Shown here piece by piece: positions 1 to 64,000 of a stretch of 64,000 nucleotides of DNA (position 1 is its first letter; every line of letters starts with the position of its first letter). Source of the DNA: Paenirhodobacter ferrireducens (GTDB taxonomy: Bacteria; Pseudomonadota; Alphaproteobacteria; Rhodobacterales; Rhodobacteraceae). The position numbers and the translations under genes are program-made. The notes under the pieces were generated by a model. That model was not told the origin of the DNA and searched no databases. It saw only the letters and a program-made list of their open reading frames with translations. The stretch lies in assembly GCF_004022265.1 (NCBI RefSeq), contig NZ_SAVB01000015.1, positions 62,001 to 126,000 on the forward strand, read 5' to 3'.

Positions 1-2541
1 GGCCTGCGCATCGCCGAGGCGAAGACCGCCAGCCTGCTGACCAAGGGCGCGGTCAAGGAGCTGGGCGAAGAGCTGACCGACGCCTTCCGCGCCCTGATGG
101 AGCGCGTGGCCGAGGCCCGCGGTGCCGAATTCGCGCTGGCCAATGTCGCGCGCAGCCTGGCGCTCCACCGCTTCGCCCGGGTGTTCCTGCCGCGCTATCG
201 GGCGCGCAAGACGCTCGGCGGCTGGCTCGACTTCGACGACCTGATCGACCGCGCGGCACAGCTTCTGTCGCGCGGCTCGGTGGCGCAATGGGTGCTGTTC
301 CGTCTCGATGGCGGCATCGACCATATCCTCGTCGACGAGGCGCAGGACACCAGCCCCGGGCAATGGGCCGTGATCGAGCGGTTGGCCGACGAATTCACCG
401 CCGGCGAGGGCGCCCGGCAGGAAACCCGCACGATCTTCGTGGTGGGCGACCGCAAGCAGTCGATCTATTCCTTCCAGGGCGCGGACCTGCACCGTTTCGA
501 GGCGATGCAGAGCCATTTTTCGGCGAAATTCGCGGCGATCGAGCGGCCCTTGCAGGTGAGCGAGCTGCAGCACTCCTTCCGCTCTTCGCCGGCGATCCTG
601 CGGCTGGTCGACCTGACCTTCGCGGGCGAGGCGGCCGGCGGGCTGGGGGGCGTGCCCGAGCATATCGCCTTCAAGACCGGCCTGCCCGGCCGCGTCGACC
701 TCTGGCCGGTGATCGAACAGTCGAAGGACGAGAGCGAGGACGATTGGGAGGCCCCGGTCGATCTGCCCGGCGCCGAGGATGCGCAGGTCGTTCTGGCCCG
801 CACCATCGCCGCCGAGATCGCCGCGATGATCGCGCGCGGTGTGCAGATCCCCGAGGGCGCGGGCGCGCGTCCGGTGCACGAGGGCGACTTCCTGGTGCTG
901 GTGCAGCGCCGCGGCCCGCTCTTTGCCGAGATCATCCGCGCCTGCAAGGCGGCGGGGCTTGCCGTCGCCGGCGCCGACCGGCTCAAGCTTGGTGCGGAAC
1001 TTGCGGTGAAGGATATCGGCTCTGTTCTGGCCTTTCTGGCCACGCCCGAGGATGACCTGTCGCTCGCCGAGGCGCTGCGCTCGCCGATCTTCGGCTGGAG
1101 CGAGCGCGAGCTTTACGCGCTTGCTCAGCCCCGCAAGGGCTATCTGTGGCAGGCGCTGCGGCGCGACACCACCCACCCCGAAACGCTCGACATCCTGCAG
1201 GACCTACTCGATCAGGCCGATTTCCTGCGCCCCTATGACGTGATCGAGCGGTTGCTGAACCGTCATGGCGCGCGCGAACGGCTGATCGCGCGGCTTGGCG
1301 TCGAGGCGGAGGACGGCATCGACGAGCTGATCTCGCAGGCGCTGGCCTATGAGAGCACGGAAATCCCGAGCCTCACCGGCTTCCTCGGCTGGCTTGGCGC
1401 CGAGGAGATCGAGGTCAAGCGGCAGCTCGAGAACGAGGGCCGCACCGTCCGGGTGATGACCGTGCATGGCGCCAAGGGGCTCGAGGCGCCGATCGTGATC
1501 TTGCCCGACACCGCGAAACCGCGCCCGCCGAACGGCTCCGATGTCTACACCACGCCCGAGGGCACGGCCTATTGGAAGGGGCCGACGGCCGAGATGCCGC
1601 CGGTGCTGCGCGGCTTGCACGAGGCGGCGATTGCGCGGGCGCGCGAGGAACGGATGCGGCTGCTGTATGTGGCGCTGACGCGGGCCGAGAAATGGTTGAT
1701 CGTGGCGGCCGCAGGCGATGTCGGCGAAGGCGAGGACAGCTGGTACACGCTGGTGCAGGCAGGGCTCGAACGGGCCGGAACAGAGCCTGTCTCGGCGCAT
1801 TCGGCGCCGGCGCAGGCGCTTGGCCCCGTCGCGCGCCTTGCGCATGGCGACTGGCCCGCCCCTGCCGCCCCCACGCCCGCGGCGCACTCCGATGCCACCG
1901 CCCTGCCCGACTGGATCCGCAACCGGGCGCCGCGGGGCGAACGGCCGGCGGCGACGCTCTCGCCCTCGGACCTCGGCGGGGCGAAGGCGCTGCCGGGCGA
2001 GACCGACTTCGCCACCGAGGAGGAAAGCAAGCGCCGCGGCCGACAGCTGCACCTGCTCCTTGAACACCTGCCCGAGCGGCCGCGCGAGGACTGGCCCGCG
2101 GTCGCGCGCGACCTGCTGGCCACCGGACCGGACCGCACCGACGCGACGGAGGCCGAGGCACTTCTGCCCCTCGTCACCCCGGTGCTCGACCGGCTCGACG
2201 AGATGGGCTTTCTCGGCCCGGACACGCTCGCCGAGGTGGAGATCACCGCGACCCTGCCCGAACTCGAGAACCAGCGCATCCACGGCACCATCGACCGGCT
2301 GCGGGTGACGCCCGATCTGGTCAGCGTGCTCGATTACAAGTCGAACGCGGTGTTGCCCGGCAGCGCCGGGGAGGTGCCGCTTGGCCTTGTCCGCCAGCTC
2401 GCCGCCTATCGCGCGGCGCTGAGGCAAATCTATCCCGGGCGACGCATCGAATGCCTGCTGGTCTGGACCCGCAGCGCCACGCTGACACGGCTTGACGACG
2501 CACAGATGGATGCGGCATTGCGCACAGCCCCCGCGTCTTGA
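1..2541 (+). CDS. addA: Double-strand break repair helicase-nuclease AddA (5' end outside window)
   Basis: AddA is the UvrD-type helicase plus nuclease subunit of AddAB, which resects DNA double-strand breaks for RecA. The frame is open from base 1, so the N-terminus with the Walker A motif lies upstream; 846 residues are visible of a usual total near 1,100. SF1 helicase motifs are clear: the DEAQD box near residue 112, GDRKQSIYSFQGAD, HSFRSS, then VMTVHGAKGLEAPIV and LLYVALTRAEKW. The C-terminus carries a RecB-family nuclease domain with GTIDRL followed by VLDYKS, the metal-binding Asp and the catalytic D-x-K. The trxA gene follows 54 bases downstream, and addB would be expected just upstream. 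The family assignment is firm. Confidence 0.95.
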   Translation, partial: GLRIAEAKTASLLTKGAVKELGEELTDAFRALMERVAEARGAEFALANVARSLALHRFARVFLPRYRARKTLGGWLDFDDLIDRAAQLLSRGSVAQWVLFRLDGGIDHILVDEAQDTSPGQWAVIERLADEFTAGEGARQETRTIFVVGDRKQSIYSFQGADLHRFEAMQSHFSAKFAAIERPLQVSELQHSFRSSPAILRLVDLTFAGEAAGGLGGVPEHIAFKTGLPGRVDLWPVIEQSKDESEDDWEAPVDLPGAEDAQVVLARTIAAEIAAMIARGVQIPEGAGARPVHEGDFLVLVQRRGPLFAEIIRACKAAGLAVAGADRLKLGAELAVKDIGSVLAFLATPEDDLSLAEALRSPIFGWSERELYALAQPRKGYLWQALRRDTTHPETLDILQDLLDQADFLRPYDVIERLLNRHGARERLIARLGVEAEDGIDELISQALAYESTEIPSLTGFLGWLGAEEIEVKRQLENEGRTVRVMTVHGAKGLEAPIVILPDTAKPRPPNGSDVYTTPEGTAYWKGPTAEMPPVLRGLHEAAIARAREERMRLLYVALTRAEKWLIVAAAGDVGEGEDSWYTLVQAGLERAGTEPVSAHSAPAQALGPVARLAHGDWPAPAAPTPAAHSDATALPDWIRNRAPRGERPAATLSPSDLGGAKALPGETDFATEEESKRRGRQLHLLLEHLPERPREDWPAVARDLLATGPDRTDATEAEALLPLVTPVLDRLDEMGFLGPDTLAEVEITATLPELENQRIHGTIDRLRVTPDLVSVLDYKSNAVLPGSAGEVPLGLVRQLAAYRAALRQIYPGRRIECLLVWTRSATLTRLDDAQMDAALRTAPAS

Positions 2542-2595
2542 CGCTTCGGGGGGCGGGGCCTACCTTCCCCGCAACCAGACCCTCAGGAGAACCCC

Positions 2596-2916
2596 ATGAC
2601 CACTGTTGCCGTCACCGACGCCACTTTCGATCAGGAAGTGCGCAATTCCGACATCCCCGTCGTCGTCGACTTCTGGGCTGAATGGTGCGGCCCGTGCCGC
2701 ATGATCGGCCCGTCGCTCGAAGAGATCGCGGCCGAGTTCGAAGGCAAGGTGAAGATCGCCAAGGTCAACGTCGACGAGAACCCCGACAGCCCGGCCGTTT
2801 TGGGCGTGCGCGGCATCCCGGCGCTGTTCCTGTTCAAGAACGGCCAGGTCGTCTCGAACAAGGTCGGCGCCGCGCCGAAGGCCGCGCTGAAGTCGTGGAT
2901 CGAGTCGGCGCTCTGA
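2596..2916 (+). CDS. trxA: Thioredoxin
   Basis: A small cytoplasmic dithiol-disulfide oxidoreductase that keeps protein cysteines reduced and supplies electrons to ribonucleotide reductase and other enzymes. At 106 residues it has the standard thioredoxin length, with the WCGPC active site after DFWAEW near residues 31-35, and the conserved cis-Pro region RGIPALFLF. An AGGAGAA ribosome site precedes the ATG. It follows addA closely and ends at a strong hairpin terminator. This addA-trxA pairing is common in Rhodobacterales. Nothing is unusual about it. Confidence 0.97.
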
Positions 2917-2938
2917 TCGCCGCTGGACCAGTTTGACA

Positions 2939-2964
2939 AAAAGGGCGCCTTCGGGCGCCCTTTT
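2939..2964. terminator. Intrinsic terminator between trxA and a convergent gene
   Basis: An 11-bp perfect stem (AAAAGGGCGCC with GGCGCCCTTTT) around a TTCG tetraloop. It has T or A runs on both sides, so it can act in both directions. It sits just after trxA, and its 3' end touches the stop codon of the convergent gene at 2964-3869. Confidence 0.9.
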
Positions 2965-3869
2965 CAGATCGGCCAGCCGTTGCGGCGCAGCGCGGCCAGG
3001 ATGCGGTCGCCGCTGTCGTCCCGCCCGGCATTGATCGCGCGCAGCTGCAGGAACCAGTAGAGATAGCGACGATAGTCGGGCGCGGTCCGGGGCGCGAAGG
3101 CCGCCTCGATCCCGTCGCGCGGCACGCTCGCCGCGATGTGATGGAAGTCGATCTGCGCGAAAAGCAGCGCGGGCTTTTCCAGGAAATACCCCTCGAAGGC
3201 CATCGTGCTGTTCTCGCAGGCGACCATCGCGGCCCCCGCCAGCACCTCGGCCGAGCCGCCCTTTTGCACGCTCAGCCGCGGCTGCCGTGCGGCGAGCGCC
3301 GCGAGCGCCGCGATCTCGTCGTCGGGATAGATCTCGTTCGGGTGCAATGTGGCGATGACCGGCCGGTCGGTGCGCGCCAGCAGCGTCTCGAGCATCGCAA
3401 GCGGGCTCATCGACTGGAAACGGCGGTGGTCAAGCAGCCGCCCCTGCAGCGGCACGAAGATATGGCCGCGGTCGGAGGTGTCGCACCCGCCGGGCCAGAG
3501 CCTGTTTTTCCAGTTCCGGAAGAAGGTCTCCGCCTGCCGCGCATCGACCGTCTCGGGGTCGAAGGCCGCCCGTGCCACCGGCCAGTGCCAGCGCTCCGCC
3601 ATCGCCTCGATCTGCCAGAAGGCGCCGACATAGCTGCGCCGGCAGGTCAGCGCGCGCTCATGCGTCGGCTCTTCCATGTGGTAAAGCGCATAGCCCGGAC
3701 GTGCCGACGCCACGAGGCGATTGGCCAGCGTGCTTTCGGCAAGCGACACCTGCCAGCCGGCGCCCGTCACCGCCGCGATCACCTTGCCGAAGAAGTTGTG
3801 CGTGCCGGCCTCGACCCGCTGCAGCGCGGGGGCGTCAAGATAGAGGGTCAGGGTTTCACTCGCACACAT
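2964..3869 (-). CDS. Capsule polysaccharide (KpsS/KpsC-fold) glycosyltransferase-like protein
   Basis: A 301-residue protein without a signal peptide or membrane segment. Its second half follows the pattern of the capsule polysaccharide biosynthesis family: [13 protein letters not shown] near residue 135, [13 protein letters not shown] near 170, then [21 protein letters not shown] near the C-terminus, matching the family's HP and N-S-T-x-x-x-E signatures. Such enzymes usually add Kdo or other sugars during capsule or lipid-anchor synthesis. Here no other capsule gene is nearby, so the acceptor is unknown. The start at 3869 was chosen because the longer open frame upstream runs antisense through hslV, and the protein-like sequence begins at [12 protein letters not shown]. 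The function is inferred from motif resemblance only. Confidence 0.6.
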
Positions 3870-3960
3870 GGGCCGCAGGCTACGCGGGCGCCGCGCTGCG
3901 GGCAAGGGTTGCAGCGCGGCGCCCGCGCCCTCATATCTGGCAGCGCAAACGGAGGGTGAC

Positions 3961-4518
3961 ATGGCGGAAGACAAATTCCCCGGCTGGCACGGCACGACGA
4001 TCATCGGCGTGCGCAAGGGCGGACGCGTGGTGGTGGCGGGCGACGGGCAGGTCAGCCTTGGCCAGACGGTAATCAAGGGCACGGCGCGCAAGGTGCGTCG
4101 CCTCTCGCCGGGCGGGCGCGACGTGGTGGCGGGCTTTGCCGGCTCGACCGCCGATGCCTTCACCCTGCTCGAGCGGCTGGAGAAGAAGCTCGAGGCCGCG
4201 CCCGGACAGCTGGCCCGCGCCTGCGTCGAGCTTGCGAAGGACTGGCGCATGGACAAGTACCTGCGCAACCTCGAGGCGATGCTGATCGTCACCGACGGTG
4301 CCGACCTTTACGTCATCACCGGCGCAGGCGACGTGCTGGAACCCGAACATGACATCGCCGCCATCGGCTCGGGCGGGAATTACGCGCTTGCCGCCGCGCG
4401 CGCCCTGATCGACAGCGATCTCGACGCCGAAACGATCGCCCGCAAGGCGATGGCGATCGCGGCCGACATCTGCGTCTACACGAACGGCAACCTGACGGTG
4501 GAGAGCATCGCGAAATGA
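3961..4518 (+). CDS. hslV: ATP-dependent protease peptidase subunit HslV
   Basis: The proteolytic subunit of the HslVU (ClpQY) complex, a bacterial proteasome relative that degrades misfolded and regulatory proteins in the cytoplasm. It is 185 residues long. The sequence [12 protein letters not shown] places the N-terminal nucleophile Thr at about residue 12, after a short propeptide. [10 protein letters not shown] and GTARKVRRL are typical HslV blocks. The start at 3961 is preceded by an ACGGAGGGTGAC ribosome site; the frame continues upstream but does not look coding there. Its stop overlaps the hslU start by four bases, so the two are translationally coupled. Confidence 0.96.
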
Positions 4519-5819
4519 CCGACCTGACCCCGCGCGAGATCGTCTCGGAACTTGATCGTTTCATCATCGGCCAGTCGGACGCCAAGCGCGCCGTCGCCGT
4601 CGCCCTGCGCAACCGCTGGCGGCGCAGCCACCTTGCGCCCGAGCTGCGCGAGGAGGTCTATCCGAAGAACATCCTGATGATCGGGCCGACCGGCGTCGGC
4701 AAGACCGAGATCTCGCGCCGCCTGGCCAAGCTTGCGAAGGCGCCCTTCCTCAAGGTCGAGGCGACGAAATTCACCGAGGTCGGCTATGTCGGCCGCGATG
4801 TCGAGCAGATCATCCGCGACCTGACCGATGTCGCCGTGACCGAGACCCGCGAGCGGATGCGCGAGGAGGTCAAGGCCCGCGCCCACAAGGCGGCCGAGGA
4901 CCGGGTGATCGAGGCGCTCGCTGGCCACGACGCACGCGAGGGCACGCGCGATCTGTTCCGCCAGAAGCTGAAGAAGGGCGAGCTCGACGACAAGGTGATC
5001 GAGCTGGAGGTGGCCGATGCCGCCCCGGCGATGCCGATGATGGGCCTGGGCGGTGCGGGCATGGAAACGCAGATGCAGGGTCTGCAGGACCTGTTCAAGG
5101 CCTTCGGCGGTGCCCGGCGCACCCGGCGCAAGATGACCGTCGCGGAAAGCTATGAGGTGCTGATCCAGGAAGAGGCCGACAAGCTTCTGGACGACGAGGC
5201 GGTGAAGGCCGCGGCGCTCGAGGCGGTGCAGCAGTCGGGCATCGTCTTCATCGACGAGATCGACAAGGTCGCCGCCCGCGCCGAGACCCGCGGCGCCGAT
5301 GTCTCGCGCGAGGGCGTGCAGCGCGACCTGCTGCCGCTGATCGAGGGCACCACCGTCTCGACGAAATACGGCCCGGTGAAGACCGACCATATCCTGTTCA
5401 TCGCCTCGGGCGCCTTCCACATCGCCAAGCCGTCGGACCTGCTGCCCGAACTGCAGGGCCGGCTGCCGATCCGGGTCGAGCTGCGGGCGCTGACCGAAGA
5501 CGATTTCACCCGCATCCTGACCGAGACCGACAACGCCCTGACCCGGCAATACACCGCGCTGATGGCCACCGAGGAGGTCACCGTCAGCTTCACCCCCGAG
5601 GGCATCGCGGCGCTGGCCCGGATCGCCGCCGAGGTCAACCGCACGATCGAGAACATCGGCGCGCGGCGGCTCTACACGGTGATGGAACGGGTGTTCGAGG
5701 AGCTGTCCTTCTCCGCCCCCGACCGCGGCGGCGAGAGCGTGGTGGTGGACGCGGCCTTCGTCGAGAAGCATCTGGGCGACCTCTCCCGCTCGACCGATCT
5801 CAGCCGCTACGTGCTCTGA
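4515..5819 (+). CDS. hslU: ATP-dependent protease ATPase subunit HslU
   Basis: The AAA+ unfoldase that feeds substrates into HslV. It has 434 residues, the usual length, with Walker A GPTGVGKT at 57-64 and Walker [11 protein letters not shown] near 240. The intermediate (I) domain, rich in Met and Gly ([12 protein letters not shown]), lies between them. The C-terminus ends in SRYVL, matching the tail that docks into HslV. It overlaps hslV by four bases. The pair is usually heat-induced, but no sigma-32 promoter was identified here. Confidence 0.97.
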
Positions 5820-5876
5820 CGTCCGGCTGGCGAAACGGGCGGCATCTGCTATCTTGCGCGCAGCCAAGGAGGCCCC

Positions 5877-6968
5877 GTGCGCAAGATCGTCCTCGCCCTG
5901 CTCATCGCCCTTGCCGGCTGCGCGCCGCGCGCCGAAATCGCCTATGCACCCGATCCCACCGCGCCGGCGCGGCCGATCTTCGTCGGCTCGACCCGAGGCC
6001 AGGATTTGCAAAGCGGGCAGGATTTCGGTTTTGCCCGCAGCCCGACGCTGACGCTTGCGCGCTTCGACGTCGCGGTGCCTCCCGAGCGCCGCATAGGTGA
6101 GCTGCAGGTGTCCGAAGCCGGGCGCAAACCCGACCCGAAACGCGATTTCCTCGTCGCCGGATCAAAGATCTATCCGACCCCCGCCACCTTCCGCACCGAC
6201 CTGCATCGCGCCCTGGCCCAGAATGGCAACGAGGCGATCGTTTTCGTACATGGCTACAACACGAACTTCGCCGAAGGGCTTTACCGCTTTGCCCAGCTCG
6301 GCGCGGATTTCGACCTGCCCGGGGTGCTGGTGCACTACTCCTGGCCCTCGCGCGGGCAGGTGATGGGCTATGCCTATGACCACGACTCGGCGCTGTTCGC
6401 CCGCGACGGGTTCGAGACGCTCTTGCGTGATCTGCGCCTTGCCGGCGCCCGTCACATCGTCATCGTCGCCCATTCAATGGGGGCCGCGCTCAGCATGGAA
6501 ACCCTGCGTCAGGTGGCGATTTCCCGCGATACCGAGACGATGGCGCGGATTTCGGGCGTGGTGCTGATCTCGCCCGACATCGACGTCGACGTGTTCCGTG
6601 CCGAAGCGAAGCGCATCGGCCGACTGCCGCAGCCCTTCATCATCTTCACCTCGCAAAAGGACAAGGCGCTGCTGCTGTCCTCGCGGCTGAGCGGCGAGCG
6701 CGCCCGGCTTGGCAACATGACAAGCGTCGACCGGCTGGCCGACCTGAAGGTGACGGTGGTGGAAACCGGCGCCTTCAACACCCGCGAGGGGCATTTCAAC
6801 ATCGGCAATTCGCCGGCGCTGATCCAGCTTCTGCGCAGCTCCAGCCGTCTCGCGAAGATCCTCGAGGGCGCGCAATCGGCCAATTCCACCTTCCTTGCCG
6901 GAGTGGTGATGACGGTGCAGGACGCCAAGCAGGTGATCCTGACGCCGGTCGAGGCGATCGGCGGCTAG
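5877..6968 (+). CDS. Alpha/beta-hydrolase lipoprotein (DUF900 family)
   Basis: A 363-residue predicted lipoprotein. It starts at GTG with an AAGGAGG ribosome site and has a short signal peptide ending in the lipobox LAGC (Cys15). The mature part has alpha/beta-hydrolase features: VFVHGYNTNF (oxyanion region), YSWPSRG, AHSMGA with the nucleophilic Ser, LISPDIDVDVF with a likely acidic residue, and GHFNIGNSP with a likely catalytic His. This is the DUF900 family, whose substrates are unknown. It is probably anchored in the cell envelope. Its stop overlaps the stop of the convergent Smr gene by four bases. Confidence 0.85.
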   Translation: MRKIVLALLIALAGCAPRAEIAYAPDPTAPARPIFVGSTRGQDLQSGQDFGFARSPTLTLARFDVAVPPERRIGELQVSEAGRKPDPKRDFLVAGSKIYPTPATFRTDLHRALAQNGNEAIVFVHGYNTNFAEGLYRFAQLGADFDLPGVLVHYSWPSRGQVMGYAYDHDSALFARDGFETLLRDLRLAGARHIVIVAHSMGAALSMETLRQVAISRDTETMARISGVVLISPDIDVDVFRAEAKRIGRLPQPFIIFTSQKDKALLLSSRLSGERARLGNMTSVDRLADLKVTVVETGAFNTREGHFNIGNSPALIQLLRSSSRLAKILEGAQSANSTFLAGVVMTVQDAKQVILTPVEAIGG

Positions 6969-7564
6969 CGGCGGCGCAGATAGACGTAGTAGGCGCCCGA
7001 GCCGCCGTGCTTCAGATGCGCCTCGCTCACCTGCATCACCACCGCGCCCAGGGGCGGCAGCCGCAGCCAGTGCGGCACCTGGTGGCGCAGCACACCCATG
7101 CGCTGCGGGATCGGCCCCTCGTCGAGGCCACGCTTGCCCTTGCCGGTGATGACCAGGATCAGCCGGCAGCCGCGGTCGGCAGAGCTGAGCACGAAATGGA
7201 TGAGTTCCGGATGCGCCTCAGCCAGCGTCATCCCGTGCAGGTCAAGCCGCGCCTCGGGCTCGAGCTTGCCGCGGGTCATCGCGCGATGCGCCTTGCGGTC
7301 CATCACCACCGGCTGGCGCGCCAGATGCTCGCCGATGCTGGGGGCAAGATCATGGCCGTGCCGCGGCGGCGCGGCGGTCTGGCCCAGGCGGAAGGCCTTC
7401 GCCTCGAAGCGCGGCGGCTTTTGCGGCACCAAGACGGGGTCCGGCGGCAAAACAGGCTCTGTTTCAGCCGGTTTCGGGTGTTTCGGGTGCATCGCCCGGG
7501 CCGAGGCCGCGACCTTGTCCCACAGCTCGCGCTCTTCCGAACTCAGCTTGCGGCGCCGTTTCAT
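6965..7564 (-). CDS. Smr-domain protein
   Basis: A 199-residue cytoplasmic protein. Residues 1-100 are basic and low in complexity, and the C-terminal half is an Smr domain with LDLHGMTLAEA, VITGKG and HGGSGAYYV, the signature blocks of the family. Smr domains are often nucleases acting on branched DNA or RNA; stand-alone bacterial ones have been linked to ribosome rescue and DNA transactions, but the role of this one is not shown. The start is MKRRRKLSSEE at 7564, where the ATG overlaps the TGA of mltA. It is the last gene of a tim44-mltA-smr unit read on the minus strand. Confidence 0.88.
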   Translation of the reverse strand: MKRRRKLSSEERELWDKVAASARAMHPKHPKPAETEPVLPPDPVLVPQKPPRFEAKAFRLGQTAAPPRHGHDLAPSIGEHLARQPVVMDRKAHRAMTRGKLEPEARLDLHGMTLAEAHPELIHFVLSSADRGCRLILVITGKGKRGLDEGPIPQRMGVLRHQVPHWLRLPPLGAVVMQVSEAHLKHGGSGAYYVYLRRR

Positions 7565-8433
7565 CCACGCCTCCGCAGCCAGATCATCCGCCCGCGGGCG
7601 TTGATCGCCCCGGCCTGCCGCCCGGCCTCGGCCCCGGAGCCGAGGAACAGATCGCCCCGGCCCGCGCCGCGGATCGCCGAGCCGGTGTCCTGCGCCACCA
7701 TCAGCCGCCGGCCGAAACCCGGACAATCGACCCAGACCGGGCTGCCAAGCGGGATCACCTCCGGGTCGACGGCAAGGCTGCGCCCGGCGGTCACCGGCTG
7801 GCCCATGGCGCCGATCGGGCCGGTGCCCTCGGGCAGGTCGAGACGGCGGAAGAACACGAAGGACGGGTTGGTGTTCAGCAGATCCTGCACCGCCGCCGGG
7901 TTCTGCGCGCACCAGCGGCGGATCCGGTCGGGCGTCATCTCGGCCACCGGCGCCACGCCGCGCGCCACCAGCTCGGCCCCGATCGAGCGATAGGGCTGGC
8001 CGTTCTTGCCGGCAAAGCCGAGGCGCAGCGTACCGCCTTCGGCAAGCCGCAACCGCACCGAGCCCTGCACCTGTGCGAGGAACGCCTCGATCGCGCTGTC
8101 GACGAAGGCGATCTCATAGCCCGCCAGCAGATCGCCCGCGGCGATCTCGGCCCGGCTCGCCCAGGGGCGGGAAAAGTCGAACCCGGCGGGCAGCGCGTAA
8201 AGCGGTGCCGGAAAGCGGGCCGAGCGCGACCGCGACGCGGGCAGTTCGGGTTCGTAATAGCCGGTGAAATGCGCAGCCCCCGGATCGGTCACCTCGACCG
8301 GCTCGAAAGCCGCCTCGAACCAGGCGCGGGCATCGCCTTCGGGCGCATCGCCCGTCACGCAAAACGCCGCCCGTGCGGCGGCGTGATCGTCTTCGTCCCA
8401 GCCGGGAATCTCTGCCCAGTCGAGCGGGCGCAT
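7561..8433 (-). CDS. mltA: Membrane-bound lytic murein transglycosylase A (MltA)
   Basis: MltA cleaves the glycan strands of peptidoglycan to 1,6-anhydro products. This 290-residue protein has the MltA barrel (TGYYEPELPASR, ELVARGVAP, NTNPSFVFFRR) and the C-terminal 3D domain with LMVAQDTGSAIRGAGRGDLF, including the conserved aspartates. Oddly, no signal peptide or lipobox is visible: the protein begins MRPLDWAEIPGWDEDD. The codon just upstream is the stop region of the Tim44 gene (TGA two codons before the ATG), so the frame cannot be extended. The gene lies between tim44 and smr, with overlaps or gaps of a few bases. Confidence 0.9.
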   Translation of the reverse strand: MRPLDWAEIPGWDEDDHAAARAAFCVTGDAPEGDARAWFEAAFEPVEVTDPGAAHFTGYYEPELPASRSRSARFPAPLYALPAGFDFSRPWASRAEIAAGDLLAGYEIAFVDSAIEAFLAQVQGSVRLRLAEGGTLRLGFAGKNGQPYRSIGAELVARGVAPVAEMTPDRIRRWCAQNPAAVQDLLNTNPSFVFFRRLDLPEGTGPIGAMGQPVTAGRSLAVDPEVIPLGSPVWVDCPGFGRRLMVAQDTGSAIRGAGRGDLFLGSGAEAGRQAGAINARGRMIWLRRRG

Positions 8434-8436
8434 GGC

Positions 8437-9096
8437 TCAGCCGCCCGTCGCCACAAGCTGCCAGTTCGGGTCGGCACTGCCCATCTTGCGCGCAAAGGTC
8501 CACAGATCGCGCTGCTTGCGCGGCGCGCGGGCATCGCCCTCGACCACGGTGCCGGCAGCATCGCGCGCCACCGAGATCAGCTCGCCGCCGAAGCGCACGG
8601 TGATTTCGGCCTCCTGCGTGGCAGGGTCGAAACTCGCCTCGCTCAGCACAAGCTCGCGCAACCCGACGAATTCCGCCTGCACCTCGAGCCCGCGGGCGGC
8701 ACGGTCCTGCACCGCCGCATTGAAGGCGTCGAAGACGTCAGGCGACAGGAAGGGGCGCACCTTCTCCAGATCGCCGGTCTCGAAGGCCATCACGATCATC
8801 TCATAGGCGCCGCGCGCACCTTTCAGGAACTCGGCCACGCTGAAGGCGGGCTCAAGCCGCTTCATCTGCGCCAGCGCCACAGCGGCGTCCGAACCCTCGG
8901 GCACATGGTCGATGATGTCGCGATCGGGGCCGCCCTCGATCACCTCGAAGGCGCGGCGTTCGGCCGGTTCGGCCGCCTCGAGCGGCACGACCGGCTTTTC
9001 GAACCCGTCGCGGGTGCCAAGCACGTTCTTCAGCCGCAGGATCAGGAAAATCGCGATCCCGGCGAGGACGATAAGCTGAATGACGGCGTTCGACAT
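8437..9096 (-). CDS. Tim44/TimA-family inner-membrane protein
   Basis: A 219-residue protein with one N-terminal membrane anchor (IQLIVLAGIAIFLILRL), then an acidic linker and a Tim44-like domain (AEFLKGARGAYEMIVMAFETGDLEKVRPFLSPDVF and so on to the C-terminus). The domain is homologous to the membrane-associated part of mitochondrial Tim44. In alphaproteobacteria such TimA proteins are thought to work at the inner membrane near protein translocation, but the role is not settled. It is the first gene of tim44-mltA-smr and faces fxsA, with secB just beyond; the secretion-linked neighbourhood fits. The start is MSNAVIQ at 9096; the longer open frame upstream is antisense to fxsA. Confidence 0.85.
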   Translation of the reverse strand: MSNAVIQLIVLAGIAIFLILRLKNVLGTRDGFEKPVVPLEAAEPAERRAFEVIEGGPDRDIIDHVPEGSDAAVALAQMKRLEPAFSVAEFLKGARGAYEMIVMAFETGDLEKVRPFLSPDVFDAFNAAVQDRAARGLEVQAEFVGLRELVLSEASFDPATQEAEITVRFGGELISVARDAAGTVVEGDARAPRKQRDLWTFARKMGSADPNWQLVATGG

Positions 9097-9190
9097 GAGG
9101 TTCCGTTTCGCGGCAGGTTTGTAAATTCGCACTCCCCACTTATGTAGGCTACGGGCGCGATCAAGTCCACCGGCGCCCAAGGAGTGATGT

Positions 9191-9691
9191 ATGTGGTTCT
9201 TTCTGGCCTTCCTGGCCGTGCCCGTGATCGAGATTGCCCTGTTCATCCGCGTCGGCGGGCTGATCGGGCTGTGGCCGACGCTGGCGATCGTGGTGCTGAC
9301 GGCGATGCTCGGCACGGTGCTGGTGCGCAGCCAGGGGGCACGGGCGATGGCGGACCTGCGCCGCTCGATGGCGGAACTGGGCGATCCGACGGCGCCGCTC
9401 GCCCATGGCGCGATGATCCTCTTTGCCGGCGCGCTGCTGCTGACCCCCGGCTTCTTCACCGATGCCTGCGGGCTCTTGCTGCTGATCCCGCAGGTGCGTG
9501 ACGCCGTGCTGCGCTGGCTGTCGACGCGGGTGCAGGTGGCGAGCTTCTCGATGGGCGGGGCGACGCAGGGCTTCGGCGCGCAGGATTTCGGCCGGCGCGA
9601 CACCGGACCCGGCGTGATCGATGGCGATTTCCACGAGATCGACCCCACGAACCTGCCGCCGCGCGGCCCCTCGGGCTGGACGCGCCATTGA
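9191..9691 (+). CDS. fxsA: FxsA family membrane protein
   Basis: A 166-residue inner-membrane protein of the FxsA/YtzA family. E. coli FxsA overproduction relieves F-plasmid exclusion of phage T7; the normal role is unclear. Membrane segments are seen at residues 1-18, 28-44 and about 76-100, with GGLIGLWPTLAIVVLTA and TPGFFTDACGLLLLIPQVR as family blocks, and a polar Gly-rich tail. A GGAG ribosome site lies six bases before the ATG. It faces the tim44 operon across about 95 bases and precedes secB. Confidence 0.88.
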   Translation: MWFFLAFLAVPVIEIALFIRVGGLIGLWPTLAIVVLTAMLGTVLVRSQGARAMADLRRSMAELGDPTAPLAHGAMILFAGALLLTPGFFTDACGLLLLIPQVRDAVLRWLSTRVQVASFSMGGATQGFGAQDFGRRDTGPGVIDGDFHEIDPTNLPPRGPSGWTRH

Positions 9692-9743
9692 GACGCGCGG
9701 GCCGGGATGCTACACCCGGCGCAGACAGACAGTGGAGGGACAC

Positions 9744-10247
9744 ATGACCCAGCAGACGAACGGCGCCGCGCCCGAGGCGCCGCAGATGAAAATGAGCATC
9801 CTCGCGCAATTCGTGCGCGACATGTCCTTCGAGAACGCGGTGGCGCTGAAGGGGCTGCAAAGCAATGACGTGCAGCCCGAGATGCAGGTGCAGGTCAGCC
9901 TCGACGCCCGCAAGCGCTCGGTCGAGCATCAGTTCGAGGTGATGGTGAAGCTGAAGATCACCGCCACGAACAAGGCGAACAACACGCCGCTGTACCTGCT
10001 CGAGGTTGATTACGGCGGGATCTTCCACATCGAAGGCGTGCCGGAAGAGCAGATGCACCCCTTCCTGCTGATCGAATGCCCGCGTCAGCTGTTCCCCTAT
10101 GTGCGGCGCATCGTCTCGGACGTGACCCGCGACGGCGGCTTCCCGCCCTTCAACCTCGAGCCGATCGATTTCGTCGCGCTCTACCGCGCCGAGCTGGCCC
10201 GCCGGGCAGAGGCGCAGGCGGCCGAAGCGCCCGCCCACGTGTCCTGA
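9744..10247 (+). CDS. secB: Protein-export chaperone SecB
   Basis: SecB binds unfolded preproteins and hands them to SecA. It is 167 residues long, with the conserved blocks ILAQFVRDMSFENA near residue 18, LEVDYGGIF near 90, and CPRQLFPYVRRI followed by GGFPPFNLEPIDF. The start is MTQQTNGAAP at 9744 after GTGGAGGGA; the longer frame upstream runs out of fxsA and is not coding. It stands as a single gene followed by a terminator-like hairpin. Confidence 0.95.
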   Translation: MTQQTNGAAPEAPQMKMSILAQFVRDMSFENAVALKGLQSNDVQPEMQVQVSLDARKRSVEHQFEVMVKLKITATNKANNTPLYLLEVDYGGIFHIEGVPEEQMHPFLLIECPRQLFPYVRRIVSDVTRDGGFPPFNLEPIDFVALYRAELARRAEAQAAEAPAHVS

Positions 10248-10307
10248 ACCCATCCATCCGGGCCGCGGCACGCTGCCTCAGCGGCACCGTGACCCGATGA
10301 CATCAGG

Positions 10308-10337
10308 CGCCGCCGCGGGCATTCTGCGGCGGCGTTT
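10308..10337 (+). terminator. Terminator-like hairpin after secB
   Basis: A 9-bp perfect stem (CGCCGCCGC with GCGGCGGCG) around a 9-base loop, followed by TTTCCATTTCC. It lies between secB and idi and probably ends secB transcription. The T tract is short, so efficiency is uncertain. Confidence 0.6.
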
Positions 10338-10357
10338 CCATTTCCCGCAGGAGTGCG

Positions 10358-10888
10358 ATGAGCGACGAGATCCCCGTCTGGGTCGGCGACCGGCTGATCC
10401 CCATGGACAAGATGGAGGTGCACCGTCGCGGGCTGCGCCATCCGGCGGTGTCTGTCTTCGTGCTCGACGGCGACAAGGTGCTGATCCAGCGCCGCGCCGA
10501 GACGAAATATCACTCGCCCGGGCTATGGGCGAACACCTGCTGCACCCATCCGCAGTGGAACGAGCGGCCCGAGCACTGCGCCCTGCGCCGGCTGAACGAG
10601 GAGCTGGGCATCACCGGGCTCTATCCGGCCCATGCCGACCGGCTGGAATACCGCGCCGAGGTCGGCAACGGGCTGATCGAGCACGAGGTGGTGGACATCT
10701 ACCTCGCCTATGCCCGCCCCGGCATGACGATCACCCCGGACCCCGAGGAGGTGGCCGAGGTGCGCTGGATCGGGCTTTATGACCTTGCCGCCGAGGCCCG
10801 CCGCCACCCCGAGCGGTTCTCGAAATGGCTGGCGATCTACCTCGCCGAACATATGGACCGGATCTTCGGCGCGCTGACCCGCGGCTGA
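10358..10888 (+). CDS. idi: Isopentenyl-diphosphate delta-isomerase, type I
   Basis: This enzyme converts isopentenyl diphosphate to dimethylallyl diphosphate, the primer for carotenoid, quinone and bacteriochlorophyll side chains. The 176-residue protein is a Nudix-fold type I isomerase: the active-site Cys lies in ANTCCTHPQWNE, the Nudix-like helix in ALRRLNEELGI, and the metal-binding Glu in DPEEVAEVRW. The ribosome site is CAGGAGTG. In several phototrophic Rhodobacter species idi sits in the photosynthesis cluster; here it is a lone gene beside secB, and no photosynthesis gene is in the window. Confidence 0.93.
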   Translation: MSDEIPVWVGDRLIPMDKMEVHRRGLRHPAVSVFVLDGDKVLIQRRAETKYHSPGLWANTCCTHPQWNERPEHCALRRLNEELGITGLYPAHADRLEYRAEVGNGLIEHEVVDIYLAYARPGMTITPDPEEVAEVRWIGLYDLAAEARRHPERFSKWLAIYLAEHMDRIFGALTRG

Positions 10889-11004
10889 GCACCCGCGGTC
10901 AATTTTCCGCCGAGGGCCGGAAAAACCCGCGCGATCGCAGTGCCGGCTCTGGGCATTCGACGGCCAATCCTGCATCTTGGAAACACTGTGATGGGAGTGT
11001 TTCT

Positions 11005-12801
11005 GTGCGTCGTCCGCAATTCGTGTTTTCCGCCATTCTCGCGGCCTCGGTTCTGGCCGGGCCGGCCCATGCCGCGGATCTGGTCAGTTTCATCACACCG
11101 GGTGCCGACGAGGCGCTGCGCACGACATTGCAGAATGCCTCGCTCTCGCGCGAGGCGGGGGCGGCCAAGTCCCCGAACGCACAGGATCTTTTTGCCTCAG
11201 CACGGGCCGATTACGCCCGCCTTCTGGGGGTGCTCTACGATCAGGGCTATTACTCCGGCACGATCTCGATCCGCATCGACGGGCACGAGGCGGCGGCAAT
11301 CGCGCCGATGGACGCGCCGGCCCGGATCGGCCAGATCGAGCTGACGATCGAGCCCGGCCCGCGCTTCGTCTTCTCGCAGGCGGCGATCGCCCCGGTCGCC
11401 CCCGGCACCCAGCTGCCGAAGGACTACAGGATCGGCGCCACCGCCCGCTCGGGCCTGATCGTCGAGGCGGCGACCGCAGGCGTCGCCGGCTGGCGCGAGG
11501 CCGGCCACGCCAAGGCCGCCGTCGCCGGGCAGAAGATCATCGCCGATCACCGCGCCAACACGCTGGCCGCCGATGTCACCCTCGCCCCCGGCCCGGTGGT
11601 GCATTTCGGCGACCTGCATACCTCGGGCAACAAGCGGCTGCGCAGCAAGCGTCTGGTCGAGATCGCCGGCTTCCCCGCCGGCGAGAAATACGCGCCCGAG
11701 AAGATGGACAAGGTCCGCACCCGGCTGCGCCGCACCGGCATCTTCAGCTCGGTCACCCTGACCGAGGCCGACAAGCTCGGCCCCGACAACAGCCTTGATG
11801 TCGAACTGGCCGTGGTCGAGGAAAAGCTGCGCCGGATGGGCGCCGGCGCCGAGATTGCAAGTTCCGACGGGCTGACGCTGAACGGCTACTGGCTGCACCG
11901 CAACCTTTTCGGCGGCGGCGAGAAGCTGCGCATCGACGCCGAGATCGCGGGCGTCGGCGGTGCGACCGGCGGCACCGATTACACCCTTGGCGCCCGGCTC
12001 GACCGGCCCGCCACCTTCACCCCCGACACCTCGGCCTTCGTCGTCTCGGAAATCACCAAGACCTACGAGGAGGATTACGACGAGCGCGCCTTTACCCTCG
12101 GCTTCGGCCTGTCGCATATCTTCAACGACCGGCTGACCGGCGAAAGCGCGGTCGAATACCAGTGGTCAGAGGTGAACGACAATTCCGGCCGGACGATCTT
12201 CCGCCAGGTCGCCTTCCCGAACACCCTCACCTGGGACAACCGCGACGTCGCCGCGAATGCCACGAAGGGCTATTACGGCATGGTGACGCTGACCCCCTTC
12301 GTCGGGCTTGGCGACACCGGATCGGGCGCACAGCTGAAGGGTGACTTCCGCGCCTACAAGGGCTTTGGCACCGACAACCGCTTCGTGCTTGCCGGCCGCG
12401 CGCAGATCGGCGGCGTCTTCGGGCCAAGCCTGGCCACGACGCCGCGCGACTATCTGTTCTATTCGGGAGGCGGCGGCACGGTGCGCGGCCAGCCCTATGA
12501 ATCGCTCGGCGTCGACGAGCTCGAGGGCGGCACGCTGCGCACCGGCGGCACCCGCTTCCTCGGCGTCTCGGGCGAGCTGCGCGCCGGCATCACCGACACG
12601 ATCGGCCTCGTCGCCTTCTACGACGCGGGCTTCATCAGCGCCGGTGACTATTTCAGCGGTGGCGAATGGCAGTCGGGCGCGGGCCTCGGGCTGCGCTACA
12701 ACACCCCGATCGGGCCGATCCGGCTCGACATCGCGGCGCCGGTCAGCGGCAGCACCGGCGACGGGGCGCAGATCTATCTCGGGATCGGGCAGGCCTTCTG
12801 A
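11005..12801 (+). CDS. tamA: Omp85-family outer-membrane protein TamA
   Basis: TamA is the outer-membrane half of the TAM complex, which spans the envelope with TamB and aids insertion of some outer-membrane proteins and lipid transport. The start is GTG at 11005 after GGGAG; the longer open frame has no coding character before it. MRRPQFVFSAILAASVLAG up to AHA is a signal peptide of about 23 residues. POTRA repeats follow, including VHFGDLHTSGNKRLRSKRL and RLRRTGIFSSV, then a beta-barrel domain with GGGGTVRGQPYES, ending in GPIRLDIAAP and a terminal Phe. At 598 residues the length is typical. The stop overlaps the tamB start by one base. Confidence 0.93.
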   Translation: MRRPQFVFSAILAASVLAGPAHAADLVSFITPGADEALRTTLQNASLSREAGAAKSPNAQDLFASARADYARLLGVLYDQGYYSGTISIRIDGHEAAAIAPMDAPARIGQIELTIEPGPRFVFSQAAIAPVAPGTQLPKDYRIGATARSGLIVEAATAGVAGWREAGHAKAAVAGQKIIADHRANTLAADVTLAPGPVVHFGDLHTSGNKRLRSKRLVEIAGFPAGEKYAPEKMDKVRTRLRRTGIFSSVTLTEADKLGPDNSLDVELAVVEEKLRRMGAGAEIASSDGLTLNGYWLHRNLFGGGEKLRIDAEIAGVGGATGGTDYTLGARLDRPATFTPDTSAFVVSEITKTYEEDYDERAFTLGFGLSHIFNDRLTGESAVEYQWSEVNDNSGRTIFRQVAFPNTLTWDNRDVAANATKGYYGMVTLTPFVGLGDTGSGAQLKGDFRAYKGFGTDNRFVLAGRAQIGGVFGPSLATTPRDYLFYSGGGGTVRGQPYESLGVDELEGGTLRTGGTRFLGVSGELRAGITDTIGLVAFYDAGFISAGDYFSGGEWQSGAGLGLRYNTPIGPIRLDIAAPVSGSTGDGAQIYLGIGQAF

Positions 12802-15800
12802 TGCGCATTCTGGCTCTTCTCCTCCTGCTTCTCACCCCGCTCGCCGCCGCCGCGCAGGACGTGACGCTTCCCGACGCACCGGCCACGGTGCAGGCCCCCG
12901 CCAGCGCACCGGCCGAGCCCACCGCCGAGCAGACCGAGCGCGACCGCTCCTATCTGACCGGGCTGATCGAAGACAATCTCTCGGGCGCGGGCCGCACCAT
13001 CCGGCTCGAGGGGTTCAAGGGCGCGCTGTCCTCGCGCGCCACCTTCGACACGCTGACCATCGCCGATGACGAGGGGGTCTGGCTGACCATCCGCAACGGC
13101 GCCCTCGCCTGGGACCGCACCGCGATCCTGACCGGGCGGATCAAGATCGGCGAGCTTTCCGCCGACGAGATCGACCTGCCCCGCCTGCCGGTCGCCGCCG
13201 CGAGCAGCGCGCCCAGCCCCGAGGCCAAGCCCTTCGCGCTGCCCGAGCTGCCGGTCTCGGTCGAGATCGGCGCGCTCAAGGCGCAAAAGGTGGTGCTCGG
13301 CGCCCCGGTTCTGGGCGAGGAGGTCACGCTGGCGGTGAACGGCGCGATGTCGCTTGCGGGCGGCGAGGGCAGCGCGAAACTCGACATCACCCGCAGCGGC
13401 GGGCCGAAGGGCAAGGTCTCGTTCAACGGCAGCTTTGCGAATGCCAGCCGCGCGCTTTCGATCGACCTGCTGGTCGACGAGGGCAAGGACGGGATCGTGT
13501 CGAAACTGGCGGGCCTGCCCGGCACCCCGGCACTGACGCTAGCCGTCGCCGGCTCGGGCACGCTCGATGCGTTCAGCGCCGACACCGTGCTCAGCACCGA
13601 GGGCGCGCCGCGGCTGACCGGCAAGGTGACGCTAACCGCATCGGTGCCGAAGGGCGCGCCCGCGGGCAGTGCCCCGGTGCAGGGCTTCCGCGCGCTTCTC
13701 GGCGGCGACATCACGCCGCTGCTGCCGCCCGAATACCACGACTTCTTCGGCACCCAGAGCGCGATCTCGGTCGCGGGCGAGCGGGCGCCCAGCGGCGCGC
13801 TCAGCCTGACCAGCCTCAGCGTCGACAGCGAGGCGCTCAGCCTGTCGGGGCAGCTCGACCTGCTGCCCTCGGGCCTGCCCGCGCGCTTCGACCTGACGGC
13901 AAAGCTCGGCCTTGCCTCGGGCGCGCCGGTGCTTCTGCCGGTCTCGGGCGGACAGACGATGCTGCAAAAGGGCACCGTCTCGCTGGCCTATGACAGCGCC
14001 ACCTCGGACGGCTGGACACTCGACGCGCGGCTCGAGGCGCTCGCCGAGCCCACCGCCAAGGTGCAAAGCCTGCGTCTGGCCGGATCCGGCCGGATCGGCA
14101 CCGCGGACGGCACCCCGACCGCAGGCGGCACGCTGACCTTCACCGCGAACGGCATCGAGATGGCGGACCCGGCGCTCGCCTCGGCGATCGGCCCCTTCGT
14201 CACCGGCCGCACCGTGTTCTTCTGGCAAAGGGGCAAGCCGCTGCGCCTGCCGGCGCTGAAGGTGATCGGTCGCGACCTGTCGCTCTCGGGCCTTCTGACC
14301 CTCGACAACCTGTCAGGCGGGATCGACGTGACCGCCGATCTCGACGCCCGCGCCGCGGCATTGTCGAACTTTGCCGCGCTCGCCGGCCAGCCGCTGTCGG
14401 GCGCGGCCGAGGGCAAGGTCAAGGGCAGCATGACCCTTCTCACCGGCGCCTTCGACCTCGAGACGACCCTGACCGGGCAGGACATCAAGACCGGCGTCGC
14501 CGAGGCGGATGCGCTGCTCGCCGGCACCTCGGCGATCGAGGCCTCGGCCAAGCGCGACGAGACCGGGCTCCTGCTGCGCAGCTTCCACGCCAGTGCCGGC
14601 AGCCTTGATGCCACCGCCTCGGGCAGGCTCTCGACCGGCAAGAACGATCTGACCGCGAAGATCACCCTGCCTGACCTCTCGGTGCTGGGCCGCGGCTATC
14701 GCGGCGCACTGAACGCCACGGCACGGGTCTCGGATGTCGAGGGCGCGCGCGAGATCAGCGCCGAGGCAGTGGCGAAGAACCTCGCCTCCGGCCGGGCCGA
14801 GATCGACCGGATCCTCGCGGGCGAGAGCCGGATTACCTTTCTGATCGACCAGAAGGACGGGCGGACGCTGCTGAAAAGCCTCGACCTCGCCACGCCGCAG
14901 CTGAGCGCGAAGGCGAGCGGCACCCCCGAGGGTGCGGCGCAACGCATCGCGCTCTCGGCACGGCTGGCGAATGCGGCGCTGCTGGCACCGGGCTTTGCCG
15001 GACCGGTCACGCTTGCGGGCACCGTCACCGACAGCGGCAAGGGCTATGGGATCGACCTCAAGGGCACCGGACCGGGCGGCACACAGGCGGCCGTCACCGG
15101 CTCGGTCGCGGCCGATTTCGCCAACGCCGACCTGAAGATCGCCGGCACCACAGAGACCGCGCTGGCGAACCCCTTCCTCTCGCCGCGCTCGGTGCAGGGG
15201 CCGCTGCGCTTCGATCTGCAGATGAAGGGCGCGCCCGGGCTGCAGGCGCTGTCGGGCCGGATCACCGGCACCGACCTGCGGCTGACCGCGCCGACCTTCG
15301 GTCTGGTGCTGCAAAACATCGGGCTGCGCGCCGATCTGTCGGGCGGGCGGGTGGCGCTCGCACTCGACGGCGCGCTGAAGGGCGGCGGCACAGTCGCGCT
15401 GAAAGGGCCGGTGACACTGTCGGCGCCCTATGCGGCCGACCTTGCACTGACGCTGAACGGCGCCCATCTGCGCGACCCAGAGCTTTATGACACCCGCGTC
15501 TCGGGAGCGTTGCGCATCGCCGGACCGATGGCGGGCGGCGCAAAAATCTCGGGCGCGCTGACACTGGCCGAGACCGAGCTGCGCGTGCCCTCGACCGGAC
15601 TTGGCGGCGCGGCCGCCATCCCCAACATCACGCATCTGCACGAAACCGCTGCCACCCGCACAACCCGCGCCCGGGCCGGGTTGCTGCAACAGGACAGCGC
15701 GGGCAGTTCGGGCAGCAGCAGACCCTATGCGCTCGACGTCACGATCTCGGCGCCGAAGCAGATCTTCGTGCGTGGCCGGGGCCTTGACGCCGAGCTGGGC

Positions 15801-16418
15801 GGCGCGCTGCGGCTGACCGGGACCACCGCGAACATTGTGCCGATCGGCCAGTTCAGCCTGATCCGCGGCCGGCTCGACGTGCTGGCGAAACGCTTCACGC
15901 TCAGCGAGGGGCAGGTGGCGATGCAGGGGGCGCTGGTGCCCTGGATCCTGTTCAGCGCGGTGACCGAGCAGGATGACTACACCATCACCCTGACGCTCGA
16001 GGGTGATGCCTCGGCGCCCGAGCTGAAGATTTCCTCCTCGCCCGATCTGCCCGAGGAAGAGGTGCTGGCACGGCTGCTGTTCAACCGCGGCCTGACCAAC
16101 CTGTCACCGCTGCAGGCGGCACAGCTCGCCTCGGCCGTCGCCTCGCTGGCCGGCAAGGGCGGCGAGGGGATCGTGGCGAAGCTGCGTCAGGGCTTCGGCC
16201 TCGATGACCTCGACATCGGCACGGATGCCTCGGGCAATGCCACGCTGCGCGCCGGCAAATACCTGTCCGAGAACATCTATACCGACGTCGAGGTGGAAAG
16301 CTCGGGCTCGACCGCGATCAACCTGAACCTCGACGTGACCTCGCATCTGACGGCGCGCGGCAGCGTCGATTCGGCTGGCGACAGCTCGCTCGGCCTTTAC
16401 TTCGAAAAGGACTACTGA
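12801..16418 (+). CDS. tamB: Translocation and assembly module protein TamB
   Basis: TamB is a very long periplasm-spanning beta-groove protein (AsmA/DUF490 superfamily) anchored in the inner membrane, which partners TamA in outer-membrane biogenesis and phospholipid transport. It has 1,205 residues. MRILALLLLLLTPLAAAAQ is a signal anchor, repetitive beta-rich sequence follows, and the C-terminal TamB domain ends with QLASAVASLAGKGGEGI, LRQGFGLDDLDIG and YTDVEVESSGSTAINL, then FEKDY. The start ATG uses the last base of the tamA stop, so the pair is coupled. It overlaps the convergent LysR gene by seven bases. Confidence 0.93.
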   Translation: MRILALLLLLLTPLAAAAQDVTLPDAPATVQAPASAPAEPTAEQTERDRSYLTGLIEDNLSGAGRTIRLEGFKGALSSRATFDTLTIADDEGVWLTIRNGALAWDRTAILTGRIKIGELSADEIDLPRLPVAAASSAPSPEAKPFALPELPVSVEIGALKAQKVVLGAPVLGEEVTLAVNGAMSLAGGEGSAKLDITRSGGPKGKVSFNGSFANASRALSIDLLVDEGKDGIVSKLAGLPGTPALTLAVAGSGTLDAFSADTVLSTEGAPRLTGKVTLTASVPKGAPAGSAPVQGFRALLGGDITPLLPPEYHDFFGTQSAISVAGERAPSGALSLTSLSVDSEALSLSGQLDLLPSGLPARFDLTAKLGLASGAPVLLPVSGGQTMLQKGTVSLAYDSATSDGWTLDARLEALAEPTAKVQSLRLAGSGRIGTADGTPTAGGTLTFTANGIEMADPALASAIGPFVTGRTVFFWQRGKPLRLPALKVIGRDLSLSGLLTLDNLSGGIDVTADLDARAAALSNFAALAGQPLSGAAEGKVKGSMTLLTGAFDLETTLTGQDIKTGVAEADALLAGTSAIEASAKRDETGLLLRSFHASAGSLDATASGRLSTGKNDLTAKITLPDLSVLGRGYRGALNATARVSDVEGAREISAEAVAKNLASGRAEIDRILAGESRITFLIDQKDGRTLLKSLDLATPQLSAKASGTPEGAAQRIALSARLANAALLAPGFAGPVTLAGTVTDSGKGYGIDLKGTGPGGTQAAVTGSVAADFANADLKIAGTTETALANPFLSPRSVQGPLRFDLQMKGAPGLQALSGRITGTDLRLTAPTFGLVLQNIGLRADLSGGRVALALDGALKGGGTVALKGPVTLSAPYAADLALTLNGAHLRDPELYDTRVSGALRIAGPMAGGAKISGALTLAETELRVPSTGLGGAAAIPNITHLHETAATRTTRARAGLLQQDSAGSSGSSRPYALDVTISAPKQIFVRGRGLDAELGGALRLTGTTANIVPIGQFSLIRGRLDVLAKRFTLSEGQVAMQGALVPWILFSAVTEQDDYTITLTLEGDASAPELKISSSPDLPEEEVLARLLFNRGLTNLSPLQAAQLASAVASLAGKGGEGIVAKLRQGFGLDDLDIGTDASGNATLRAGKYLSENIYTDVEVESSGSTAINLNLDVTSHLTARGSVDSAGDSSLGLYFEKDY

Positions 16419-17302
16419 GCCGCGACCGAGGCGATCCAGTCGCGAAAGGCGATCAGCGGCGGCGAGGGCGCGACATCGGCCGGCCAGACCAGCGAATAGG
16501 TGCCCACCCCCGCGACCACGTCGCCGGGGGTGCGCACCAGCCGCCCCTCGTCGATCTCGGTGCGGGCGAGAAACTCGGGCAGGAGCGCGATGCCGACGCC
16601 ATGCACCGCCGCCTGGGTCATCGGCGCGAACTGGTCGAACATGATGCCCTGCGTGTGCGGCGCCTCGAGCCCGTGATGCGCGAACCAGGCATTCCAGGCG
16701 TTCGGCCGCGATTCCAGCTGCAACAGGGACTGTTTTTCCAGATCCGCCGGCACCGTCATCGGATGCTGGCGGGCGAACTCGGGCGAGCAGGCGGCGACGA
16801 TCCGCTCCTCGAAGAGCGCCAGATGCTCGGCCCCCGGCCACGGCCGCACGCCGAAATGAATGGCCGCATCGAAGGTCTCCGAGGCGAAATCGAAGGGCCG
16901 CATCCGGGTGCCGAGATTGAGCGTGATCCCCGGGTTTGCGGCCAGAAAGGCGCCAAGCCGCGGCGCCAGCCAGCGCGTGCCGAAGGTGGGCAGGATGGCG
17001 AGGTTCAGCACCCCGCCCCCCGGATTGGCCCGCAGCCCGAGCGAGGCCCGCGCGATCAGCTCGAGCGCCTTGCGCACGTCGCGCGCATAGGCGAGCGCGG
17101 GCTCCGTCGGCTGCAGCCGCCGCCCCTCGCGCCGAAACAGCGTGACGCCAAGCTGCCCCTCGAGGTTCTGCACCAGCCGGCTCACCGCCCCTTGCGTCAG
17201 GTTCAGCTCGCGCGCCGCGGCGGCGGTCGAGCCAAGCCGGCACACCGCCTCGAAGGCAGACAGCAGCGAGACCGAGGGAATATAGCGGCGCGGCAGGCTC
17301 AT
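16412..17302 (-). CDS. LysR-family regulator, probably of gcdH (GcvA-like)
   Basis: A 296-residue LysR transcription regulator. The N-terminal winged helix-turn-helix reads AAARELNLTQGAVSRLVQNLE, as in the GcvA subgroup, followed by a substrate-binding domain (LAILPTFGTRWLAPRL, HGVGIALLPEFLA). It is divergent from glutaryl-CoA dehydrogenase across 92 bases, the usual layout for a LysR protein regulating the facing gene; its effector is likely a glutaryl-CoA pathway compound, but this is inference. The start MSLPRRYIP at 17302 was preferred over an ATG 26 codons upstream, because homology to LysR begins just after it and the upstream ATG would reach almost to the gcdH ribosome site. Confidence 0.88.
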   Translation of the reverse strand: MSLPRRYIPSVSLLSAFEAVCRLGSTAAAARELNLTQGAVSRLVQNLEGQLGVTLFRREGRRLQPTEPALAYARDVRKALELIARASLGLRANPGGGVLNLAILPTFGTRWLAPRLGAFLAANPGITLNLGTRMRPFDFASETFDAAIHFGVRPWPGAEHLALFEERIVAACSPEFARQHPMTVPADLEKQSLLQLESRPNAWNAWFAHHGLEAPHTQGIMFDQFAPMTQAAVHGVGIALLPEFLARTEIDEGRLVRTPGDVVAGVGTYSLVWPADVAPSPPLIAFRDWIASVAAQ

Positions 17303-17394
17303 GTATGTGCTCCGTGCATGATCTGCCGCCAGAATAGCGGTAGAAACACGCAGGAAACAGGCCCATAAAGCATGAAACACATGGAGGACCCCCG

Positions 17395-18603
17395 ATGGCC
17401 CTGAAGCCGAAAGATGCCCCTGACCTCTCCAGCTTCAACTGGGAGGACCCGTTCCGCCTGGATCTGCAGCTCACCGAAGAAGAACGGATGCTGCGCGACG
17501 CCGCCCGCGCCTATGCGCAGGAAAAGCTGCAGCCGCGCGCCATCGAGGCCTTCGAGAATGAGAAGACCGATCCGGCGATCTTCCGCGAGATGGGCGAGAT
17601 GGGCCTTCTGGGCGTGACCGTGCCCGAGGAATACGGCGGCATCGGCGCTTCCTACGTGGCCTATGGTCTGGTCGCGCGCGAGATCGAGCGGGTCGACTCG
17701 GGCTATCGCTCGATGATGTCGGTGCAGAGCTCGCTGGTGATGTATCCGATCTATGCCTACGGCTCGGAAGAGCAGCGGATGAAATACCTGCCGAAGCTCG
17801 CCTCGGGCGAATATATCGGCTGCTTCGGCCTGACCGAGCCGGATGCGGGCTCGGACCCGTCCTCGATGAAGACCGTGGCGAAGAAGACCGCCGGCGGCTA
17901 CGTGCTGAACGGCTCGAAGATGTGGATCTCGAACAGCCCGATCGCCGATGTCTTCGTCGTCTGGGCGAAGTCCGAGGCGCATGGCGGCAAGATCCGCGGC
18001 TTCGTCCTCGAGAAGGGGATGAAGGGTCTGAGCGCGCCGAAGATCGGCAAGAAGCTCAGCCTGCGCGCCTCGATCACCGGCGAGATCGTGATGGACAATG
18101 TCGAGGTCGGCGAAGACGCGCTGCTGCCCGGCGTCGAGGGGCTGAAGGGCCCGTTCGGCTGCCTCAACCGCGCCCGCTATGGCATCGCCTGGGGTGTGAT
18201 GGGCGCCGCCGAGTTCTGCCTGCATGCCGCACGGCAATACGGGCTCGACCGCAAGCAGTTCAACAAGCCGCTGGCACAGACCCAGCTGTATCAGCTCAAG
18301 CTCGCCAACATGCTGACCGAGATCAGCCTCGGCCTGCAGGGCTGCCTGCGCGTCGGCCGACTGATGGACGAGGCGAATGCCGCGCCCGAGATGATCTCGA
18401 TCATCAAGCGCAACAACTGCGGCAAGGCGCTGGATGCGGCGCGGCTGGCGCGTGACATGCACGGCGGCAACGGCATCTCGGGCGAGTTCCAGGTGATCCG
18501 CCACATGGTGAACCTTGAAACGGTGAACACCTACGAGGGCACGCATGACGTGCACGCGCTGATCCTCGGCCGTGCGATCACCGGGCTTCAGGCGTTCTTC
18601 TGA
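17395..18603 (+). CDS. gcdH: Glutaryl-CoA dehydrogenase
   Basis: This FAD enzyme oxidises and decarboxylates glutaryl-CoA to crotonyl-CoA in lysine, tryptophan and benzoate breakdown, passing electrons to ETF. It has 402 residues with acyl-CoA dehydrogenase blocks: [43 protein letters not shown], and [16 protein letters not shown] with the catalytic Glu. The Arg in the ERVDSGYRS region and the [14 protein letters not shown] block are typical of the glutaryl-CoA branch. The ribosome site is GGAGG. It faces a LysR gene that probably controls it, and its 3' end overlaps the convergent YihY gene by 16 bases. Confidence 0.94.
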
Positions 18604-19451
18604 GTGGCGCGGCGCGCCCTGCACGCGGCCAGTTCCGCGTTCAGGGCCGCCCCCAGCAGAACCGAGAACACGCTGAGATAGAGCCACATCATCAGCGCGA
18701 TCACCGCGCCGATGGAGCCGTAGATCTTGTTGTAGCTGCCGAAGTTCGCAAGGTAGTAGGTCAGCGCCAGCGAGGCCCCGGCCCAGACCAGCGCGGCGAG
18801 GATCGCGCCGAAGGTCAGGATCGGGTCGCGCCCGCCGCGGGTGTTCGGCCCGTAGCGGTAGAGGATGCCGAGCGCGGTCAGCATCAGAAGCAGCATCCCG
18901 CCCCAGGGCAGCCCCGACAGCAGCCAGGCCGTGAGCGCGTGAAACGGCAGGAAGTTCACCGCGATCGGCACCACGACGATCGTCGCGAGCGCGGCGAGCA
19001 TCACCCCGACCAGCGCCAGCGTCATCACATAGCCGAAGAGATAGCTGAGCAGCGTAGTGCGCGAATGGGTGCCGTGGATCACGTTCAGCCCCTCGATCAG
19101 CGCGCCGACACCCGCCCGCGCCGACCACAGCGCGACGGCAACCGAGATCAGCGTCGACAGCCCGATGCCGTCGCGCGGCCCGCTGAGCAGCGCCATGATC
19201 TGCGTGTTCAGGATCTCGTAGGCCTCGGGCGGAATGAAATCATCGGCCACCTGCAGATAGGATTCGATCACCATCGGATCGGAAAAGGCGCTCCAGACCG
19301 CGATCGTCGCCGAGATGCCGGGAAACACCGCCAGCATTGCATAGAAGGCGACGCCCGCCGCGATCAGCGTGATCTTGGTGTCGGCCAGCCGGCCGGCCAG
19401 CGCCAGAAGAAATGTCCAGATGCCGCGCACGCGAAAACCCTTTTTCGCCAC
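18588..19451 (-). CDS. YihY/virulence factor BrkB family membrane protein
   Basis: A 287-residue inner-membrane protein of the YihY/BrkB family (once misnamed ribonuclease BN). It starts at GTG with a GAGGGAAG ribosome site. About six membrane helices are visible, with the family blocks [19 protein letters not shown] near residue 30, [18 protein letters not shown] near 115, and [24 protein letters not shown] near the C-terminus. The function of the family is not well defined; transport or flippase roles have been suggested. It stands alone between gcdH and the universal stress gene. Confidence 0.87.
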
Positions 19452-19576
19452 CTTCCCTCAAGGGGCCGGGCGGCGCAACCATGCCGGCACACGCAACTGC
19501 GACTGCAAGGCCCTTTCCGTTCGCCCGCGAAAAGGCTAGCGATATCGAAAGGTTCCTCCGGCGCTTCGAGGTTGTC

Positions 19577-20416
19577 ATGAGCAAACGGATCATCGCCTTC
19601 GTCGACGGCTCGATCTATTCGGCCAGCGTGTGCGACCACACTGCCTGGGTGGCCAAGCGCATGGACGCCTCGGTCGAGCTTTTGCACGTTCTCGGCCGGC
19701 GCGGCACGCCCACCCCGTCCGAAGGGCTGGGCACGCGCTCGGCGCTGCAGGCCGAGCTGGCCGCGGTGGACGAACAACGCGCCCGCCTCGTCACCCATCG
19801 CGGCATCGCCATCCTCGAGGATGCGCGCCATATGCTGACCAAGAGCGGCCTGCAGGCGGTTTCGAGCGAGCTTGTGCACGGCGATCTGCTCGACACGCTT
19901 GCCCGCCACGAGATGGGCGCCGAGATGGTGCTGATCGGCAAGCGCGGCGAGGCCGCCGATTTCGCCATCGAGCACCTCGGCTCGAATCTCGAACGGATCG
20001 TGCGCACGGCGACGCATCCGGTTCTGGTCGCCTCGCGCGCCTTCCGGCCGATCAAGAAGGTGCTGGTCGCGCATGACGGCGGCGCCTCGTCGCTGAAGGC
20101 GATCGACTATATCGCCCGCTCGCCGCTGTTCCCTGATCTTCAGATCACCGTCGTCGCCGTCGGCGTGAAGACCGCCGAGACCGAGCGCCGGCTGACCGAT
20201 GCGGCAGCGCTGCTGCGCGGCGGCGGCATCGCGACCGAGACGCTGACCGTGGGCGGCGTGCCCGACGTGGCGCTTGGCAATCTGGTCGACAGCGCCGGCT
20301 TCGACATGCTGGTGATGGGCGCCTATGGCCATTCGCGCATCCGCTCGCTGATCATCGGCTCGACCACCACGGCGATGATCCGCTCGTGCAAGGTGCCGGT
20401 GCTGCTGGTGCGCTGA
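19577..20416 (+). CDS. Tandem universal stress protein (UspA family)
   Basis: A 279-residue cytoplasmic protein with two Usp domains. The first (about 1-150) begins KRIIAFVDGSIYS and ends HPVLVAS. The second (about 155-279) begins KKVLVAHDGGASSLKA and carries MGAYGHSRIRSLIIGS, a G-x2-G-x9-G-(S/T) ATP-binding pattern, then CKVPVLLVR. Only the second domain keeps the nucleotide motif clearly. Usp proteins accumulate under starvation and stress. It lies right beside the general stress response locus, convergent with phyR, but no clear EcfG promoter was seen before it. The start at 19577 follows a GAGG site. Confidence 0.88.
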   Translation: MSKRIIAFVDGSIYSASVCDHTAWVAKRMDASVELLHVLGRRGTPTPSEGLGTRSALQAELAAVDEQRARLVTHRGIAILEDARHMLTKSGLQAVSSELVHGDLLDTLARHEMGAEMVLIGKRGEAADFAIEHLGSNLERIVRTATHPVLVASRAFRPIKKVLVAHDGGASSLKAIDYIARSPLFPDLQITVVAVGVKTAETERRLTDAAALLRGGGIATETLTVGGVPDVALGNLVDSAGFDMLVMGAYGHSRIRSLIIGSTTTAMIRSCKVPVLLVR

Positions 20417-20458
20417 GCCGGCATCCGTCATCAGACCCTGGTGCGGCACAAATCCGCA

Positions 20459-20492
20459 AGACCGGGGCCCGGCAGATGCCGGGGCGGGGTCT
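20459..20492. terminator. Hairpin between convergent usp and phyR genes
   Basis: An imperfect GC-rich stem: outer AGACC with GGTCT, and inner GCCCGGC with GCCGGGGC (one bulged G). It lies in the 83-base gap between two convergent genes. There is no T run, so this is a weak terminator call. Confidence 0.35.
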
Positions 20493-20499
20493 GCGTGCC

Positions 20500-21297
20500 T
20501 CAGGCGGACAGGGTCTCGGTCGAAGCGAAGAACATCGCCTGACTTACCGCCGAGCGCAGCTGAGCCTCGGTATAGGGCTTGGTAATCAGGAAAGCGGGTT
20601 CGGGGCGCGCGCCGGTCAGCAGCCGTTCGGGGAAGGCGGTGATGAAGACGACCGGCAGGTCCTCGAACTGCTCGAGGATGTCGTTCACCGCGTCGATCCC
20701 CGAGGAATTGTCGGCAAGCTGGATATCGGCGAGGATCAGGTCCGGCCTTTCGCGCGCGGCGAGCGCCACCGCGCTGCGCCGGGTGGCGGCGCTGCCGCTC
20801 ACTCGGTGGCCCATCTCCTCGACGATGCCCTGGATGTCCATCGCGATGATCGCCTCATCCTCGATGACCATCACCTTGCCCGCGACCGAGGCCTCCATCT
20901 CGCGCAGCGCGATGTCGATCAGCCCGACCGCCTCCTCGGCGCCGAGTTGCAGGATCGTGCCGATCTCCTCGGGGCGAAACCCCTCGATCGCGTTCAGCAA
21001 CAGCGCCTCGCGGGTGTTGGGTGTCAGCCTCGCCATGTGATCTTGCGCCCGCGCCGACAGCCGGCTGTCGGGCTCGCCCAGTGGCGCCCCGGCCGAGGCC
21101 CAGACGAGGTGGAAGGCGTGAAACAGCGCCAGCTTCGGATCGCCCGCGCCGTCGAGGGGCGCCGGATCGGCGAGAATCGCTTCGAGCGTCGCGGCGGCGA
21201 AGCGGTCGCCCGTATCCTGGCTGCCGGTGAGGGCCCGCGCATAGCGGCGCAGGTAGGGCAGGTTCGCGCCGATGGTCCCCGCAAGATCGGTGGGCAT
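20500..21297 (-). CDS. phyR: General stress response regulator PhyR
   Basis: PhyR is the switch protein of the alphaproteobacterial general stress response. Phosphorylation of its receiver domain frees the sigma-like N-terminal domain to bind the anti-sigma factor NepR, releasing EcfG. The 265-residue protein has the sigma-like domain first (YLRRYARALTGSQDTGDRF; LTPNTREALLLNAIEGF) and the receiver from about 140 (KVMVIEDEAIIAMD; LILADIQLADNSSG with the phospho-Asp; VVFITAF; ITKPYTEAQL). It is divergent from nepR-ecfG, the standard layout. An EcfG-type promoter lies about 35 bases upstream, implying positive feedback. Confidence 0.96.
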   Translation of the reverse strand: MPTDLAGTIGANLPYLRRYARALTGSQDTGDRFAAATLEAILADPAPLDGAGDPKLALFHAFHLVWASAGAPLGEPDSRLSARAQDHMARLTPNTREALLLNAIEGFRPEEIGTILQLGAEEAVGLIDIALREMEASVAGKVMVIEDEAIIAMDIQGIVEEMGHRVSGSAATRRSAVALAARERPDLILADIQLADNSSGIDAVNDILEQFEDLPVVFITAFPERLLTGARPEPAFLITKPYTEAQLRSAVSQAMFFASTETLSA

Positions 21298-21324
21298 GAA
21301 AAGCTCCCTCTTTCCGTTTTTTCG

Positions 21325-21349
21325 GGAACCAAACGTCTGGCACCGAGTT
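21325..21349 (+). promoter_or_regulatory. Probable EcfG-type promoter of nepR-ecfG
   Basis: On the plus strand GGAAC (21325-21329) is followed after 16 bases by AGTT (21346-21349), a three-of-four match to the CGTT -10 element. It overlaps the phyR promoter face to face. It would let EcfG activate its own operon. Confidence 0.6.
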
Positions 21350-21356
21350 CGGTTCC
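21332..21356 (-). promoter_or_regulatory. EcfG-type promoter of phyR
   Basis: Read on the minus strand, this is GGAAC (21352-21356), a 16-base spacer and CGTT (21332-21335). It fits the EcfG consensus GGAAC-N16/17-CGTT exactly. Predicted transcription would start near 21325, leaving a leader of about 28 bases with a GAGGGAG ribosome site before phyR. Confidence 0.85.
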
Positions 21357-21383
21357 ATGAGACGCTACGGGGATCCGAAGAAA

Positions 21384-21542
21384 ATGTACAAAGACATGGC
21401 TGACGATACGTCGAAGGCCAGCATCCGGGATCAGATCAACGAAAACCTGAAGCGGGTCTACGAAGACGCGCTGAAGGAAGAGGTGCCCGACCGGTTCAAG
21501 ATCCTGCTGGCACAACTCAGGGAAAAGGCGGGCGGTACATGA
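21384..21542 (+). CDS. nepR: Anti-sigma factor NepR
   Basis: NepR is a small protein that holds EcfG inactive until captured by phosphorylated PhyR. Its conserved core is visible as IRDQINENLKRVYED followed by VPDRFKILLAQLRE, matching the two NepR helices. The gene ends four bases inside the ecfG start (ATGA). Three in-frame ATGs exist, at 21357, 21384 and 21396. The first would coincide with the predicted transcription start, so 21384 is preferred (52 residues); the ribosome site is weak for all three. Its place before ecfG and opposite phyR is diagnostic. Confidence 0.88.
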   Translation: MYKDMADDTSKASIRDQINENLKRVYEDALKEEVPDRFKILLAQLREKAGGT

Positions 21543-22114
21543 CGGCGCCCTCCACCCCGCCGGGAGATCCGCGCGACGAGCTGCCCGGGCACCTGCCGGC
21601 GCTGCGCGCTTTCGCGATGTCGCTGACCCGCAATTCCGCCAGAGCCGACGACCTTGTCCAGGACACGATCGTCAAGGCCTGGAGCAACATCGACAAGTTC
21701 CGGCCCGGCAGCAATCTGCGCGCCTGGCTCTTCACCATCCTGCGCAACACCTTCTATTCCGACCTGCGCAAACGCCGGCGCGAGCTGCCCGACCCCGATG
21801 GCCTGCATGCAGCCCGCCTGTGCGAGAAGCCCGCGCATGACGGCCGCCTCGCGATGAACGACTTCCTGCGTGCCTTCGACCAGCTCTCTCCCGAACACCG
21901 CGAGGTGCTGGTGCTCGTCGGCGCCTCGGGCTTTGCCTATGAGGAGGCGGCTCAGATGATGGGCGTCGCCGTCGGCACGGTGAAAAGCCGCGCAAACCGG
22001 GCCCGCGCCCGGCTGGCCGAGCTGCTGCACCTCGAAAAGGGCGAGGATATCCTCGTCGCGGCCGACAAGGCAGCGCTCGGGGTGATCGGGCAATCGGGGA
22101 TTGCGGCCGCATGA
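21539..22114 (+). CDS. ecfG: General stress response ECF sigma factor EcfG
   Basis: EcfG (ECF15 group) directs RNA polymerase to stress genes. It has 191 residues with sigma region 2 (RADDLVQDTIVKAW, GSNLRAWLFTILRN) and region 4 (LSPEHREVLVLVGASGFAYEEAA, VGTVKSRANRARARL). The region 4 form EEAAQMMGVAVGTVKSR is typical of this group. It overlaps nepR by four bases and the following kinase gene by four bases, so sensor, sigma and anti-sigma are co-expressed. Its predicted target sequences are present at several places nearby. Confidence 0.95.
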   Translation: MTAPSTPPGDPRDELPGHLPALRAFAMSLTRNSARADDLVQDTIVKAWSNIDKFRPGSNLRAWLFTILRNTFYSDLRKRRRELPDPDGLHAARLCEKPAHDGRLAMNDFLRAFDQLSPEHREVLVLVGASGFAYEEAAQMMGVAVGTVKSRANRARARLAELLHLEKGEDILVAADKAALGVIGQSGIAAA

Positions 22115-23877
22115 GCGACGGCGAGGGCGACCCCGGGGGCCGCAATGCCTTTGGCCGGCTTGGGGTCCGGCTCGCGCTCCTGCTCGCCATCGCGCTGTCG
22201 CCGCTGCTGCTGATCGCGATCGTGCAGTCGCTGTCGATGATGCGCGAGGCCCGGGCGCGCTCCGAGGCGGCGCTGATGGGCGAGACACTGCGCGCGGTGT
22301 CGGGCGAGACCCGGCTGATCCAGCAGGCACAGGCCGAGGCACGGCTGCTGAGCGATCTGGTGCCGCCGCTGATCGCCGACCCGGCCGCCTGTTCGGCGCT
22401 GATGCGCCGGGTGGCCAAGGCCGACGGTCACCTCTCGCTCGCAGCCTTCATTCCGCTCGACGGGCACATGAGCTGCGCCTCCACCGGTCAGAGCTTCGAC
22501 TTTTCCGGCAACCCGCTGTTTGACCGGATGATCGCCGAGCCGGAGCCCTCCTTCGCGGTCTATCCCGACGGGCCGATCTCGAAGGCGTCGATCCTGCGCA
22601 TCGCCCAGCCGGTCACCGACAGCGCGGGCAACCGGCTCGGCGTGATCTCGCTGTCGCTGCCGCATAGCGAACTGGCCTCGGCCGAGGACGCCCAGGCCCC
22701 TGCAAGCGAACGGCCGCTGGTGATCATAACCTTCGACAGCACCGGCAACATCCTGACCTCCTCGGCCGGGATCGAGGAGGCGCCGAACCGCCTGCCCGTC
22801 GACCATTCGCTGCAACAGCTGGCACGCAACCGCGCCACCACCTTCACCGCCGAATCGCGGCGCGGCAATGCGCGGGTCTATTCCGTTGTGGAGCTGGTGC
22901 CCGACCTGCTCTATGCGCTCGGCTCCTGGCCCGCCGACACGGCCTTCGGCTCCGTCACCCGCTTCCCGCCGGTGCTGTTTCCGGCGCTGATGTGGGCGGC
23001 CTCGCTCTTCGTCGCCTATTTCGCGATGCAGAAACTGGTGATCGGGCATGTGCAGAGACTGTCGCGGGCGCTCGCAAGCTTCGCCTCGGGCAGCCGCATC
23101 GTCGACAATCTCGAGGTCGAGGGCGCGCCGCAGGAGATCCGCAATCTCGCCGAGACCTACGAAAAGATGACCGAGACGATCCTGCATGACGAGGCCGAGC
23201 TCGAGGACATGATCCATCACAAGGAGGTGCTGCTGCGCGAGGTCCACCACCGGGTAAAGAACAACCTGCAGCTCATCGCCTCGATCATCAACATGCAGAT
23301 GCGCAAGGCGCATTCCCCCGAGGCGAAGGGGCTGATGCGCTCGCTGCAGGAGCGGGTGATCAGCCTCGCCACCATCCACCGTGGTCTCTACCAGACCTCG
23401 GGCCTGTCGGACATCAGCGCGAACGAGTTGATCCCCGACATCGTGCGCCAGATCACCCGCCTCGCCACCGGCCCGGGCCGGCGCATCGAGGTGACGACCA
23501 GAATCGCGCCGATCCGCCTGACCCCCGATCAGGCGGTGCCGCTGTCACTGCTGGTGACCGAGGCGATGACGAACGCGATGAAATACGCCTCGGCCGACAC
23601 CGGCATGCCGAAGCTCAGCGTGACGCTGCAAACGCCGAACCCCGGACGTGTCGAGCTGGTCGTGCGCAACACCGTGGCCGCCGCCGCCGAGCCGACGCCG
23701 CCGGAGGCGGCCGAGGGCACGGGGCTCGGCTCGCAGCTCATTGGCGCCTTCGTGCAGCAGCTCGGCGGGCAGATGCAGGTCGAAACGTTGCCCGGCAGCT
23801 ATGCGCTCACCGTGCAGTTCGACCTGCGCCCGCTCGACGAGGCCGAGCTGCGCCACGAGGAGCGGGCGCGAGGCTGA
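22111..23877 (+). CDS. Membrane sensor histidine kinase of the general stress response (HisKA_2 type)
   Basis: A 588-residue sensor kinase coupled to ecfG by a four-base overlap, and so the likely partner of PhyR (PhyK-like). The N-terminal helix (about 20-42) and a second helix near 290-312 (LFPALMWAASLFVAYFAM) enclose an extracytoplasmic sensor region of about 245 residues. A HAMP-like linker, then the HisKA_2 phosphoacceptor block LREVHHRVKNNLQLI (His near 379), follow. The ATPase domain keeps the N box (LLVTEAMTNAMKYA) and GTGLGSQLIGAF. The usual D-x-G motif of the G1 box is not seen; the sequence there is LVVRNTVAAAAEPT. The signal sensed is unknown. Confidence 0.88.
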   Translation: MSDGEGDPGGRNAFGRLGVRLALLLAIALSPLLLIAIVQSLSMMREARARSEAALMGETLRAVSGETRLIQQAQAEARLLSDLVPPLIADPAACSALMRRVAKADGHLSLAAFIPLDGHMSCASTGQSFDFSGNPLFDRMIAEPEPSFAVYPDGPISKASILRIAQPVTDSAGNRLGVISLSLPHSELASAEDAQAPASERPLVIITFDSTGNILTSSAGIEEAPNRLPVDHSLQQLARNRATTFTAESRRGNARVYSVVELVPDLLYALGSWPADTAFGSVTRFPPVLFPALMWAASLFVAYFAMQKLVIGHVQRLSRALASFASGSRIVDNLEVEGAPQEIRNLAETYEKMTETILHDEAELEDMIHHKEVLLREVHHRVKNNLQLIASIINMQMRKAHSPEAKGLMRSLQERVISLATIHRGLYQTSGLSDISANELIPDIVRQITRLATGPGRRIEVTTRIAPIRLTPDQAVPLSLLVTEAMTNAMKYASADTGMPKLSVTLQTPNPGRVELVVRNTVAAAAEPTPPEAAEGTGLGSQLIGAFVQQLGGQMQVETLPGSYALTVQFDLRPLDEAELRHEERARG

Positions 23878-23884
23878 TTTTCCG

Positions 23885-23909
23885 GGAACCGGGCGGCGGG
23901 ATCCCGGTT
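23885..23909 (+). promoter_or_regulatory. Probable EcfG-type promoter before the PLD-like gene
   Basis: GGAAC (23885-23889) with a 16-base spacer and GGTT (23906-23909), three of four matches to the -10 CGTT. It starts eight bases after the kinase stop codon and lies about 40 bases before the PLD-like start. Confidence 0.6.
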
Positions 23910-23948
23910 CATCACGCAGGACTCCGCGGCTGCGGATCGGGAAAGATC

Positions 23949-25163
23949 ATGGAACGGCTCAGACAGGCGGGCATCAACGCCCGTGGGCGGATCGGCTGGG
24001 AGACGGACGGCATCAAGGCGCGCCTCGCCTTCGAGGCCGCGGTGCTTGATGCCCGCCGCAGCCTTGCCGCCAGCTTCGCGAGCATTGATCCGGCGTGCCC
24101 GCTGCTCTCGGCCCGGGCGCGCCTGTTTGGCCCGAGCTGGGCGGATCTGCTGTACCACCTGCTGCGCCGCGGGGTCTCGGTCTCGATCGCACTCGATGCG
24201 ACCGAGGGTGCCGAAGCCGCAACCGCCCTCGCCGCGATCACACAGGCGGCCGAGGCGGGTGGCCTGGCCGGCCGGCTGACGGTGACGCGCCTGTCCCACC
24301 CCGCCGCGCGCGCAGAAGGCGGCTGCTGGCCCTTCGGCCTCTTCCCGCGCGGCCACCGCCAGGCCCTGGCGCTTGTCGACGACCGGCGACTGTTCCTGTC
24401 GGCCGCCCCGACCGGCGCGCAGACAGGGCGCCGCCTGTTTCTGAGCGCCGAGGGCCCGGTGGTGGCCGAGGCACGCCGCCACCTCGACGGCTTCGCCGCC
24501 TTCACCGCGGGCGTAGGCCCCGTCCCCCCCGCGCAACGGCTGCTGCGCACGCTGTCCTGCCCACGCCCGGGCCTTGCCGGGCCAATCGCACCGCGCCGCC
24601 TCGCCAACGAGGTCGAGACCGCGCATTCCATGCTGCTGCGCCGCGCGCAGCGCCTCGTCTATCTCGAGACGCAGAGCTTCGACTGCCTCGGCCTTGCCCG
24701 CAATTTCGCGCAACGCGCCGCGGCCGCACCGCAGCTGGGGCTGATCCTGATCCTCCCCGAAACCGAGCCCGCGGGCCGCAGCTGGCTCGACCGGCTGCGC
24801 CAGCGTCAGGCGCTGGCGATCCTGGCGCGGGCCTTCGCCGCGCGGCTTTTCGTCGGCCTTGCGCCCGGGGGCTGCGCCAATGTCACGCTGTTTGACGAGG
24901 AAGCGGCAATTGCCGGCTCGGCCGATCTGAGCCGGCGCGCGTTGCGCGTGGAAACCCATGCCGGGCTTTACCTGCGTCGCGGCGATGACGTTGCCGGGCT
25001 GCGCAACGCCCTGATGCGGCACTGGCTGCCCGAGGCCGCTGGTGAAGGCTTTTTCGACCCTGTGCGGGCGGTTTCCGCCTGGCGCGAGCTGGCACAGGAG
25101 AATGCCCGCACCGGCGTCACCGGCGCCCGCGTCCTGCTTCCCGACAGCCGCCTGCGCAGTTGA
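23949..25163 (+). CDS. Phospholipase D-like protein with degenerate HKD motifs
   Basis: A 404-residue protein with no signal peptide. Its two-lobed layout resembles bacterial phospholipase D / cardiolipin synthase proteins: a first lobe with GHRQALALVDDRRLFLSAAPT (near 135-155), then VYLETQSFDCLGLA (near 238), and a second lobe with CANVTLFDEEAAIAGSADLSRRAL (near 310-333). The H-x-K-x4-D catalytic signature is broken in both lobes: the first has His but Gln for Lys and a shifted Asp, and the second lacks both His and Lys. It may be a non-catalytic or altered PLD fold. It directly follows the stress-response kinase and has its own EcfG-like promoter, so it is probably a stress-induced membrane or lipid-related protein. 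Confidence 0.7.
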   Translation: MERLRQAGINARGRIGWETDGIKARLAFEAAVLDARRSLAASFASIDPACPLLSARARLFGPSWADLLYHLLRRGVSVSIALDATEGAEAATALAAITQAAEAGGLAGRLTVTRLSHPAARAEGGCWPFGLFPRGHRQALALVDDRRLFLSAAPTGAQTGRRLFLSAEGPVVAEARRHLDGFAAFTAGVGPVPPAQRLLRTLSCPRPGLAGPIAPRRLANEVETAHSMLLRRAQRLVYLETQSFDCLGLARNFAQRAAAAPQLGLILILPETEPAGRSWLDRLRQRQALAILARAFAARLFVGLAPGGCANVTLFDEEAAIAGSADLSRRALRVETHAGLYLRRGDDVAGLRNALMRHWLPEAAGEGFFDPVRAVSAWRELAQENARTGVTGARVLLPDSRLRS

Positions 25164-25171
25164 GCGCATAG

Positions 25172-25202
25172 AAAAAGGCCCCGCATCCGAGGCGGCGGGG
25201 CC
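25172..25202 (-). terminator. Intrinsic terminator for the minus-strand PLDc_N gene
   Basis: Stem GGCCCCGC with GCGGGGCC, 8 bp, loop of 10 bases. On the minus strand the stem is followed by TTTTT. It lies between the convergent PLD-like gene and the PLDc_N gene and can serve both. Confidence 0.8.
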
Positions 25203-25229
25203 AGTCGAGGGAAGGGAAAACGCGGCGGA

Positions 25230-25433
25230 TCAGGCGTTTCGCGACGCGGCGCGCGGCCCCGCCACGAGCCAGACGAGAAAGCCCAGAACCGGCAGCAGGA
25301 TCACCAGAAGCGCCCAGAGAACCTTGGACCCGGTGCTGCGGCCAGAGGTGACGATGGAGACCAGCGCCCAGAGATCGAGCGCCAGGATCACCAGCCCCCA
25401 GACCCCGTTCAGATGCATCATGTTGCTGCCCAT
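25230..25433 (-). CDS. Small PLDc_N-domain membrane protein
   Basis: A 67-residue protein with two membrane helices ([18 protein letters not shown] and [21 protein letters not shown]). It matches the PLDc_N domain, the two-helix region that precedes the catalytic part of cardiolipin synthases and also occurs alone as a small membrane protein. The start is [10 protein letters not shown], preceded by a GAGGA site. A perfect EcfG promoter lies about 33 bases upstream, so it should be a stress-induced protein. No enzymatic residues are present; the function is unknown. Confidence 0.8.
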
Positions 25434-25465
25434 CGCCGATGTCCTCGCCTGTAATCCGCGGGAGA

Positions 25466-25491
25466 AACGCGCGCCGTCCCGCTCGGGTTCC
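25466..25491 (-). promoter_or_regulatory. EcfG-type promoter of the PLDc_N gene
   Basis: On the minus strand, GGAAC (25487-25491), a 17-base spacer and CGTT (25466-25469): an exact fit to the EcfG consensus, correctly placed for the gene starting at 25433. Confidence 0.85.
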
Positions 25492-25525
25492 CGCCGGAAC
25501 AAGAAATTTCTGCGGGCGCCGGATC

Positions 25526-25550
25526 GGAACCCCGCCCGGCCCCGGACGTT
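25526..25550 (+). promoter_or_regulatory. EcfG-type promoter of the DUF1328 gene
   Basis: GGAAC (25526-25530), a 16-base spacer and CGTT (25547-25550): an exact consensus fit, 56 bases before the start of the DUF1328 gene at 25607. Together with the promoter at 25466 it makes a divergent EcfG pair. Confidence 0.85.
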
Positions 25551-25606
25551 GGGATGGCATAAGATGTAGGGACAGCCCGCATCCCCCATTCATAAGGAGA
25601 GACACC

Positions 25607-25780
25607 ATGCTTGGCTGGGCACTGACCTTCCTGATCATCGCGCTGATCGCCGCGGCGCTCGGTTTCGGCGGCATCGCCGGCGCCTCTGCCGGGATCGCGC
25701 AGATCCTGTTCGTGATCTTCCTGATCCTCTTCGTCGTCGCCATGCTGGCGCGCGCGCTGCGCGGTCAACCGCCGGTCTGA
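25607..25780 (+). CDS. DUF1328 (YtjA-type) small membrane protein
   Basis: A 57-residue protein made of two hydrophobic helices ([15 protein letters not shown] and [18 protein letters not shown]) joined by GGIAGASAG, matching DUF1328/YtjA. An AAGGAGA ribosome site precedes MLGWAL. Such proteins are frequent stress-regulon members with no known biochemical role. The perfect EcfG promoter upstream supports stress induction. It ends before a strong bidirectional terminator. Confidence 0.88.
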
Positions 25781-25800
25781 CCGGGCGGGAGACGACGCCG

Positions 25801-25827
25801 AAAGGGCCGCCCCGGGGCGGCCCTTTT
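25801..25827. terminator. Bidirectional terminator between DUF1328 gene and the N-ATPase operon
   Basis: A near-perfect palindrome AAAGGGCCGCCCC with GGGGCGGCCCTTT plus a T run. It lies between the DUF1328 stop and the atpG stop and fits termination of both convergent transcripts. Confidence 0.85.
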
Positions 25828-25831
25828 CGTG

Positions 25832-26665
25832 TCAGGCCTCGCCCACGGCCTCGGCCGCGGTGGCCAGCTCGACGATCTCGGTCGTCATCTGATCTTGCCG
25901 CGAACGCTGGAACTCCTGCCGCAGATCGCCGGCGATGCGCTTCACCGCGGTCTGCGCGCGCCCCATCGCCTCGGCTCGCGCCGCGTTCTCGGCCGCAAAG
26001 CCCAGCATCAGCCCCTCGCAGATCTCGGTGAAGACATATTCCTCGATCAGCGACGCAATCAGGCTCTGTGCCGGCAGGTTCAGCATCGGCGCGGGCCGGG
26101 CATCGGGCGGGAAACGGCTGGTGTCGAAGGGAAACAGGCTGCGGTGCTGCGGCCCCGCCCCAATGTCGTCGGGGTCGGCGTGGATCATCCGCACCGAGGC
26201 CTCGGGCGCCTCGGCCAGCCGTTCGAACAGCGCGTCGGCCATGCGGATCGCCAGCGGCGGCACCTCGGGCGCATGCGGCGCCATCTCGGCACTCCAGTCA
26301 GGGGCAAGCCCCTGATCCGCAAGGGCCCCAAGCGTGCGGCTGCCCACCACCATCAGCCGGTCGCCCGCCTGCACGGCGGCCTGCGCCGCCTCGGCCATGC
26401 GCTCGCCATAGGTGCCCGAAAACCCCTGTGCCGCGCCGATGACGATGGTGATGCCAGGTGCCGGCGCGCCGGCACCAGTCGGCCCGCCAAGCGCCAGCGC
26501 CGCCGACAGCGCCTCGGCCACGGCGGCCTCCTGCGCCCGGATCGCCTGCAGATGCGCCTTCGCCTCGGCCTGATGCGCGGCGGCAATCGCCCGCAGCGTG
26601 GAGATGATCGAGCCGATCTGGTGAACATTCGCCAGCCGGTCGCGGATCTCCTCGGGCCGGCTCAC
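25832..26665 (-). CDS. atpG: N-type ATPase gamma subunit
   Basis: The gamma subunit is the central stalk that turns inside the alpha-beta ring. It has 277 residues with the usual N-terminal coiled coil ([31 protein letters not shown]) and C-terminal coiled coil ([23 protein letters not shown]), and the block [14 protein letters not shown]. The start is GTG at 26665, overlapping the atpA stop (GTGA); the longer open frame upstream is antisense-like. It is the last gene of atpDCQRBEFAG. The sequence is divergent from housekeeping F-type gamma subunits, as expected for N-ATPases. Confidence 0.9.
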
Positions 26666-28167
26666 GTCGCCCCCCCGGTGATCCGCCCGACCGCCGATTT
26701 CACGCAGGCGACCAGCACCGCGCGCAACTCGTCGTCGAGTTTCGCCGGGCTTTCGCGGAAGGCGGCGAGCCTCGGCTCGGCCGCGATCAGCGGCTCGAGC
26801 GCCTGTTTCACCGCGGCGATCTGCCCGGGCTCGATCGTGTCGAGCCCCCCCGCATCCAGCGCCGCGAGCAGCGCCACCTGCGCGGGCGTCGACAGCGGCT
26901 CGAACCGGGGCTGGGTCAGCAGCGCGCCGATCCGCTCGCCCCGCGCCAACCGCGCCTTCATCGCCGCATCGCCGAACCCGCCAAAACGCGAGAACATCTT
27001 CATTTCCAGATATTGCGCGTAATCGAGCCGAACCCGGCCCGAAACCGCCTTCAGCGCCCCCCATTGCGCCTTGCCGCCGACCCGGCTGACCGACAGGCCG
27101 ATATCGACTGCCGGCCGCTGGTTGCCAGCGAACAGCGCCGCCGAGGTGACGATCTGCCCGTCGGCGATCGAGATCAGATTGGTCGGGATATAGGCAGACA
27201 GGTTCCCGGCCTCGATCTCGGCGATCGGCAGCGCGGTGAGCGAGCCCGATCCCTTCTCCTTCGACAGCTTCGCCGAGCGTTCCAGCAGCCGCGAATGCAG
27301 ATAGAAGATGTCGCCCGGATAGGCCTCGCGCCCCGGCGGCTGGCGCGACAGCAGCGCCAGCTCGCGGTGCACGGCGGCATGTTTTGTGAGATCATCATAA
27401 ACGATCAGCGCATGCCCGCCGCTGTCGCGCACCCATTCCGCCATCGTCGTCGCGGCAAAGGGCGCAAGCCAGCGCAGCCCGGGCTCGGCCGTGGCGGGGG
27501 CGACGACGAAGATCGTGCGTTCGAAGGCGCCCTTCTCGCGCACCGCCTCGATCACCCGGCGCACCGCGGTGCTGCGCTGCCCGATCGCGACATAGACCGA
27601 GATGATGTCGGAACGCTTCTGGTTCACGATGGCGTCGATGGCGATCGAGGTCTTGCCGGTCTGCCGCTCGCCGATGATCAGTTCGCGCTGGCCGCGCCCA
27701 ACCGCGAAGAGCGCGTCGACGACGAGGATCCCGGTCTCGACCGGCTCGGCGACGAAATCGCGCTCGATGATCTCGGGGGCGGGACGTTCGGTCTCCATCA
27801 TCGCCTCGGCCACGATCGGCCCGAGCCCGTCGAGCGGCCGGCCGAGCGGATCGACGACGCGGCCCAGCAACCCCTTGCCCACCGGCACCGACAGAAGCTG
27901 CCCCGAGCGGCGCACCACCGAGCCCGCCTCGACCCCGGTCATCGGGTCGAGAAAGGCCGCCTTGACGCTCTCGGTGTCAAGCATCTGCACGAAGCCGCGC
28001 GCGCCGGTGTCGAAGATCAGGATCTCGCCGAATTGCGCGTCGGGCAGGCCCGAGATATCGGCCAGACCATCGGCGATATGGGTGACGGTGCCGATCTCCT
28101 CGGCCTCGGGGCCAAGCTCGGCCGTGGCCACCTTCGCCTTCAGCCCGTCGAGGGGGGCGTCGCTCAT
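26662..28167 (-). CDS. atpA: N-type ATPase alpha subunit
   Basis: Alpha is the non-catalytic nucleotide-binding subunit of the F1 head. It has 501 residues. The Walker A is GERQTGKT near residue 165, with [59 protein letters not shown], and [11 protein letters not shown]-type sequence further on ([16 protein letters not shown]). The order, with alpha after b and without a delta gene, marks it as the N-ATPase rather than the housekeeping enzyme. Four-base overlaps with atpF and atpG show tight coupling. Confidence 0.94.
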
Positions 28168-28880
28168 GCCGCCGCCTCCGCCGTCAGGGCCCGCGCGATC
28201 CGGTCGAGATCATGCGCCAGCGAGTTGTGCACCAGCCCGGTGTCCGAGCGCAGTTCGAGCCCGGCAATCAGGCTCTGATCCTGCTCGAAACCCGCACTTT
28301 CAAGGCCGAGTGTGGCCAGCGCCGCGGCCCGATCTGCGGCGCTCAGCGGCGCCGGGGCGGCAAGCCGCAGGTTCGCGCCCGACAGGATTGCCGCGCGCTG
28401 GTCATCGGGCAGCGCCGCAAGGGCCTGCGCCAGCCGCGCGGCATAGCCCGCGCCGTCAGGCTGCGCCGACAGCGCGCGCCGCGCGATCACCTCGGCCAGA
28501 TCGCGCGCGCGCGTCAGCGTTTCGGCCGCCGCGCCGGTGACGGTCGCCTGCGCCTGCGCCGTGGCCTTTTGCACCAGTGACGCCGCCTCGGCCCGCGCCG
28601 CATCGAGGATCGCCTTGCGCTGTGCCTCGGCCTCGTCCTGGGCCGCGGTCAGCACATCGTGGCGCGCGGCCTCGGTCTGATGGCGGGCCTCTTCGGCGGC
28701 GCGCTCGGCCGCTTCGGCGTCCTGTTCGGCGGCCTCGGCACGGCGCAGCGCCTCCTGCGTTTCCGCCTGACGCTTGGCGATGATCTCGGCCACCGGGCGG
28801 AACAGGAAGTGCTGCAAGATCGCCAGCAGAACCAGAACGTTCACCAGCTGGAAGCCGAATGTGACCCAGTCGAAGCTCAT
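28164..28880 (-). CDS. atpF: N-type ATPase b subunit with delta-like C-terminus
   Basis: The b subunit is the peripheral stalk. An N-terminal helix ([20 protein letters not shown]) anchors it, followed by a long Ala/Glu-rich coiled coil (about 30-130). At 238 residues it is much longer than ordinary b subunits of about 160. Residues from about 165 to 232 ([20 protein letters not shown], then [20 protein letters not shown], then [12 protein letters not shown]) resemble the C-terminal domain of the delta subunit, which normally holds the stalk to F1. The operon has no separate delta gene, so this is probably a functional b-delta-like fusion. The delta similarity was recognised by eye only. Confidence 0.88.
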
Positions 28881-28881
28881 G

Positions 28882-29127
28882 TCAGTGAACGAAGGGGTTG
28901 GCGAAGAGCAGAAGCAGCGCGATGACGAGGCAATAGATCGCCATCGTCTCGATCATCGCGAGGCCGACGAAGAGCGTGCGCGAGATCGTCCCCGCCGCCT
29001 CGGGCTGACGCGCGATCGCTTCCATCGCGGCGGCGACGGCGCGGCCCTCGCCCAGTGCCGGCCCGATCGCGCCGAAGGACACGGCAAGCGCAGCGCCAAG
29101 AATGCTGACGATTTCGACCCAGTTCAT
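28882..29127 (-). CDS. atpE: N-type ATPase c subunit (rotor ring)
   Basis: Subunit c forms the membrane rotor ring that carries the coupling ion. It has 81 residues in two helices joined by the polar loop ARQPEA. The ion-site residues, aligned to the Ilyobacter Na+ enzyme, are Glu27 (Gln32 there), Met58, Glu60, Thr61 and Tyr65, in [17 protein letters not shown]. The two carboxylates (27 and 60) plus the E-T and Tyr pattern are as described for N-ATPases. Whether Na+ or H+ is moved cannot be settled by sequence. The ribosome site AGGAG precedes the ATG... of this gene is not shared: here the start overlaps the atpB stop region only through the downstream gene. Confidence 0.93.
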
Positions 29128-29825
29128 GCGTCTTTCTCCTGTTTTCGGGGAGGATTCTTGTCGCCTTCGCCCTCGACGGCAGAGCCGATGAAGACAAGGG
29201 CGAGGATGGCAAAGATGTAGGCCTGCACGGCGCCGGTCAGCAGATCGAGCGCCATCAGCGGGATCGGCACCAGCAGGCCCGCGAGCGTCAGCACGATGCC
29301 GATGACGAAGACCCCGCTCATCACATTGCCGAAGAGGCGCACCATCAGCGAGAAGTTGCGCGTCACCTGCTCGACCAGATTGAGCGGGATCATCACCCAG
29401 CTTGGCCGCGCGAAACTGGCGAGATAGCCACCCAGCCCCTGCGCGCGGATACCGTAGCCGATGGTGGCGACGAAAACGATCAGGGCGAGCGCCGCATCGG
29501 TTTCCAGCCGCGCCGTTGGCGGCTCGACCCCGGGGATCAGCGAGGACCAGTTCGCTGTCAGGATGTAGAGCAGCAACGTGCCGATCAGCGGGCGGAAGCG
29601 CGCGGGCTCACCCGCGATGGTGGCGCGGATCTGCGCATCAAGCGTGGTGACCACCAGCTCGACCACCGCTTGCACCTTGCCCGGGCGCAGGGTCAGCCGC
29701 CGCGTCACCGTCCAGGATCCGAAGCCGAGCGCGCCGATCAGCACCCAGGTGGTGACCACCGCCTTGTCGATGCCGAGCGGGCCGATCGAGAACAGGATAT
29801 CGCCCGACAGCGGTGACTGGATCAT
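29124..29825 (-). CDS. atpB: N-type ATPase a subunit (ion channel)
   Basis: Subunit a forms the ion half-channels beside the rotor ring. It has 233 residues with about five membrane helices. The essential Arg lies in [17 protein letters not shown] near residue 157, and the last helices carry [27 protein letters not shown], typical of subunit a. The start ATG at 29825 overlaps the atpR stop, and the stop overlaps the atpE start by four bases. The longer open frame upstream is a continuation through atpR and is not coding. Confidence 0.93.
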
Positions 29826-30094
29826 GCCGCGGCCTCCATCCGTTTCAGCGCGACGCGCCGCCCGATCAGCACCCCCGCCGCCCCGGTGACAAGCGGCGCC
29901 GCGCCCGCCCAGGCGCACAGGAAGAGGAAGAGGCCGAGCACCGCAAAGCGGCCGACCTGCAGCGCCACGGCGGTCAGATCGCCCGCCAGAAGCCGGTCCG
30001 ACACCGCGCGCAGCGTGCGAAAATGCAGCCAGCCCGCGCCGGTGCCAAGCCCGAGTGCCGCAAGCGAAAGAAGGATCTGCGTGCTCTGGCTCAT
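29822..30094 (-). CDS. atpR: N-type ATPase accessory membrane protein AtpR
   Basis: AtpR is one of two small membrane proteins found only in N-ATPase operons; it is thought to help assemble the c ring. It has 90 residues with three hydrophobic stretches (ILLSLAALGLGTGAGWL, GRFAVLGLFLFLCAWAGA, APLVTGAAGVLIG) and an Arg (in ALQVGRFAVLG) before the second helix. The assignment rests on position between atpQ and atpB as well as on the three-helix layout. The start at MSQSTQ overlaps the atpQ stop (ATGA); a second in-frame ATG five codons upstream is possible. Confidence 0.8.
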   Translation of the reverse strand: MSQSTQILLSLAALGLGTGAGWLHFRTLRAVSDRLLAGDLTAVALQVGRFAVLGLFLFLCAWAGAAPLVTGAAGVLIGRRVALKRMEAAA

Positions 30095-30368
30095 TGCTGA
30101 TGCATCCATCTGAAAGCGAGATAAAGACCAAGCCCCGCGCCCAGCATGGTCAGCGCCGCGCTCACCGTGATGCCGGAGTTCAGCCCCCCGTCGACCCAAT
30201 GGCCAAGCGCCAGCCCCGCCAGCGTCGGCCCGACGATCACCCAGCCGAGCACGCCGATCTGGCCGAAACGGCGCGCGAGCGGCGGTTCTGGGTCCTTCTG
30301 GCCGGCCTCGAGCCGGCTGCGCGCCTCCTCGACGGCATGGCGCAGTTTCGGATCGGCGGCATCCTCCG

Positions 30369-30372
<4 letters not shown>
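30091..30372 (-). CDS. atpQ: N-type ATPase accessory membrane protein AtpQ
   Basis: A 93-residue protein related to AtpI/AtpZ-type assembly factors. A charged N-terminal half is followed by two helices (IGVLGWVIVGPTLAGLALGHWVD and VSAALTMLGAGLGLYLAFRWM), the pattern of AtpQ in N-ATPase operons. It probably assists c-ring or membrane-sector assembly, but this is family knowledge rather than visible in the sequence. It overlaps atpC upstream and atpR downstream by four bases each. Confidence 0.82.
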
Positions 30373-32578
<2,206 letters not shown>

Positions 32579-32607
32579 CTAGCATGCCCGCGCGCCGATG
32601 TGTAGCC

Positions 32608-34053
32608 CTAATTTTCGTCTTTCGCGCCAGAAGCCTGCGCCGGATCGGCATCGGGAATGTCGCCGGGCCGCACCTGCGGTTTGCCGACGATCACCGGCAG
32701 CATCTCGGCGCCATGCGGCAGCGGCATCTCGGCCTGCGCCGGCTCGCGCCAGCTCAGCGTGTCGAAACCGCCGCAATTGTCGCAGATCGGCGTCCATTCC
32801 GCCTGGATGTTCTGGCACTTGTCGCAGCACCATTGCGGCCCGCGCGGCGCGGTCAGCGCCCGGGTCAGCCAGCCGCGCACGACGGCATCCTCGGCGCCCT
32901 CGCCGCGCTCGATCGCCGCCATGATGGTCAGCACGCGCGCGGTCGGATGGGTCGTGACCAGATCACCCAGCGCGCGCCGCGCCGCCGGGAAATCCTCGGC
33001 CGCGATCAGCAACTCGGCGCGCAGAAGCCGCGTTTCCTCGTGGTCGGGGCGCAGGGACAACAGCTTCTCGAAGCGGCGCAGCCGGTCGGCCGGCGTCTCG
33101 TCGGGGGCGATCTCGGCATAGGCCGCGGCAAGGTCCGGATGCGGCTGCGCCTCCCAGGCCTTTTGCAGCACCCGCGCGGCGTTCTTCGGGCTGCCGGCCT
33201 CGATATAGGCGCGCGCGGCCATCACCGCGGCGGGGATCAGGTCGGGCGATTCCCTGTTCGCCGCAATCGCCGCCTCGCGGGCCTCGACGGTCGCGCCTTC
33301 TTCAAGAACACCCTTCGCCTCCTGCAGCGCCATCACCGCGTCGCGGCGGCGGTGCACATCCTTCGGCAGCTGGCCCTGCGCGCGTTTCGCGCTCAGCACC
33401 TCGCGCGCGCCCTTCCAGTCGCCCTTTTCCGCCTGCAGCTTCAGCAGCGTGTCCTGCACCTCTTCATGCGCAGGCTTCAGCGCATAGGCCTTCTGCGCGA
33501 GCTTCAGCGCCGTCTCGGTGTCGCCCTCGGCCAGCTTCTGCCGCATCAGCCCGCGAATGCCGACGAAGCGGGTGCGGTCATCCTCGAGCAGCTTCTTGTA
33601 GGCGCGGGTGGCCTTCACCCGGTCGCCCGCCACTTCGGCCGCCTGCGCCGCCAGAAGGTTCGTCAGTTCGGGCCGCTGCAGCAGCCGCTGCGCCTTTGTC
33701 GCCTTGGTCAGCGCAAGCCGCCCCTCGCCCGAGGCGACGGCCAGCATCCCCTCGGCCAGCGCGCGATAGCCCTTGCGCTCGCGGTTGCGGTCGAAATAGC
33801 GGCTGACCGCGGTCTCGTCGCCGTTCAGGAAGCGCAGGAAGGCGACCAGAAGGCCCACCAGCTTCATCACCAGCCACAGCACCGCCAGCACCACCACAAG
33901 CCCGATCGCCGCCTGCAGCGGGCCGAAGCTGTATTCGGTGCCCAGCACGATCACCCGCACGCCCTCGCCGCTGTCGGAGAGATGCGCAGCGCCAAGGGCG
34001 ACGGCCGCCACCAGAACGAGGAAGAGCGCGACTTTCACGAAGGATCTGATCAT
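32608..34053 (-). CDS. hemY: HemY-like TPR membrane protein with C-terminal zinc ribbon
   Basis: A 481-residue inner-membrane protein of the HemY (tetratricopeptide) family, distinct from protoporphyrinogen oxidase HemY. Two N-terminal helices (VKVALFLVLVAAVALGA and AAIGLVVVLAVLWLVMKLVGLLVAFL) are followed by the HemY_N region and TPR-like helices up to about 405. The C-terminus has WCCDKCQNIQAEWTPICDNCGGFDTLSW, a C-x2-C...C-x2-C zinc-ribbon-like motif, then a low-complexity tail. It follows mic60 by ten bases and hemD, forming a heme/membrane-architecture operon. The exact role is not established. Confidence 0.88.
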   Translation of the reverse strand: MIRSFVKVALFLVLVAAVALGAAHLSDSGEGVRVIVLGTEYSFGPLQAAIGLVVVLAVLWLVMKLVGLLVAFLRFLNGDETAVSRYFDRNRERKGYRALAEGMLAVASGEGRLALTKATKAQRLLQRPELTNLLAAQAAEVAGDRVKATRAYKKLLEDDRTRFVGIRGLMRQKLAEGDTETALKLAQKAYALKPAHEEVQDTLLKLQAEKGDWKGAREVLSAKRAQGQLPKDVHRRRDAVMALQEAKGVLEEGATVEAREAAIAANRESPDLIPAAVMAARAYIEAGSPKNAARVLQKAWEAQPHPDLAAAYAEIAPDETPADRLRRFEKLLSLRPDHEETRLLRAELLIAAEDFPAARRALGDLVTTHPTARVLTIMAAIERGEGAEDAVVRGWLTRALTAPRGPQWCCDKCQNIQAEWTPICDNCGGFDTLSWREPAQAEMPLPHGAEMLPVIVGKPQVRPGDIPDADPAQASGAKDEN

Positions 34054-34063
34054 CGCCCCCTCC

Positions 34064-35269
34064 TCACTTCACCGACTTCGCGAGATCACTCACCGCACGG
34101 GCCGCATCGAGCCGCTTTTGCGCCTGCGTGAGCCAGCCGGTCATCACCGCCTGCCCCGCCTGCGGCAGCGCCGAAATCTCGGTCATCGCGGTGACCAGAT
34201 CGCCGGCATTGACTGCCGCCTGCGCCCGCGACAGCACCGCATCGGCATCCTCGCCCGTCTTCGGTTCCAGTGACCGCGCCCCGGTCTGCGCCATGAAGAA
34301 GGACTTGAACCGCGCGCCCAGCGTCTGCCCCGGCGCCGCCTTGCGCGCGGCGGCAAGCCCCGCCCGCGCCGCCTCGGGGAAGGCGGTCTGCAGCGCCGAA
34401 AGCGTCGGCACATCGCCCGTAAGAACAGCCGGAACGGTCAGGCCGGCGGCCTGCGCATCAGCGAGCGACGGCGCCATCGGCGCGCCGCTTTCGAAGGCCG
34501 CAGCCACGCGGGCGACGGCGGCCTGTGCCACCGCGCGCTGCGCCGCAGCCTCGGCCCCGGCGCTCAGCTTGCCAGCCTCGTCGCGCGCGGCGCCGATCTG
34601 TGCCTGTGCCTCGGCCACCGCCGCCGCGATCTGCGCGCGTGCAGCCGCCTCGGCCGGACCACCCGTCGCCATTTCGGCACGCAACGTGTCGATCTGCGCC
34701 TGGATCCCGCTCAGATCGACCGGCGCACTGCTCCCCGCAACGGGCGCCGCGGGGCGGTTTTCCAGCGCCGTCACCCGCGCCTCGAGCGCGGTCAGCGTCT
34801 CCTGCGCCGCACGCGTGGCCGAACCCGTCTCGTCCAGCGCTGCCTGCACGCCCGACAGGTCAGGCGGCGGCGGGGTGGCAGATTTCAGCGCCTTCAACTC
34901 GGCCGTCAGGGTGTCGAGCTTGGCATTCGAGGCAGCGATCTCGGCCTCGAGCGCGGCGGTGCGGTCGGTCCCCATCGGGATCATCGCGGCAAGCTGCGGC
35001 GGCAGGTTCGGCAGCGCCCAGACCGTCGCGCCGGCGCCCAGCGCCGCGGCGATCACACCGCCGAGGAACAGCGGCACGAAGCCGCCCCGGCGCGGTGCCG
35101 GTGCCACAGGCGCGGGCTCGGATTTCGCCGCGCTCGCAGCGGGCGTGGCGGGCTCTTCCACCGTCGCCTCGACGACCTCGGCCTCTTCGACGGGCGCCAC
35201 CGTCTCGGGGGTGTCCTGTGCCACGTTGGCCTCGGCCGTTTCGGATTTCTCGTGTTCGGTATGTGCCAC
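34064..35269 (-). CDS. mic60: Mic60/mitofilin homologue (alphaproteobacterial)
   Basis: A 401-residue protein related to mitochondrial Mic60, which shapes cristae; in alphaproteobacteria the homologue is linked to intracytoplasmic membrane development. It has an acidic N-terminus, a single membrane helix near residues 75-97 (FVPLFLGGVIAAALGAGATVWAL), a long Ala/Glu coiled coil (about 105-245), and a C-terminal mitofilin-like helical domain (KTGEDADAVLSRAQAAVNAGDL, WLTQAQKRLDAARAVSDLA). The start is GTG at 35269 after GGAGGAGCTGCC. Position between hemD and hemY is the conserved setting for alpha-Mic60. Confidence 0.82.
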   Translation of the reverse strand: MAHTEHEKSETAEANVAQDTPETVAPVEEAEVVEATVEEPATPAASAAKSEPAPVAPAPRRGGFVPLFLGGVIAAALGAGATVWALPNLPPQLAAMIPMGTDRTAALEAEIAASNAKLDTLTAELKALKSATPPPPDLSGVQAALDETGSATRAAQETLTALEARVTALENRPAAPVAGSSAPVDLSGIQAQIDTLRAEMATGGPAEAAARAQIAAAVAEAQAQIGAARDEAGKLSAGAEAAAQRAVAQAAVARVAAAFESGAPMAPSLADAQAAGLTVPAVLTGDVPTLSALQTAFPEAARAGLAAARKAAPGQTLGARFKSFFMAQTGARSLEPKTGEDADAVLSRAQAAVNAGDLVTAMTEISALPQAGQAVMTGWLTQAQKRLDAARAVSDLAKSVK

Positions 35270-35347
35270 GGCAGCTCCTCCAGTCCCGGCGCGACGATGC
35301 GCGGCCAACGTTTGTCAGCGGCAGTCTAGTGGCCCGGTCGGCATGGC

Positions 35348-36085
35348 TCAACCCGCCTTGTCCGCCCCGGCCGTCTCCGCGCCAAGAAGCCGCGCAAGCG
35401 CGCTCAGCACCCCCGCGGCATCCGGGGTCGGCGCAACCTCGATCCGCGCGGCGATCCCGGCACAACCCTCGGCCGCCGCGGCAGAGATCGGTGCCAGCCA
35501 CAGCGCCGCCCGCGCCCCAGAAACCGCCTGTGCCAGAAGGCGTCCGCTGCGCGGCGAGAACACCGGGGCCAGAACCACCGGCGCCCGGGCCAGCAGATCG
35601 CGCGCGGCCTCGGACAGCGGCAGCGCCTCCTGCGCGTAGACCACCGCCTCGATCGTCTCTGTTCCGGCGGAATTCAGCCAGTCGGCCAGCGGCGCCACCA
35701 CCTCGCGGCCGCGCGCATGCAGCAAGCGCCCGCCGCGGTGCTGCGCAAGGATCAATGCGGCAAGGCCCCGCGCCTCGCCCGGCCCCGCGACCGCCTCGAA
35801 CCCCGCCGCCCGCGCCACCCCGGCCGTGCGCGCGCCGACGCAATAGGCCCGCCGCCCCGCCGCGGGGCCGGCCGCAATGACCGGCGCCACCGCCTGCTCC
35901 GAGGTGAAGATCAGCGCCTCGGCCGCGGGCAGCTCGGCCCCGGTCGGGCGGGTCTCGGTCAAGGGCGAGATCAGCACCGGCCAGTCCGCCCCGAAGCGGG
36001 CGCGGAACAGCGCCGCGAACCGCTCCGATCCCGCGCGGGGGCGGGTCAGCAGCAGGGGCGGGCGGGGGGAATTGGCCTCGGTCAC
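35348..36085 (-). CDS. hemD: Uroporphyrinogen-III synthase
   Basis: HemD cyclises hydroxymethylbilane to uroporphyrinogen III with inversion of ring D, in heme, siroheme and bacteriochlorophyll synthesis. It has 245 residues. The family is poorly conserved; recognisable parts are [15 protein letters not shown] at the N-terminus, [10 protein letters not shown] near 58, [16 protein letters not shown] near 80, and [16 protein letters not shown] near 166. It starts at GTG. It begins the minus-strand hemD-mic60-hemY run and is divergent from tsaD, which agrees with common Rhodobacterales order. Confidence 0.88.
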
Positions 36086-36157
36086 GGCACGTCCCGGGAT
36101 TGCAGGGTCTGTGCCCCGGTGTTACCTGCGAAGAAAGCACCGTGCAACCGAGGCGCC

Positions 36158-37252
36158 ATGACCCGCACCCTCACCTTCCTCGGACTTGAGTCGAGCTGCG
36201 ACGACACCGCCGCCGCCGTGGTGCGGATGGAAGAGACCGGGCCGCGCATCCTCGCCTCGGTCGTCGCCGGTCAGACGGCGCTGCACGCCCCCTATGGCGG
36301 CGTGGTGCCCGAGATCGCCGCCCGCGCCCATGCCGAGAAGCTCGACCTCTGCGTCGAGGAGGCGCTGGCCGAGGCCGGCGTGACGCTCGCCGATCTCGAT
36401 GGGGTGGCGGTGACGGCCGGGCCCGGGCTGATTGGCGGGGTGATGTCGGGGGTGATGTGCGCGAAGGGCATCGCCGCCGGCGCTGGTCTGCCGCTCGTCG
36501 GCGTGAACCATCTTGCGGGCCATGCGCTGACGCCGCAGCTGACCGAGGGGCTCGCCTTCCCCTATCTGCTGCTCCTCGTCTCGGGCGGGCATTGCCAGTT
36601 CCTGATCGCACACGGGCCCGAAGAGTTCACCCGCCTTGGCGGCACGATCGACGACGCCCCGGGCGAGGCCTTCGACAAGACGGCAAAGCTTCTGGGCCTG
36701 CCGCAGCCGGGCGGCCCGGCGGTCGAGGCCGAGGCGATGAGCGGCGATCCGAAGGCCGTCCACTTCCCGCGTCCGCTGCTGGACCGGCCAGGCTGCGACA
36801 TGTCGTTTTCCGGGCTGAAGACCGCCCTTCTGCGTGCCCGCGATGCCGAGGTGGCCGAACACGGCGGTCTGCGCCGGCAGGCGCGACGCGACCTGTGCGC
36901 CGGATTCCAGGCCGCGGTGACCGATGTGCTGGCGGAAAAATCGCGCCGCGCGCTGCGCGAGTATCTGGCGCATGCCCCCGAACACCCGGCCTTTGCCGTG
37001 GCGGGCGGGGTGGCGGCGAATGCGACCATCCGCGCGCGGCTCGAGCAGGTGGCGGCCGAAGTCGGTGCAACCTTCGCCGCGCCGCCCCTGAAGCTGTGCA
37101 CCGACAACGCGGCGATGATCGCCTATGCCGGGATCGCGCGGTTCGAGACCGGCGCGCAGGACGGGATGGACCTGTCGGCCCGGCCGCGCTGGCCGCTTGA
37201 CCGTTCCGCCCCGGCGATGCTCGGCTCGGGCAAGAAGGGGGCGAAGGCATGA
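36158..37252 (+). CDS. tsaD: tRNA threonylcarbamoyladenosine (t6A37) transferase TsaD
   Basis: TsaD transfers the threonylcarbamoyl group to A37 of tRNAs reading ANN codons. It has 364 residues with the ASKHA fold: [14 protein letters not shown] at the start, [12 protein letters not shown] near 50, the metal-binding NHLAGHAL block (H-x3-H) near 115, [11 protein letters not shown] near 133, and [12 protein letters not shown] near the C-terminus. The start MTRTLTFLG at 36158 follows CGAGGCG; the longer upstream frame is antisense to hemD. The gpsA gene begins within its stop codon. Confidence 0.96.
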
Positions 37253-38205
37253 CGGTTGCGGTGCTGGGCGCGGGGGCTTTCGGCACGGCGCTGGCGGTGA
37301 CGCTGGCGCAGAACGGCCCGGTCACGCTTTGGGCCCGCGACGCCGCCCATGTCGCCGAGATGCAGGCCAGCCGGCGCAATGACCGCCGCCTGCCGATGGC
37401 CGAACTGCCCGAAAACGTCTCTGTCACGGCGGAAATCGAGGCGGCGACGCAGGCGCCGGTGCTGCTTCTGGCAATGCCCATGCAGCAGATGGGCGGCTTT
37501 CTGACGGCCCATGCCGCGCGCCTTGCCGGCAAGACCCTCGTCGCCTGCTCGAAGGGGATCGACCTGACGACGGGCCGGGGCCCGACCGGGCTGATCGCGG
37601 CCGCCTGCCCCGATGCGACGGCCGCGATCCTGACCGGGCCGAGCTTTGCCGCCGACATTGCCCGCGGCCTGCCCACGGCCCTCACCCTTGCCTGCACCGA
37701 GGACTGCGAGGCACTGCAGGCCCGGCTGTCGACCCCGACTCTGCGGCTCTACCGCAGCACCGATCCGCTTGGCGCGGAACTGGGCGGAGCGCTGAAGAAC
37801 GTGATCGCCATTGCCGCCGGCGTGGTGATCGGCGCGGGGCTTGGCGATTCCGCCCGCGCCGCGCTGATGACCCGCGGCTTTGCCGAGATGAGCCGGCTGG
37901 CGCTGCGCCTTGGCGCGCGGGCCGAGACGCTGGCGGGTCTTTCCGGCTTTGGCGATCTGGTGCTCACCTGCACCTCGGCGCAGTCGCGCAACTTCCGCTT
38001 CGGTCAGGCGCTTGGCGCCGGCGAAGAGTTCGACCCGACCACCACCGTCGAGGGCGTCGCCACCGCGAAAGCCGTCTCTGTTCTGGCCCAAAAGCGCGGT
38101 GTCGAGATGCCGATCGCGACCATGGTCGCGGCGCTGAGCGAACACCGCATCACCGTTTCCGACGCCGCGCAGGCGTTGCTGTCCCGCCCCCTGAAGGAGG
38201 AATGA
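37249..38205 (+). CDS. gpsA: Glycerol-3-phosphate dehydrogenase [NAD(P)+]
   Basis: GpsA reduces dihydroxyacetone phosphate to sn-glycerol 3-phosphate, the backbone of phospholipids. It has 318 residues, with an N-terminal Rossmann motif [45 protein letters not shown], the catalytic-Lys block [16 protein letters not shown], and [22 protein letters not shown]. It overlaps tsaD by four bases and is followed two bases later by a YciI gene, so a tsaD-gpsA-yciI-EVE operon is likely. Confidence 0.96.
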
Positions 38206-38206
38206 A

Positions 38207-38476
38207 ATGCCCTATGCCGTGATCTGCCGCGACAAGCCCGGCGCCTTGCAGACCCGCCTCGACAATCGCGCCGCCCACCTCGCCTATATCGAGGAAACCG
38301 GCATCGTCTTCGTCGCCGGCCCCTTCCTCGAGGACGGCCAGATGGTCGGCTCGCTGGTGATCCTGAACGCCGACAGCCTGGCTGCGGCGCAGGACTGGGC
38401 GGCGAACGACCCCTATGCGAAGGCGGGCCTGTTCGACAGCGTCTCGATCACCGAATGGAAGAAGGTCGTCGGCTGA
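38207..38476 (+). CDS. YciI family protein
   Basis: An 89-residue cytoplasmic protein of the YciI superfamily (dimeric alpha+beta-barrel). It shows the conserved His in NRAAHLAYIEETG, AGPFLEDGQMVGSLVIL with an Asp, and the C-terminal DPYAKAGLFDSVSITEW. Members resemble muconolactone-type or dehalogenase folds, but the substrate of this one is unknown. A GGAGG ribosome site sits seven bases before the ATG, and the stop overlaps the start of the EVE gene by one base. Confidence 0.88.
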   Translation: MPYAVICRDKPGALQTRLDNRAAHLAYIEETGIVFVAGPFLEDGQMVGSLVILNADSLAAAQDWAANDPYAKAGLFDSVSITEWKKVVG

Positions 38477-38895
38477 TGGCATACTGGCTGTTCAAGTCCG
38501 AGCCGAACAAGTTCTCCTGGGAGATGCTGGTGGCGAAGGGCGCAGCCGGCGAGGAATGGGACGGGGTGCGCAACTACCTTGCCCGCAACAACATGCGGGA
38601 GATGAAGGTCGGCGATCGCGGCTTCTTCTACCATTCCAACATCGGCAAGGAGATCGTCGGCATCGCCGAGGTCTGCGCCGAGGCGCATCACGACAGCACC
38701 ACCGAGGACCCGCGGTGGGACTGCGTCGACATCCGCGCGGTGAAGCCACTTGCCCGGCCGGTGACGCTGGCCGAGGTGAAGGCCGACCCGCGGCTGACCG
38801 AGATGTCGCTCGTCACCTCGATGCGGCTCTCGGTGCAGCCGGTGACCGAGGAGGAATGGCGGATCGTCTGCGCGCTCGGCGGCATCGAGCCCTGA
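38476..38895 (+). CDS. EVE domain-containing protein
   Basis: A 139-residue single-domain protein of the EVE (PUA-like) family: MAYWLFKSEPNKFSWEML at the start, then WDGVRNYLARNNMREMKVGDRGFFYHSN, and PVTEEEWRIVCALGG at the end. EVE domains bind modified bases in DNA or RNA. Stand-alone copies like this are widespread in proteobacteria next to yciI and gpsA; the ligand is not known. The start overlaps the yciI stop by one base (TGATG). Confidence 0.9.
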   Translation: MAYWLFKSEPNKFSWEMLVAKGAAGEEWDGVRNYLARNNMREMKVGDRGFFYHSNIGKEIVGIAEVCAEAHHDSTTEDPRWDCVDIRAVKPLARPVTLAEVKADPRLTEMSLVTSMRLSVQPVTEEEWRIVCALGGIEP

Positions 38896-38908
38896 GTGCG
38901 GCCGCGAA

Positions 38909-38940
38909 GTGAAGGCCGGGGCTGCCGGCCCTTCCTTCAC
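38909..38940 (+). terminator. Hairpin after the EVE gene
   Basis: GAAGGCCGG with CCGGCCCTTC (one bulge) around GGCTG, extended by GTG/CAC ends. It lies 13 bases past the EVE stop, without a T run. It may mark the end of the tsaD-gpsA-yciI-EVE transcript. Confidence 0.4.
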
Positions 38941-39153
38941 CCCGCATGTGCCCGCGAAAGCCCCGGGCCGGAGGTCTGCTCCTGCCGGCCCGGTCCGGAC
39001 CACCGGCCCTGTCAGCCGGTCCTGCCCGGGTTAGGTCGACGGGCGATTCGCCTCAACGATGTAACAGTTTCAATTTGATTCAATCCTGCTGGACCGGCCC
39101 CCGGGAACACCCCACCCGTTGCCGTTTCGCCGCCGCCTGCTAGCTTGCCCGTC

Positions 39154-39837
39154 ATGCGTCAGATCGTCCTCGTCTCTCATGGTTCTCCCTCCGACCCGGC
39201 CCCGCTTGATGCCGGGCTGAAGGCGATTGCCGCGCAGGTGCAGGCGCTGTGCCCAGCGCATCAGATCCGCGGCGCGACGCTGGCGCTGCCGGGCGCGCTC
39301 GAGGCGGCGCTGAGCGGATTTGACGCGCCCGAGATCTATCCGTTCTTCATGGCCGAGGGCTGGTTCACCCGGCGCGAGCTGCCGCGCCGGCTGACGCGCG
39401 CCGGGGTGACGTCGCGGATCCTGCCGCCCTTCGGCACCGAGCCGGAGCTGCCGGGCCTGATTGCGAAAACTGTCACCGAAGCGTCAAAAAGCGCAGGCAT
39501 CGAGCCTGAAAGTGCCGATCTGATCCTGGTGGCGCATGGCTCGCAGGTGGCGCGGCGCTCGAAGGATACGGCGCAGGCGATGGCGCGGCGGTTGCGTCCC
39601 CTCACCCGCTTCTGGCGCATCCGGACCGCCTTCATCGAGGAGGCCCCCTTTCTGGCCGATGTCGCGGCCGAAAGCCTTTCCGGCCTGTGCCTGCCCTTCT
39701 TCGCCCAGCGTGCCGGCCATGTCGCCGAGGACATTCCCGAGGCTCTGGCCGCCGCGGGCTTCACCGGCCCGCTTCTGCCCGCGATCGGCGAACACCCCGA
39801 GGCAGCGGCGCTGATCGCCCGTTCCCTGACACGATGA
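39154..39837 (+). CDS. CbiX/SirB-type chelatase family protein
   Basis: A 227-residue protein made of two related halves. The first begins RQIVLVSHGSPSDPAP and has EIYPFFMAEGWFTRRELPRRL. The second begins LILVAHGSQVARRSKDTAQAM and has CLPFFAQRAGHVAEDIPEAL. This is the duplicated layout of class II chelatases, which insert cobalt, nickel or iron into tetrapyrroles. The second half keeps both metal-site His residues; in the first half the G-G-H position is GWF, so only one His remains. The ATG at 39154 is preferred over a TTG three codons upstream. No cobalamin riboswitch was seen upstream; the metal and pathway are unknown. Confidence 0.8.
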   Translation: MRQIVLVSHGSPSDPAPLDAGLKAIAAQVQALCPAHQIRGATLALPGALEAALSGFDAPEIYPFFMAEGWFTRRELPRRLTRAGVTSRILPPFGTEPELPGLIAKTVTEASKSAGIEPESADLILVAHGSQVARRSKDTAQAMARRLRPLTRFWRIRTAFIEEAPFLADVAAESLSGLCLPFFAQRAGHVAEDIPEALAAAGFTGPLLPAIGEHPEAAALIARSLTR

Positions 39838-39853
39838 GACTTGCCTGACAGGC

Positions 39854-39871
39854 TTTGTCACGCAACTGTCA
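39854..39871 (+). promoter_or_regulatory. Pho box upstream of pstS
   Basis: TTTGTCA, four bases, ACTGTCA: two TGTCA half-sites 11 bases apart, as bound by a PhoB dimer. It lies about 90 bases before pstS. PhoB encoded at the end of the same cluster should activate here under phosphate limitation. Confidence 0.85.
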
Positions 39872-39960
39872 CATATGTTTTGCATAAGCGTCACGGGCAG
39901 ACCCTAGGAGAAGCCCGAGGCCGCGACCGGCCCCGCAAGTGAACTCATCAGGAGTGTTCC

Positions 39961-41013
39961 ATGAAGTCCGTGAAACTCACCGTCTCGGCCGTGGCCATCG
40001 TGGCTGCCTCGGCCTCGGGTGCCCTCGCCCGTGACCAGATCCAGTCGGCCGGTTCCTCGACCGTGCTGCCCTACGCGACCATCGTTGCCGAAGCCTTCGG
40101 CGAGAACTTCAGCTTCCCGACCCCGGTCGTGGAATCGGGTGGTTCGGGCGCCGGCCGCAAGAAGCTGTGCGAAGGCGTTGGCGAAAACACCATCGACATC
40201 GCCAACTCGTCGAGCCGCATCAAGCAGTCGGACATCGACACCTGCAAGGCGAACGGCGTCAACGAGATCATGGAAGTCCGCTTCGGCTATGACGGCATCG
40301 TCTTCGCCAGCGACATCAACGGCGCCGAATTCGCCTTCACCCCGGCCGACATCTACGGCGCGATCGGTGCGAACGTGGCGAAGGACGGCAAGGTCGTCGC
40401 CAACACCGCCAAGACCTGGGCCGACGTCAAGGCCGACTTCCCGGCGCAGGACATCCTGATGTTCATCCCGGGCACCAAGCACGGCACCCGCGAAGTCTTC
40501 GACACCAAGGTGATCGAGGCCGGCTGCAAGGCCACCGGCGCCTATGACCTGTTCCTCGCCGCCGCCGAAGGCGACGACAAGGCGAAGGAAAAGGCCGCTG
40601 TCGCCCAGTGCAACACGCTGCGCACCGACGGCGTGTCGGTCGACATCGACGGCGACTACACCGAAACCCTGTCGCGCATCGACGCGAACAAGAACGCCAT
40701 CGGCGTCTTCGGCCTGTCGTTCTACCAGAACAACACCGACAAGCTGCGCGTCGCCACGATGGACGGCGTGATGCCGTCGGTCGAGACCATCGCCAAGGGC
40801 GACTACCCGGTCTCGCGTCCGCTCTACTTCTACGTGAAGAAGGCGCATATCGGCGTGGTCCCGGGCCTGCAGGAATACATCGACTTCTTCGTCTCGGACG
40901 ACATGGCCGGCCCGAACGGCCCGCTGGCGGCCTATGGTCTGGTTCCCGATCCGGAACTGGCCAAGACCCAGGAGATGGTGAAGAACGACGTCGCGATGGG
41001 TCCGCTGAACTGA
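39961..41013 (+). CDS. pstS: Phosphate-binding periplasmic protein PstS
   Basis: PstS captures phosphate in the periplasm for the PstCAB importer. It has 350 residues with a clear signal peptide of about 23 residues (ending SGALA) and mature start RDQIQSAGSSTVLPYATIVAE. Ligand-binding blocks include AGSSTV, SGGSGAGRKKLCEG, IANSSSRIKQSD and the FIPGTKHGTREVF region. The ribosome site is CAGGAGTG. A Pho box precedes it and a hairpin follows it, fitting higher expression of pstS than of the downstream membrane genes. Confidence 0.96.
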   Translation: MKSVKLTVSAVAIVAASASGALARDQIQSAGSSTVLPYATIVAEAFGENFSFPTPVVESGGSGAGRKKLCEGVGENTIDIANSSSRIKQSDIDTCKANGVNEIMEVRFGYDGIVFASDINGAEFAFTPADIYGAIGANVAKDGKVVANTAKTWADVKADFPAQDILMFIPGTKHGTREVFDTKVIEAGCKATGAYDLFLAAAEGDDKAKEKAAVAQCNTLRTDGVSVDIDGDYTETLSRIDANKNAIGVFGLSFYQNNTDKLRVATMDGVMPSVETIAKGDYPVSRPLYFYVKKAHIGVVPGLQEYIDFFVSDDMAGPNGPLAAYGLVPDPELAKTQEMVKNDVAMGPLN

Positions 41014-41030
41014 TCCTCCGCAAGACCTTC

Positions 41031-41055
41031 GGTGGCGCCTTCGGGCGCCACCTTT
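41031..41055 (+). terminator. Attenuating hairpin between pstS and pstC
   Basis: A 9-bp perfect stem (GGTGGCGCC with GGCGCCACC) and a TTCG tetraloop, followed by TTTCCCTT. It lies 18 bases past the pstS stop and probably stabilises or partially terminates the pstS message. Confidence 0.8.
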
Positions 41056-41077
41056 CCCTTCTCAGCTGGAATTTCCC

Positions 41078-42538
41078 ATGAGCATCGGCCTTCTTACCCT
41101 GATCGTGATCGCCCTTGCTGCCGCCGGCTTCCTCATCGGTCGGCAGCTTGCACTGTCGAAGGCCGGGGGTGACATCCGGCGCCTGCATTCCCTTCCCGGC
41201 TATTACGGCCAGACCGTCTTTCTTTTCACTGCCGTTCCCGCCCTTCTGCTGATGCTGCTGTGGCTTCTGGTGCAGCCGCTGCTGATCGAGACCCGCGTGA
41301 CCTCGATGATCTCGGCCACCGACATTCCCGACGGCAGCTCGGCCAGCCTGGTGATGACCGACGTGCGTCGCATCGCCGAGGGCATCGACCTGATCCTCGC
41401 CCGGGGCAAACTGGGCGAAACCGACATCGCCGCGATGCGCGCCGATCTGGCCGACGTGCGCAGCCGTCTAGCCGAGGTCGGCGTCGCTGTCGGCACCAAT
41501 GTGAAGCCCGGCGTGTTCGAGGCCGCCAAGGCCTATCGCGATCTGTCGCACAGCGGCCATCTGGCGCTGACCGTCGCGGTGCTGGCGCTGGCGCTCGCGG
41601 GCTTTGGCTATGCGCTCTCGCGCATCCGCCCCGAGTTCCGCGCCCGCAACGTCTCCGAAGGCTTCGTGCGGGTGCTGCTGATCGCCGCCTCGCTCGTCGC
41701 GATCCTGACCACCGTCGGCATCGTGCTGTCGCTGGTGTTCGAGACGATCCACTTCTTCCGGCTCTATCCGGCCAGCAAGTTCTTCCTGAGCACCACCTGG
41801 AACCCGAAATTCGGTGGTGGCTCCGATCTCGGCATCTGGCCGCTGATCTGGGGGACGCTCTACATCTCGGTGATCGCGCTGGTCGTCGCGGTGCCGGTGG
41901 GTATCTTCGCCGCGATCTTCCTGGCCGAATATGCCAGCAAGAAGGTGCGCGCGATGACCAAGCCGCTGCTCGAAGTGCTCGCCGGCATCCCGACCATCGT
42001 CTACGGCCTCTTCGCCCTGATCACCGTGGGCCCGGTGCTGCGCGACTGGTTCGCCCAGCCGCTCGGCCTCGGCACCTCGTCGAGCTCGGTGATGACCGCG
42101 GGCCTCGTCATGGGCATCATGCTGATCCCCTTCGTCTCGTCGCTGTCGGACGACATCATCAACGCCGTGCCGCAGTCGCTGCGCGACGGCTCCTACGGCC
42201 TTGGCGCGACGCAGTCGGAGACCGTGCGACAGGTGATCCTGCCCGCCGCGCTTCCCGGCATCGTCGGCGCGATCCTTCTGGCCGCCTCGCGCGCGATCGG
42301 CGAGACGATGATCGTGGTGCTTGGCGCGGGCGCCGCGGCGAAGATGTCGCTCAACCCGTTCGAGGCAATGACCACCGTTACCGTGAAGATCGTCAGCCAG
42401 CTGACCGGCGACACCGAATTCGCCAGCCCCGAAACCCTCGTCTCCTTCGCGCTCGGCCTGACGCTTTTCGTCTTCACGCTCGGGCTCAACATCCTGGCGC
42501 TCGTCATCGTGCGCAAATACCGGGAGCAATACGAATGA
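41078..42538 (+). CDS. pstC: Phosphate ABC transporter permease PstC
   Basis: One of two membrane subunits of the phosphate importer. It has 486 residues, longer than E. coli PstC, with an N-terminal extension of about 200 residues that includes two helices (GLLTLIVIALAAAGFLIG; FLFTAVPALLLMLLWLLV) and a soluble loop. The transport domain has the EAA-type loop SYGLGATQSETVRQVILPAALPG near 370-392. The long N-terminal form is usual in alphaproteobacteria. It overlaps pstA by four bases. Confidence 0.94.
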   Translation: MSIGLLTLIVIALAAAGFLIGRQLALSKAGGDIRRLHSLPGYYGQTVFLFTAVPALLLMLLWLLVQPLLIETRVTSMISATDIPDGSSASLVMTDVRRIAEGIDLILARGKLGETDIAAMRADLADVRSRLAEVGVAVGTNVKPGVFEAAKAYRDLSHSGHLALTVAVLALALAGFGYALSRIRPEFRARNVSEGFVRVLLIAASLVAILTTVGIVLSLVFETIHFFRLYPASKFFLSTTWNPKFGGGSDLGIWPLIWGTLYISVIALVVAVPVGIFAAIFLAEYASKKVRAMTKPLLEVLAGIPTIVYGLFALITVGPVLRDWFAQPLGLGTSSSSVMTAGLVMGIMLIPFVSSLSDDIINAVPQSLRDGSYGLGATQSETVRQVILPAALPGIVGAILLAASRAIGETMIVVLGAGAAAKMSLNPFEAMTTVTVKIVSQLTGDTEFASPETLVSFALGLTLFVFTLGLNILALVIVRKYREQYE

Positions 42539-43881
42539 CCGCCGAGGCCACGAACATGCCCGCGAAGGCCCGCCCCTCGCTTTACGCCATCGATCCCCGC
42601 ACCAAGCGCCGCAATGCCGCCGAGAAGCGCTTCCGCCTGTATGGCGTCGCCGCGGTCGGTTTCGGCCTGCTCGCGCTCGTCGTGCTGCTCAGCTCGGTGC
42701 TCGGCTCGGGCCTTGGCGCCTTCCGCCAGAGCGTGCTGACGATGCAGGTGCCGCTTGATGCCGCCGTGCTCGACAAGGAGGGCACCCGCGACCCCGCCGC
42801 GATCGCCAAGGTGACGACCATCGCCTATGGCAAGCTGCTGCAGGACGCGCTGACCGCCGAGCTGACCGAAAAGGCGCTGCTTCCCGCCGGGATGAAACCG
42901 AAGGACGTCGGCGGCATGATCTCGAAGGAAGCGCCGGCGCAGCTGCGCAATCTGGTGCTGGCCAATCCTGATCTGATCGGCACCACCGTCAGCTTCGACG
43001 CGCTGGCGAACGGCCGCATCGACGGCTTCTTCAAGGGCCGCGTGACGATGGAGAGCGCCAAGCTCGACAGCAACGTCTCGCCGGTGCAGCTCGAGCTTGC
43101 CCAGGCAATGCGCGACGCCGGTCTGTTGGCGCTGAAGTTCAACCCGGGCTTCATCTTCAGCCCCGACGCCTCGGAACTGCGCCCGGAGGCCGCGGGCCTT
43201 GGTGTCGCGATCCTCGGCTCGGCCTACATGATGCTGATCGTGCTGGTGCTGTCGCTGCCCATTGGCGTCGCCGCCTCGATCTATCTCGAGGAATTCGCGC
43301 CGAAGAACCGCTTCACCGACCTGATCGAGGTGAACATCGCCAACCTCGCCGCTGTGCCCTCGATCGTCTTCGGCATCCTCGGCCTCGCCGCCTTCATCAA
43401 CTTCGGCGGCCTGCCGCAGTCCTCCTCGGTGGTCGGCGGTCTGGTGCTGACGCTGATGACGCTGCCGCGGATCATCATCCCGGCCCGCGCCGCGCTGAAA
43501 TCGGTGCCGCCCTCGATCAAGGACGCCGCCCTTGGCGTCGGCGCCTCGAAGACGCAGACGATCTTCCACCACGTGCTGCCGCTTGCCATGCCGGGCATCC
43601 TGACCGGCGCGATCATCGGCCTTGCCCAGGCACTCGGCGAGACCGCACCGCTTCTGCTGATCGGCATGGTGGCCTTCGTGCGCGACTATCCCGCCGCCCC
43701 GCCCGAGGGCTTTTTCGACCCTGCCTCGGCCATTCCGGTGCAGATCTACAGCTGGACGCAGCGGGCCGATCCCGCCTTTACCGAGCGTGCCTCGGGGGCG
43801 ATCATCGTGCTGCTCGTCTTCCTTCTCGTGATGAACTCGCTCGCGGTCGTTCTGCGCCGCAAGTTCGAGCGGCGCTGGTGA
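42535..43881 (+). CDS. pstA: Phosphate ABC transporter permease PstA
   Basis: The second membrane subunit of the phosphate importer. It has 448 residues, with an N-terminal extension carrying a DUF3333-like region (RNAAEKRFRLYGVAAVGFGLLALVVLLS) and a C-terminal permease domain with the EAA loop DAALGVGASKTQTIFHHVLPLAMPG near 322-346. The start at 42535 overlaps the pstC stop. The frame is open far upstream through pstC, but that part is an out-of-frame shadow. pstB begins twelve bases later. Confidence 0.94.
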   Translation: MTAEATNMPAKARPSLYAIDPRTKRRNAAEKRFRLYGVAAVGFGLLALVVLLSSVLGSGLGAFRQSVLTMQVPLDAAVLDKEGTRDPAAIAKVTTIAYGKLLQDALTAELTEKALLPAGMKPKDVGGMISKEAPAQLRNLVLANPDLIGTTVSFDALANGRIDGFFKGRVTMESAKLDSNVSPVQLELAQAMRDAGLLALKFNPGFIFSPDASELRPEAAGLGVAILGSAYMMLIVLVLSLPIGVAASIYLEEFAPKNRFTDLIEVNIANLAAVPSIVFGILGLAAFINFGGLPQSSSVVGGLVLTLMTLPRIIIPARAALKSVPPSIKDAALGVGASKTQTIFHHVLPLAMPGILTGAIIGLAQALGETAPLLLIGMVAFVRDYPAAPPEGFFDPASAIPVQIYSWTQRADPAFTERASGAIIVLLVFLLVMNSLAVVLRRKFERRW

Positions 43882-43893
43882 GGAGTGACCACC

Positions 43894-44691
43894 ATGAACG
43901 ACATGCGACTGACGGAGAGAGCCGTGGAGACCAAGGACATCAAGATCGCCGCACATGACGTGCAGGTCTATTATGGCGCCTCGCACGCGATCAAGGATGT
44001 GCACATCGACATCCTCGACAAGACGGTCACCGCCTTCATCGGGCCGTCGGGCTGCGGCAAGTCGACCTTCCTGCGCTGCCTGAACCGGATGAACGACACC
44101 ATCGACATCTGCCGGGTCGAGGGCGAGATCCTGCTCGACGGCGAGGACATCTATGACAAGAAGGTCGACCCGGTGCAGCTGCGTGCCCGGGTGGGGATGG
44201 TGTTCCAGAAACCGAACCCCTTCCCGAAATCCATCTATGACAACGTCGCCTACGGCCCGAAGATCCACGGCCTCGTCAAGAACAAGGCCGAGCTCGACGC
44301 GGTCGTCGAAAGCTCGCTGCGCAAGGCGGCGCTGTGGAACGAGGTCAAGGACCGTCTCGACGCGCCGGGCACCGGCCTGTCGGGTGGTCAGCAACAGCGC
44401 CTGTGCATCGCCCGCGCCGTCGCAACCTCGCCCGAAGTGCTGCTGATGGACGAGCCCTGCTCGGCCCTCGACCCGATCGCCACCGCGCAGGTCGAGGAGC
44501 TGATCGACGAGCTGCGCGAGAATTTTTCGGTGGTGATCGTCACCCACTCGATGCAGCAGGCCGCGCGCGTCAGCCAGCGCACCGCCTTCTTCCACCTCGG
44601 CAATCTCGTCGAATACGGCGAGACCGGGCAGATCTTCACCAACCCGAAGGATCCCCGCACCGAGAGCTACATCACCGGCCGGATCGGCTGA
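43894..44691 (+). CDS. pstB: Phosphate ABC transporter ATP-binding protein PstB
   Basis: PstB powers phosphate import and takes part in phosphate signalling with PhoU. It has 265 residues. Walker A is GPSGCGKST near residue 46, the Q loop lies in [17 protein letters not shown], the ABC signature is [16 protein letters not shown], and Walker B is [13 protein letters not shown]. The ATG at 43894 lies eight bases after a GAGGAG site; a GTG nine bases upstream would overlap that site and is less likely. Confidence 0.95.
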
Positions 44692-44702
44692 CGGAGAGAC
44701 AC

Positions 44703-45410
44703 ATGAGCCAGCATATCGTTTCCTCTTTCGACCGCGACCTCGAGGCCGTTCAGGCGATGGTCGTGAAGATGGGCGGCCTTGTCGAAGCACAGCTTCTCGA
44801 CGCCGCTCAGGCCCTCGAAACCCGCGACGAGGAACTTGCCGAGACTGTCCGCGGCCGCGACAAGGCGGTGGACAAGCTCGAAGAGCAGATCAACGAAGAG
44901 GCCGCGCGTCTGATCGCGCTGCGCTCGCCGGCCGCCTCGGACCTGCGTGTCGCGCTCTCGGTGATCAAGATCTCGGGCAGCCTTGAACGCGTCGGCGATT
45001 ATTCCAAGAACATCGCCAAGCGCACTCAGGTGCTGTCGCAGATGCCGACGATCAGCGGCTCGGCCGGCGCGATCCGGCGCATGGCGCAGGCGGTCGAAGG
45101 CATGCTGAAGGATGCCATCGACAGCTATATCCAGCGCGATGAAAAGCTGGCCGCCGATGTCCGCTCGCGCGATATCGAAGTCGACCAGATGTACAATGCG
45201 CTGTTTCGCGAATTCCTGACCTACATGCTGGAAGATCCGCGCAACATCACCGCCTGCATGCACCTGCATTTCATCGCCAAGAACATCGAGCGGATGGGGG
45301 ATCTTGCCACCGGCATCGCCGAGCAGGTGATCTATCTCGTCACCGGCGAGATGCCCGATGAGGACCGGCCGAAGTCGGACAGCGTGACGCTGGACAAGGT
45401 GGAGGACTGA
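44703..45410 (+). CDS. phoU: Phosphate signalling protein PhoU
   Basis: PhoU relays the state of the Pst transporter to the PhoR-PhoB system and limits phosphate uptake. It has 235 residues in two three-helix repeats, each with the metal-binding E-x3-D-x6 pattern: LERVGDYSKNIAKR near 95-108 and IERMGDLATGIAEQV near 197-211. The ribosome site is GGAGAG. It lies between pstB and phoB, as is typical. Confidence 0.95.
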   Translation: MSQHIVSSFDRDLEAVQAMVVKMGGLVEAQLLDAAQALETRDEELAETVRGRDKAVDKLEEQINEEAARLIALRSPAASDLRVALSVIKISGSLERVGDYSKNIAKRTQVLSQMPTISGSAGAIRRMAQAVEGMLKDAIDSYIQRDEKLAADVRSRDIEVDQMYNALFREFLTYMLEDPRNITACMHLHFIAKNIERMGDLATGIAEQVIYLVTGEMPDEDRPKSDSVTLDKVED

Positions 45411-45413
45411 CGC

Positions 45414-46106
45414 ATGAGCCCCGCCCAACAGCCCTGTGTGCTGGTGGTCGAGGATGAATCGGCCCAGCGTGAGGTTCTGCAATACAACCTCGAGGCCGAG
45501 GGATTCCGCGTCGCCATGGCAGTGAATGGCGACGAGGCGCTGCTGATGGTTCGGGAGGAAAAGCCCGACCTGATCGTGCTCGACTGGATGCTGCCCAATG
45601 TCTCGGGAATCGAGATCTGCCGGCGCGTGAAAGCCAGCCCCGAGACCCGTTCGATCCCGATCATCATGCTTTCGGCCCGCTCGGAAGAGGCCGACCGCGT
45701 GCGCGGCCTCGAGACCGGCGCCGATGATTACGTGGTGAAACCCTATTCGGTCGTTGAGCTGATGGCGCGGCTGCGCACTCAGCTGCGCCGCACCCGCCCG
45801 GCGACGATGGGCGAGCGGCTGCAGTTCGAGGACATCATCCTCGACGCCGCCGAGCACCGCGTCTTCCGCGACGGCGCGCCGCTGAAACTCGGCCCGACCG
45901 AATTCCGGCTGCTCTCGACCCTGATGGAAAAGCCCGGCCGGGTCTGGACCCGTGATCAGCTGCTCGACCGGGTCTGGGGGCGCGACATCTACGTCGACAC
46001 CCGCACCATCGACGTCCATGTCGGACGGCTGCGCAAGGCGCTGATGGCGAATGGCGGGGCGGATCCGGTGCGCACCGTGCGCGGCACCGGCTATTCGCTC
46101 GGCTGA
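45414..46106 (+). CDS. phoB: Phosphate regulon response regulator PhoB
   Basis: PhoB binds Pho boxes to switch on phosphate-starvation genes. It has 230 residues: a receiver domain (VLVVEDESAQREVLQYN; LIVLDWMLPNVSG with the phospho-Asp; IMLSARSEEADRVRGLETGADDYVVKPY) and a C-terminal winged-helix domain (LKLGPTEFRLLSTLM; RDIYVDTRTIDVHVGRLRKAL; VRGTGYSL). It follows phoU by three bases. The kinase gene phoR is not in this cluster or elsewhere in the window. Its 3' end overlaps the convergent PfkB gene by 16 bases. Confidence 0.95.
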   Translation: MSPAQQPCVLVVEDESAQREVLQYNLEAEGFRVAMAVNGDEALLMVREEKPDLIVLDWMLPNVSGIEICRRVKASPETRSIPIIMLSARSEEADRVRGLETGADDYVVKPYSVVELMARLRTQLRRTRPATMGERLQFEDIILDAAEHRVFRDGAPLKLGPTEFRLLSTLMEKPGRVWTRDQLLDRVWGRDIYVDTRTIDVHVGRLRKALMANGGADPVRTVRGTGYSLG

Positions 46107-46978
46107 GCGGCCAGAAAGCGCGTGACCTCATCGCGGGCGGGGATGGCATCGGCCGTTCCCGCCCGTGTCACCTTCAGCGCCGCAGCGCCCGAGGCGAGCC
46201 GCATCGCGGCCTCGGGGCCGAGCCCCTCAGCCAACCCCGCGACCAGATAGCCCGCAAAAGTGTCCCCCGCCGCGGTGGTGTCGACCGGCGTCACGGCAAA
46301 GGCCGGCGCGCGGTGCACCACCGCCCCCGCCCGGTCATGCCACTCGGCCCCGCGCGCGCCGCGGGTCACCACCACATGCGGCACCTCCAGCGCCTCGAAG
46401 GTCAGCGACAGCGCCGAGCAAAGCTGTGCCGCCTCGACCTCGTTCATGATCAGAAGCGACAGGTAAGGCAGCACCGCCTCGACCGCCTCCGCCTCGAAGG
46501 GCGCGGCGGAATAGACAACGAACAGACCCTGTTCCTGCCCGATCCGTGCCGCCTCGACCTGAGCCGAAGTCTCGTTTTGCAAGATCAGCATGTCGCCCGC
46601 GCGGGCTTCGGTGAGCGCCGCGCGCACCATCGCGGCGTCGATCTGCCGGTTTGCGCCGGGATGCAGCAAGATCGCGTTCTCGCCCGCCGCATCGACCGCG
46701 ATGATCGCATGGCCCGAGGCGCCTTCGACCTCGGACACCGCCGCGCAATCGACGCCCGCCTCGGTCATCCGCGCCACCATCCACAGCCCGTCGGCCCCGA
46801 CCGCGCCGATATGGCGCACCGTGGCCCCGGCGCGGGCCAGCGCCACCGACTGGTTCGCGCCCTTGCCGCCAAGACCGACGGAATAGGACAGCGCCGCCAG
46901 CGTCTCTCCCAGCGCCGGCAGATGCGGCAGCCGGTAGAGATGATCGGCATTGATCGAGCCCAAGGTGTAGACGGTCAC
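46091..46978 (-). CDS. PfkB-family carbohydrate kinase (ribokinase-like)
   Basis: A 295-residue sugar kinase starting at GTG. It shows TLGSINADHLYRL and GGKGANQSVALARAGA (PfkB signature 1) near residue 37, and DTTAAGDTFAGYLVAGLAEG (signature 2, with the catalytic Asp) near 235. The double-Gly GGKGANQSVALAR form is ribokinase-like, so ribose is the best guess, but nucleoside or other sugars are possible. No sugar transporter or other sugar gene is nearby to decide. It lies between phoB (convergent, 16-base overlap) and maeB. Confidence 0.85.
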   Translation of the reverse strand: MTVYTLGSINADHLYRLPHLPALGETLAALSYSVGLGGKGANQSVALARAGATVRHIGAVGADGLWMVARMTEAGVDCAAVSEVEGASGHAIIAVDAAGENAILLHPGANRQIDAAMVRAALTEARAGDMLILQNETSAQVEAARIGQEQGLFVVYSAAPFEAEAVEAVLPYLSLLIMNEVEAAQLCSALSLTFEALEVPHVVVTRGARGAEWHDRAGAVVHRAPAFAVTPVDTTAAGDTFAGYLVAGLAEGLGPEAAMRLASGAAALKVTRAGTADAIPARDEVTRFLAAQPSE

Positions 46979-47018
46979 GCGGCGGCCTTTCTTCTTGGTC
47001 GAAATACCTCGCGGGGGT

Positions 47019-47039
47019 CCGGGGGCGCGACGCCCCCGG
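47019..47039. repeat. GC-rich hairpin in a recurring intergenic element
   Basis: A 9-bp perfect stem (CCGGGGGCG with CGCCCCCGG) with loop CGA, between maeB and the PfkB gene. It is preceded by GAAATACCTCGCGGGGGT. A related arrangement (AAATATCCTGGGGGGT and GCCCCCGGGGTC) lies after mutS near 52077-52164. Confidence 0.5.
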
Positions 47040-47047
47040 GGTCGGGG

Positions 47048-49315
47048 TCAGCGCCGCTGGCCGAGCTTGCAGGCGGCGATCGAGGCCATGTTCAGGATGT
47101 CGTTCACCGTCGACACCGTCGAACAGATCTGGATCGGCGCAGAGACGCCGGTCAGGATCGGGCCGATCACCGTCGCCCCGGCCATCTCCTGCATCAGCTT
47201 GACCGAGATCGAGGCCGAATGCCGTGCCGGCACCACCAGCACGTTCGCCGGCCCGGTCAGACGGCAGAACGGATAGTTCTTCATCTGCTCCATGTTCAGT
47301 GCGACATCGACGGTCATTTCGCCATCATATTCGAAATCGACCCCGCGCTCGTCCAGAACCTGCGGCGCGATATGCATCTTCGTCGCCCGTTCCGACACCG
47401 GATAGCCGAAGGTCGAGAAGGAGCAGAAGGCCACCCGCGGCTCGAGCCCGAGCGCCCGCGCGACCTGCGCCCCCGAGGTGGCGATATCGGCAAGGTCATG
47501 CTCGTCGGGCCATTCATGCACCAGCGTGTCGCCGATCAGCACCACGCGCCCCTTGTGCAGAAGCGCGGTGATCCCCACCGCCCCGTCCGAGGGGCGCGCG
47601 TCGAAGACCTTGTTGATCAGCTCCATCACATGGCCCGACTTGCGGGTGGCGCCGGTGACCATGCCGTCGCCATGACCATGCGCCAGCATCAGCGCGGCGA
47701 AGACATGGCGGTCGCGGTTCGCCAGCTTGTGCGCATCCTCGCGATCGACGCCCTGACGCTGCAACCGGGCATAGAGGAAGTCCTTGTAGGCGTCGATGTG
47801 CTTCGAGTTGACCGAATTCACCACGGTCAGCTCGCGATAGGCATCGCCAAGCCCCGCCGTTTCGAGCTTCTCGCGCACGTCGTTCTCGCGGCCGACGACC
47901 AGCGCCCGGCCCATGCCGTTGCGCTGATAGGCCACCGCGGCGCGCAGCACGCGCGGATCGTCGCCCTCGGCGAAGATCATCGTCGCCTGCGCCTGACGCG
48001 CCCGCGCCTGAATGCCCTGCAGGATCGACGCCGTCGGGTCCATCCGCGTCTTCAGGCCCAGCACATAGGCATCCATGTCGATGATCGGCCGGCGCGCGAC
48101 GCCGGTGTCCATCCCCGCCTTGGCCACCGCCGGCGGGATCACGTGGATCAGGCGCGGGTCGAAGGGCGTGGGGATGATGTAGTCGCGCCCGAAGGTCAGC
48201 TTGCGGCCATAGGCGATCGCCACCTCGTCGGGCACGTCCTCGCGGGCCAGCTCGGCCAGCGCCTTGGCACAGGCGATCTTCATCTCGTCATTGATCGCGC
48301 GGGCATGGATGTCGAGCGCGCCGCGGAAGAGATAGGGGAAGCCCAGGACGTTGTTCACCTGGTTCGGATAATCCGACCGGCCGGTCGCCACGATCGCATC
48401 GGGGCGCACGCCATGGGCCTCTTCCGGGGTGATCTCGGGATCGGGGTTCGCCATCGCGAAGATCACCGGATTGTCGGCCATCTTCGCCACCATCTCGGGC
48501 GTCACGGCGCCCTTGGCCGAGACACCGAGGAAGACATCCGCACCCACCATCGCCTCTTCCAGCGTCCGCGCGTCGGTCTTCGCCGCATGGGCCGATTTCC
48601 ACTGGTTCATGCCCTCGGTGCGGCCTTGCCAGATCACGCCCTTGGTGTCGCACATGATGCAATTGTCATGCTGTGCGCCCATGGCCTTGATCAGCTCGAG
48701 GCAGGCGATGCCGGCGGCCCCCGCGCCGTTCAGCACGATCCGGCAATCCTCGATCTTCTTGCCGCTCAGCTCGAGCGCGTTGATCAGGCCGGCCGCGCAG
48801 ATCACCGCCGTGCCGTGCTGGTCGTCATGGAACACCGGGATGTCCATGATCTCCTTCAGCCGCTGCTCGATGATGAAGCACTCGGGCGCCTTGATGTCCT
48901 CGAGGTTGATGCCGCCGAAGGTCGGACCCATCAGGCTCACCGCCTTGATGATCTCGTCCGGGTCCTCGGTATCAAGCTCGATGTCGATCGCGTTGACGTC
49001 GGCAAAGCGCTTGAACAGCACCGCCTTGCCTTCCATCACCGGCTTCGAGGCAAGCGCGCCAAGGTTGCCCATGCCAAGGATCGCCGTGCCGTTCGAGATC
49101 ACCGCAACCATGTTGCCCTTGACCGTGTAGTCATAGGCGGTCTCGGGCCGGTCGGCGATCGCCTCGACCGGAACTGCGACGCCGGGGCTGTAGGCAAGAC
49201 TCAGATCGCGCTGCGTCGTCATCGGCTTCGACGCCGTGATCTCGTATTTCCCGGGCGTCGGGTCGAGATGGTAAGCCAGCGCCTCTTCAGGCGTGATGCG
49301 GTTCTTGCTTGACAT
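47048..49315 (-). CDS. maeB: NADP-dependent malic enzyme with phosphotransacetylase-like domain
   Basis: MaeB decarboxylates malate to pyruvate with NADP+, linking the TCA cycle to pyruvate and NADPH supply. The 755-residue protein is the fused form: malic enzyme in the N-terminal ~430 residues ([72 protein letters not shown]) and a phosphotransacetylase-like domain after it ([50 protein letters not shown]). The latter usually has a regulatory, acetyl-CoA-sensing role. The start is [11 protein letters not shown] at 49315, after GGAGGAG; the very long open frame upstream is antisense to mutS. Confidence 0.95.
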
Positions 49316-49371
49316 GGTGCTCCTCCGGTCGCGCCTTCTCATAACGCCACCTCTGACACGTCTCAATGGAT

Positions 49372-49400
49372 TTGCACCCGGATTCCGCCTTTTGTAGGGT
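49372..49400 (+). promoter_or_regulatory. Possible housekeeping promoter of mutS
   Basis: TTGCAC (49372-49377), a 17-base spacer and TAGGGT (49395-49400), ending 20 bases before the mutS ATG. The -10 match is poor, so this is tentative. The maeB promoter should lie in the same 105-base gap, but I could not point to it. Confidence 0.3.
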
Positions 49401-49420
49401 CGCGCCAAACGGGGGAACGC

Positions 49421-52066
49421 ATGGCCGAGCCGACAGTCACGCCGATGATGGCGCAATATCTCGCAATCAAGGCGGTAAATCCGGGGGCGCTTCTGTTCTA
49501 CCGGATGGGTGATTTCTACGAGATGTTCTTCGACGATGCCGTCGCGGCCTCGGCTGCGCTCGACATCGCGCTGACGAAACGCGGGCTGCATCTGGGCGAG
49601 GACATCCCGATGTGCGGCGTGCCGATCCACGCCGCCGAGGGCTATCTGCTGACGCTCATCCGCAAGGGCTTCCGCGTCGCCATCGCCGAGCAGCTGGAAG
49701 ACCCGGCCGAGGCGAAGAAGCGCGGCGCGAAATCGGTGGTGAAGCGCGACGTCGTGCGCCTCGTCACTCCCGGCACGCTGACCGAGGAAAGCCTGCTCGA
49801 GGCGCGGCGCCACAACTTCCTGGCCGCCTGGAGCGAGATGCACGGCGAGGGCGCGCTCGCCTGGGTCGACATCTCGACCGGCGAGTTCCGGGTGATGCCC
49901 TGCCCATTGACCCGGCTTGCGCCCGAACTGGCCCGCCTTGCCCCGCGCGAGGTGCTGGTGAGCGAGCTGCGCGAGGCCGATTGCGCCGAGATCGTCTCTG
50001 ATCTGAAGGCGGCGCTGACCCCGCTCGCGCGCGCAAGCTTCGACAGCCAGGGGGCGGAGCGACGGTTGCTGGGCCTGTTCTCGGTGGGCTCCCTCGATGC
50101 CTTCGGCAGCTTCTCGCGCGCCGAGATCTCGGCCATGGGGGCGATCGTCGACTATCTGGAACTGACGCAGCGCGGCAAGCTGCCGCTGCTGCGCCGGCCG
50201 CTGCGCGAAGAGGCCGGCAGCCTGATGCAGATCGACGCCGCCACCCGGCGCAACCTCGAACTGACGCAGGCGCTGTCGGGCGGGCGCGAGGGCTCGCTGC
50301 TGACCACCATCGACCGCACCGTGACCGCCGCCGGCGCGCGACTTCTGGAACGCCGCATCTCGGCCCCCTCGCGCGATCTGAACCAGATCCACGCCCGCCA
50401 TGATGCGGTGCGTTTCCTGCTGGAACAGGGTCGATTTTCGGAGGATCTGCGCGCCGATCTGCGGCGCTGCCCCGACATGGACCGCGCGCTGAGCCGGCTT
50501 TCGCTCGACCGCGGCGGTCCGCGCGACATGGCGGCGATCCGCAACGGGCTCGATCAGGCCGGACGCATCGCCGAGAGCCTTGCCCCGGTGGAGCCGCCGG
50601 CGCTTCTGGCCGAGGCGGCCGCGGTGCTGGTGGGCCACGATGCCCTCGCCGCCCTTCTGGATGCAGCGCTCGTCGCCGAGCCGCCGCTTCTGGCGCGTGA
50701 CGGCGGCTTCATCGCGACGGGCTATGACGCCGAGCTCGACCAGACCCGCCAGCTGCGCGACGAAGGTCGCGGCGTCATCGCCCGGATGCAGGCGCAATAC
50801 ATCGAGGAAAGCGGCATCCCCTCGCTGAAGATCAAGCACAACAACGTGCTGGGCTATTTCATCGAGACGACCGCCACCCATGCCGAGAAGATGCTCTCGG
50901 CGCCCTTGAACGAGCGCTTCATCCACCGTCAGACCACGGCGAACCAGGTCCGCTTCACCACGCTCGAGCTGAGCGAGCTGGAAACCCGGATCCTGAACGC
51001 CGGCAACCACGCGCTCGAGATCGAAAAACGGCTCTATGACAGCCTGAAACAGGCCATTCTCGATCATGCCGGCCCGATCGGAGAGGCCTCGCGGGCGCTT
51101 GCCGAGATCGACCTGGCCACCGCCTTCGCCGATCTGGCCGCGGGCGAGGACTGGGTCGAGCCCACGGTGGACGCAAGCCGCGCCTTCGAGATCGAGGGCG
51201 GCCGCCATCCGGTGGTCGAGGCTTCTCTGAAACGCTCGGGCGAGCCCTTCATCGCCAACGACTGCGCCCTGACCTCGGGCGAGACGCCGGCGATCTGGCT
51301 GCTGACCGGCCCGAACATGGCCGGCAAATCGACCTTCCTGCGGCAAAACGCGCTGATCGCACTGCTGGCCCAGGCCGGCAGCTTCGTGCCCGCGCGCCGC
51401 GCCCATATCGGGCTGGTGAGCCAGCTGTTCTCGCGCGTCGGTGCCGCCGATGACCTTGCCCGCGGCCGCTCGACCTTCATGGTCGAGATGGTCGAGACCG
51501 CGGCGATCCTCAATCAGGCCGACGACCGCGCGCTTGTGATCCTGGACGAGATCGGGCGCGGCACGGCGACCTATGACGGGCTGTCGATCGCCTGGGCGGT
51601 TCTGGAACATCTGCACGGGGTGAACCGCTGCCGCGCGCTCTTCGCCACCCATTACCACGAGATGACGGCGCTTTCCGCGAAGCTCGACGGCGTCGAGAAC
51701 GCCACCGTCTCGGTCAAGGAATGGCAGGGCGAGGTGATCTTCCTGCACGAGGTGAAGAAGGGCGCGGCCGATCGCAGCTATGGCGTGCAGGTGGCGCGGC
51801 TCGCAGGCCTGCCCGAAAGCGTGGTGGCGCGGGCCCGTGTCGTGCTCGAGGCGCTGGAACAGGGTGAGCGCGAGGGCGGCGGCAAGAAGCAGATGGTCAT
51901 CGACGACCTGCCGCTGTTCTCGGCCGCGGCGCATCCGGCGCCAGTGCCCGCTGCCCCCGAAAGCGCGGCCATCGAGGCGGCGCTGCGCGACATCAACCCC
52001 GACGAGATGACGCCGAAACAGGCGATGGAGGCTCTCTATGGCCTCCGGGCCCTGCTCAAGCCCTGA
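49421..52066 (+). CDS. mutS: DNA mismatch repair protein MutS
   Basis: MutS recognises base mismatches and starts repair. It has 881 residues. The N-terminus has the mismatch-contacting FYEMF in [14 protein letters not shown] (near 30), and the C-terminal ATPase has Walker [10 protein letters not shown] (near 629), [15 protein letters not shown], Walker [16 protein letters not shown] and HYHEM. Connector and lever regions have normal length. It is divergent from maeB and followed by a terminator shared with grpE. Nothing in the sequence is anomalous. Confidence 0.97.
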
Positions 52067-52103
52067 TCTTCCAATTGCCTTAAATATCCTGGGGGGTGAG
52101 GCG

Positions 52104-52134
52104 AAAAAAACGGCCTTCCGATGGAAGGCCGTTT
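52104..52134 (-). terminator. Terminator of hrcA-grpE (shared with mutS)
   Basis: A perfect stem AAACGGCCTTCC with GGAAGGCCGTTT and loop GAT. On the minus strand it runs into TTTTTTT, so it is strong for grpE; a TTT on the plus strand gives weaker termination of mutS. Confidence 0.88.
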
Positions 52135-52172
52135 CGCCGAACGGGCAAAGCCCCCGGGGTCCCCACCGGGAC

Positions 52173-52721
52173 TCAGCTCTTCGGCATCGAGCTGACACCG
52201 ACCTTGGCCGGACGCAGCAGCCGGTCATGCAGCAGGAAACCTTCGGTCATCACCTGAATGATGTCGCCCGCCTTGGTGCCCGGCACCGGCGCCTCGAACA
52301 TCGCCTCGTGCTGCTGCGGGTCGAACTTGTCGCCGACCTGCGGCATGATCGCCTGAATGCCGTGGCGCTTGAACACGTTCAGCAGCTCGCGCTGCGTCAG
52401 TTCCACGCCCTCGATCAGCGCCGGCGCCGCGGCCCGCACATCTTCGCCCGCCGCATCGAGCGCGCGCTTCAGCGCGTCGAACACCGGCAGCATGTCACGC
52501 GCGAGCTTCGAACCACCATAGTTCTCGGCCTCGCGACGGTCGCGATCGGCGCGCTTGCGGGCGTTCTCGGCATCGGCCAGCGCGCGCATGAAGCGGTCCT
52601 TGAACTCGTCTCGCTCGGCACGCAGGGCCTCGATCTCGTCGAAACCTTCCGCCATCGCCCCGCCCAGCGGGTCGTTCAGCTGCTCCTGATCCTCGAGGAT
52701 CTCGTCTTTCTTCTCGGTCAT
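52173..52721 (-). CDS. grpE: Heat-shock nucleotide exchange factor GrpE
   Basis: GrpE releases ADP from DnaK during protein refolding. It has 182 residues: an acidic N-terminus, a long helix (EIEALRAERDEFKDRFMRALADAENARKRADRD) and the C-terminal beta domain with the family signature GVELTQRELLNVFKRHGI and DPQQHEAMFE, then HDRLLRPAKVGVS. The start MTEKKDEIL at 52721 follows hrcA by four bases; the hrcA-grpE pair is standard for alphaproteobacteria. The open frame extends further upstream into hrcA but is not coding there. Confidence 0.95.
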   Translation of the reverse strand: MTEKKDEILEDQEQLNDPLGGAMAEGFDEIEALRAERDEFKDRFMRALADAENARKRADRDRREAENYGGSKLARDMLPVFDALKRALDAAGEDVRAAAPALIEGVELTQRELLNVFKRHGIQAIMPQVGDKFDPQQHEAMFEAPVPGTKAGDIIQVMTEGFLLHDRLLRPAKVGVSSMPKS

Positions 52722-52725
52722 GGTC

Positions 52726-53799
52726 CTACCCCTTGCCGCGGCCGGACAGAACCCGCCCGACCAGCTGCGCCGTATAATCGACAATCGGCACGATCCGGCC
52801 GTAATTCAGCCGCGTGGGCCCGATCACGCCGACCGCACCGATGATCTTCCGATCCGCGTTCATATAGGGAGAGACGACCAGAGAGGAACCCGAAAGTGAG
52901 AAAAGCTTGTTCTCCGAGCCGATAAAAATGCGCACACCGTCGCCGTCCTCGGTCAGGTCGAGGAACTCGGCGATGTCGCGCTTGCGTTCGAGATCGTCGA
53001 AGAGCGAGCGGATCCGGTCGAGATCCTCCTCGCCGTCGAGCAGGTTCGACCGCCCGCGCACGATCAGCCGCTCGTAGGGCGCGCCCTGATCGGCCCATTG
53101 CGCGAGCCCGCTTTCGACCAGTTCCGCGGCGAGCGTATCGAGCTCCTGCCGGCGCGCGACGATCTCTTCGCGGATGTCGGCGCGCAGCTCGCTCAGCGTG
53201 CGGCCCTCGGCCAGCGCATTGAGGAAATTCGCGGCCTCGCGCATCGACGAGGGGGTCTGCCCCGGCGGCGGGGTGAAGACGCGGTTCTCGACCTGCCCGT
53301 CGGCGAAGACGAGCACCACCAGCGCCCGGTCCGGCCCGAGCGAGACGAATTCGATGTGGCGGATCGGCGCCTCGTGCTTCGGCGCCAGAACCAGGCTTGC
53401 GCCATGGGTGATGCCCGACAGCGCCGCTCCGACGCGGTCGAGGAGCGAGCCCACCCCCGGCTCGTTCGCGCCCAGCGTCGCATCCAGCGCCTGCCGGTCG
53501 GTCACGTGAACCTCGCCGACCTCCATGAAACCGTCGACGAACATCCGCAGCCCGAGTTGTGTCGGCACCCGCCCGGCCGAGACATGCGGGCTGCCCAGAA
53601 GCCCCATGTATTCGAGATCCTGCATCACGTTGCGGATCGTCGCGGCAGAGAGCTTTTCGCTCATCTGCCGGGTCAGGGAGCGCGACCCCACCGGATCGCC
53701 GGTTTCGAGATAGCCCTCGACCACCCGTCGGAAAACCTCGCGCGAGCGGTCGTTGAGTTCCGTCAGAAGTTGTGTCTGGTCGTGCATGGCGTGGCTCAT
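52726..53799 (-). CDS. hrcA: Heat-inducible transcription repressor HrcA
   Basis: HrcA represses chaperone genes by binding CIRCE elements, its activity depending on GroEL. It has 357 residues from the first ATG. The winged-helix N-terminus reads [29 protein letters not shown], with [16 protein letters not shown] and [18 protein letters not shown]. The C-terminal domain ends with [28 protein letters not shown] second ATG four codons in (53787) has GGGGATGAG ahead of it and may be the real start, since the predicted promoter would begin transcription almost at the first ATG. No CIRCE was seen in this window. Confidence 0.94.
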
Positions 53800-53805
53800 C
53801 CCCGC

Positions 53806-53833
53806 ATTAAAGCCGCCCTGCCACGCCCGTCAA
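53806..53833 (-). promoter_or_regulatory. Promoter of hrcA-grpE
   Basis: On the minus strand TTGACG (53828-53833), a 16-base spacer and TTTAAT (53806-53811). It resembles a housekeeping or heat-shock sigma promoter. The predicted start of transcription falls at or next to the first hrcA ATG. Confidence 0.55.
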
Positions 53834-53911
53834 TCCGGCGTCGCCCTGCTTCGGGGTTGCATCATGGCGCGGGCGGCCTCAAATGAGGCAAACTCTTCGA
53901 AAGGACTGATC

Positions 53912-54625
53912 ATGCGCCCCTCCGGCAGAAATCTAAGTGAATGCCGCCCGATTTCAATCGAAACCGGGATCACGAAACATGCCGAGGGCTCGTGCCTGAT
54001 CAAGGTCGGTGACACCCATGTGCTGTGCACCGCGACGATCGAGGATCGTGCGCCCTCCTTCCTGAAGGGCACCGGGCTGGGCTGGGTGACGGCGGAATAC
54101 GGCATGCTGCCGCGCGCCACCAATTCGCGCACCCGGCGCGAGGCAGCGGCCGGCAAGCAGTCGAGCCGCACGCAGGAGATCCAGCGCCTGATCGGCCGCG
54201 CCCTGCGCGCCGGCGTCGACCGCTCGGCCCTTGGCGAGCGCCAGATCGTCGTCGACTGCGACGTGATCCAGGCCGATGGCGGCACCCGCTGCGCCTCGAT
54301 CACCGGGGGCTGGGTGGCGCTGCGTCTTGCGGTGAACAAGCTGCTGAAATCGGGGCTGATCGCCTCGGACCCGCTGCTTGACCATGTCGCGGCGATTTCC
54401 TGCGGCATCTATGCCGGCCAGCCGGTGTGCGACCTCGATTATGCCGAGGACAGCGAGGCGGGCACCGACGGCAACTTCATCATGACCGGCGCCGGCAAGC
54501 TGATCGAGGTGCAGATGTCGGCCGAGGGCGCGACCTTCTCGCGCGACGAGATGACGAAGCTTCTCGACCTGGCCGAGGCGGGCGTGGCGCAGCTGGTCGC
54601 GGCGCAGAAGGCGGCGCTGGCATGA
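53912..54625 (+). CDS. rph: Ribonuclease PH
   Basis: RNase PH trims the 3' ends of tRNA precursors by phosphorolysis. It has 237 residues, with [20 protein letters not shown] at the start, [21 protein letters not shown], the phosphate-binding [30 protein letters not shown], and DADGGTR-type sequence ([15 protein letters not shown]). AAAGGA precedes the ATG at 53912. It is divergent from hrcA across about 110 bases, and its stop overlaps the rdgB start by four bases. Confidence 0.96.
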
Positions 54626-55611
54626 GGAAATTCACCGGCGACAGGCTGCTGTTCGCCACCCACAACAAGGGCAAGCTGGAGGAGATGCGGGCGCTGCTCG
54701 CGCCCTTCGGCATCACCGTGCTGTCGAACGACGATTTCGGCCTGCCCGAGCCCGAGGAAACCGAGACGACCTTCGTCGGCAATGCCCGGATCAAGGCACA
54801 TGCGGCGGCGAAGGCCACCGGCCTGCCGGCGCTGTCCGACGACAGCGGCATCGAGGTGGACGCGCTGGATGGCGCGCCCGGTGTCTATACCGCCGATTGG
54901 GCCGAGACCCCGAACGGGCGTGACTTCACCCTTGCGATGACCCGCACCTGGGACGCCTGCGAGAAGATCGCCGCACCGATGCCGCGCACCGCACGCTTCC
55001 GCTCGACCCTCGTGCTCGCCTGGCCAGATGGCCATGACGAGGTCTTCGAGGGCAAGGCCGAGGGCCAGCTTGTCTGGCCGATGCGCGGTGCGCATGGCCA
55101 TGGCTATGACCCGATGTTCCAGCCCGAGGGCCATGACATCACCTTCGCCGAGATGGACCCGGCGAAGAAGAACCAGATCAGCCACCGCGCGGATGCCTTC
55201 CGCAAGCTGGTGCAATGTTTCGAGGCGAAAATGGCACGACAGAACATCTCGGGCGGCTCGCCCTATGAACCGAAACTTGGCTATTCGCGCGCCGTGGTGC
55301 AGGGCGACTGGTGCTTCGTCGCCGGCACGACCGGCGCCGATCCGGTCAGCAAGACCTTCCCGGACAGCGTTCTCGATCAGGCGCGCAATGCGCTTGCGAC
55401 GATCAAGGGCGTTCTGGAAGGCGCAGGCTTCTCGATGGCCGATGTGGTGCGGGCGAATTACGTCATCACCGATGCGGCCTATGTCGAGGAAATCATCCCG
55501 GCCCTGTCCGAGACCTTCGGCGAGATCCGCCCGGCCGCGATGATGATCGTCGCGGGGCTGGTGAATCCGGCGATGAAGATCGAGATCGAAGTGACGGCGT
55601 TCAAGGGATGA
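54622..55611 (+). CDS. rdgB: RdgB (dITP/XTP pyrophosphatase) fused in frame to a Rid-family domain
   Basis: Residues 1-203 are a complete RdgB/Ham1 house-cleaning NTP pyrophosphatase: [46 protein letters not shown], then [12 protein letters not shown] and [14 protein letters not shown], which removes deaminated purine nucleotides. With no stop codon the frame continues through FEAK into [18 protein letters not shown], a complete Rid/YjgF-type domain ([39 protein letters not shown]), for 329 residues total. The Met at 55231 follows CGAGG, so the Rid part could also be made separately. In related genomes these are usually two adjacent genes. The catalytic Arg of RidA is not clearly aligned (Arg303 is two places off). 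Confidence 0.85.
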
Positions 55612-56765
55612 GCGACGATTGGCGGCACGGCGGGTTCGGCCTTTATCTGCACTGGCCCTTCTGTGCCGCCAAATGCCCCTATTGCGATTTCAACAGCCAT
55701 GTGGCGGCGGAAATCGACCAGGCCCGCTGGCAGCGCGCCTATCTTGCCGAGATCGACCGTCTGGGCGTCGAAACGCAGGACCGGGTGCTGAACTCGGTCT
55801 TCTTCGGCGGCGGCACCCCCTCGCTGATGGACCCAGACCTTGTCGCCGCGATCCTCGAGCGGGTGCGGCGCACCTGGCGGCAGGCGAATGACATCGAGAT
55901 CACCCTCGAGGCGAACCCCACCAGCATCGAATCCGGCCGGTTCAGAGCCTATTCCGAGGGCGGGGTGAACCGCATCTCGATGGGGATGCAGGCGCTGAAC
56001 GATGCCGATCTGACACGGCTTGGCCGGATGCACAGCGCCGCCGAGGGCCGCGCTGCCTTCGACATCGCCCGCAGCCATTTCGACCGCGTCAGCTTCGATC
56101 TGATCTATGCGCGCCAGGATCAGGACCTGACCGCCTGGGAGGCCGAACTGCGCGAGGCGCTGGCGATGGCGGTGGATCACTTCTCGCTTTACCAGCTGAC
56201 GATCGAGGAAGGCACCGCCTTTGGGCGCCGTGCCGCGGCCGGCAAGCTGACCGGCCTGCCCGACGAGGAACTGGCCGCCGACATGTATCTGCGCACGCAG
56301 GAGATCTGCGAGGCGGCCGGGCTTCCGGCTTATGAAGTGTCGAACCACGCCCGCGAGGGGGCGCAAAGCCGGCACAACCTGATCTATTGGCGCTATGGCG
56401 ATTACGCCGGCATCGGCCCTGGGGCGCATGGCCGGCTGACCCTTGGCGGCACGCGGCAGGCGACGGTCACGCCCAAGCCCCCTGCCCTGTGGCTGCAAGC
56501 CGTGGAACAGCGTGGCTCGGGGGAACTCCCGCGCGAGGAATTGCCGCTCGAGGATCAGGCGGTCGAATTCCTGCTGTTCGGGCTGCGGCTGAGCGAGGGG
56601 ATCGATCCGGCGCGCTATCGCGCGCTGTCGGGCACTGACCTGCCCGCCGAAAAGCTCGCCGATCTGGGCGAGCTGGGTCTGGTCGAAACCCTGGATGGCC
56701 GGATCCGCGCAACCCGTGAGGGCCGCGCGGTGCTGAATGGCGTGATCCGGGAGTTGATGCCCTGA
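55608..56765 (+). CDS. hemW: Heme chaperone HemW (radical SAM family)
   Basis: HemW is a radical-SAM-like heme chaperone, often mis-annotated as oxygen-independent coproporphyrinogen oxidase. It has 385 residues. The cluster motif is C-x3-C-x2-C in WPFCAAKCPYCDFN (near residues 17-28), followed by FFGGGTPSLMD, NRISMGMQALND, FDLIYARQDQD and VSNHAREGAQSRHNLIYWRYGDYAGIGPGAHG. The HNLIYW...GIGPGAH form is HemW-like. Its ATG overlaps the fusion gene stop by four bases. It converges with parB over a 3-base gap. Confidence 0.93.
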   Translation: MSDDWRHGGFGLYLHWPFCAAKCPYCDFNSHVAAEIDQARWQRAYLAEIDRLGVETQDRVLNSVFFGGGTPSLMDPDLVAAILERVRRTWRQANDIEITLEANPTSIESGRFRAYSEGGVNRISMGMQALNDADLTRLGRMHSAAEGRAAFDIARSHFDRVSFDLIYARQDQDLTAWEAELREALAMAVDHFSLYQLTIEEGTAFGRRAAAGKLTGLPDEELAADMYLRTQEICEAAGLPAYEVSNHAREGAQSRHNLIYWRYGDYAGIGPGAHGRLTLGGTRQATVTPKPPALWLQAVEQRGSGELPREELPLEDQAVEFLLFGLRLSEGIDPARYRALSGTDLPAEKLADLGELGLVETLDGRIRATREGRAVLNGVIRELMP

Positions 56766-56766
56766 G

Positions 56767-56787
56767 CCTCAGCGCCCGGCGCTGAGG
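56767..56787. terminator. Hairpin spanning the parB stop codon
   Basis: An 8-bp perfect stem (CCTCAGCG with CGCTGAGG) around CCCGG. It begins between the convergent hemW and parB stops and includes the last parB codons. No T run; a possible terminator only. Confidence 0.35.
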
Positions 56788-57668
56788 AGCGAGCAGATCC
56801 GATCGAGCTCGTCGAGGTCGCGATAGGCGATGGTGACGAGGCCACCCTCCGACCCCTTGTGGTCGATCGACACTTTCATACCAACGCTAGCACTCAGATC
56901 GCCTTCCAGCGCCCGGGTATCGGCATCTTTCTCGGACGGGCGGCGCGGCTTCGGTGCCCCCTCGCCCGGCGGCGTCACCGACTTTTTCGCCAGCCGCTCG
57001 ACATCGCGCACCGAGAGACCCTTCAAAACGGTATCCCGCGCAAGCTTGACCGGATCGGGCGCGGTGATCATCGCCCGCGCGTGCCCCGCGCTCAGCTGGC
57101 CTGCGCGCAGCATCCCCTGCACTTCGTCGGGCAGGTTCAACAGGCGCAAAAGGTTCGCGATATGGCTGCGGCTTTTCGACAGCGCCTCGGCCACCTTTTC
57201 CTGGGTATGGCCGAAACGATCCATCAGCGCGCGGTAGCTGAGCGCCTCTTCCAGAGGGTTCAGATCGGCGCGCTGGATGTTTTCGATGATCGCGACCTCG
57301 AGCACCTCGTTGTCGGTGAACTCGCGCAAGATCACCGGCAGCTCGTGCAGCTGCGCCAGCTGCGAGGCGCGCCAGCGGCGTTCGCCGGCGACGATCTCGT
57401 ATTGCCCTTCCTTGCGCGGATGGCGGCGCACGATCAGCGGCTGGATGACGCCCTTCTCGCGGATCGAGGCCGCAAGTTCATCCAGCGCCTCGGGCTCGAA
57501 ATCGCGGCGCGGCTGGTCGGGATTGGGCTCGATATTCTCGATCGGGACGAACATTTCCGCCCGACGCGGCGCCGCCGCGGGTTCGGCCGCAGGCGCCAGA
57601 TGGACATCCGCCATCAGCGCCGACAAACCACGCCCCAGACCACGCCGTTCGGGTTTCTTCTCCGCCAT
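56769..57668 (-). CDS. parB: Chromosome partitioning protein ParB
   Basis: ParB binds parS and spreads as a CTP-dependent clamp, with ParA moving the origin regions apart. It has 299 residues: GLGRGLSALM at the start (ParA-contacting tail), IENIEPNPDQPRRDF and IREKGVIQPLIVRR, the CTP-binding GERRWRAS and EVAIIENIQRADLNPLEEA, then the helix-turn-helix FGHTQEKVAEALSKSRSHIANLLRLLNLP, and a C-terminal dimer region. It follows parA by three bases. Two perfect parS sites lie nearby. Confidence 0.96.
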   Translation of the reverse strand: MAEKKPERRGLGRGLSALMADVHLAPAAEPAAAPRRAEMFVPIENIEPNPDQPRRDFEPEALDELAASIREKGVIQPLIVRRHPRKEGQYEIVAGERRWRASQLAQLHELPVILREFTDNEVLEVAIIENIQRADLNPLEEALSYRALMDRFGHTQEKVAEALSKSRSHIANLLRLLNLPDEVQGMLRAGQLSAGHARAMITAPDPVKLARDTVLKGLSVRDVERLAKKSVTPPGEGAPKPRRPSEKDADTRALEGDLSASVGMKVSIDHKGSEGGLVTIAYRDLDELDRICSLLSAGR

Positions 57669-57671
57669 CCC

Positions 57672-58487
57672 TTATCCCCTGCTATTCGCCGCGGCATGCC
57701 GGGCAAGAAGTTCACTCGCGAGCGCGCGATAGGCCGTCGCCCCACGCGAGCCGGAATCATAACTGGTGACCGGCATCGCATAGGACGGCGCCTCGGACAC
57801 CCGCACGTTGCGCGGAATCATCGTGCGGAACACGAGTTCGCCCAGCGTGTTGCGCGCATCCGCCTCGACCAGCTGCGAGAGGTTGTTGCGCACGTCATAC
57901 ATGGTCAGAACCACGCCTTCGATGCGCAGGTCGCGATTCGCGCTCTGCCGCACCTCGCGGATCGTCAGCATCAGCTGCGACAGGCCTTCGAGCGCGAAGA
58001 ATTCCGCCTGCAGCGGCACCAGAACCGAATGCGCCGCGACCATCGCGTTCACCGTCAGCTGATTGAGCGACGGCGGGCAGTCGATCAGCACGTAATCAAG
58101 CGCGAAAGCGTCGATGTCCGGCTGACGCAGCGCATCATGCAGAAGAAAGCTGCGTTTTTCGTTCGAGACCAGCTCCATATCGGCCGAGGACAGATCGGTG
58201 GTCGCCGGGCAGATCCACAGCCCCTCGATGCCGGTCTCCTGCACGACCGAGGAAATCGGCGCGTCTTCGAGGATCAGCTCGTAGGTGCTCGATTTCCGGT
58301 CTTCAGTTTCAAGGCCAAGCCCGGTCGAGGCGTTGCCCTGCGGGTCGAGATCAACCAGCAGAACGCGTTGCCCGGCTTCGACAAGCGCCGCGGCAAGGTT
58401 GATCGCGGTGGTGGTCTTGCCCACCCCGCCCTTCTGGTTGGCGACGGCGATGATTCTGGGCCCGGGCGGCCGAGTCGGATCAGACAC
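57672..58487 (-). CDS. parA: Chromosome partitioning ATPase ParA
   Basis: ParA is the Walker-type ATPase that drives chromosome segregation. It has 271 residues, with the deviant Walker A KGGVGKTTTAINLAAAL near residue 20, VLLVDLDPQGNASTGLG, VLIDCPPSLNQLTVNAMVAA (Walker B), and VVLTMYDVRNNLSQ. It starts at GTG, overlapping the rsmG stop by eight bases, and is followed by parB. The order mnmE-mnmG-rsmG-parA-parB is the conserved origin-proximal set. Confidence 0.96.
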   Translation of the reverse strand: MSDPTRPPGPRIIAVANQKGGVGKTTTAINLAAALVEAGQRVLLVDLDPQGNASTGLGLETEDRKSSTYELILEDAPISSVVQETGIEGLWICPATTDLSSADMELVSNEKRSFLLHDALRQPDIDAFALDYVLIDCPPSLNQLTVNAMVAAHSVLVPLQAEFFALEGLSQLMLTIREVRQSANRDLRIEGVVLTMYDVRNNLSQLVEADARNTLGELVFRTMIPRNVRVSEAPSYAMPVTSYDSGSRGATAYRALASELLARHAAANSRG

Positions 58488-59100
58488 GTTTCACTCCATC
58501 GATCTGCAGGATAACGGCTTCGGACTCGGTCTCGCTGGGATGCGGGTTGAGGTGAAAGGACCACCTTTCTTGCGCCGGCGCAAGCTCTTCGCGCCACCGC
58601 GCCCCTTTCGGGAACAGACAGGTGCCGCCGGGGGCAAGGTGGCGCTCGGCAAAGCCAAGAAGATCGGTCAGCGACGCAAGCGCCCGGGCACTGAGAATAT
58701 CGGCCTGAAGCGGCGCAAGCGCCTCGATCCGGTCGCTTTTCACCGCAACGGAAAGGCCGAGTTCGCGCGCCGCGGTCATCAGGAAGGCGGACTTGCGCCG
58801 GTCGCTTTCGACCAGCGTCACCGCCAGATCGGGGCGCTTTTCCGCCGCCAGCACCGCGATCACCAGCCCGGGGAAGCCGCCGCCACTGCCCAGATCGGCC
58901 CAGTGCCGCGCCGTTTCCGGGCCAAGCGCGAAGATCTGCGCCGAATCGAGGAAATGCCGCGTCCAGACCTGTGACAGCGTCTGCGGCGAGACCAGATTGA
59001 TCGCCCCATTCCACTTACGCAGAAGCGCCTCGTAGGCAGTCAGCCGGTCGAGTGTTTCACGTGAAACATCGACCGCCGCGGAAAAGACCTCGACGCTCAT
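58480..59100 (-). CDS. rsmG: 16S rRNA (guanine-N7) methyltransferase RsmG (GidB)
   Basis: RsmG methylates G527 of 16S rRNA; loss gives low-level streptomycin resistance. It has 206 residues, with the SAM-binding region [66 protein letters not shown] and FPKGARW. Its fourth-last base before the mnmG stop overlaps (ATGA). Codons 12-17 (VSRET region) contain a perfect parS site, conserved here by the encoded DVSRETLD sequence. Confidence 0.95.
59053..59068. promoter_or_regulatory. parS site 1 (ParB binding), inside rsmG
   Basis: TGTTTCACGTGAAACA, a perfect 16-base palindrome matching the bacterial parS consensus. It lies within codons about 11-16 of rsmG, roughly 1.4 kb from parB. Confidence 0.93.
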
Positions 59101-60968
59101 GCCGAGGCCACCCGGCTGGCCTGACGCAGGCTGGCAAGGATCAGCGCCAGTGCCGCGGGCGTCACACCATCGACCCGGCTGGCCTGTGCGAGCGTCTGCG
59201 GCCGCGCCCGGCCGAACTTCAGCTTCAGCTCGTTCGACAGGCCCGAAAGCGCCGTGTAATCGAAATCGGCCGGAATTTCCCAGTTTTCGTCGCGCTTCAT
59301 CGCCGCCACATCGCGCTCCTGCCGCTCGATATAGCTGGCATAAAGCGCGTCTTTCGCCAGCTGATCGGCGATCTCGGCCGGAAGCTCCGCAATCTGCGGG
59401 AACACAGCCGACACTTCGGTCAGGCCGATGTCCGGGAAGGACAGAAGCTCGAAGGCCGAGCGTTTGCTGCCGTCCTGATTCACCTTCAGCCCGGCGGAAA
59501 TCGCCTGCTTCGGTGTCAGGATCAGCGAATCGAGCAGTGCGCGGCCGGCGTCCAGCGCCTCCATCTTCTGCGCAAAGGCCTTCTGCCGCTCCGCCCCCAC
59601 GCAGCCAAGCGCGATCCCCATCGGGGTCAGCCGCTGGTCAGCGTTGTCGGCGCGCAGCGACAGCCGGAATTCGGCGCGCGAGGTGAACATGCGGTAAGGC
59701 TCTGCCACACCGCGCGTCACAAGATCGTCGATCATCACGCCGATATAGCTGTTCGTGCGGCTGAAGACGGCCGGCCCCTGCCCCTGCGCGCCGCGCGCCG
59801 CGTTCAGCCCGGCCACCAGCCCCTGCGCCGCCGCCTCTTCATAGCCGGTGGTGCCGTTGATCTGTCCGGCAAGGTAAAGTCCGGGCTGCTCGCGCAGTTC
59901 CAGCGTCGGGCTCAGCGCGCGCGGATCGACGAAATCATATTCGATCGCATAGCCCGGCTGCAGGATCCGCACCTCTTCAAGGCCACGGATCGAGCGGACG
60001 TAAACCTCCTGCACATCGACCGGCAGCGAGGTGGAAATGCCGTTCGGATAGATCGTGTCGTCGTCCAGCCCCTCGGGCTCCAGGAACACCTGATGCGAGG
60101 TCTTGTCGGCAAAGCGCACGACCTTGTCCTCGATCGACGGGCAATAGCGCGGCCCGACCCCCTCGATATGGCCGCCATACATCGCCGAGCGGCCAAGGTT
60201 CTCGCGGATCACCTCGTGTGTGCGCTCGTTCGTATGGGTGATGCCGCAGGAGATCTGCCGCACGAAGGGCGCCTTGTGCAGGAAGCTGAACATCGCCGGA
60301 TCGTCATCGCCGGGCTGGCTGTCGAGAACCGACCAGTCGATGGTGCGTCCATCGAGCCGCGGCGGCGTTCCGGTCTTCAGCCGGCCAAGCGGCAAGGCCA
60401 GATCGCGCAGCCGGTCGGCCAGCGCGATCGACGGCTTGTCGCCGATGCGGCCGCCGGGCTGGCGCTGATCGCCGATATGGATGACGCCGTGCAGGAAGGT
60501 GCCGGTGGTCAGCACCGCCGCCGCCGCGCCGATCTCGCTGCCATCGGCCAGCCGAACCCCGGCGACGCGGCCCTCGGTCACGATCAGATCGGCGACTTCG
60601 CCCTCGATCACCTCGAGGTTTTCCTGCAGCTCGGTCAGCCGCGCCATCGCCTGGCGATAGAGCTTGCGGTCGGCCTGTGCGCGCGGGCCCTGCACCGCCG
60701 GCCCCTTGCGCCGGTTCAGCAGGCGGAACTGGATGCCGGCGAAATCGGCCGCACGCCCCATCACGCCGTCGAGCGCATCGATCTCGCGCACCAGGTGGCC
60801 CTTGCCTAGCCCACCGATTGCAGGGTTGCACGACATCACGCCGATCGCCTCGCGCCGCAGCGTGACCAGTGCCGTGCGCGCCCCTGCCCGGGCCGCTGCA
60901 TGGGCTGCCTCGGTGCCGGCATGCCCCCCGCCGACGACGATGACGTCAAGATGTTTCACGTGAAACAC
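59097..60968 (-). CDS. mnmG: tRNA uridine 5-carboxymethylaminomethyl modification enzyme MnmG (GidA)
   Basis: MnmG is the FAD-dependent partner of MnmE, which modifies the wobble uridine of several tRNAs. It has 623 residues from GTG at 60968: FAD motif [19 protein letters not shown] near residue 11, [31 protein letters not shown]-type sequence ([14 protein letters not shown]), [19 protein letters not shown], and the C-terminal [10 protein letters not shown] parS palindrome overlaps the first six codons. A second GTG three codons in, eight bases after GAGGAG, may be the true start. It overlaps rsmG by four bases. Confidence 0.95.
60952..60967. promoter_or_regulatory. parS site 2 (ParB binding), at the mnmG start
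   Basis: TGTTTCACGTGAAACA, a perfect parS palindrome 1.9 kb from site 1. It covers the mnmG initiation region and encodes FHVKH. Confidence 0.93.
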
Positions 60969-60971
60969 TCC

Positions 60972-62255
60972 TCACTTGCCGATGCAGAAGCTCGCGAAAA
61001 TCTCGTCGAGAAGATGCTCCACATCCACCCGCCCGACCATGGATTCAAGCACCCGAGCCGCCTGACGCAGCCCTTCGGAGGCCAGCTCGACCCGATCGGA
61101 CCCGCGCAATACCTCATTTCGCGCCGATTCCAAAGCCTGAAATGCGCGCTCCATCGCCACCCGATGCCGCTCGCGCGTCATCACGCCGGCCCCTGCGGCA
61201 CGATCTTGCAGCCGCGCGGTGACCTCGGCGACCAGCCGGTCAAGGCCCGCCCCAGTCTTGCCCGACACGGCGAGCCCCTCGCCTGCGTGAAGATCGGCCT
61301 TGCCCTGCACGACCAGATCGCCCGGCTCGGGCAGCAGCAGCGGCACTTCCGCCCCGTCGAGCAGGAAGATCCGCAGATCGGCCTGCGCCGCCCGGGCAAG
61401 CGCGCGCTCGACGCCGATCGCCTCGACCACATCGCCGGTCTCGCGCAGCCCGGCGGTGTCCAGCAGGGTGACAGCCAGACCGCCTAGGTCCATCCGCACC
61501 TCGATCACGTCGCGGGTCGTGCCGGCGATTTCCGAGGTGATCGCCGCCTCACGCCCGGCCAGCGCGTTCAGCAGCGTCGACTTGCCGGCATTCGGCCGCC
61601 CGACGATCGCCACCTCGAATCCCTCGCGCACGCGCTCCGCCGCCCCTACCCGCGCAATCTGGTCACGCAGCGCGGCGATGACACCGTCGATCAGTGTGGT
61701 CACCTCGGGACTCACATCGACGGGCACCTCTTCATCGGCAAAGTCGATGGTCGCTTCGAGCAGCGCCGCCGCCCGGATCAGCCGGGCGCGCCAATCCTCG
61801 ACCACCTGCCCGACCGAGCCCGACAGAACCGCCAGCGCCTGCTTGCGCTGCGCCTCGGTTTCCGCCTCGATCAGGTCCGACAGGCCCTCGACCTGGGCAA
61901 GGTCGAGCCGGCCGTTTTCCAGCGCGCGGCGGGTGAATTCGCCGGGTTCGGCCAGCCGCAGCCCCTCGATGCCCCCAAGCGCCCGCAGCACCGCGGCGAC
62001 CGTCGCCACCGCGCCATGCACATGCAGCTCGGCCACCTCTTCGCCGGTGAAACTCGCGCCGGCGGCAAAGCACAGCACCACCGCCTCGTCGAACTCGTCC
62101 CCCGCCAGCCGCAGCCGGCGCAGCCCGGCCTGGCGCGGCACGGGCAAGGACCCGGCCAGCATCTCGGCCGCCGCCCAGGCCCGCGGGCCGGAAATGCGGA
62201 CGACCGCGACGCCCGCCTTTCCGCGAGCCGTCGCCAGGGCGAAGATGGTGTCCAT
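60972..62255 (-). CDS. mnmE: tRNA modification GTPase MnmE (TrmE)
   Basis: MnmE is the GTPase that works with MnmG to modify wobble uridines. It has 427 residues: an N-terminal formyl-THF-binding domain ([46 protein letters not shown]), a central helical domain, and a G domain inserted in it ([45 protein letters not shown]), ending in the catalytic Cys tail CIGK. It lies between rho and mnmG with short gaps of 3 and 13 bases. Confidence 0.96.
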
Positions 62256-62268
62256 CGGTCGAAAGACC

Positions 62269-63552
62269 TCAGCCGTTCATCGAATCGAAGAACTCGGCGT
62301 TCGACTTCGTCTGCTTCAGCTTGGAGATCAGGAACTCGATCGCATCAGTGGTGCCCATCGGGTTCAGGATGCGGCGCAGCAGATAGGTCTTCTGCAGGTC
62401 CTTCTGGTCGACCAGCAGGTCTTCCTTGCGGGTGCCCGACTTGAGGATGTCCATCGCCGGGAAGACGCGCTTGTCCGCCACCTTGCGGTCGAGCACGATT
62501 TCCGAGTTGCCGGTGCCCTTGAACTCTTCGAAGATCACCTCGTCCATGCGCGAGCCGGTGTCGATCAGCGCGGTCGCGATGATCGTCAGCGAACCGCCCT
62601 CCTCGATGTTGCGCGCGGCACCGAAGAAGCGCTTCGGCCGCTGCAGCGCGTTCGCGTCGACACCGCCGGTCAGCACTTTGCCCGAGCTCGGCACCACGGT
62701 GTTGTAGGCGCGGCCAAGGCGGGTGATCGAGTCGAGCAGGATCACCACATCGCGCTTGTGCTCGACCAGGCGCTTCGCCTTCTCGATCACCATCTCGGCC
62801 ACCGCGACGTGCCGCGTCGCCGGTTCGTCGAAGGTCGAGGAGATCACCTCGCCCTTCACCGAACGCTGCATGTCGGTCACTTCTTCCGGACGCTCGTCGA
62901 TCAGCAGCACGATCAGGTAGCATTCCGGATGATTGGTCGCGATCGAATGCGCGATGTTCTGCAGCAGAACCGTCTTACCCGTGCGCGGCGGCGCCACGAT
63001 CAGGCCACGCTGCCCCTTCCCGATCGGCGCCACGAGGTCGATGATCCGCGCCGAACGATCCTTGATCGTCGGATCCTCGATTTCCATCTTCAGCCGTTCG
63101 TCCGGGTAAAGCGGCGTGAGGTTGTCGAAGGCGACCTTGTGGCGCGCCTTGTCCGGATCCTCGAAGTTGATCCGCTCGACCGAGGTCAGGGCAAAATAGC
63201 GCTCGTTTTCGCCGGGCGCACGGATGATGCCCTCGACCGTGTCGCCGGTGCGCAGGCTGTATTGCCGGATCATCTCGGGCGAGACGTAGATGTCGTCAGG
63301 GCCAGGCAGATAGTTCGCCTCGGGCGAGCGCAGGAAGCCGAACCCGTCCTGCAGCACCTCGAGCACACCGTCACCGCCGATCTCGACGCCTTCCTCGGCA
63401 TGCTCTTTCAGGATCGAGAACATCATCTCGCCCTTGCGCATGGTCGAGGCGTTCTCGATTTCCCAGTCCTCGGCCATGGCGAGCAGGTCCTTCGGGCTTT
63501 TCGCCTTCAGATCCGCAAGATTGAGCCGTTCGGTTTCGGTGTTCATCGGCAT
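62269..63552 (-). CDS. rho: Transcription termination factor Rho
   Basis: Rho is the RNA-dependent ATPase hexamer that ends transcription of untranslated RNA. It has 427 residues with an N-terminal helix bundle ([19 protein letters not shown]), an RNA-binding OLD/CSD domain ([27 protein letters not shown]), Walker A APPRTGKT and the ATPase region with [32 protein letters not shown], then [10 protein letters not shown]. Two in-frame ATGs (63552 and 63546) are possible starts. It lies upstream of mnmE and downstream of hemJ on the minus strand. Confidence 0.96.
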
Positions 63553-63683
63553 TCCATCCGCAAAGGGCGCCGGCCGGCGTCCCGGCAGCGCGTGTCCATC
63601 GTCGTCTTCAGAAGAACCTGTCGGCCGGACGGCCGGGGCTGACTTCGCAGATAAGCCCTGAGGGGCCGCGAGTCAACGAATGC

Positions 63684-64000
63684 TCAGAACTTCACGATCA
63701 CCGCGAGCACGATGACGATCATCAGAAGCGTCGGAACTTCGTTCATCATCCGCCACTGCCGCCCGGTCATCCGGTTCTCGCCGGCGATGAAGCGCTTGCG
63801 CGCGACCTCGAGGAAGAAATGATAGCCGGTCATCGCAATCACTGCGGCCCCCTTCGCCCAGGGCCAGGCAGCGGTCCAGTCGATCACCGCCGGGGTGACG
63901 ACAAGCAGCAGCCCGAAGACCCAGGTCGAGATCATCGCCGGTGCCATGATCGCCTTCATCAACAGACGTTCCTGATGACGGAAGAGCAGCTCCATGTCCG
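63684..64000 (-). CDS. hemJ: HemJ-type protoporphyrinogen oxidase (UPF0093), C-terminal part
   Basis: HemJ oxidises protoporphyrinogen IX to protoporphyrin IX in the inner membrane in bacteria that lack HemG/HemY oxidases. The frame is open to the window edge, so the N-terminus with the first helix is outside. The visible 105 residues match the family end: ERLLMKAIMAPAMISTWVFGLLL, then KGAAVIAMTGYHFFLEVARKRF, ENRMTGRQWRMMNEVPTLLMIVIVLAVIV. An internal ATG at 63995 is not a credible start, because conserved HemJ sequence continues upstream in relatives. Neighbour rho fits the usual rho-hemJ-hemE order near the origin. Confidence 0.9.
   Translation of the reverse strand, partial: DMELLFRHQERLLMKAIMAPAMISTWVFGLLLVVTPAVIDWTAAWPWAKGAAVIAMTGYHFFLEVARKRFIAGENRMTGRQWRMMNEVPTLLMIVIVLAVIVKF

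Follow-up and report, generated by a model that had tools for sequence, protein, structure and literature searches.

Among described systems, E. coli RdgB, a homodimer, comes closest to the N-terminal half of the protein reported here. The two are alike in this domain (Foldseek 34% identity, TMt 0.85 to PDB 1k7k; also 2pyu and 2q16), whereas the protein encoded in the window (the whole 64 000-nucleotide stretch of Paenirhodobacter ferrireducens DNA that was analysed) adds a C-terminal Rid domain. The HAM1-type fold is also shared by KomB, the HAM1-like protein of the KomBC complex (PDB 8zsg, 9v0g), at 24% identity. KomB, however, is unfused and, according to the PDB titles, has a separate partner and a helical assembly, whereas the gene in the window lies between rph and hemW. 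The helical KomBC complex is itself another high-order assembly of the HAM1 fold.

For the C-terminal half, the nearest solved chain is M. tuberculosis Rv2704 (3i7t), which has the same fold (TMt 0.91, 39% identity) and likewise lacks the arginine of RidA, but in the window the Rid domain is joined behind RdgB. Rid domains are covalently joined in 3x-RidA and other known Rid fusions too; those named in the partial text of PMC4433059, however, are Rid–Rid tandems, not joined to a nucleotide pyrophosphatase. The open-licence literature that we searched contained no description of an RdgB–Rid fusion. Both families are old, and it is the architecture and its repeated origin that seem to be new.

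The fused gene and its RdgB half

A single open reading frame of 329 aa (35.6 kDa; TGA at 55609–55611) runs through both domains (Table 1). This is as the sequence-only reading had it: the stop between RdgB and Rid is absent, and the coordinates of the frame are correct. Each domain has a Pfam match above its cut-off (Ham1p_like, 202.9 bits, cut-off 22.5; Ribonuc_L-PSP, 72.4 bits, cut-off 27.3). The RdgB–Rid join is a genuine gene fusion. In an AlphaFold2 monomer model (mean pLDDT 92, pTM 0.72; pLDDT 71 for the residue block 201–210), both domains appear to hold their folds on either side of a short linker. Foldseek against the PDB matched each half separately, with no chain spanning both domains among the best 50 of 952 matches. 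The neighbouring genes we take to be rph (RNase PH) upstream and a hemW-like gene downstream.

Table 1. Positions of the fused gene, its parts and its neighbours in the window.
Feature	Position	Strand	Basis or remark
rph (RNase PH), presumed	53912..54625	+	sequence; stop overlaps rdgB start (ATGA)
Fused rdgB-rid gene	54622..55611	+	open frame; fusion of like kind in G008, G005, G010, G041, G410, G411, G412
RdgB/Ham1 domain, residues 9-198	54646..55215	+	PF01725, TIGR00042, E. coli RdgB PDB 1k7k/2pyu
Predicted linker, residues 200-206	55219..55239	+	AlphaFold2 model; short, from last RdgB helix (188-199) to first Rid strand (207-209)
GAGG, Shine-Dalgarno-like	55222..55225	+	5 nt upstream of internal ATG; position matches GAGG before rid in unfused relatives
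Internal in-frame ATG, Met204 (codon 204)	55231..55233	+	former rid start; matches rid start of unfused relatives
Rid/L-PSP domain, residues 218-326	55273..55599	+	PF01042; Rv2704 (3i7t) best Rid match in PDB
Ala306 codon at RidA catalytic arginine position	55537..55539	+	phmmer alignments to PH0854 and TM0215
hemW-like gene, presumed	55608..56765	+	sequence; start overlaps stop of fused gene (ATGA)

The RdgB half is a member of the RdgB/HAM1 family of non-canonical purine NTP pyrophosphatases by its match to the curated NCBIfam model TIGR00042 (158.2 bits, cut-off 145.35); other RdgB-type NCBIfam models scored below their own cut-offs, the highest being NF011397 (173.7 against 234). The motifs THNxGK, NAxxKA, DDSG, GYDP and SHR are invariant in the seven fused proteins that were aligned (G008 left out) and align with E. 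coli RdgB (residues 8–197), which has TGN where the fused protein has THN. Residues of these motifs we presume to be catalytic, and this half looks active, with predicted hydrolysis of ITP, XTP and dITP.

Gene neighbourhood, distribution and number of origins

To place the fusion among its relatives, we compared 145 loci with distinct RdgB, a sample biased to close relatives with some loci from other families of the class. Eighty-six have no recognised Rid after rdgB, 51 have an adjacent but unfused rid and eight are fused, with rph upstream of rdgB in 142 of the 145. Among the 86, hemW follows rdgB within 120 nt in 78, after a longer gap in six and nowhere nearby in two, and the translated frames of the six loci with the longer gap, which came from the class search, showed no Rid. 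Where both genes are present, hemW lies beyond the Rid in every case (59/59). Thus part of the family carries rid between rdgB and hemW, and RdgB needs no Rid partner in general, as the two genes stay separate in 51 of 59 loci and hemW comes straight after rdgB in 78 of 145.

The 51 unfused pairs are tightly packed: stop and start overlap by 4 nt in 29, the distance from the first base of the rdgB stop to the rid start is 4 nt in 15, and the rid start falls within −5 to +6 nt of that stop in 50. In the sole long-gap pair (L062, Roseinatronobacter sp.) the distance between these two points is 81 nt. Comparison of the junction in G017 (TTCGAGGCCTGACATG) with that of the window (TTCGAGGCGAAAATG) shows no TGA in the latter, which is also shorter by one base.

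The same fusion, which the sequence-only reading had suggested looking for in relatives, occurs in eight genomes, the window's included, across three genera. Within the window's genus, four of the 18 genomes compared are fused, in two junction forms: the window's genome (G000) and G008 encode 329 aa with the junction ATG kept, and G010 and G005 encode 326 aa with the junction three residues shorter and the ATG gone. In 13 other genomes of the 18 rdgB and rid are adjacent but separate, and the search of these 18 gave no rdgB match in G012 (81% complete). Outside the genus, the fusion is present in G041 (326 aa; the one genome sampled of its genus) and in genus g13, where three of four genomes have it (G410, G411 and G412, the last being KA09; 327 aa). 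The fourth, G029, is unfused: one TGA, immediately ahead of the rid ATG and sharing its frame, parts the two genes, so that the stop-start of the unfused pair is already in frame there. This pair (L033) is one stop codon from fusion, or a site where stop readthrough would yield a fused protein. Family-wide, three genomes of 394 (G000, G008 and G041) are fused among the matches listed. Searches of 385 class genomes, 398 phylum genomes and 389 relatives gave no fusion outside the three genera among the matches listed; with thresholds of 1e-60, 1e-75 and 1e-125, a truncated class listing and the sampling used, fusions in distant or unsampled genomes may have escaped them. The one sampled genome of G241's genus, which adjoins g13 in the tree, is not fused.

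A combined RdgB and Rid tree of all 59 loci with both genes, eight of them fused, requires the fused state to change three times; starred branches force every one of these changes, and none of 500 shuffles was as low. Topology tests reject both a single clade for all the fused rows (p-AU 5.66e-6) and a union of the window's clade with that of g13 (p-AU 3.2e-38). Taken singly, the two proteins each require at the fewest four changes, of which starred branches force three on the RdgB tree and two on the Rid tree, and the four fused members of the window's genus form one clade on either (99/96 for RdgB, 82/87 for Rid). Change counts alone cannot separate gain from loss; gains are the simpler reading, since unfused loci are the majority. 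The fusion thus read arose at least twice, and probably three times, at the same junction, with the origin in G041 the least sure because of its long branch.

Both halves of the fused protein are under purifying selection. Nei–Gojobori estimates, made separately for the two halves in 12 pairs, place dN far below dS in both halves, including all six fused–fused pairs. The dN and dS values are 0.0022/0.099 for RdgB and 0.0055/0.151 for Rid in G000 and G008, 0.085/0.95 and 0.18/1.0 in G010 and G005, and 0.055/0.85 and 0.030/0.99 in KA09 and G411; between KA09 and G410 silent sites are saturated (dS 1.4 and 2.1).

Proposed covalent locking of a coupled pair, and its main rival

In our reading, to which we give a probability of about 0.5, the fusion locked into one covalent chain an RdgB and a Rid that were already coupled. 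In a sub-group of Rhodobacter-like bacteria rid lies between rdgB and hemW, usually overlapping or nearly touching rdgB, and translation of the pair is probably coupled. Loss of the rdgB stop with the frames in register would have placed an RdgB that hydrolyses ITP, XTP and dITP and an arginine-less Rid on one chain, both in the lineage of the window and independently in one further lineage at least, probably in two. The fusion would thereby fix a 1:1 association of two proteins already working together, with catalysis left to the RdgB half and the Rid half serving in oligomerisation or ligand binding, and the kept GAGG–ATG may also give some free Rid in the window's lineage. The unfused pair probably acts together, because short gene overlaps are over-represented where the products are subunits of heteromeric complexes (partial text of PMC10666635). 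The product should form a larger assembly, because relatives of RdgB are dimers, the T. brucei and human ITPases of this family being homodimers (partial text of PMC9016069), and Rid proteins are typically trimers (partial text of PMC4433059). It is from gene packing and recurrence alone that we infer co-function of RdgB and Rid.

The main rival is that the join is neutral, that is, tight packing makes stop loss easy and the joined protein is no better than two separate ones. This reading, which we regard as quite possible if short of even odds, is strong because very few mutations suffice, and drift can also fuse tightly packed genes. Overlapping or near-touching genes are the rule in the unfused loci (50 of 51), and in g13 one in-frame stop directly before the rid ATG parts the two states, so that fusion there is mutationally easy. 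The short linker and the predicted retention of both folds fit a neutral join as well, as does its rarity in the family (the three genomes of 394 among the matches listed). On the other hand, neutrality sits less easily with at least two and probably three origins at the same junction, or with a join that persists at dS ~0.6 or more within each of the two multi-member lineages. It is also opposed by G005, whose junction has no start codon left and which makes this Rid only in fused form. None of these points gauges a benefit.

A more elaborate version of covalent locking, which we offer as tentative and on balance doubtful, is a dimer-times-trimer block in which RdgB dimers bridge Rid trimers into a hexamer or closed cage. 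The arginine-less Rid clefts would then be metabolite sensors that tune the pyrophosphatase, and free Rid, in the window's species, would cap or thin the assembly. If so, arginine-less Rid proteins, the functions of whose subfamilies were called completely unknown in 2015 (partial text of PMC4433059), would gain a function in nucleotide-pool quality control. The repeated covalent join with RdgB is ‘Rosetta stone’ evidence pointing to nucleotide-pool cleaning. The loci can also be arranged as a series, from separate or overlapping genes through a single in-frame stop and a fusion with its start kept to a fusion with its start lost, which cleanly illustrates a packed operon pair becoming a two-domain protein.

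Possible internal start, arginine-less Rid and the rid slot

The sequence-only reading had further proposed that the retained internal ATG yields a Rid-only product. A second product from this start, predicted at 126 aa and 13.3 kDa, is plausible in the window's lineage, where the start is indeed retained (GAGG-CGAAA-ATG in G000; GAGG-CGAAG-ATG, a silent change, in G008), but the proposal does not extend to the fusion in general, since G005 and G010 have no such ATG. That the gene gives mainly two products, with free Rid from internal initiation at this ATG and the long chain minor or cut at the linker, seems to us rather unlikely. In its favour, G000 and G008 preserve the 5-nt spacing of GAGG and ATG, an in-frame ATG survives in KA09 and G411, and G410 has an in-frame GTG preceded by GGAGG. 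However, the junction of G005 lacks a start codon, which confines this Rid to the fused form there unless initiation occurs at a later internal site; G010 offers only a poorly spaced GTG, and G041 has a GTG without an evident GAGG. As well, among the 262 internal in-frame ATGs of 42 long ORFs used as proxies in the window, 13 have GAGG 4–9 nt upstream, so that the combination alone is unremarkable, its value lying in the correspondence to the rid start of unfused relatives. Finally, loss of the upstream stop removes the option of stop-start reinitiation, and a Rid-only product would need direct initiation.

A bifunctional sanitation enzyme, also put forward in the sequence-only reading, would combine ITP/XTP hydrolysis with RidA-type imine or enamine hydrolysis. 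The first part stands, in that the RdgB half looks active; the second fares poorly, and we consider the combination improbable. The Rid half does belong to the Rid superfamily (YjgF/YER057c/UK114), given its PF01042 match and its Rid fold, and the 59 Rid rows retain the RidA-site Tyr (59/59) and, by pattern, an IEIE-type Glu (57/59). It lacks, however, the catalytic arginine of RidA/Rid1–3 imine hydrolases (Arg105 of E. coli TdcF): Ala306 stands at the R of PAR in PH0854 and TM0215, and none of the 59 rows has Arg at this position (Ala 58, Ser 1; motif RPAA in 56, and RPAS, QPAA and RTAA in one each). By pattern, with Arg absent and Glu present, it falls with the arginine-less Rid4–7 subfamilies. 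Its scores are 46 bits against the RidA model TIGR00004 (cut-off 106.25) and 42.1 against the RutC model TIGR03610 (cut-off 169.1). According to the partial text of PMC4433059, Arg-to-Ala replacement nearly abolishes imine hydrolysis in RidA, the subfamilies without Arg are judged most likely not to be imine hydrolases, and ~10% of RidA proteins have Ser at the arginine position. Since Ala replaces the arginine that RidA needs, the Rid half is probably not a RidA-type imine deaminase. Nor need the cell depend on it as RidA, because the same genome has six other PF01042 copies, four of which show a RidA-type Arg (by eye). Including the fused gene, the genome has seven PF01042 places, and the other six genes lie on contigs 8, 12, 13, 16, 20 and 59 of G000 (L176–L180 and L182), whereas the window belongs to contig 6.

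Loss of a stop codon through sequencing or assembly error, which the presence of the stop in most relatives might suggest, can be dismissed with near certainty, because G008 shares the fusion despite 27 differing codons, nearly all silent (14 of 198 in RdgB and 13 of 122 in Rid, with just one amino-acid change in each), and six further genomes are fused, the eight together having three protein lengths (326, 327 and 329 aa).

Across the 59 loci that have both genes, the slot after rdgB is filled by two types of Rid. The type found in the window (25 rows, chosen by motif after the sequences were seen) forms one clade in the Rid tree (100/99), yet needs four changes on the RdgB tree, three of them forced; it therefore seems that several swaps or transfers have affected the rid at this position, with the slot itself kept.
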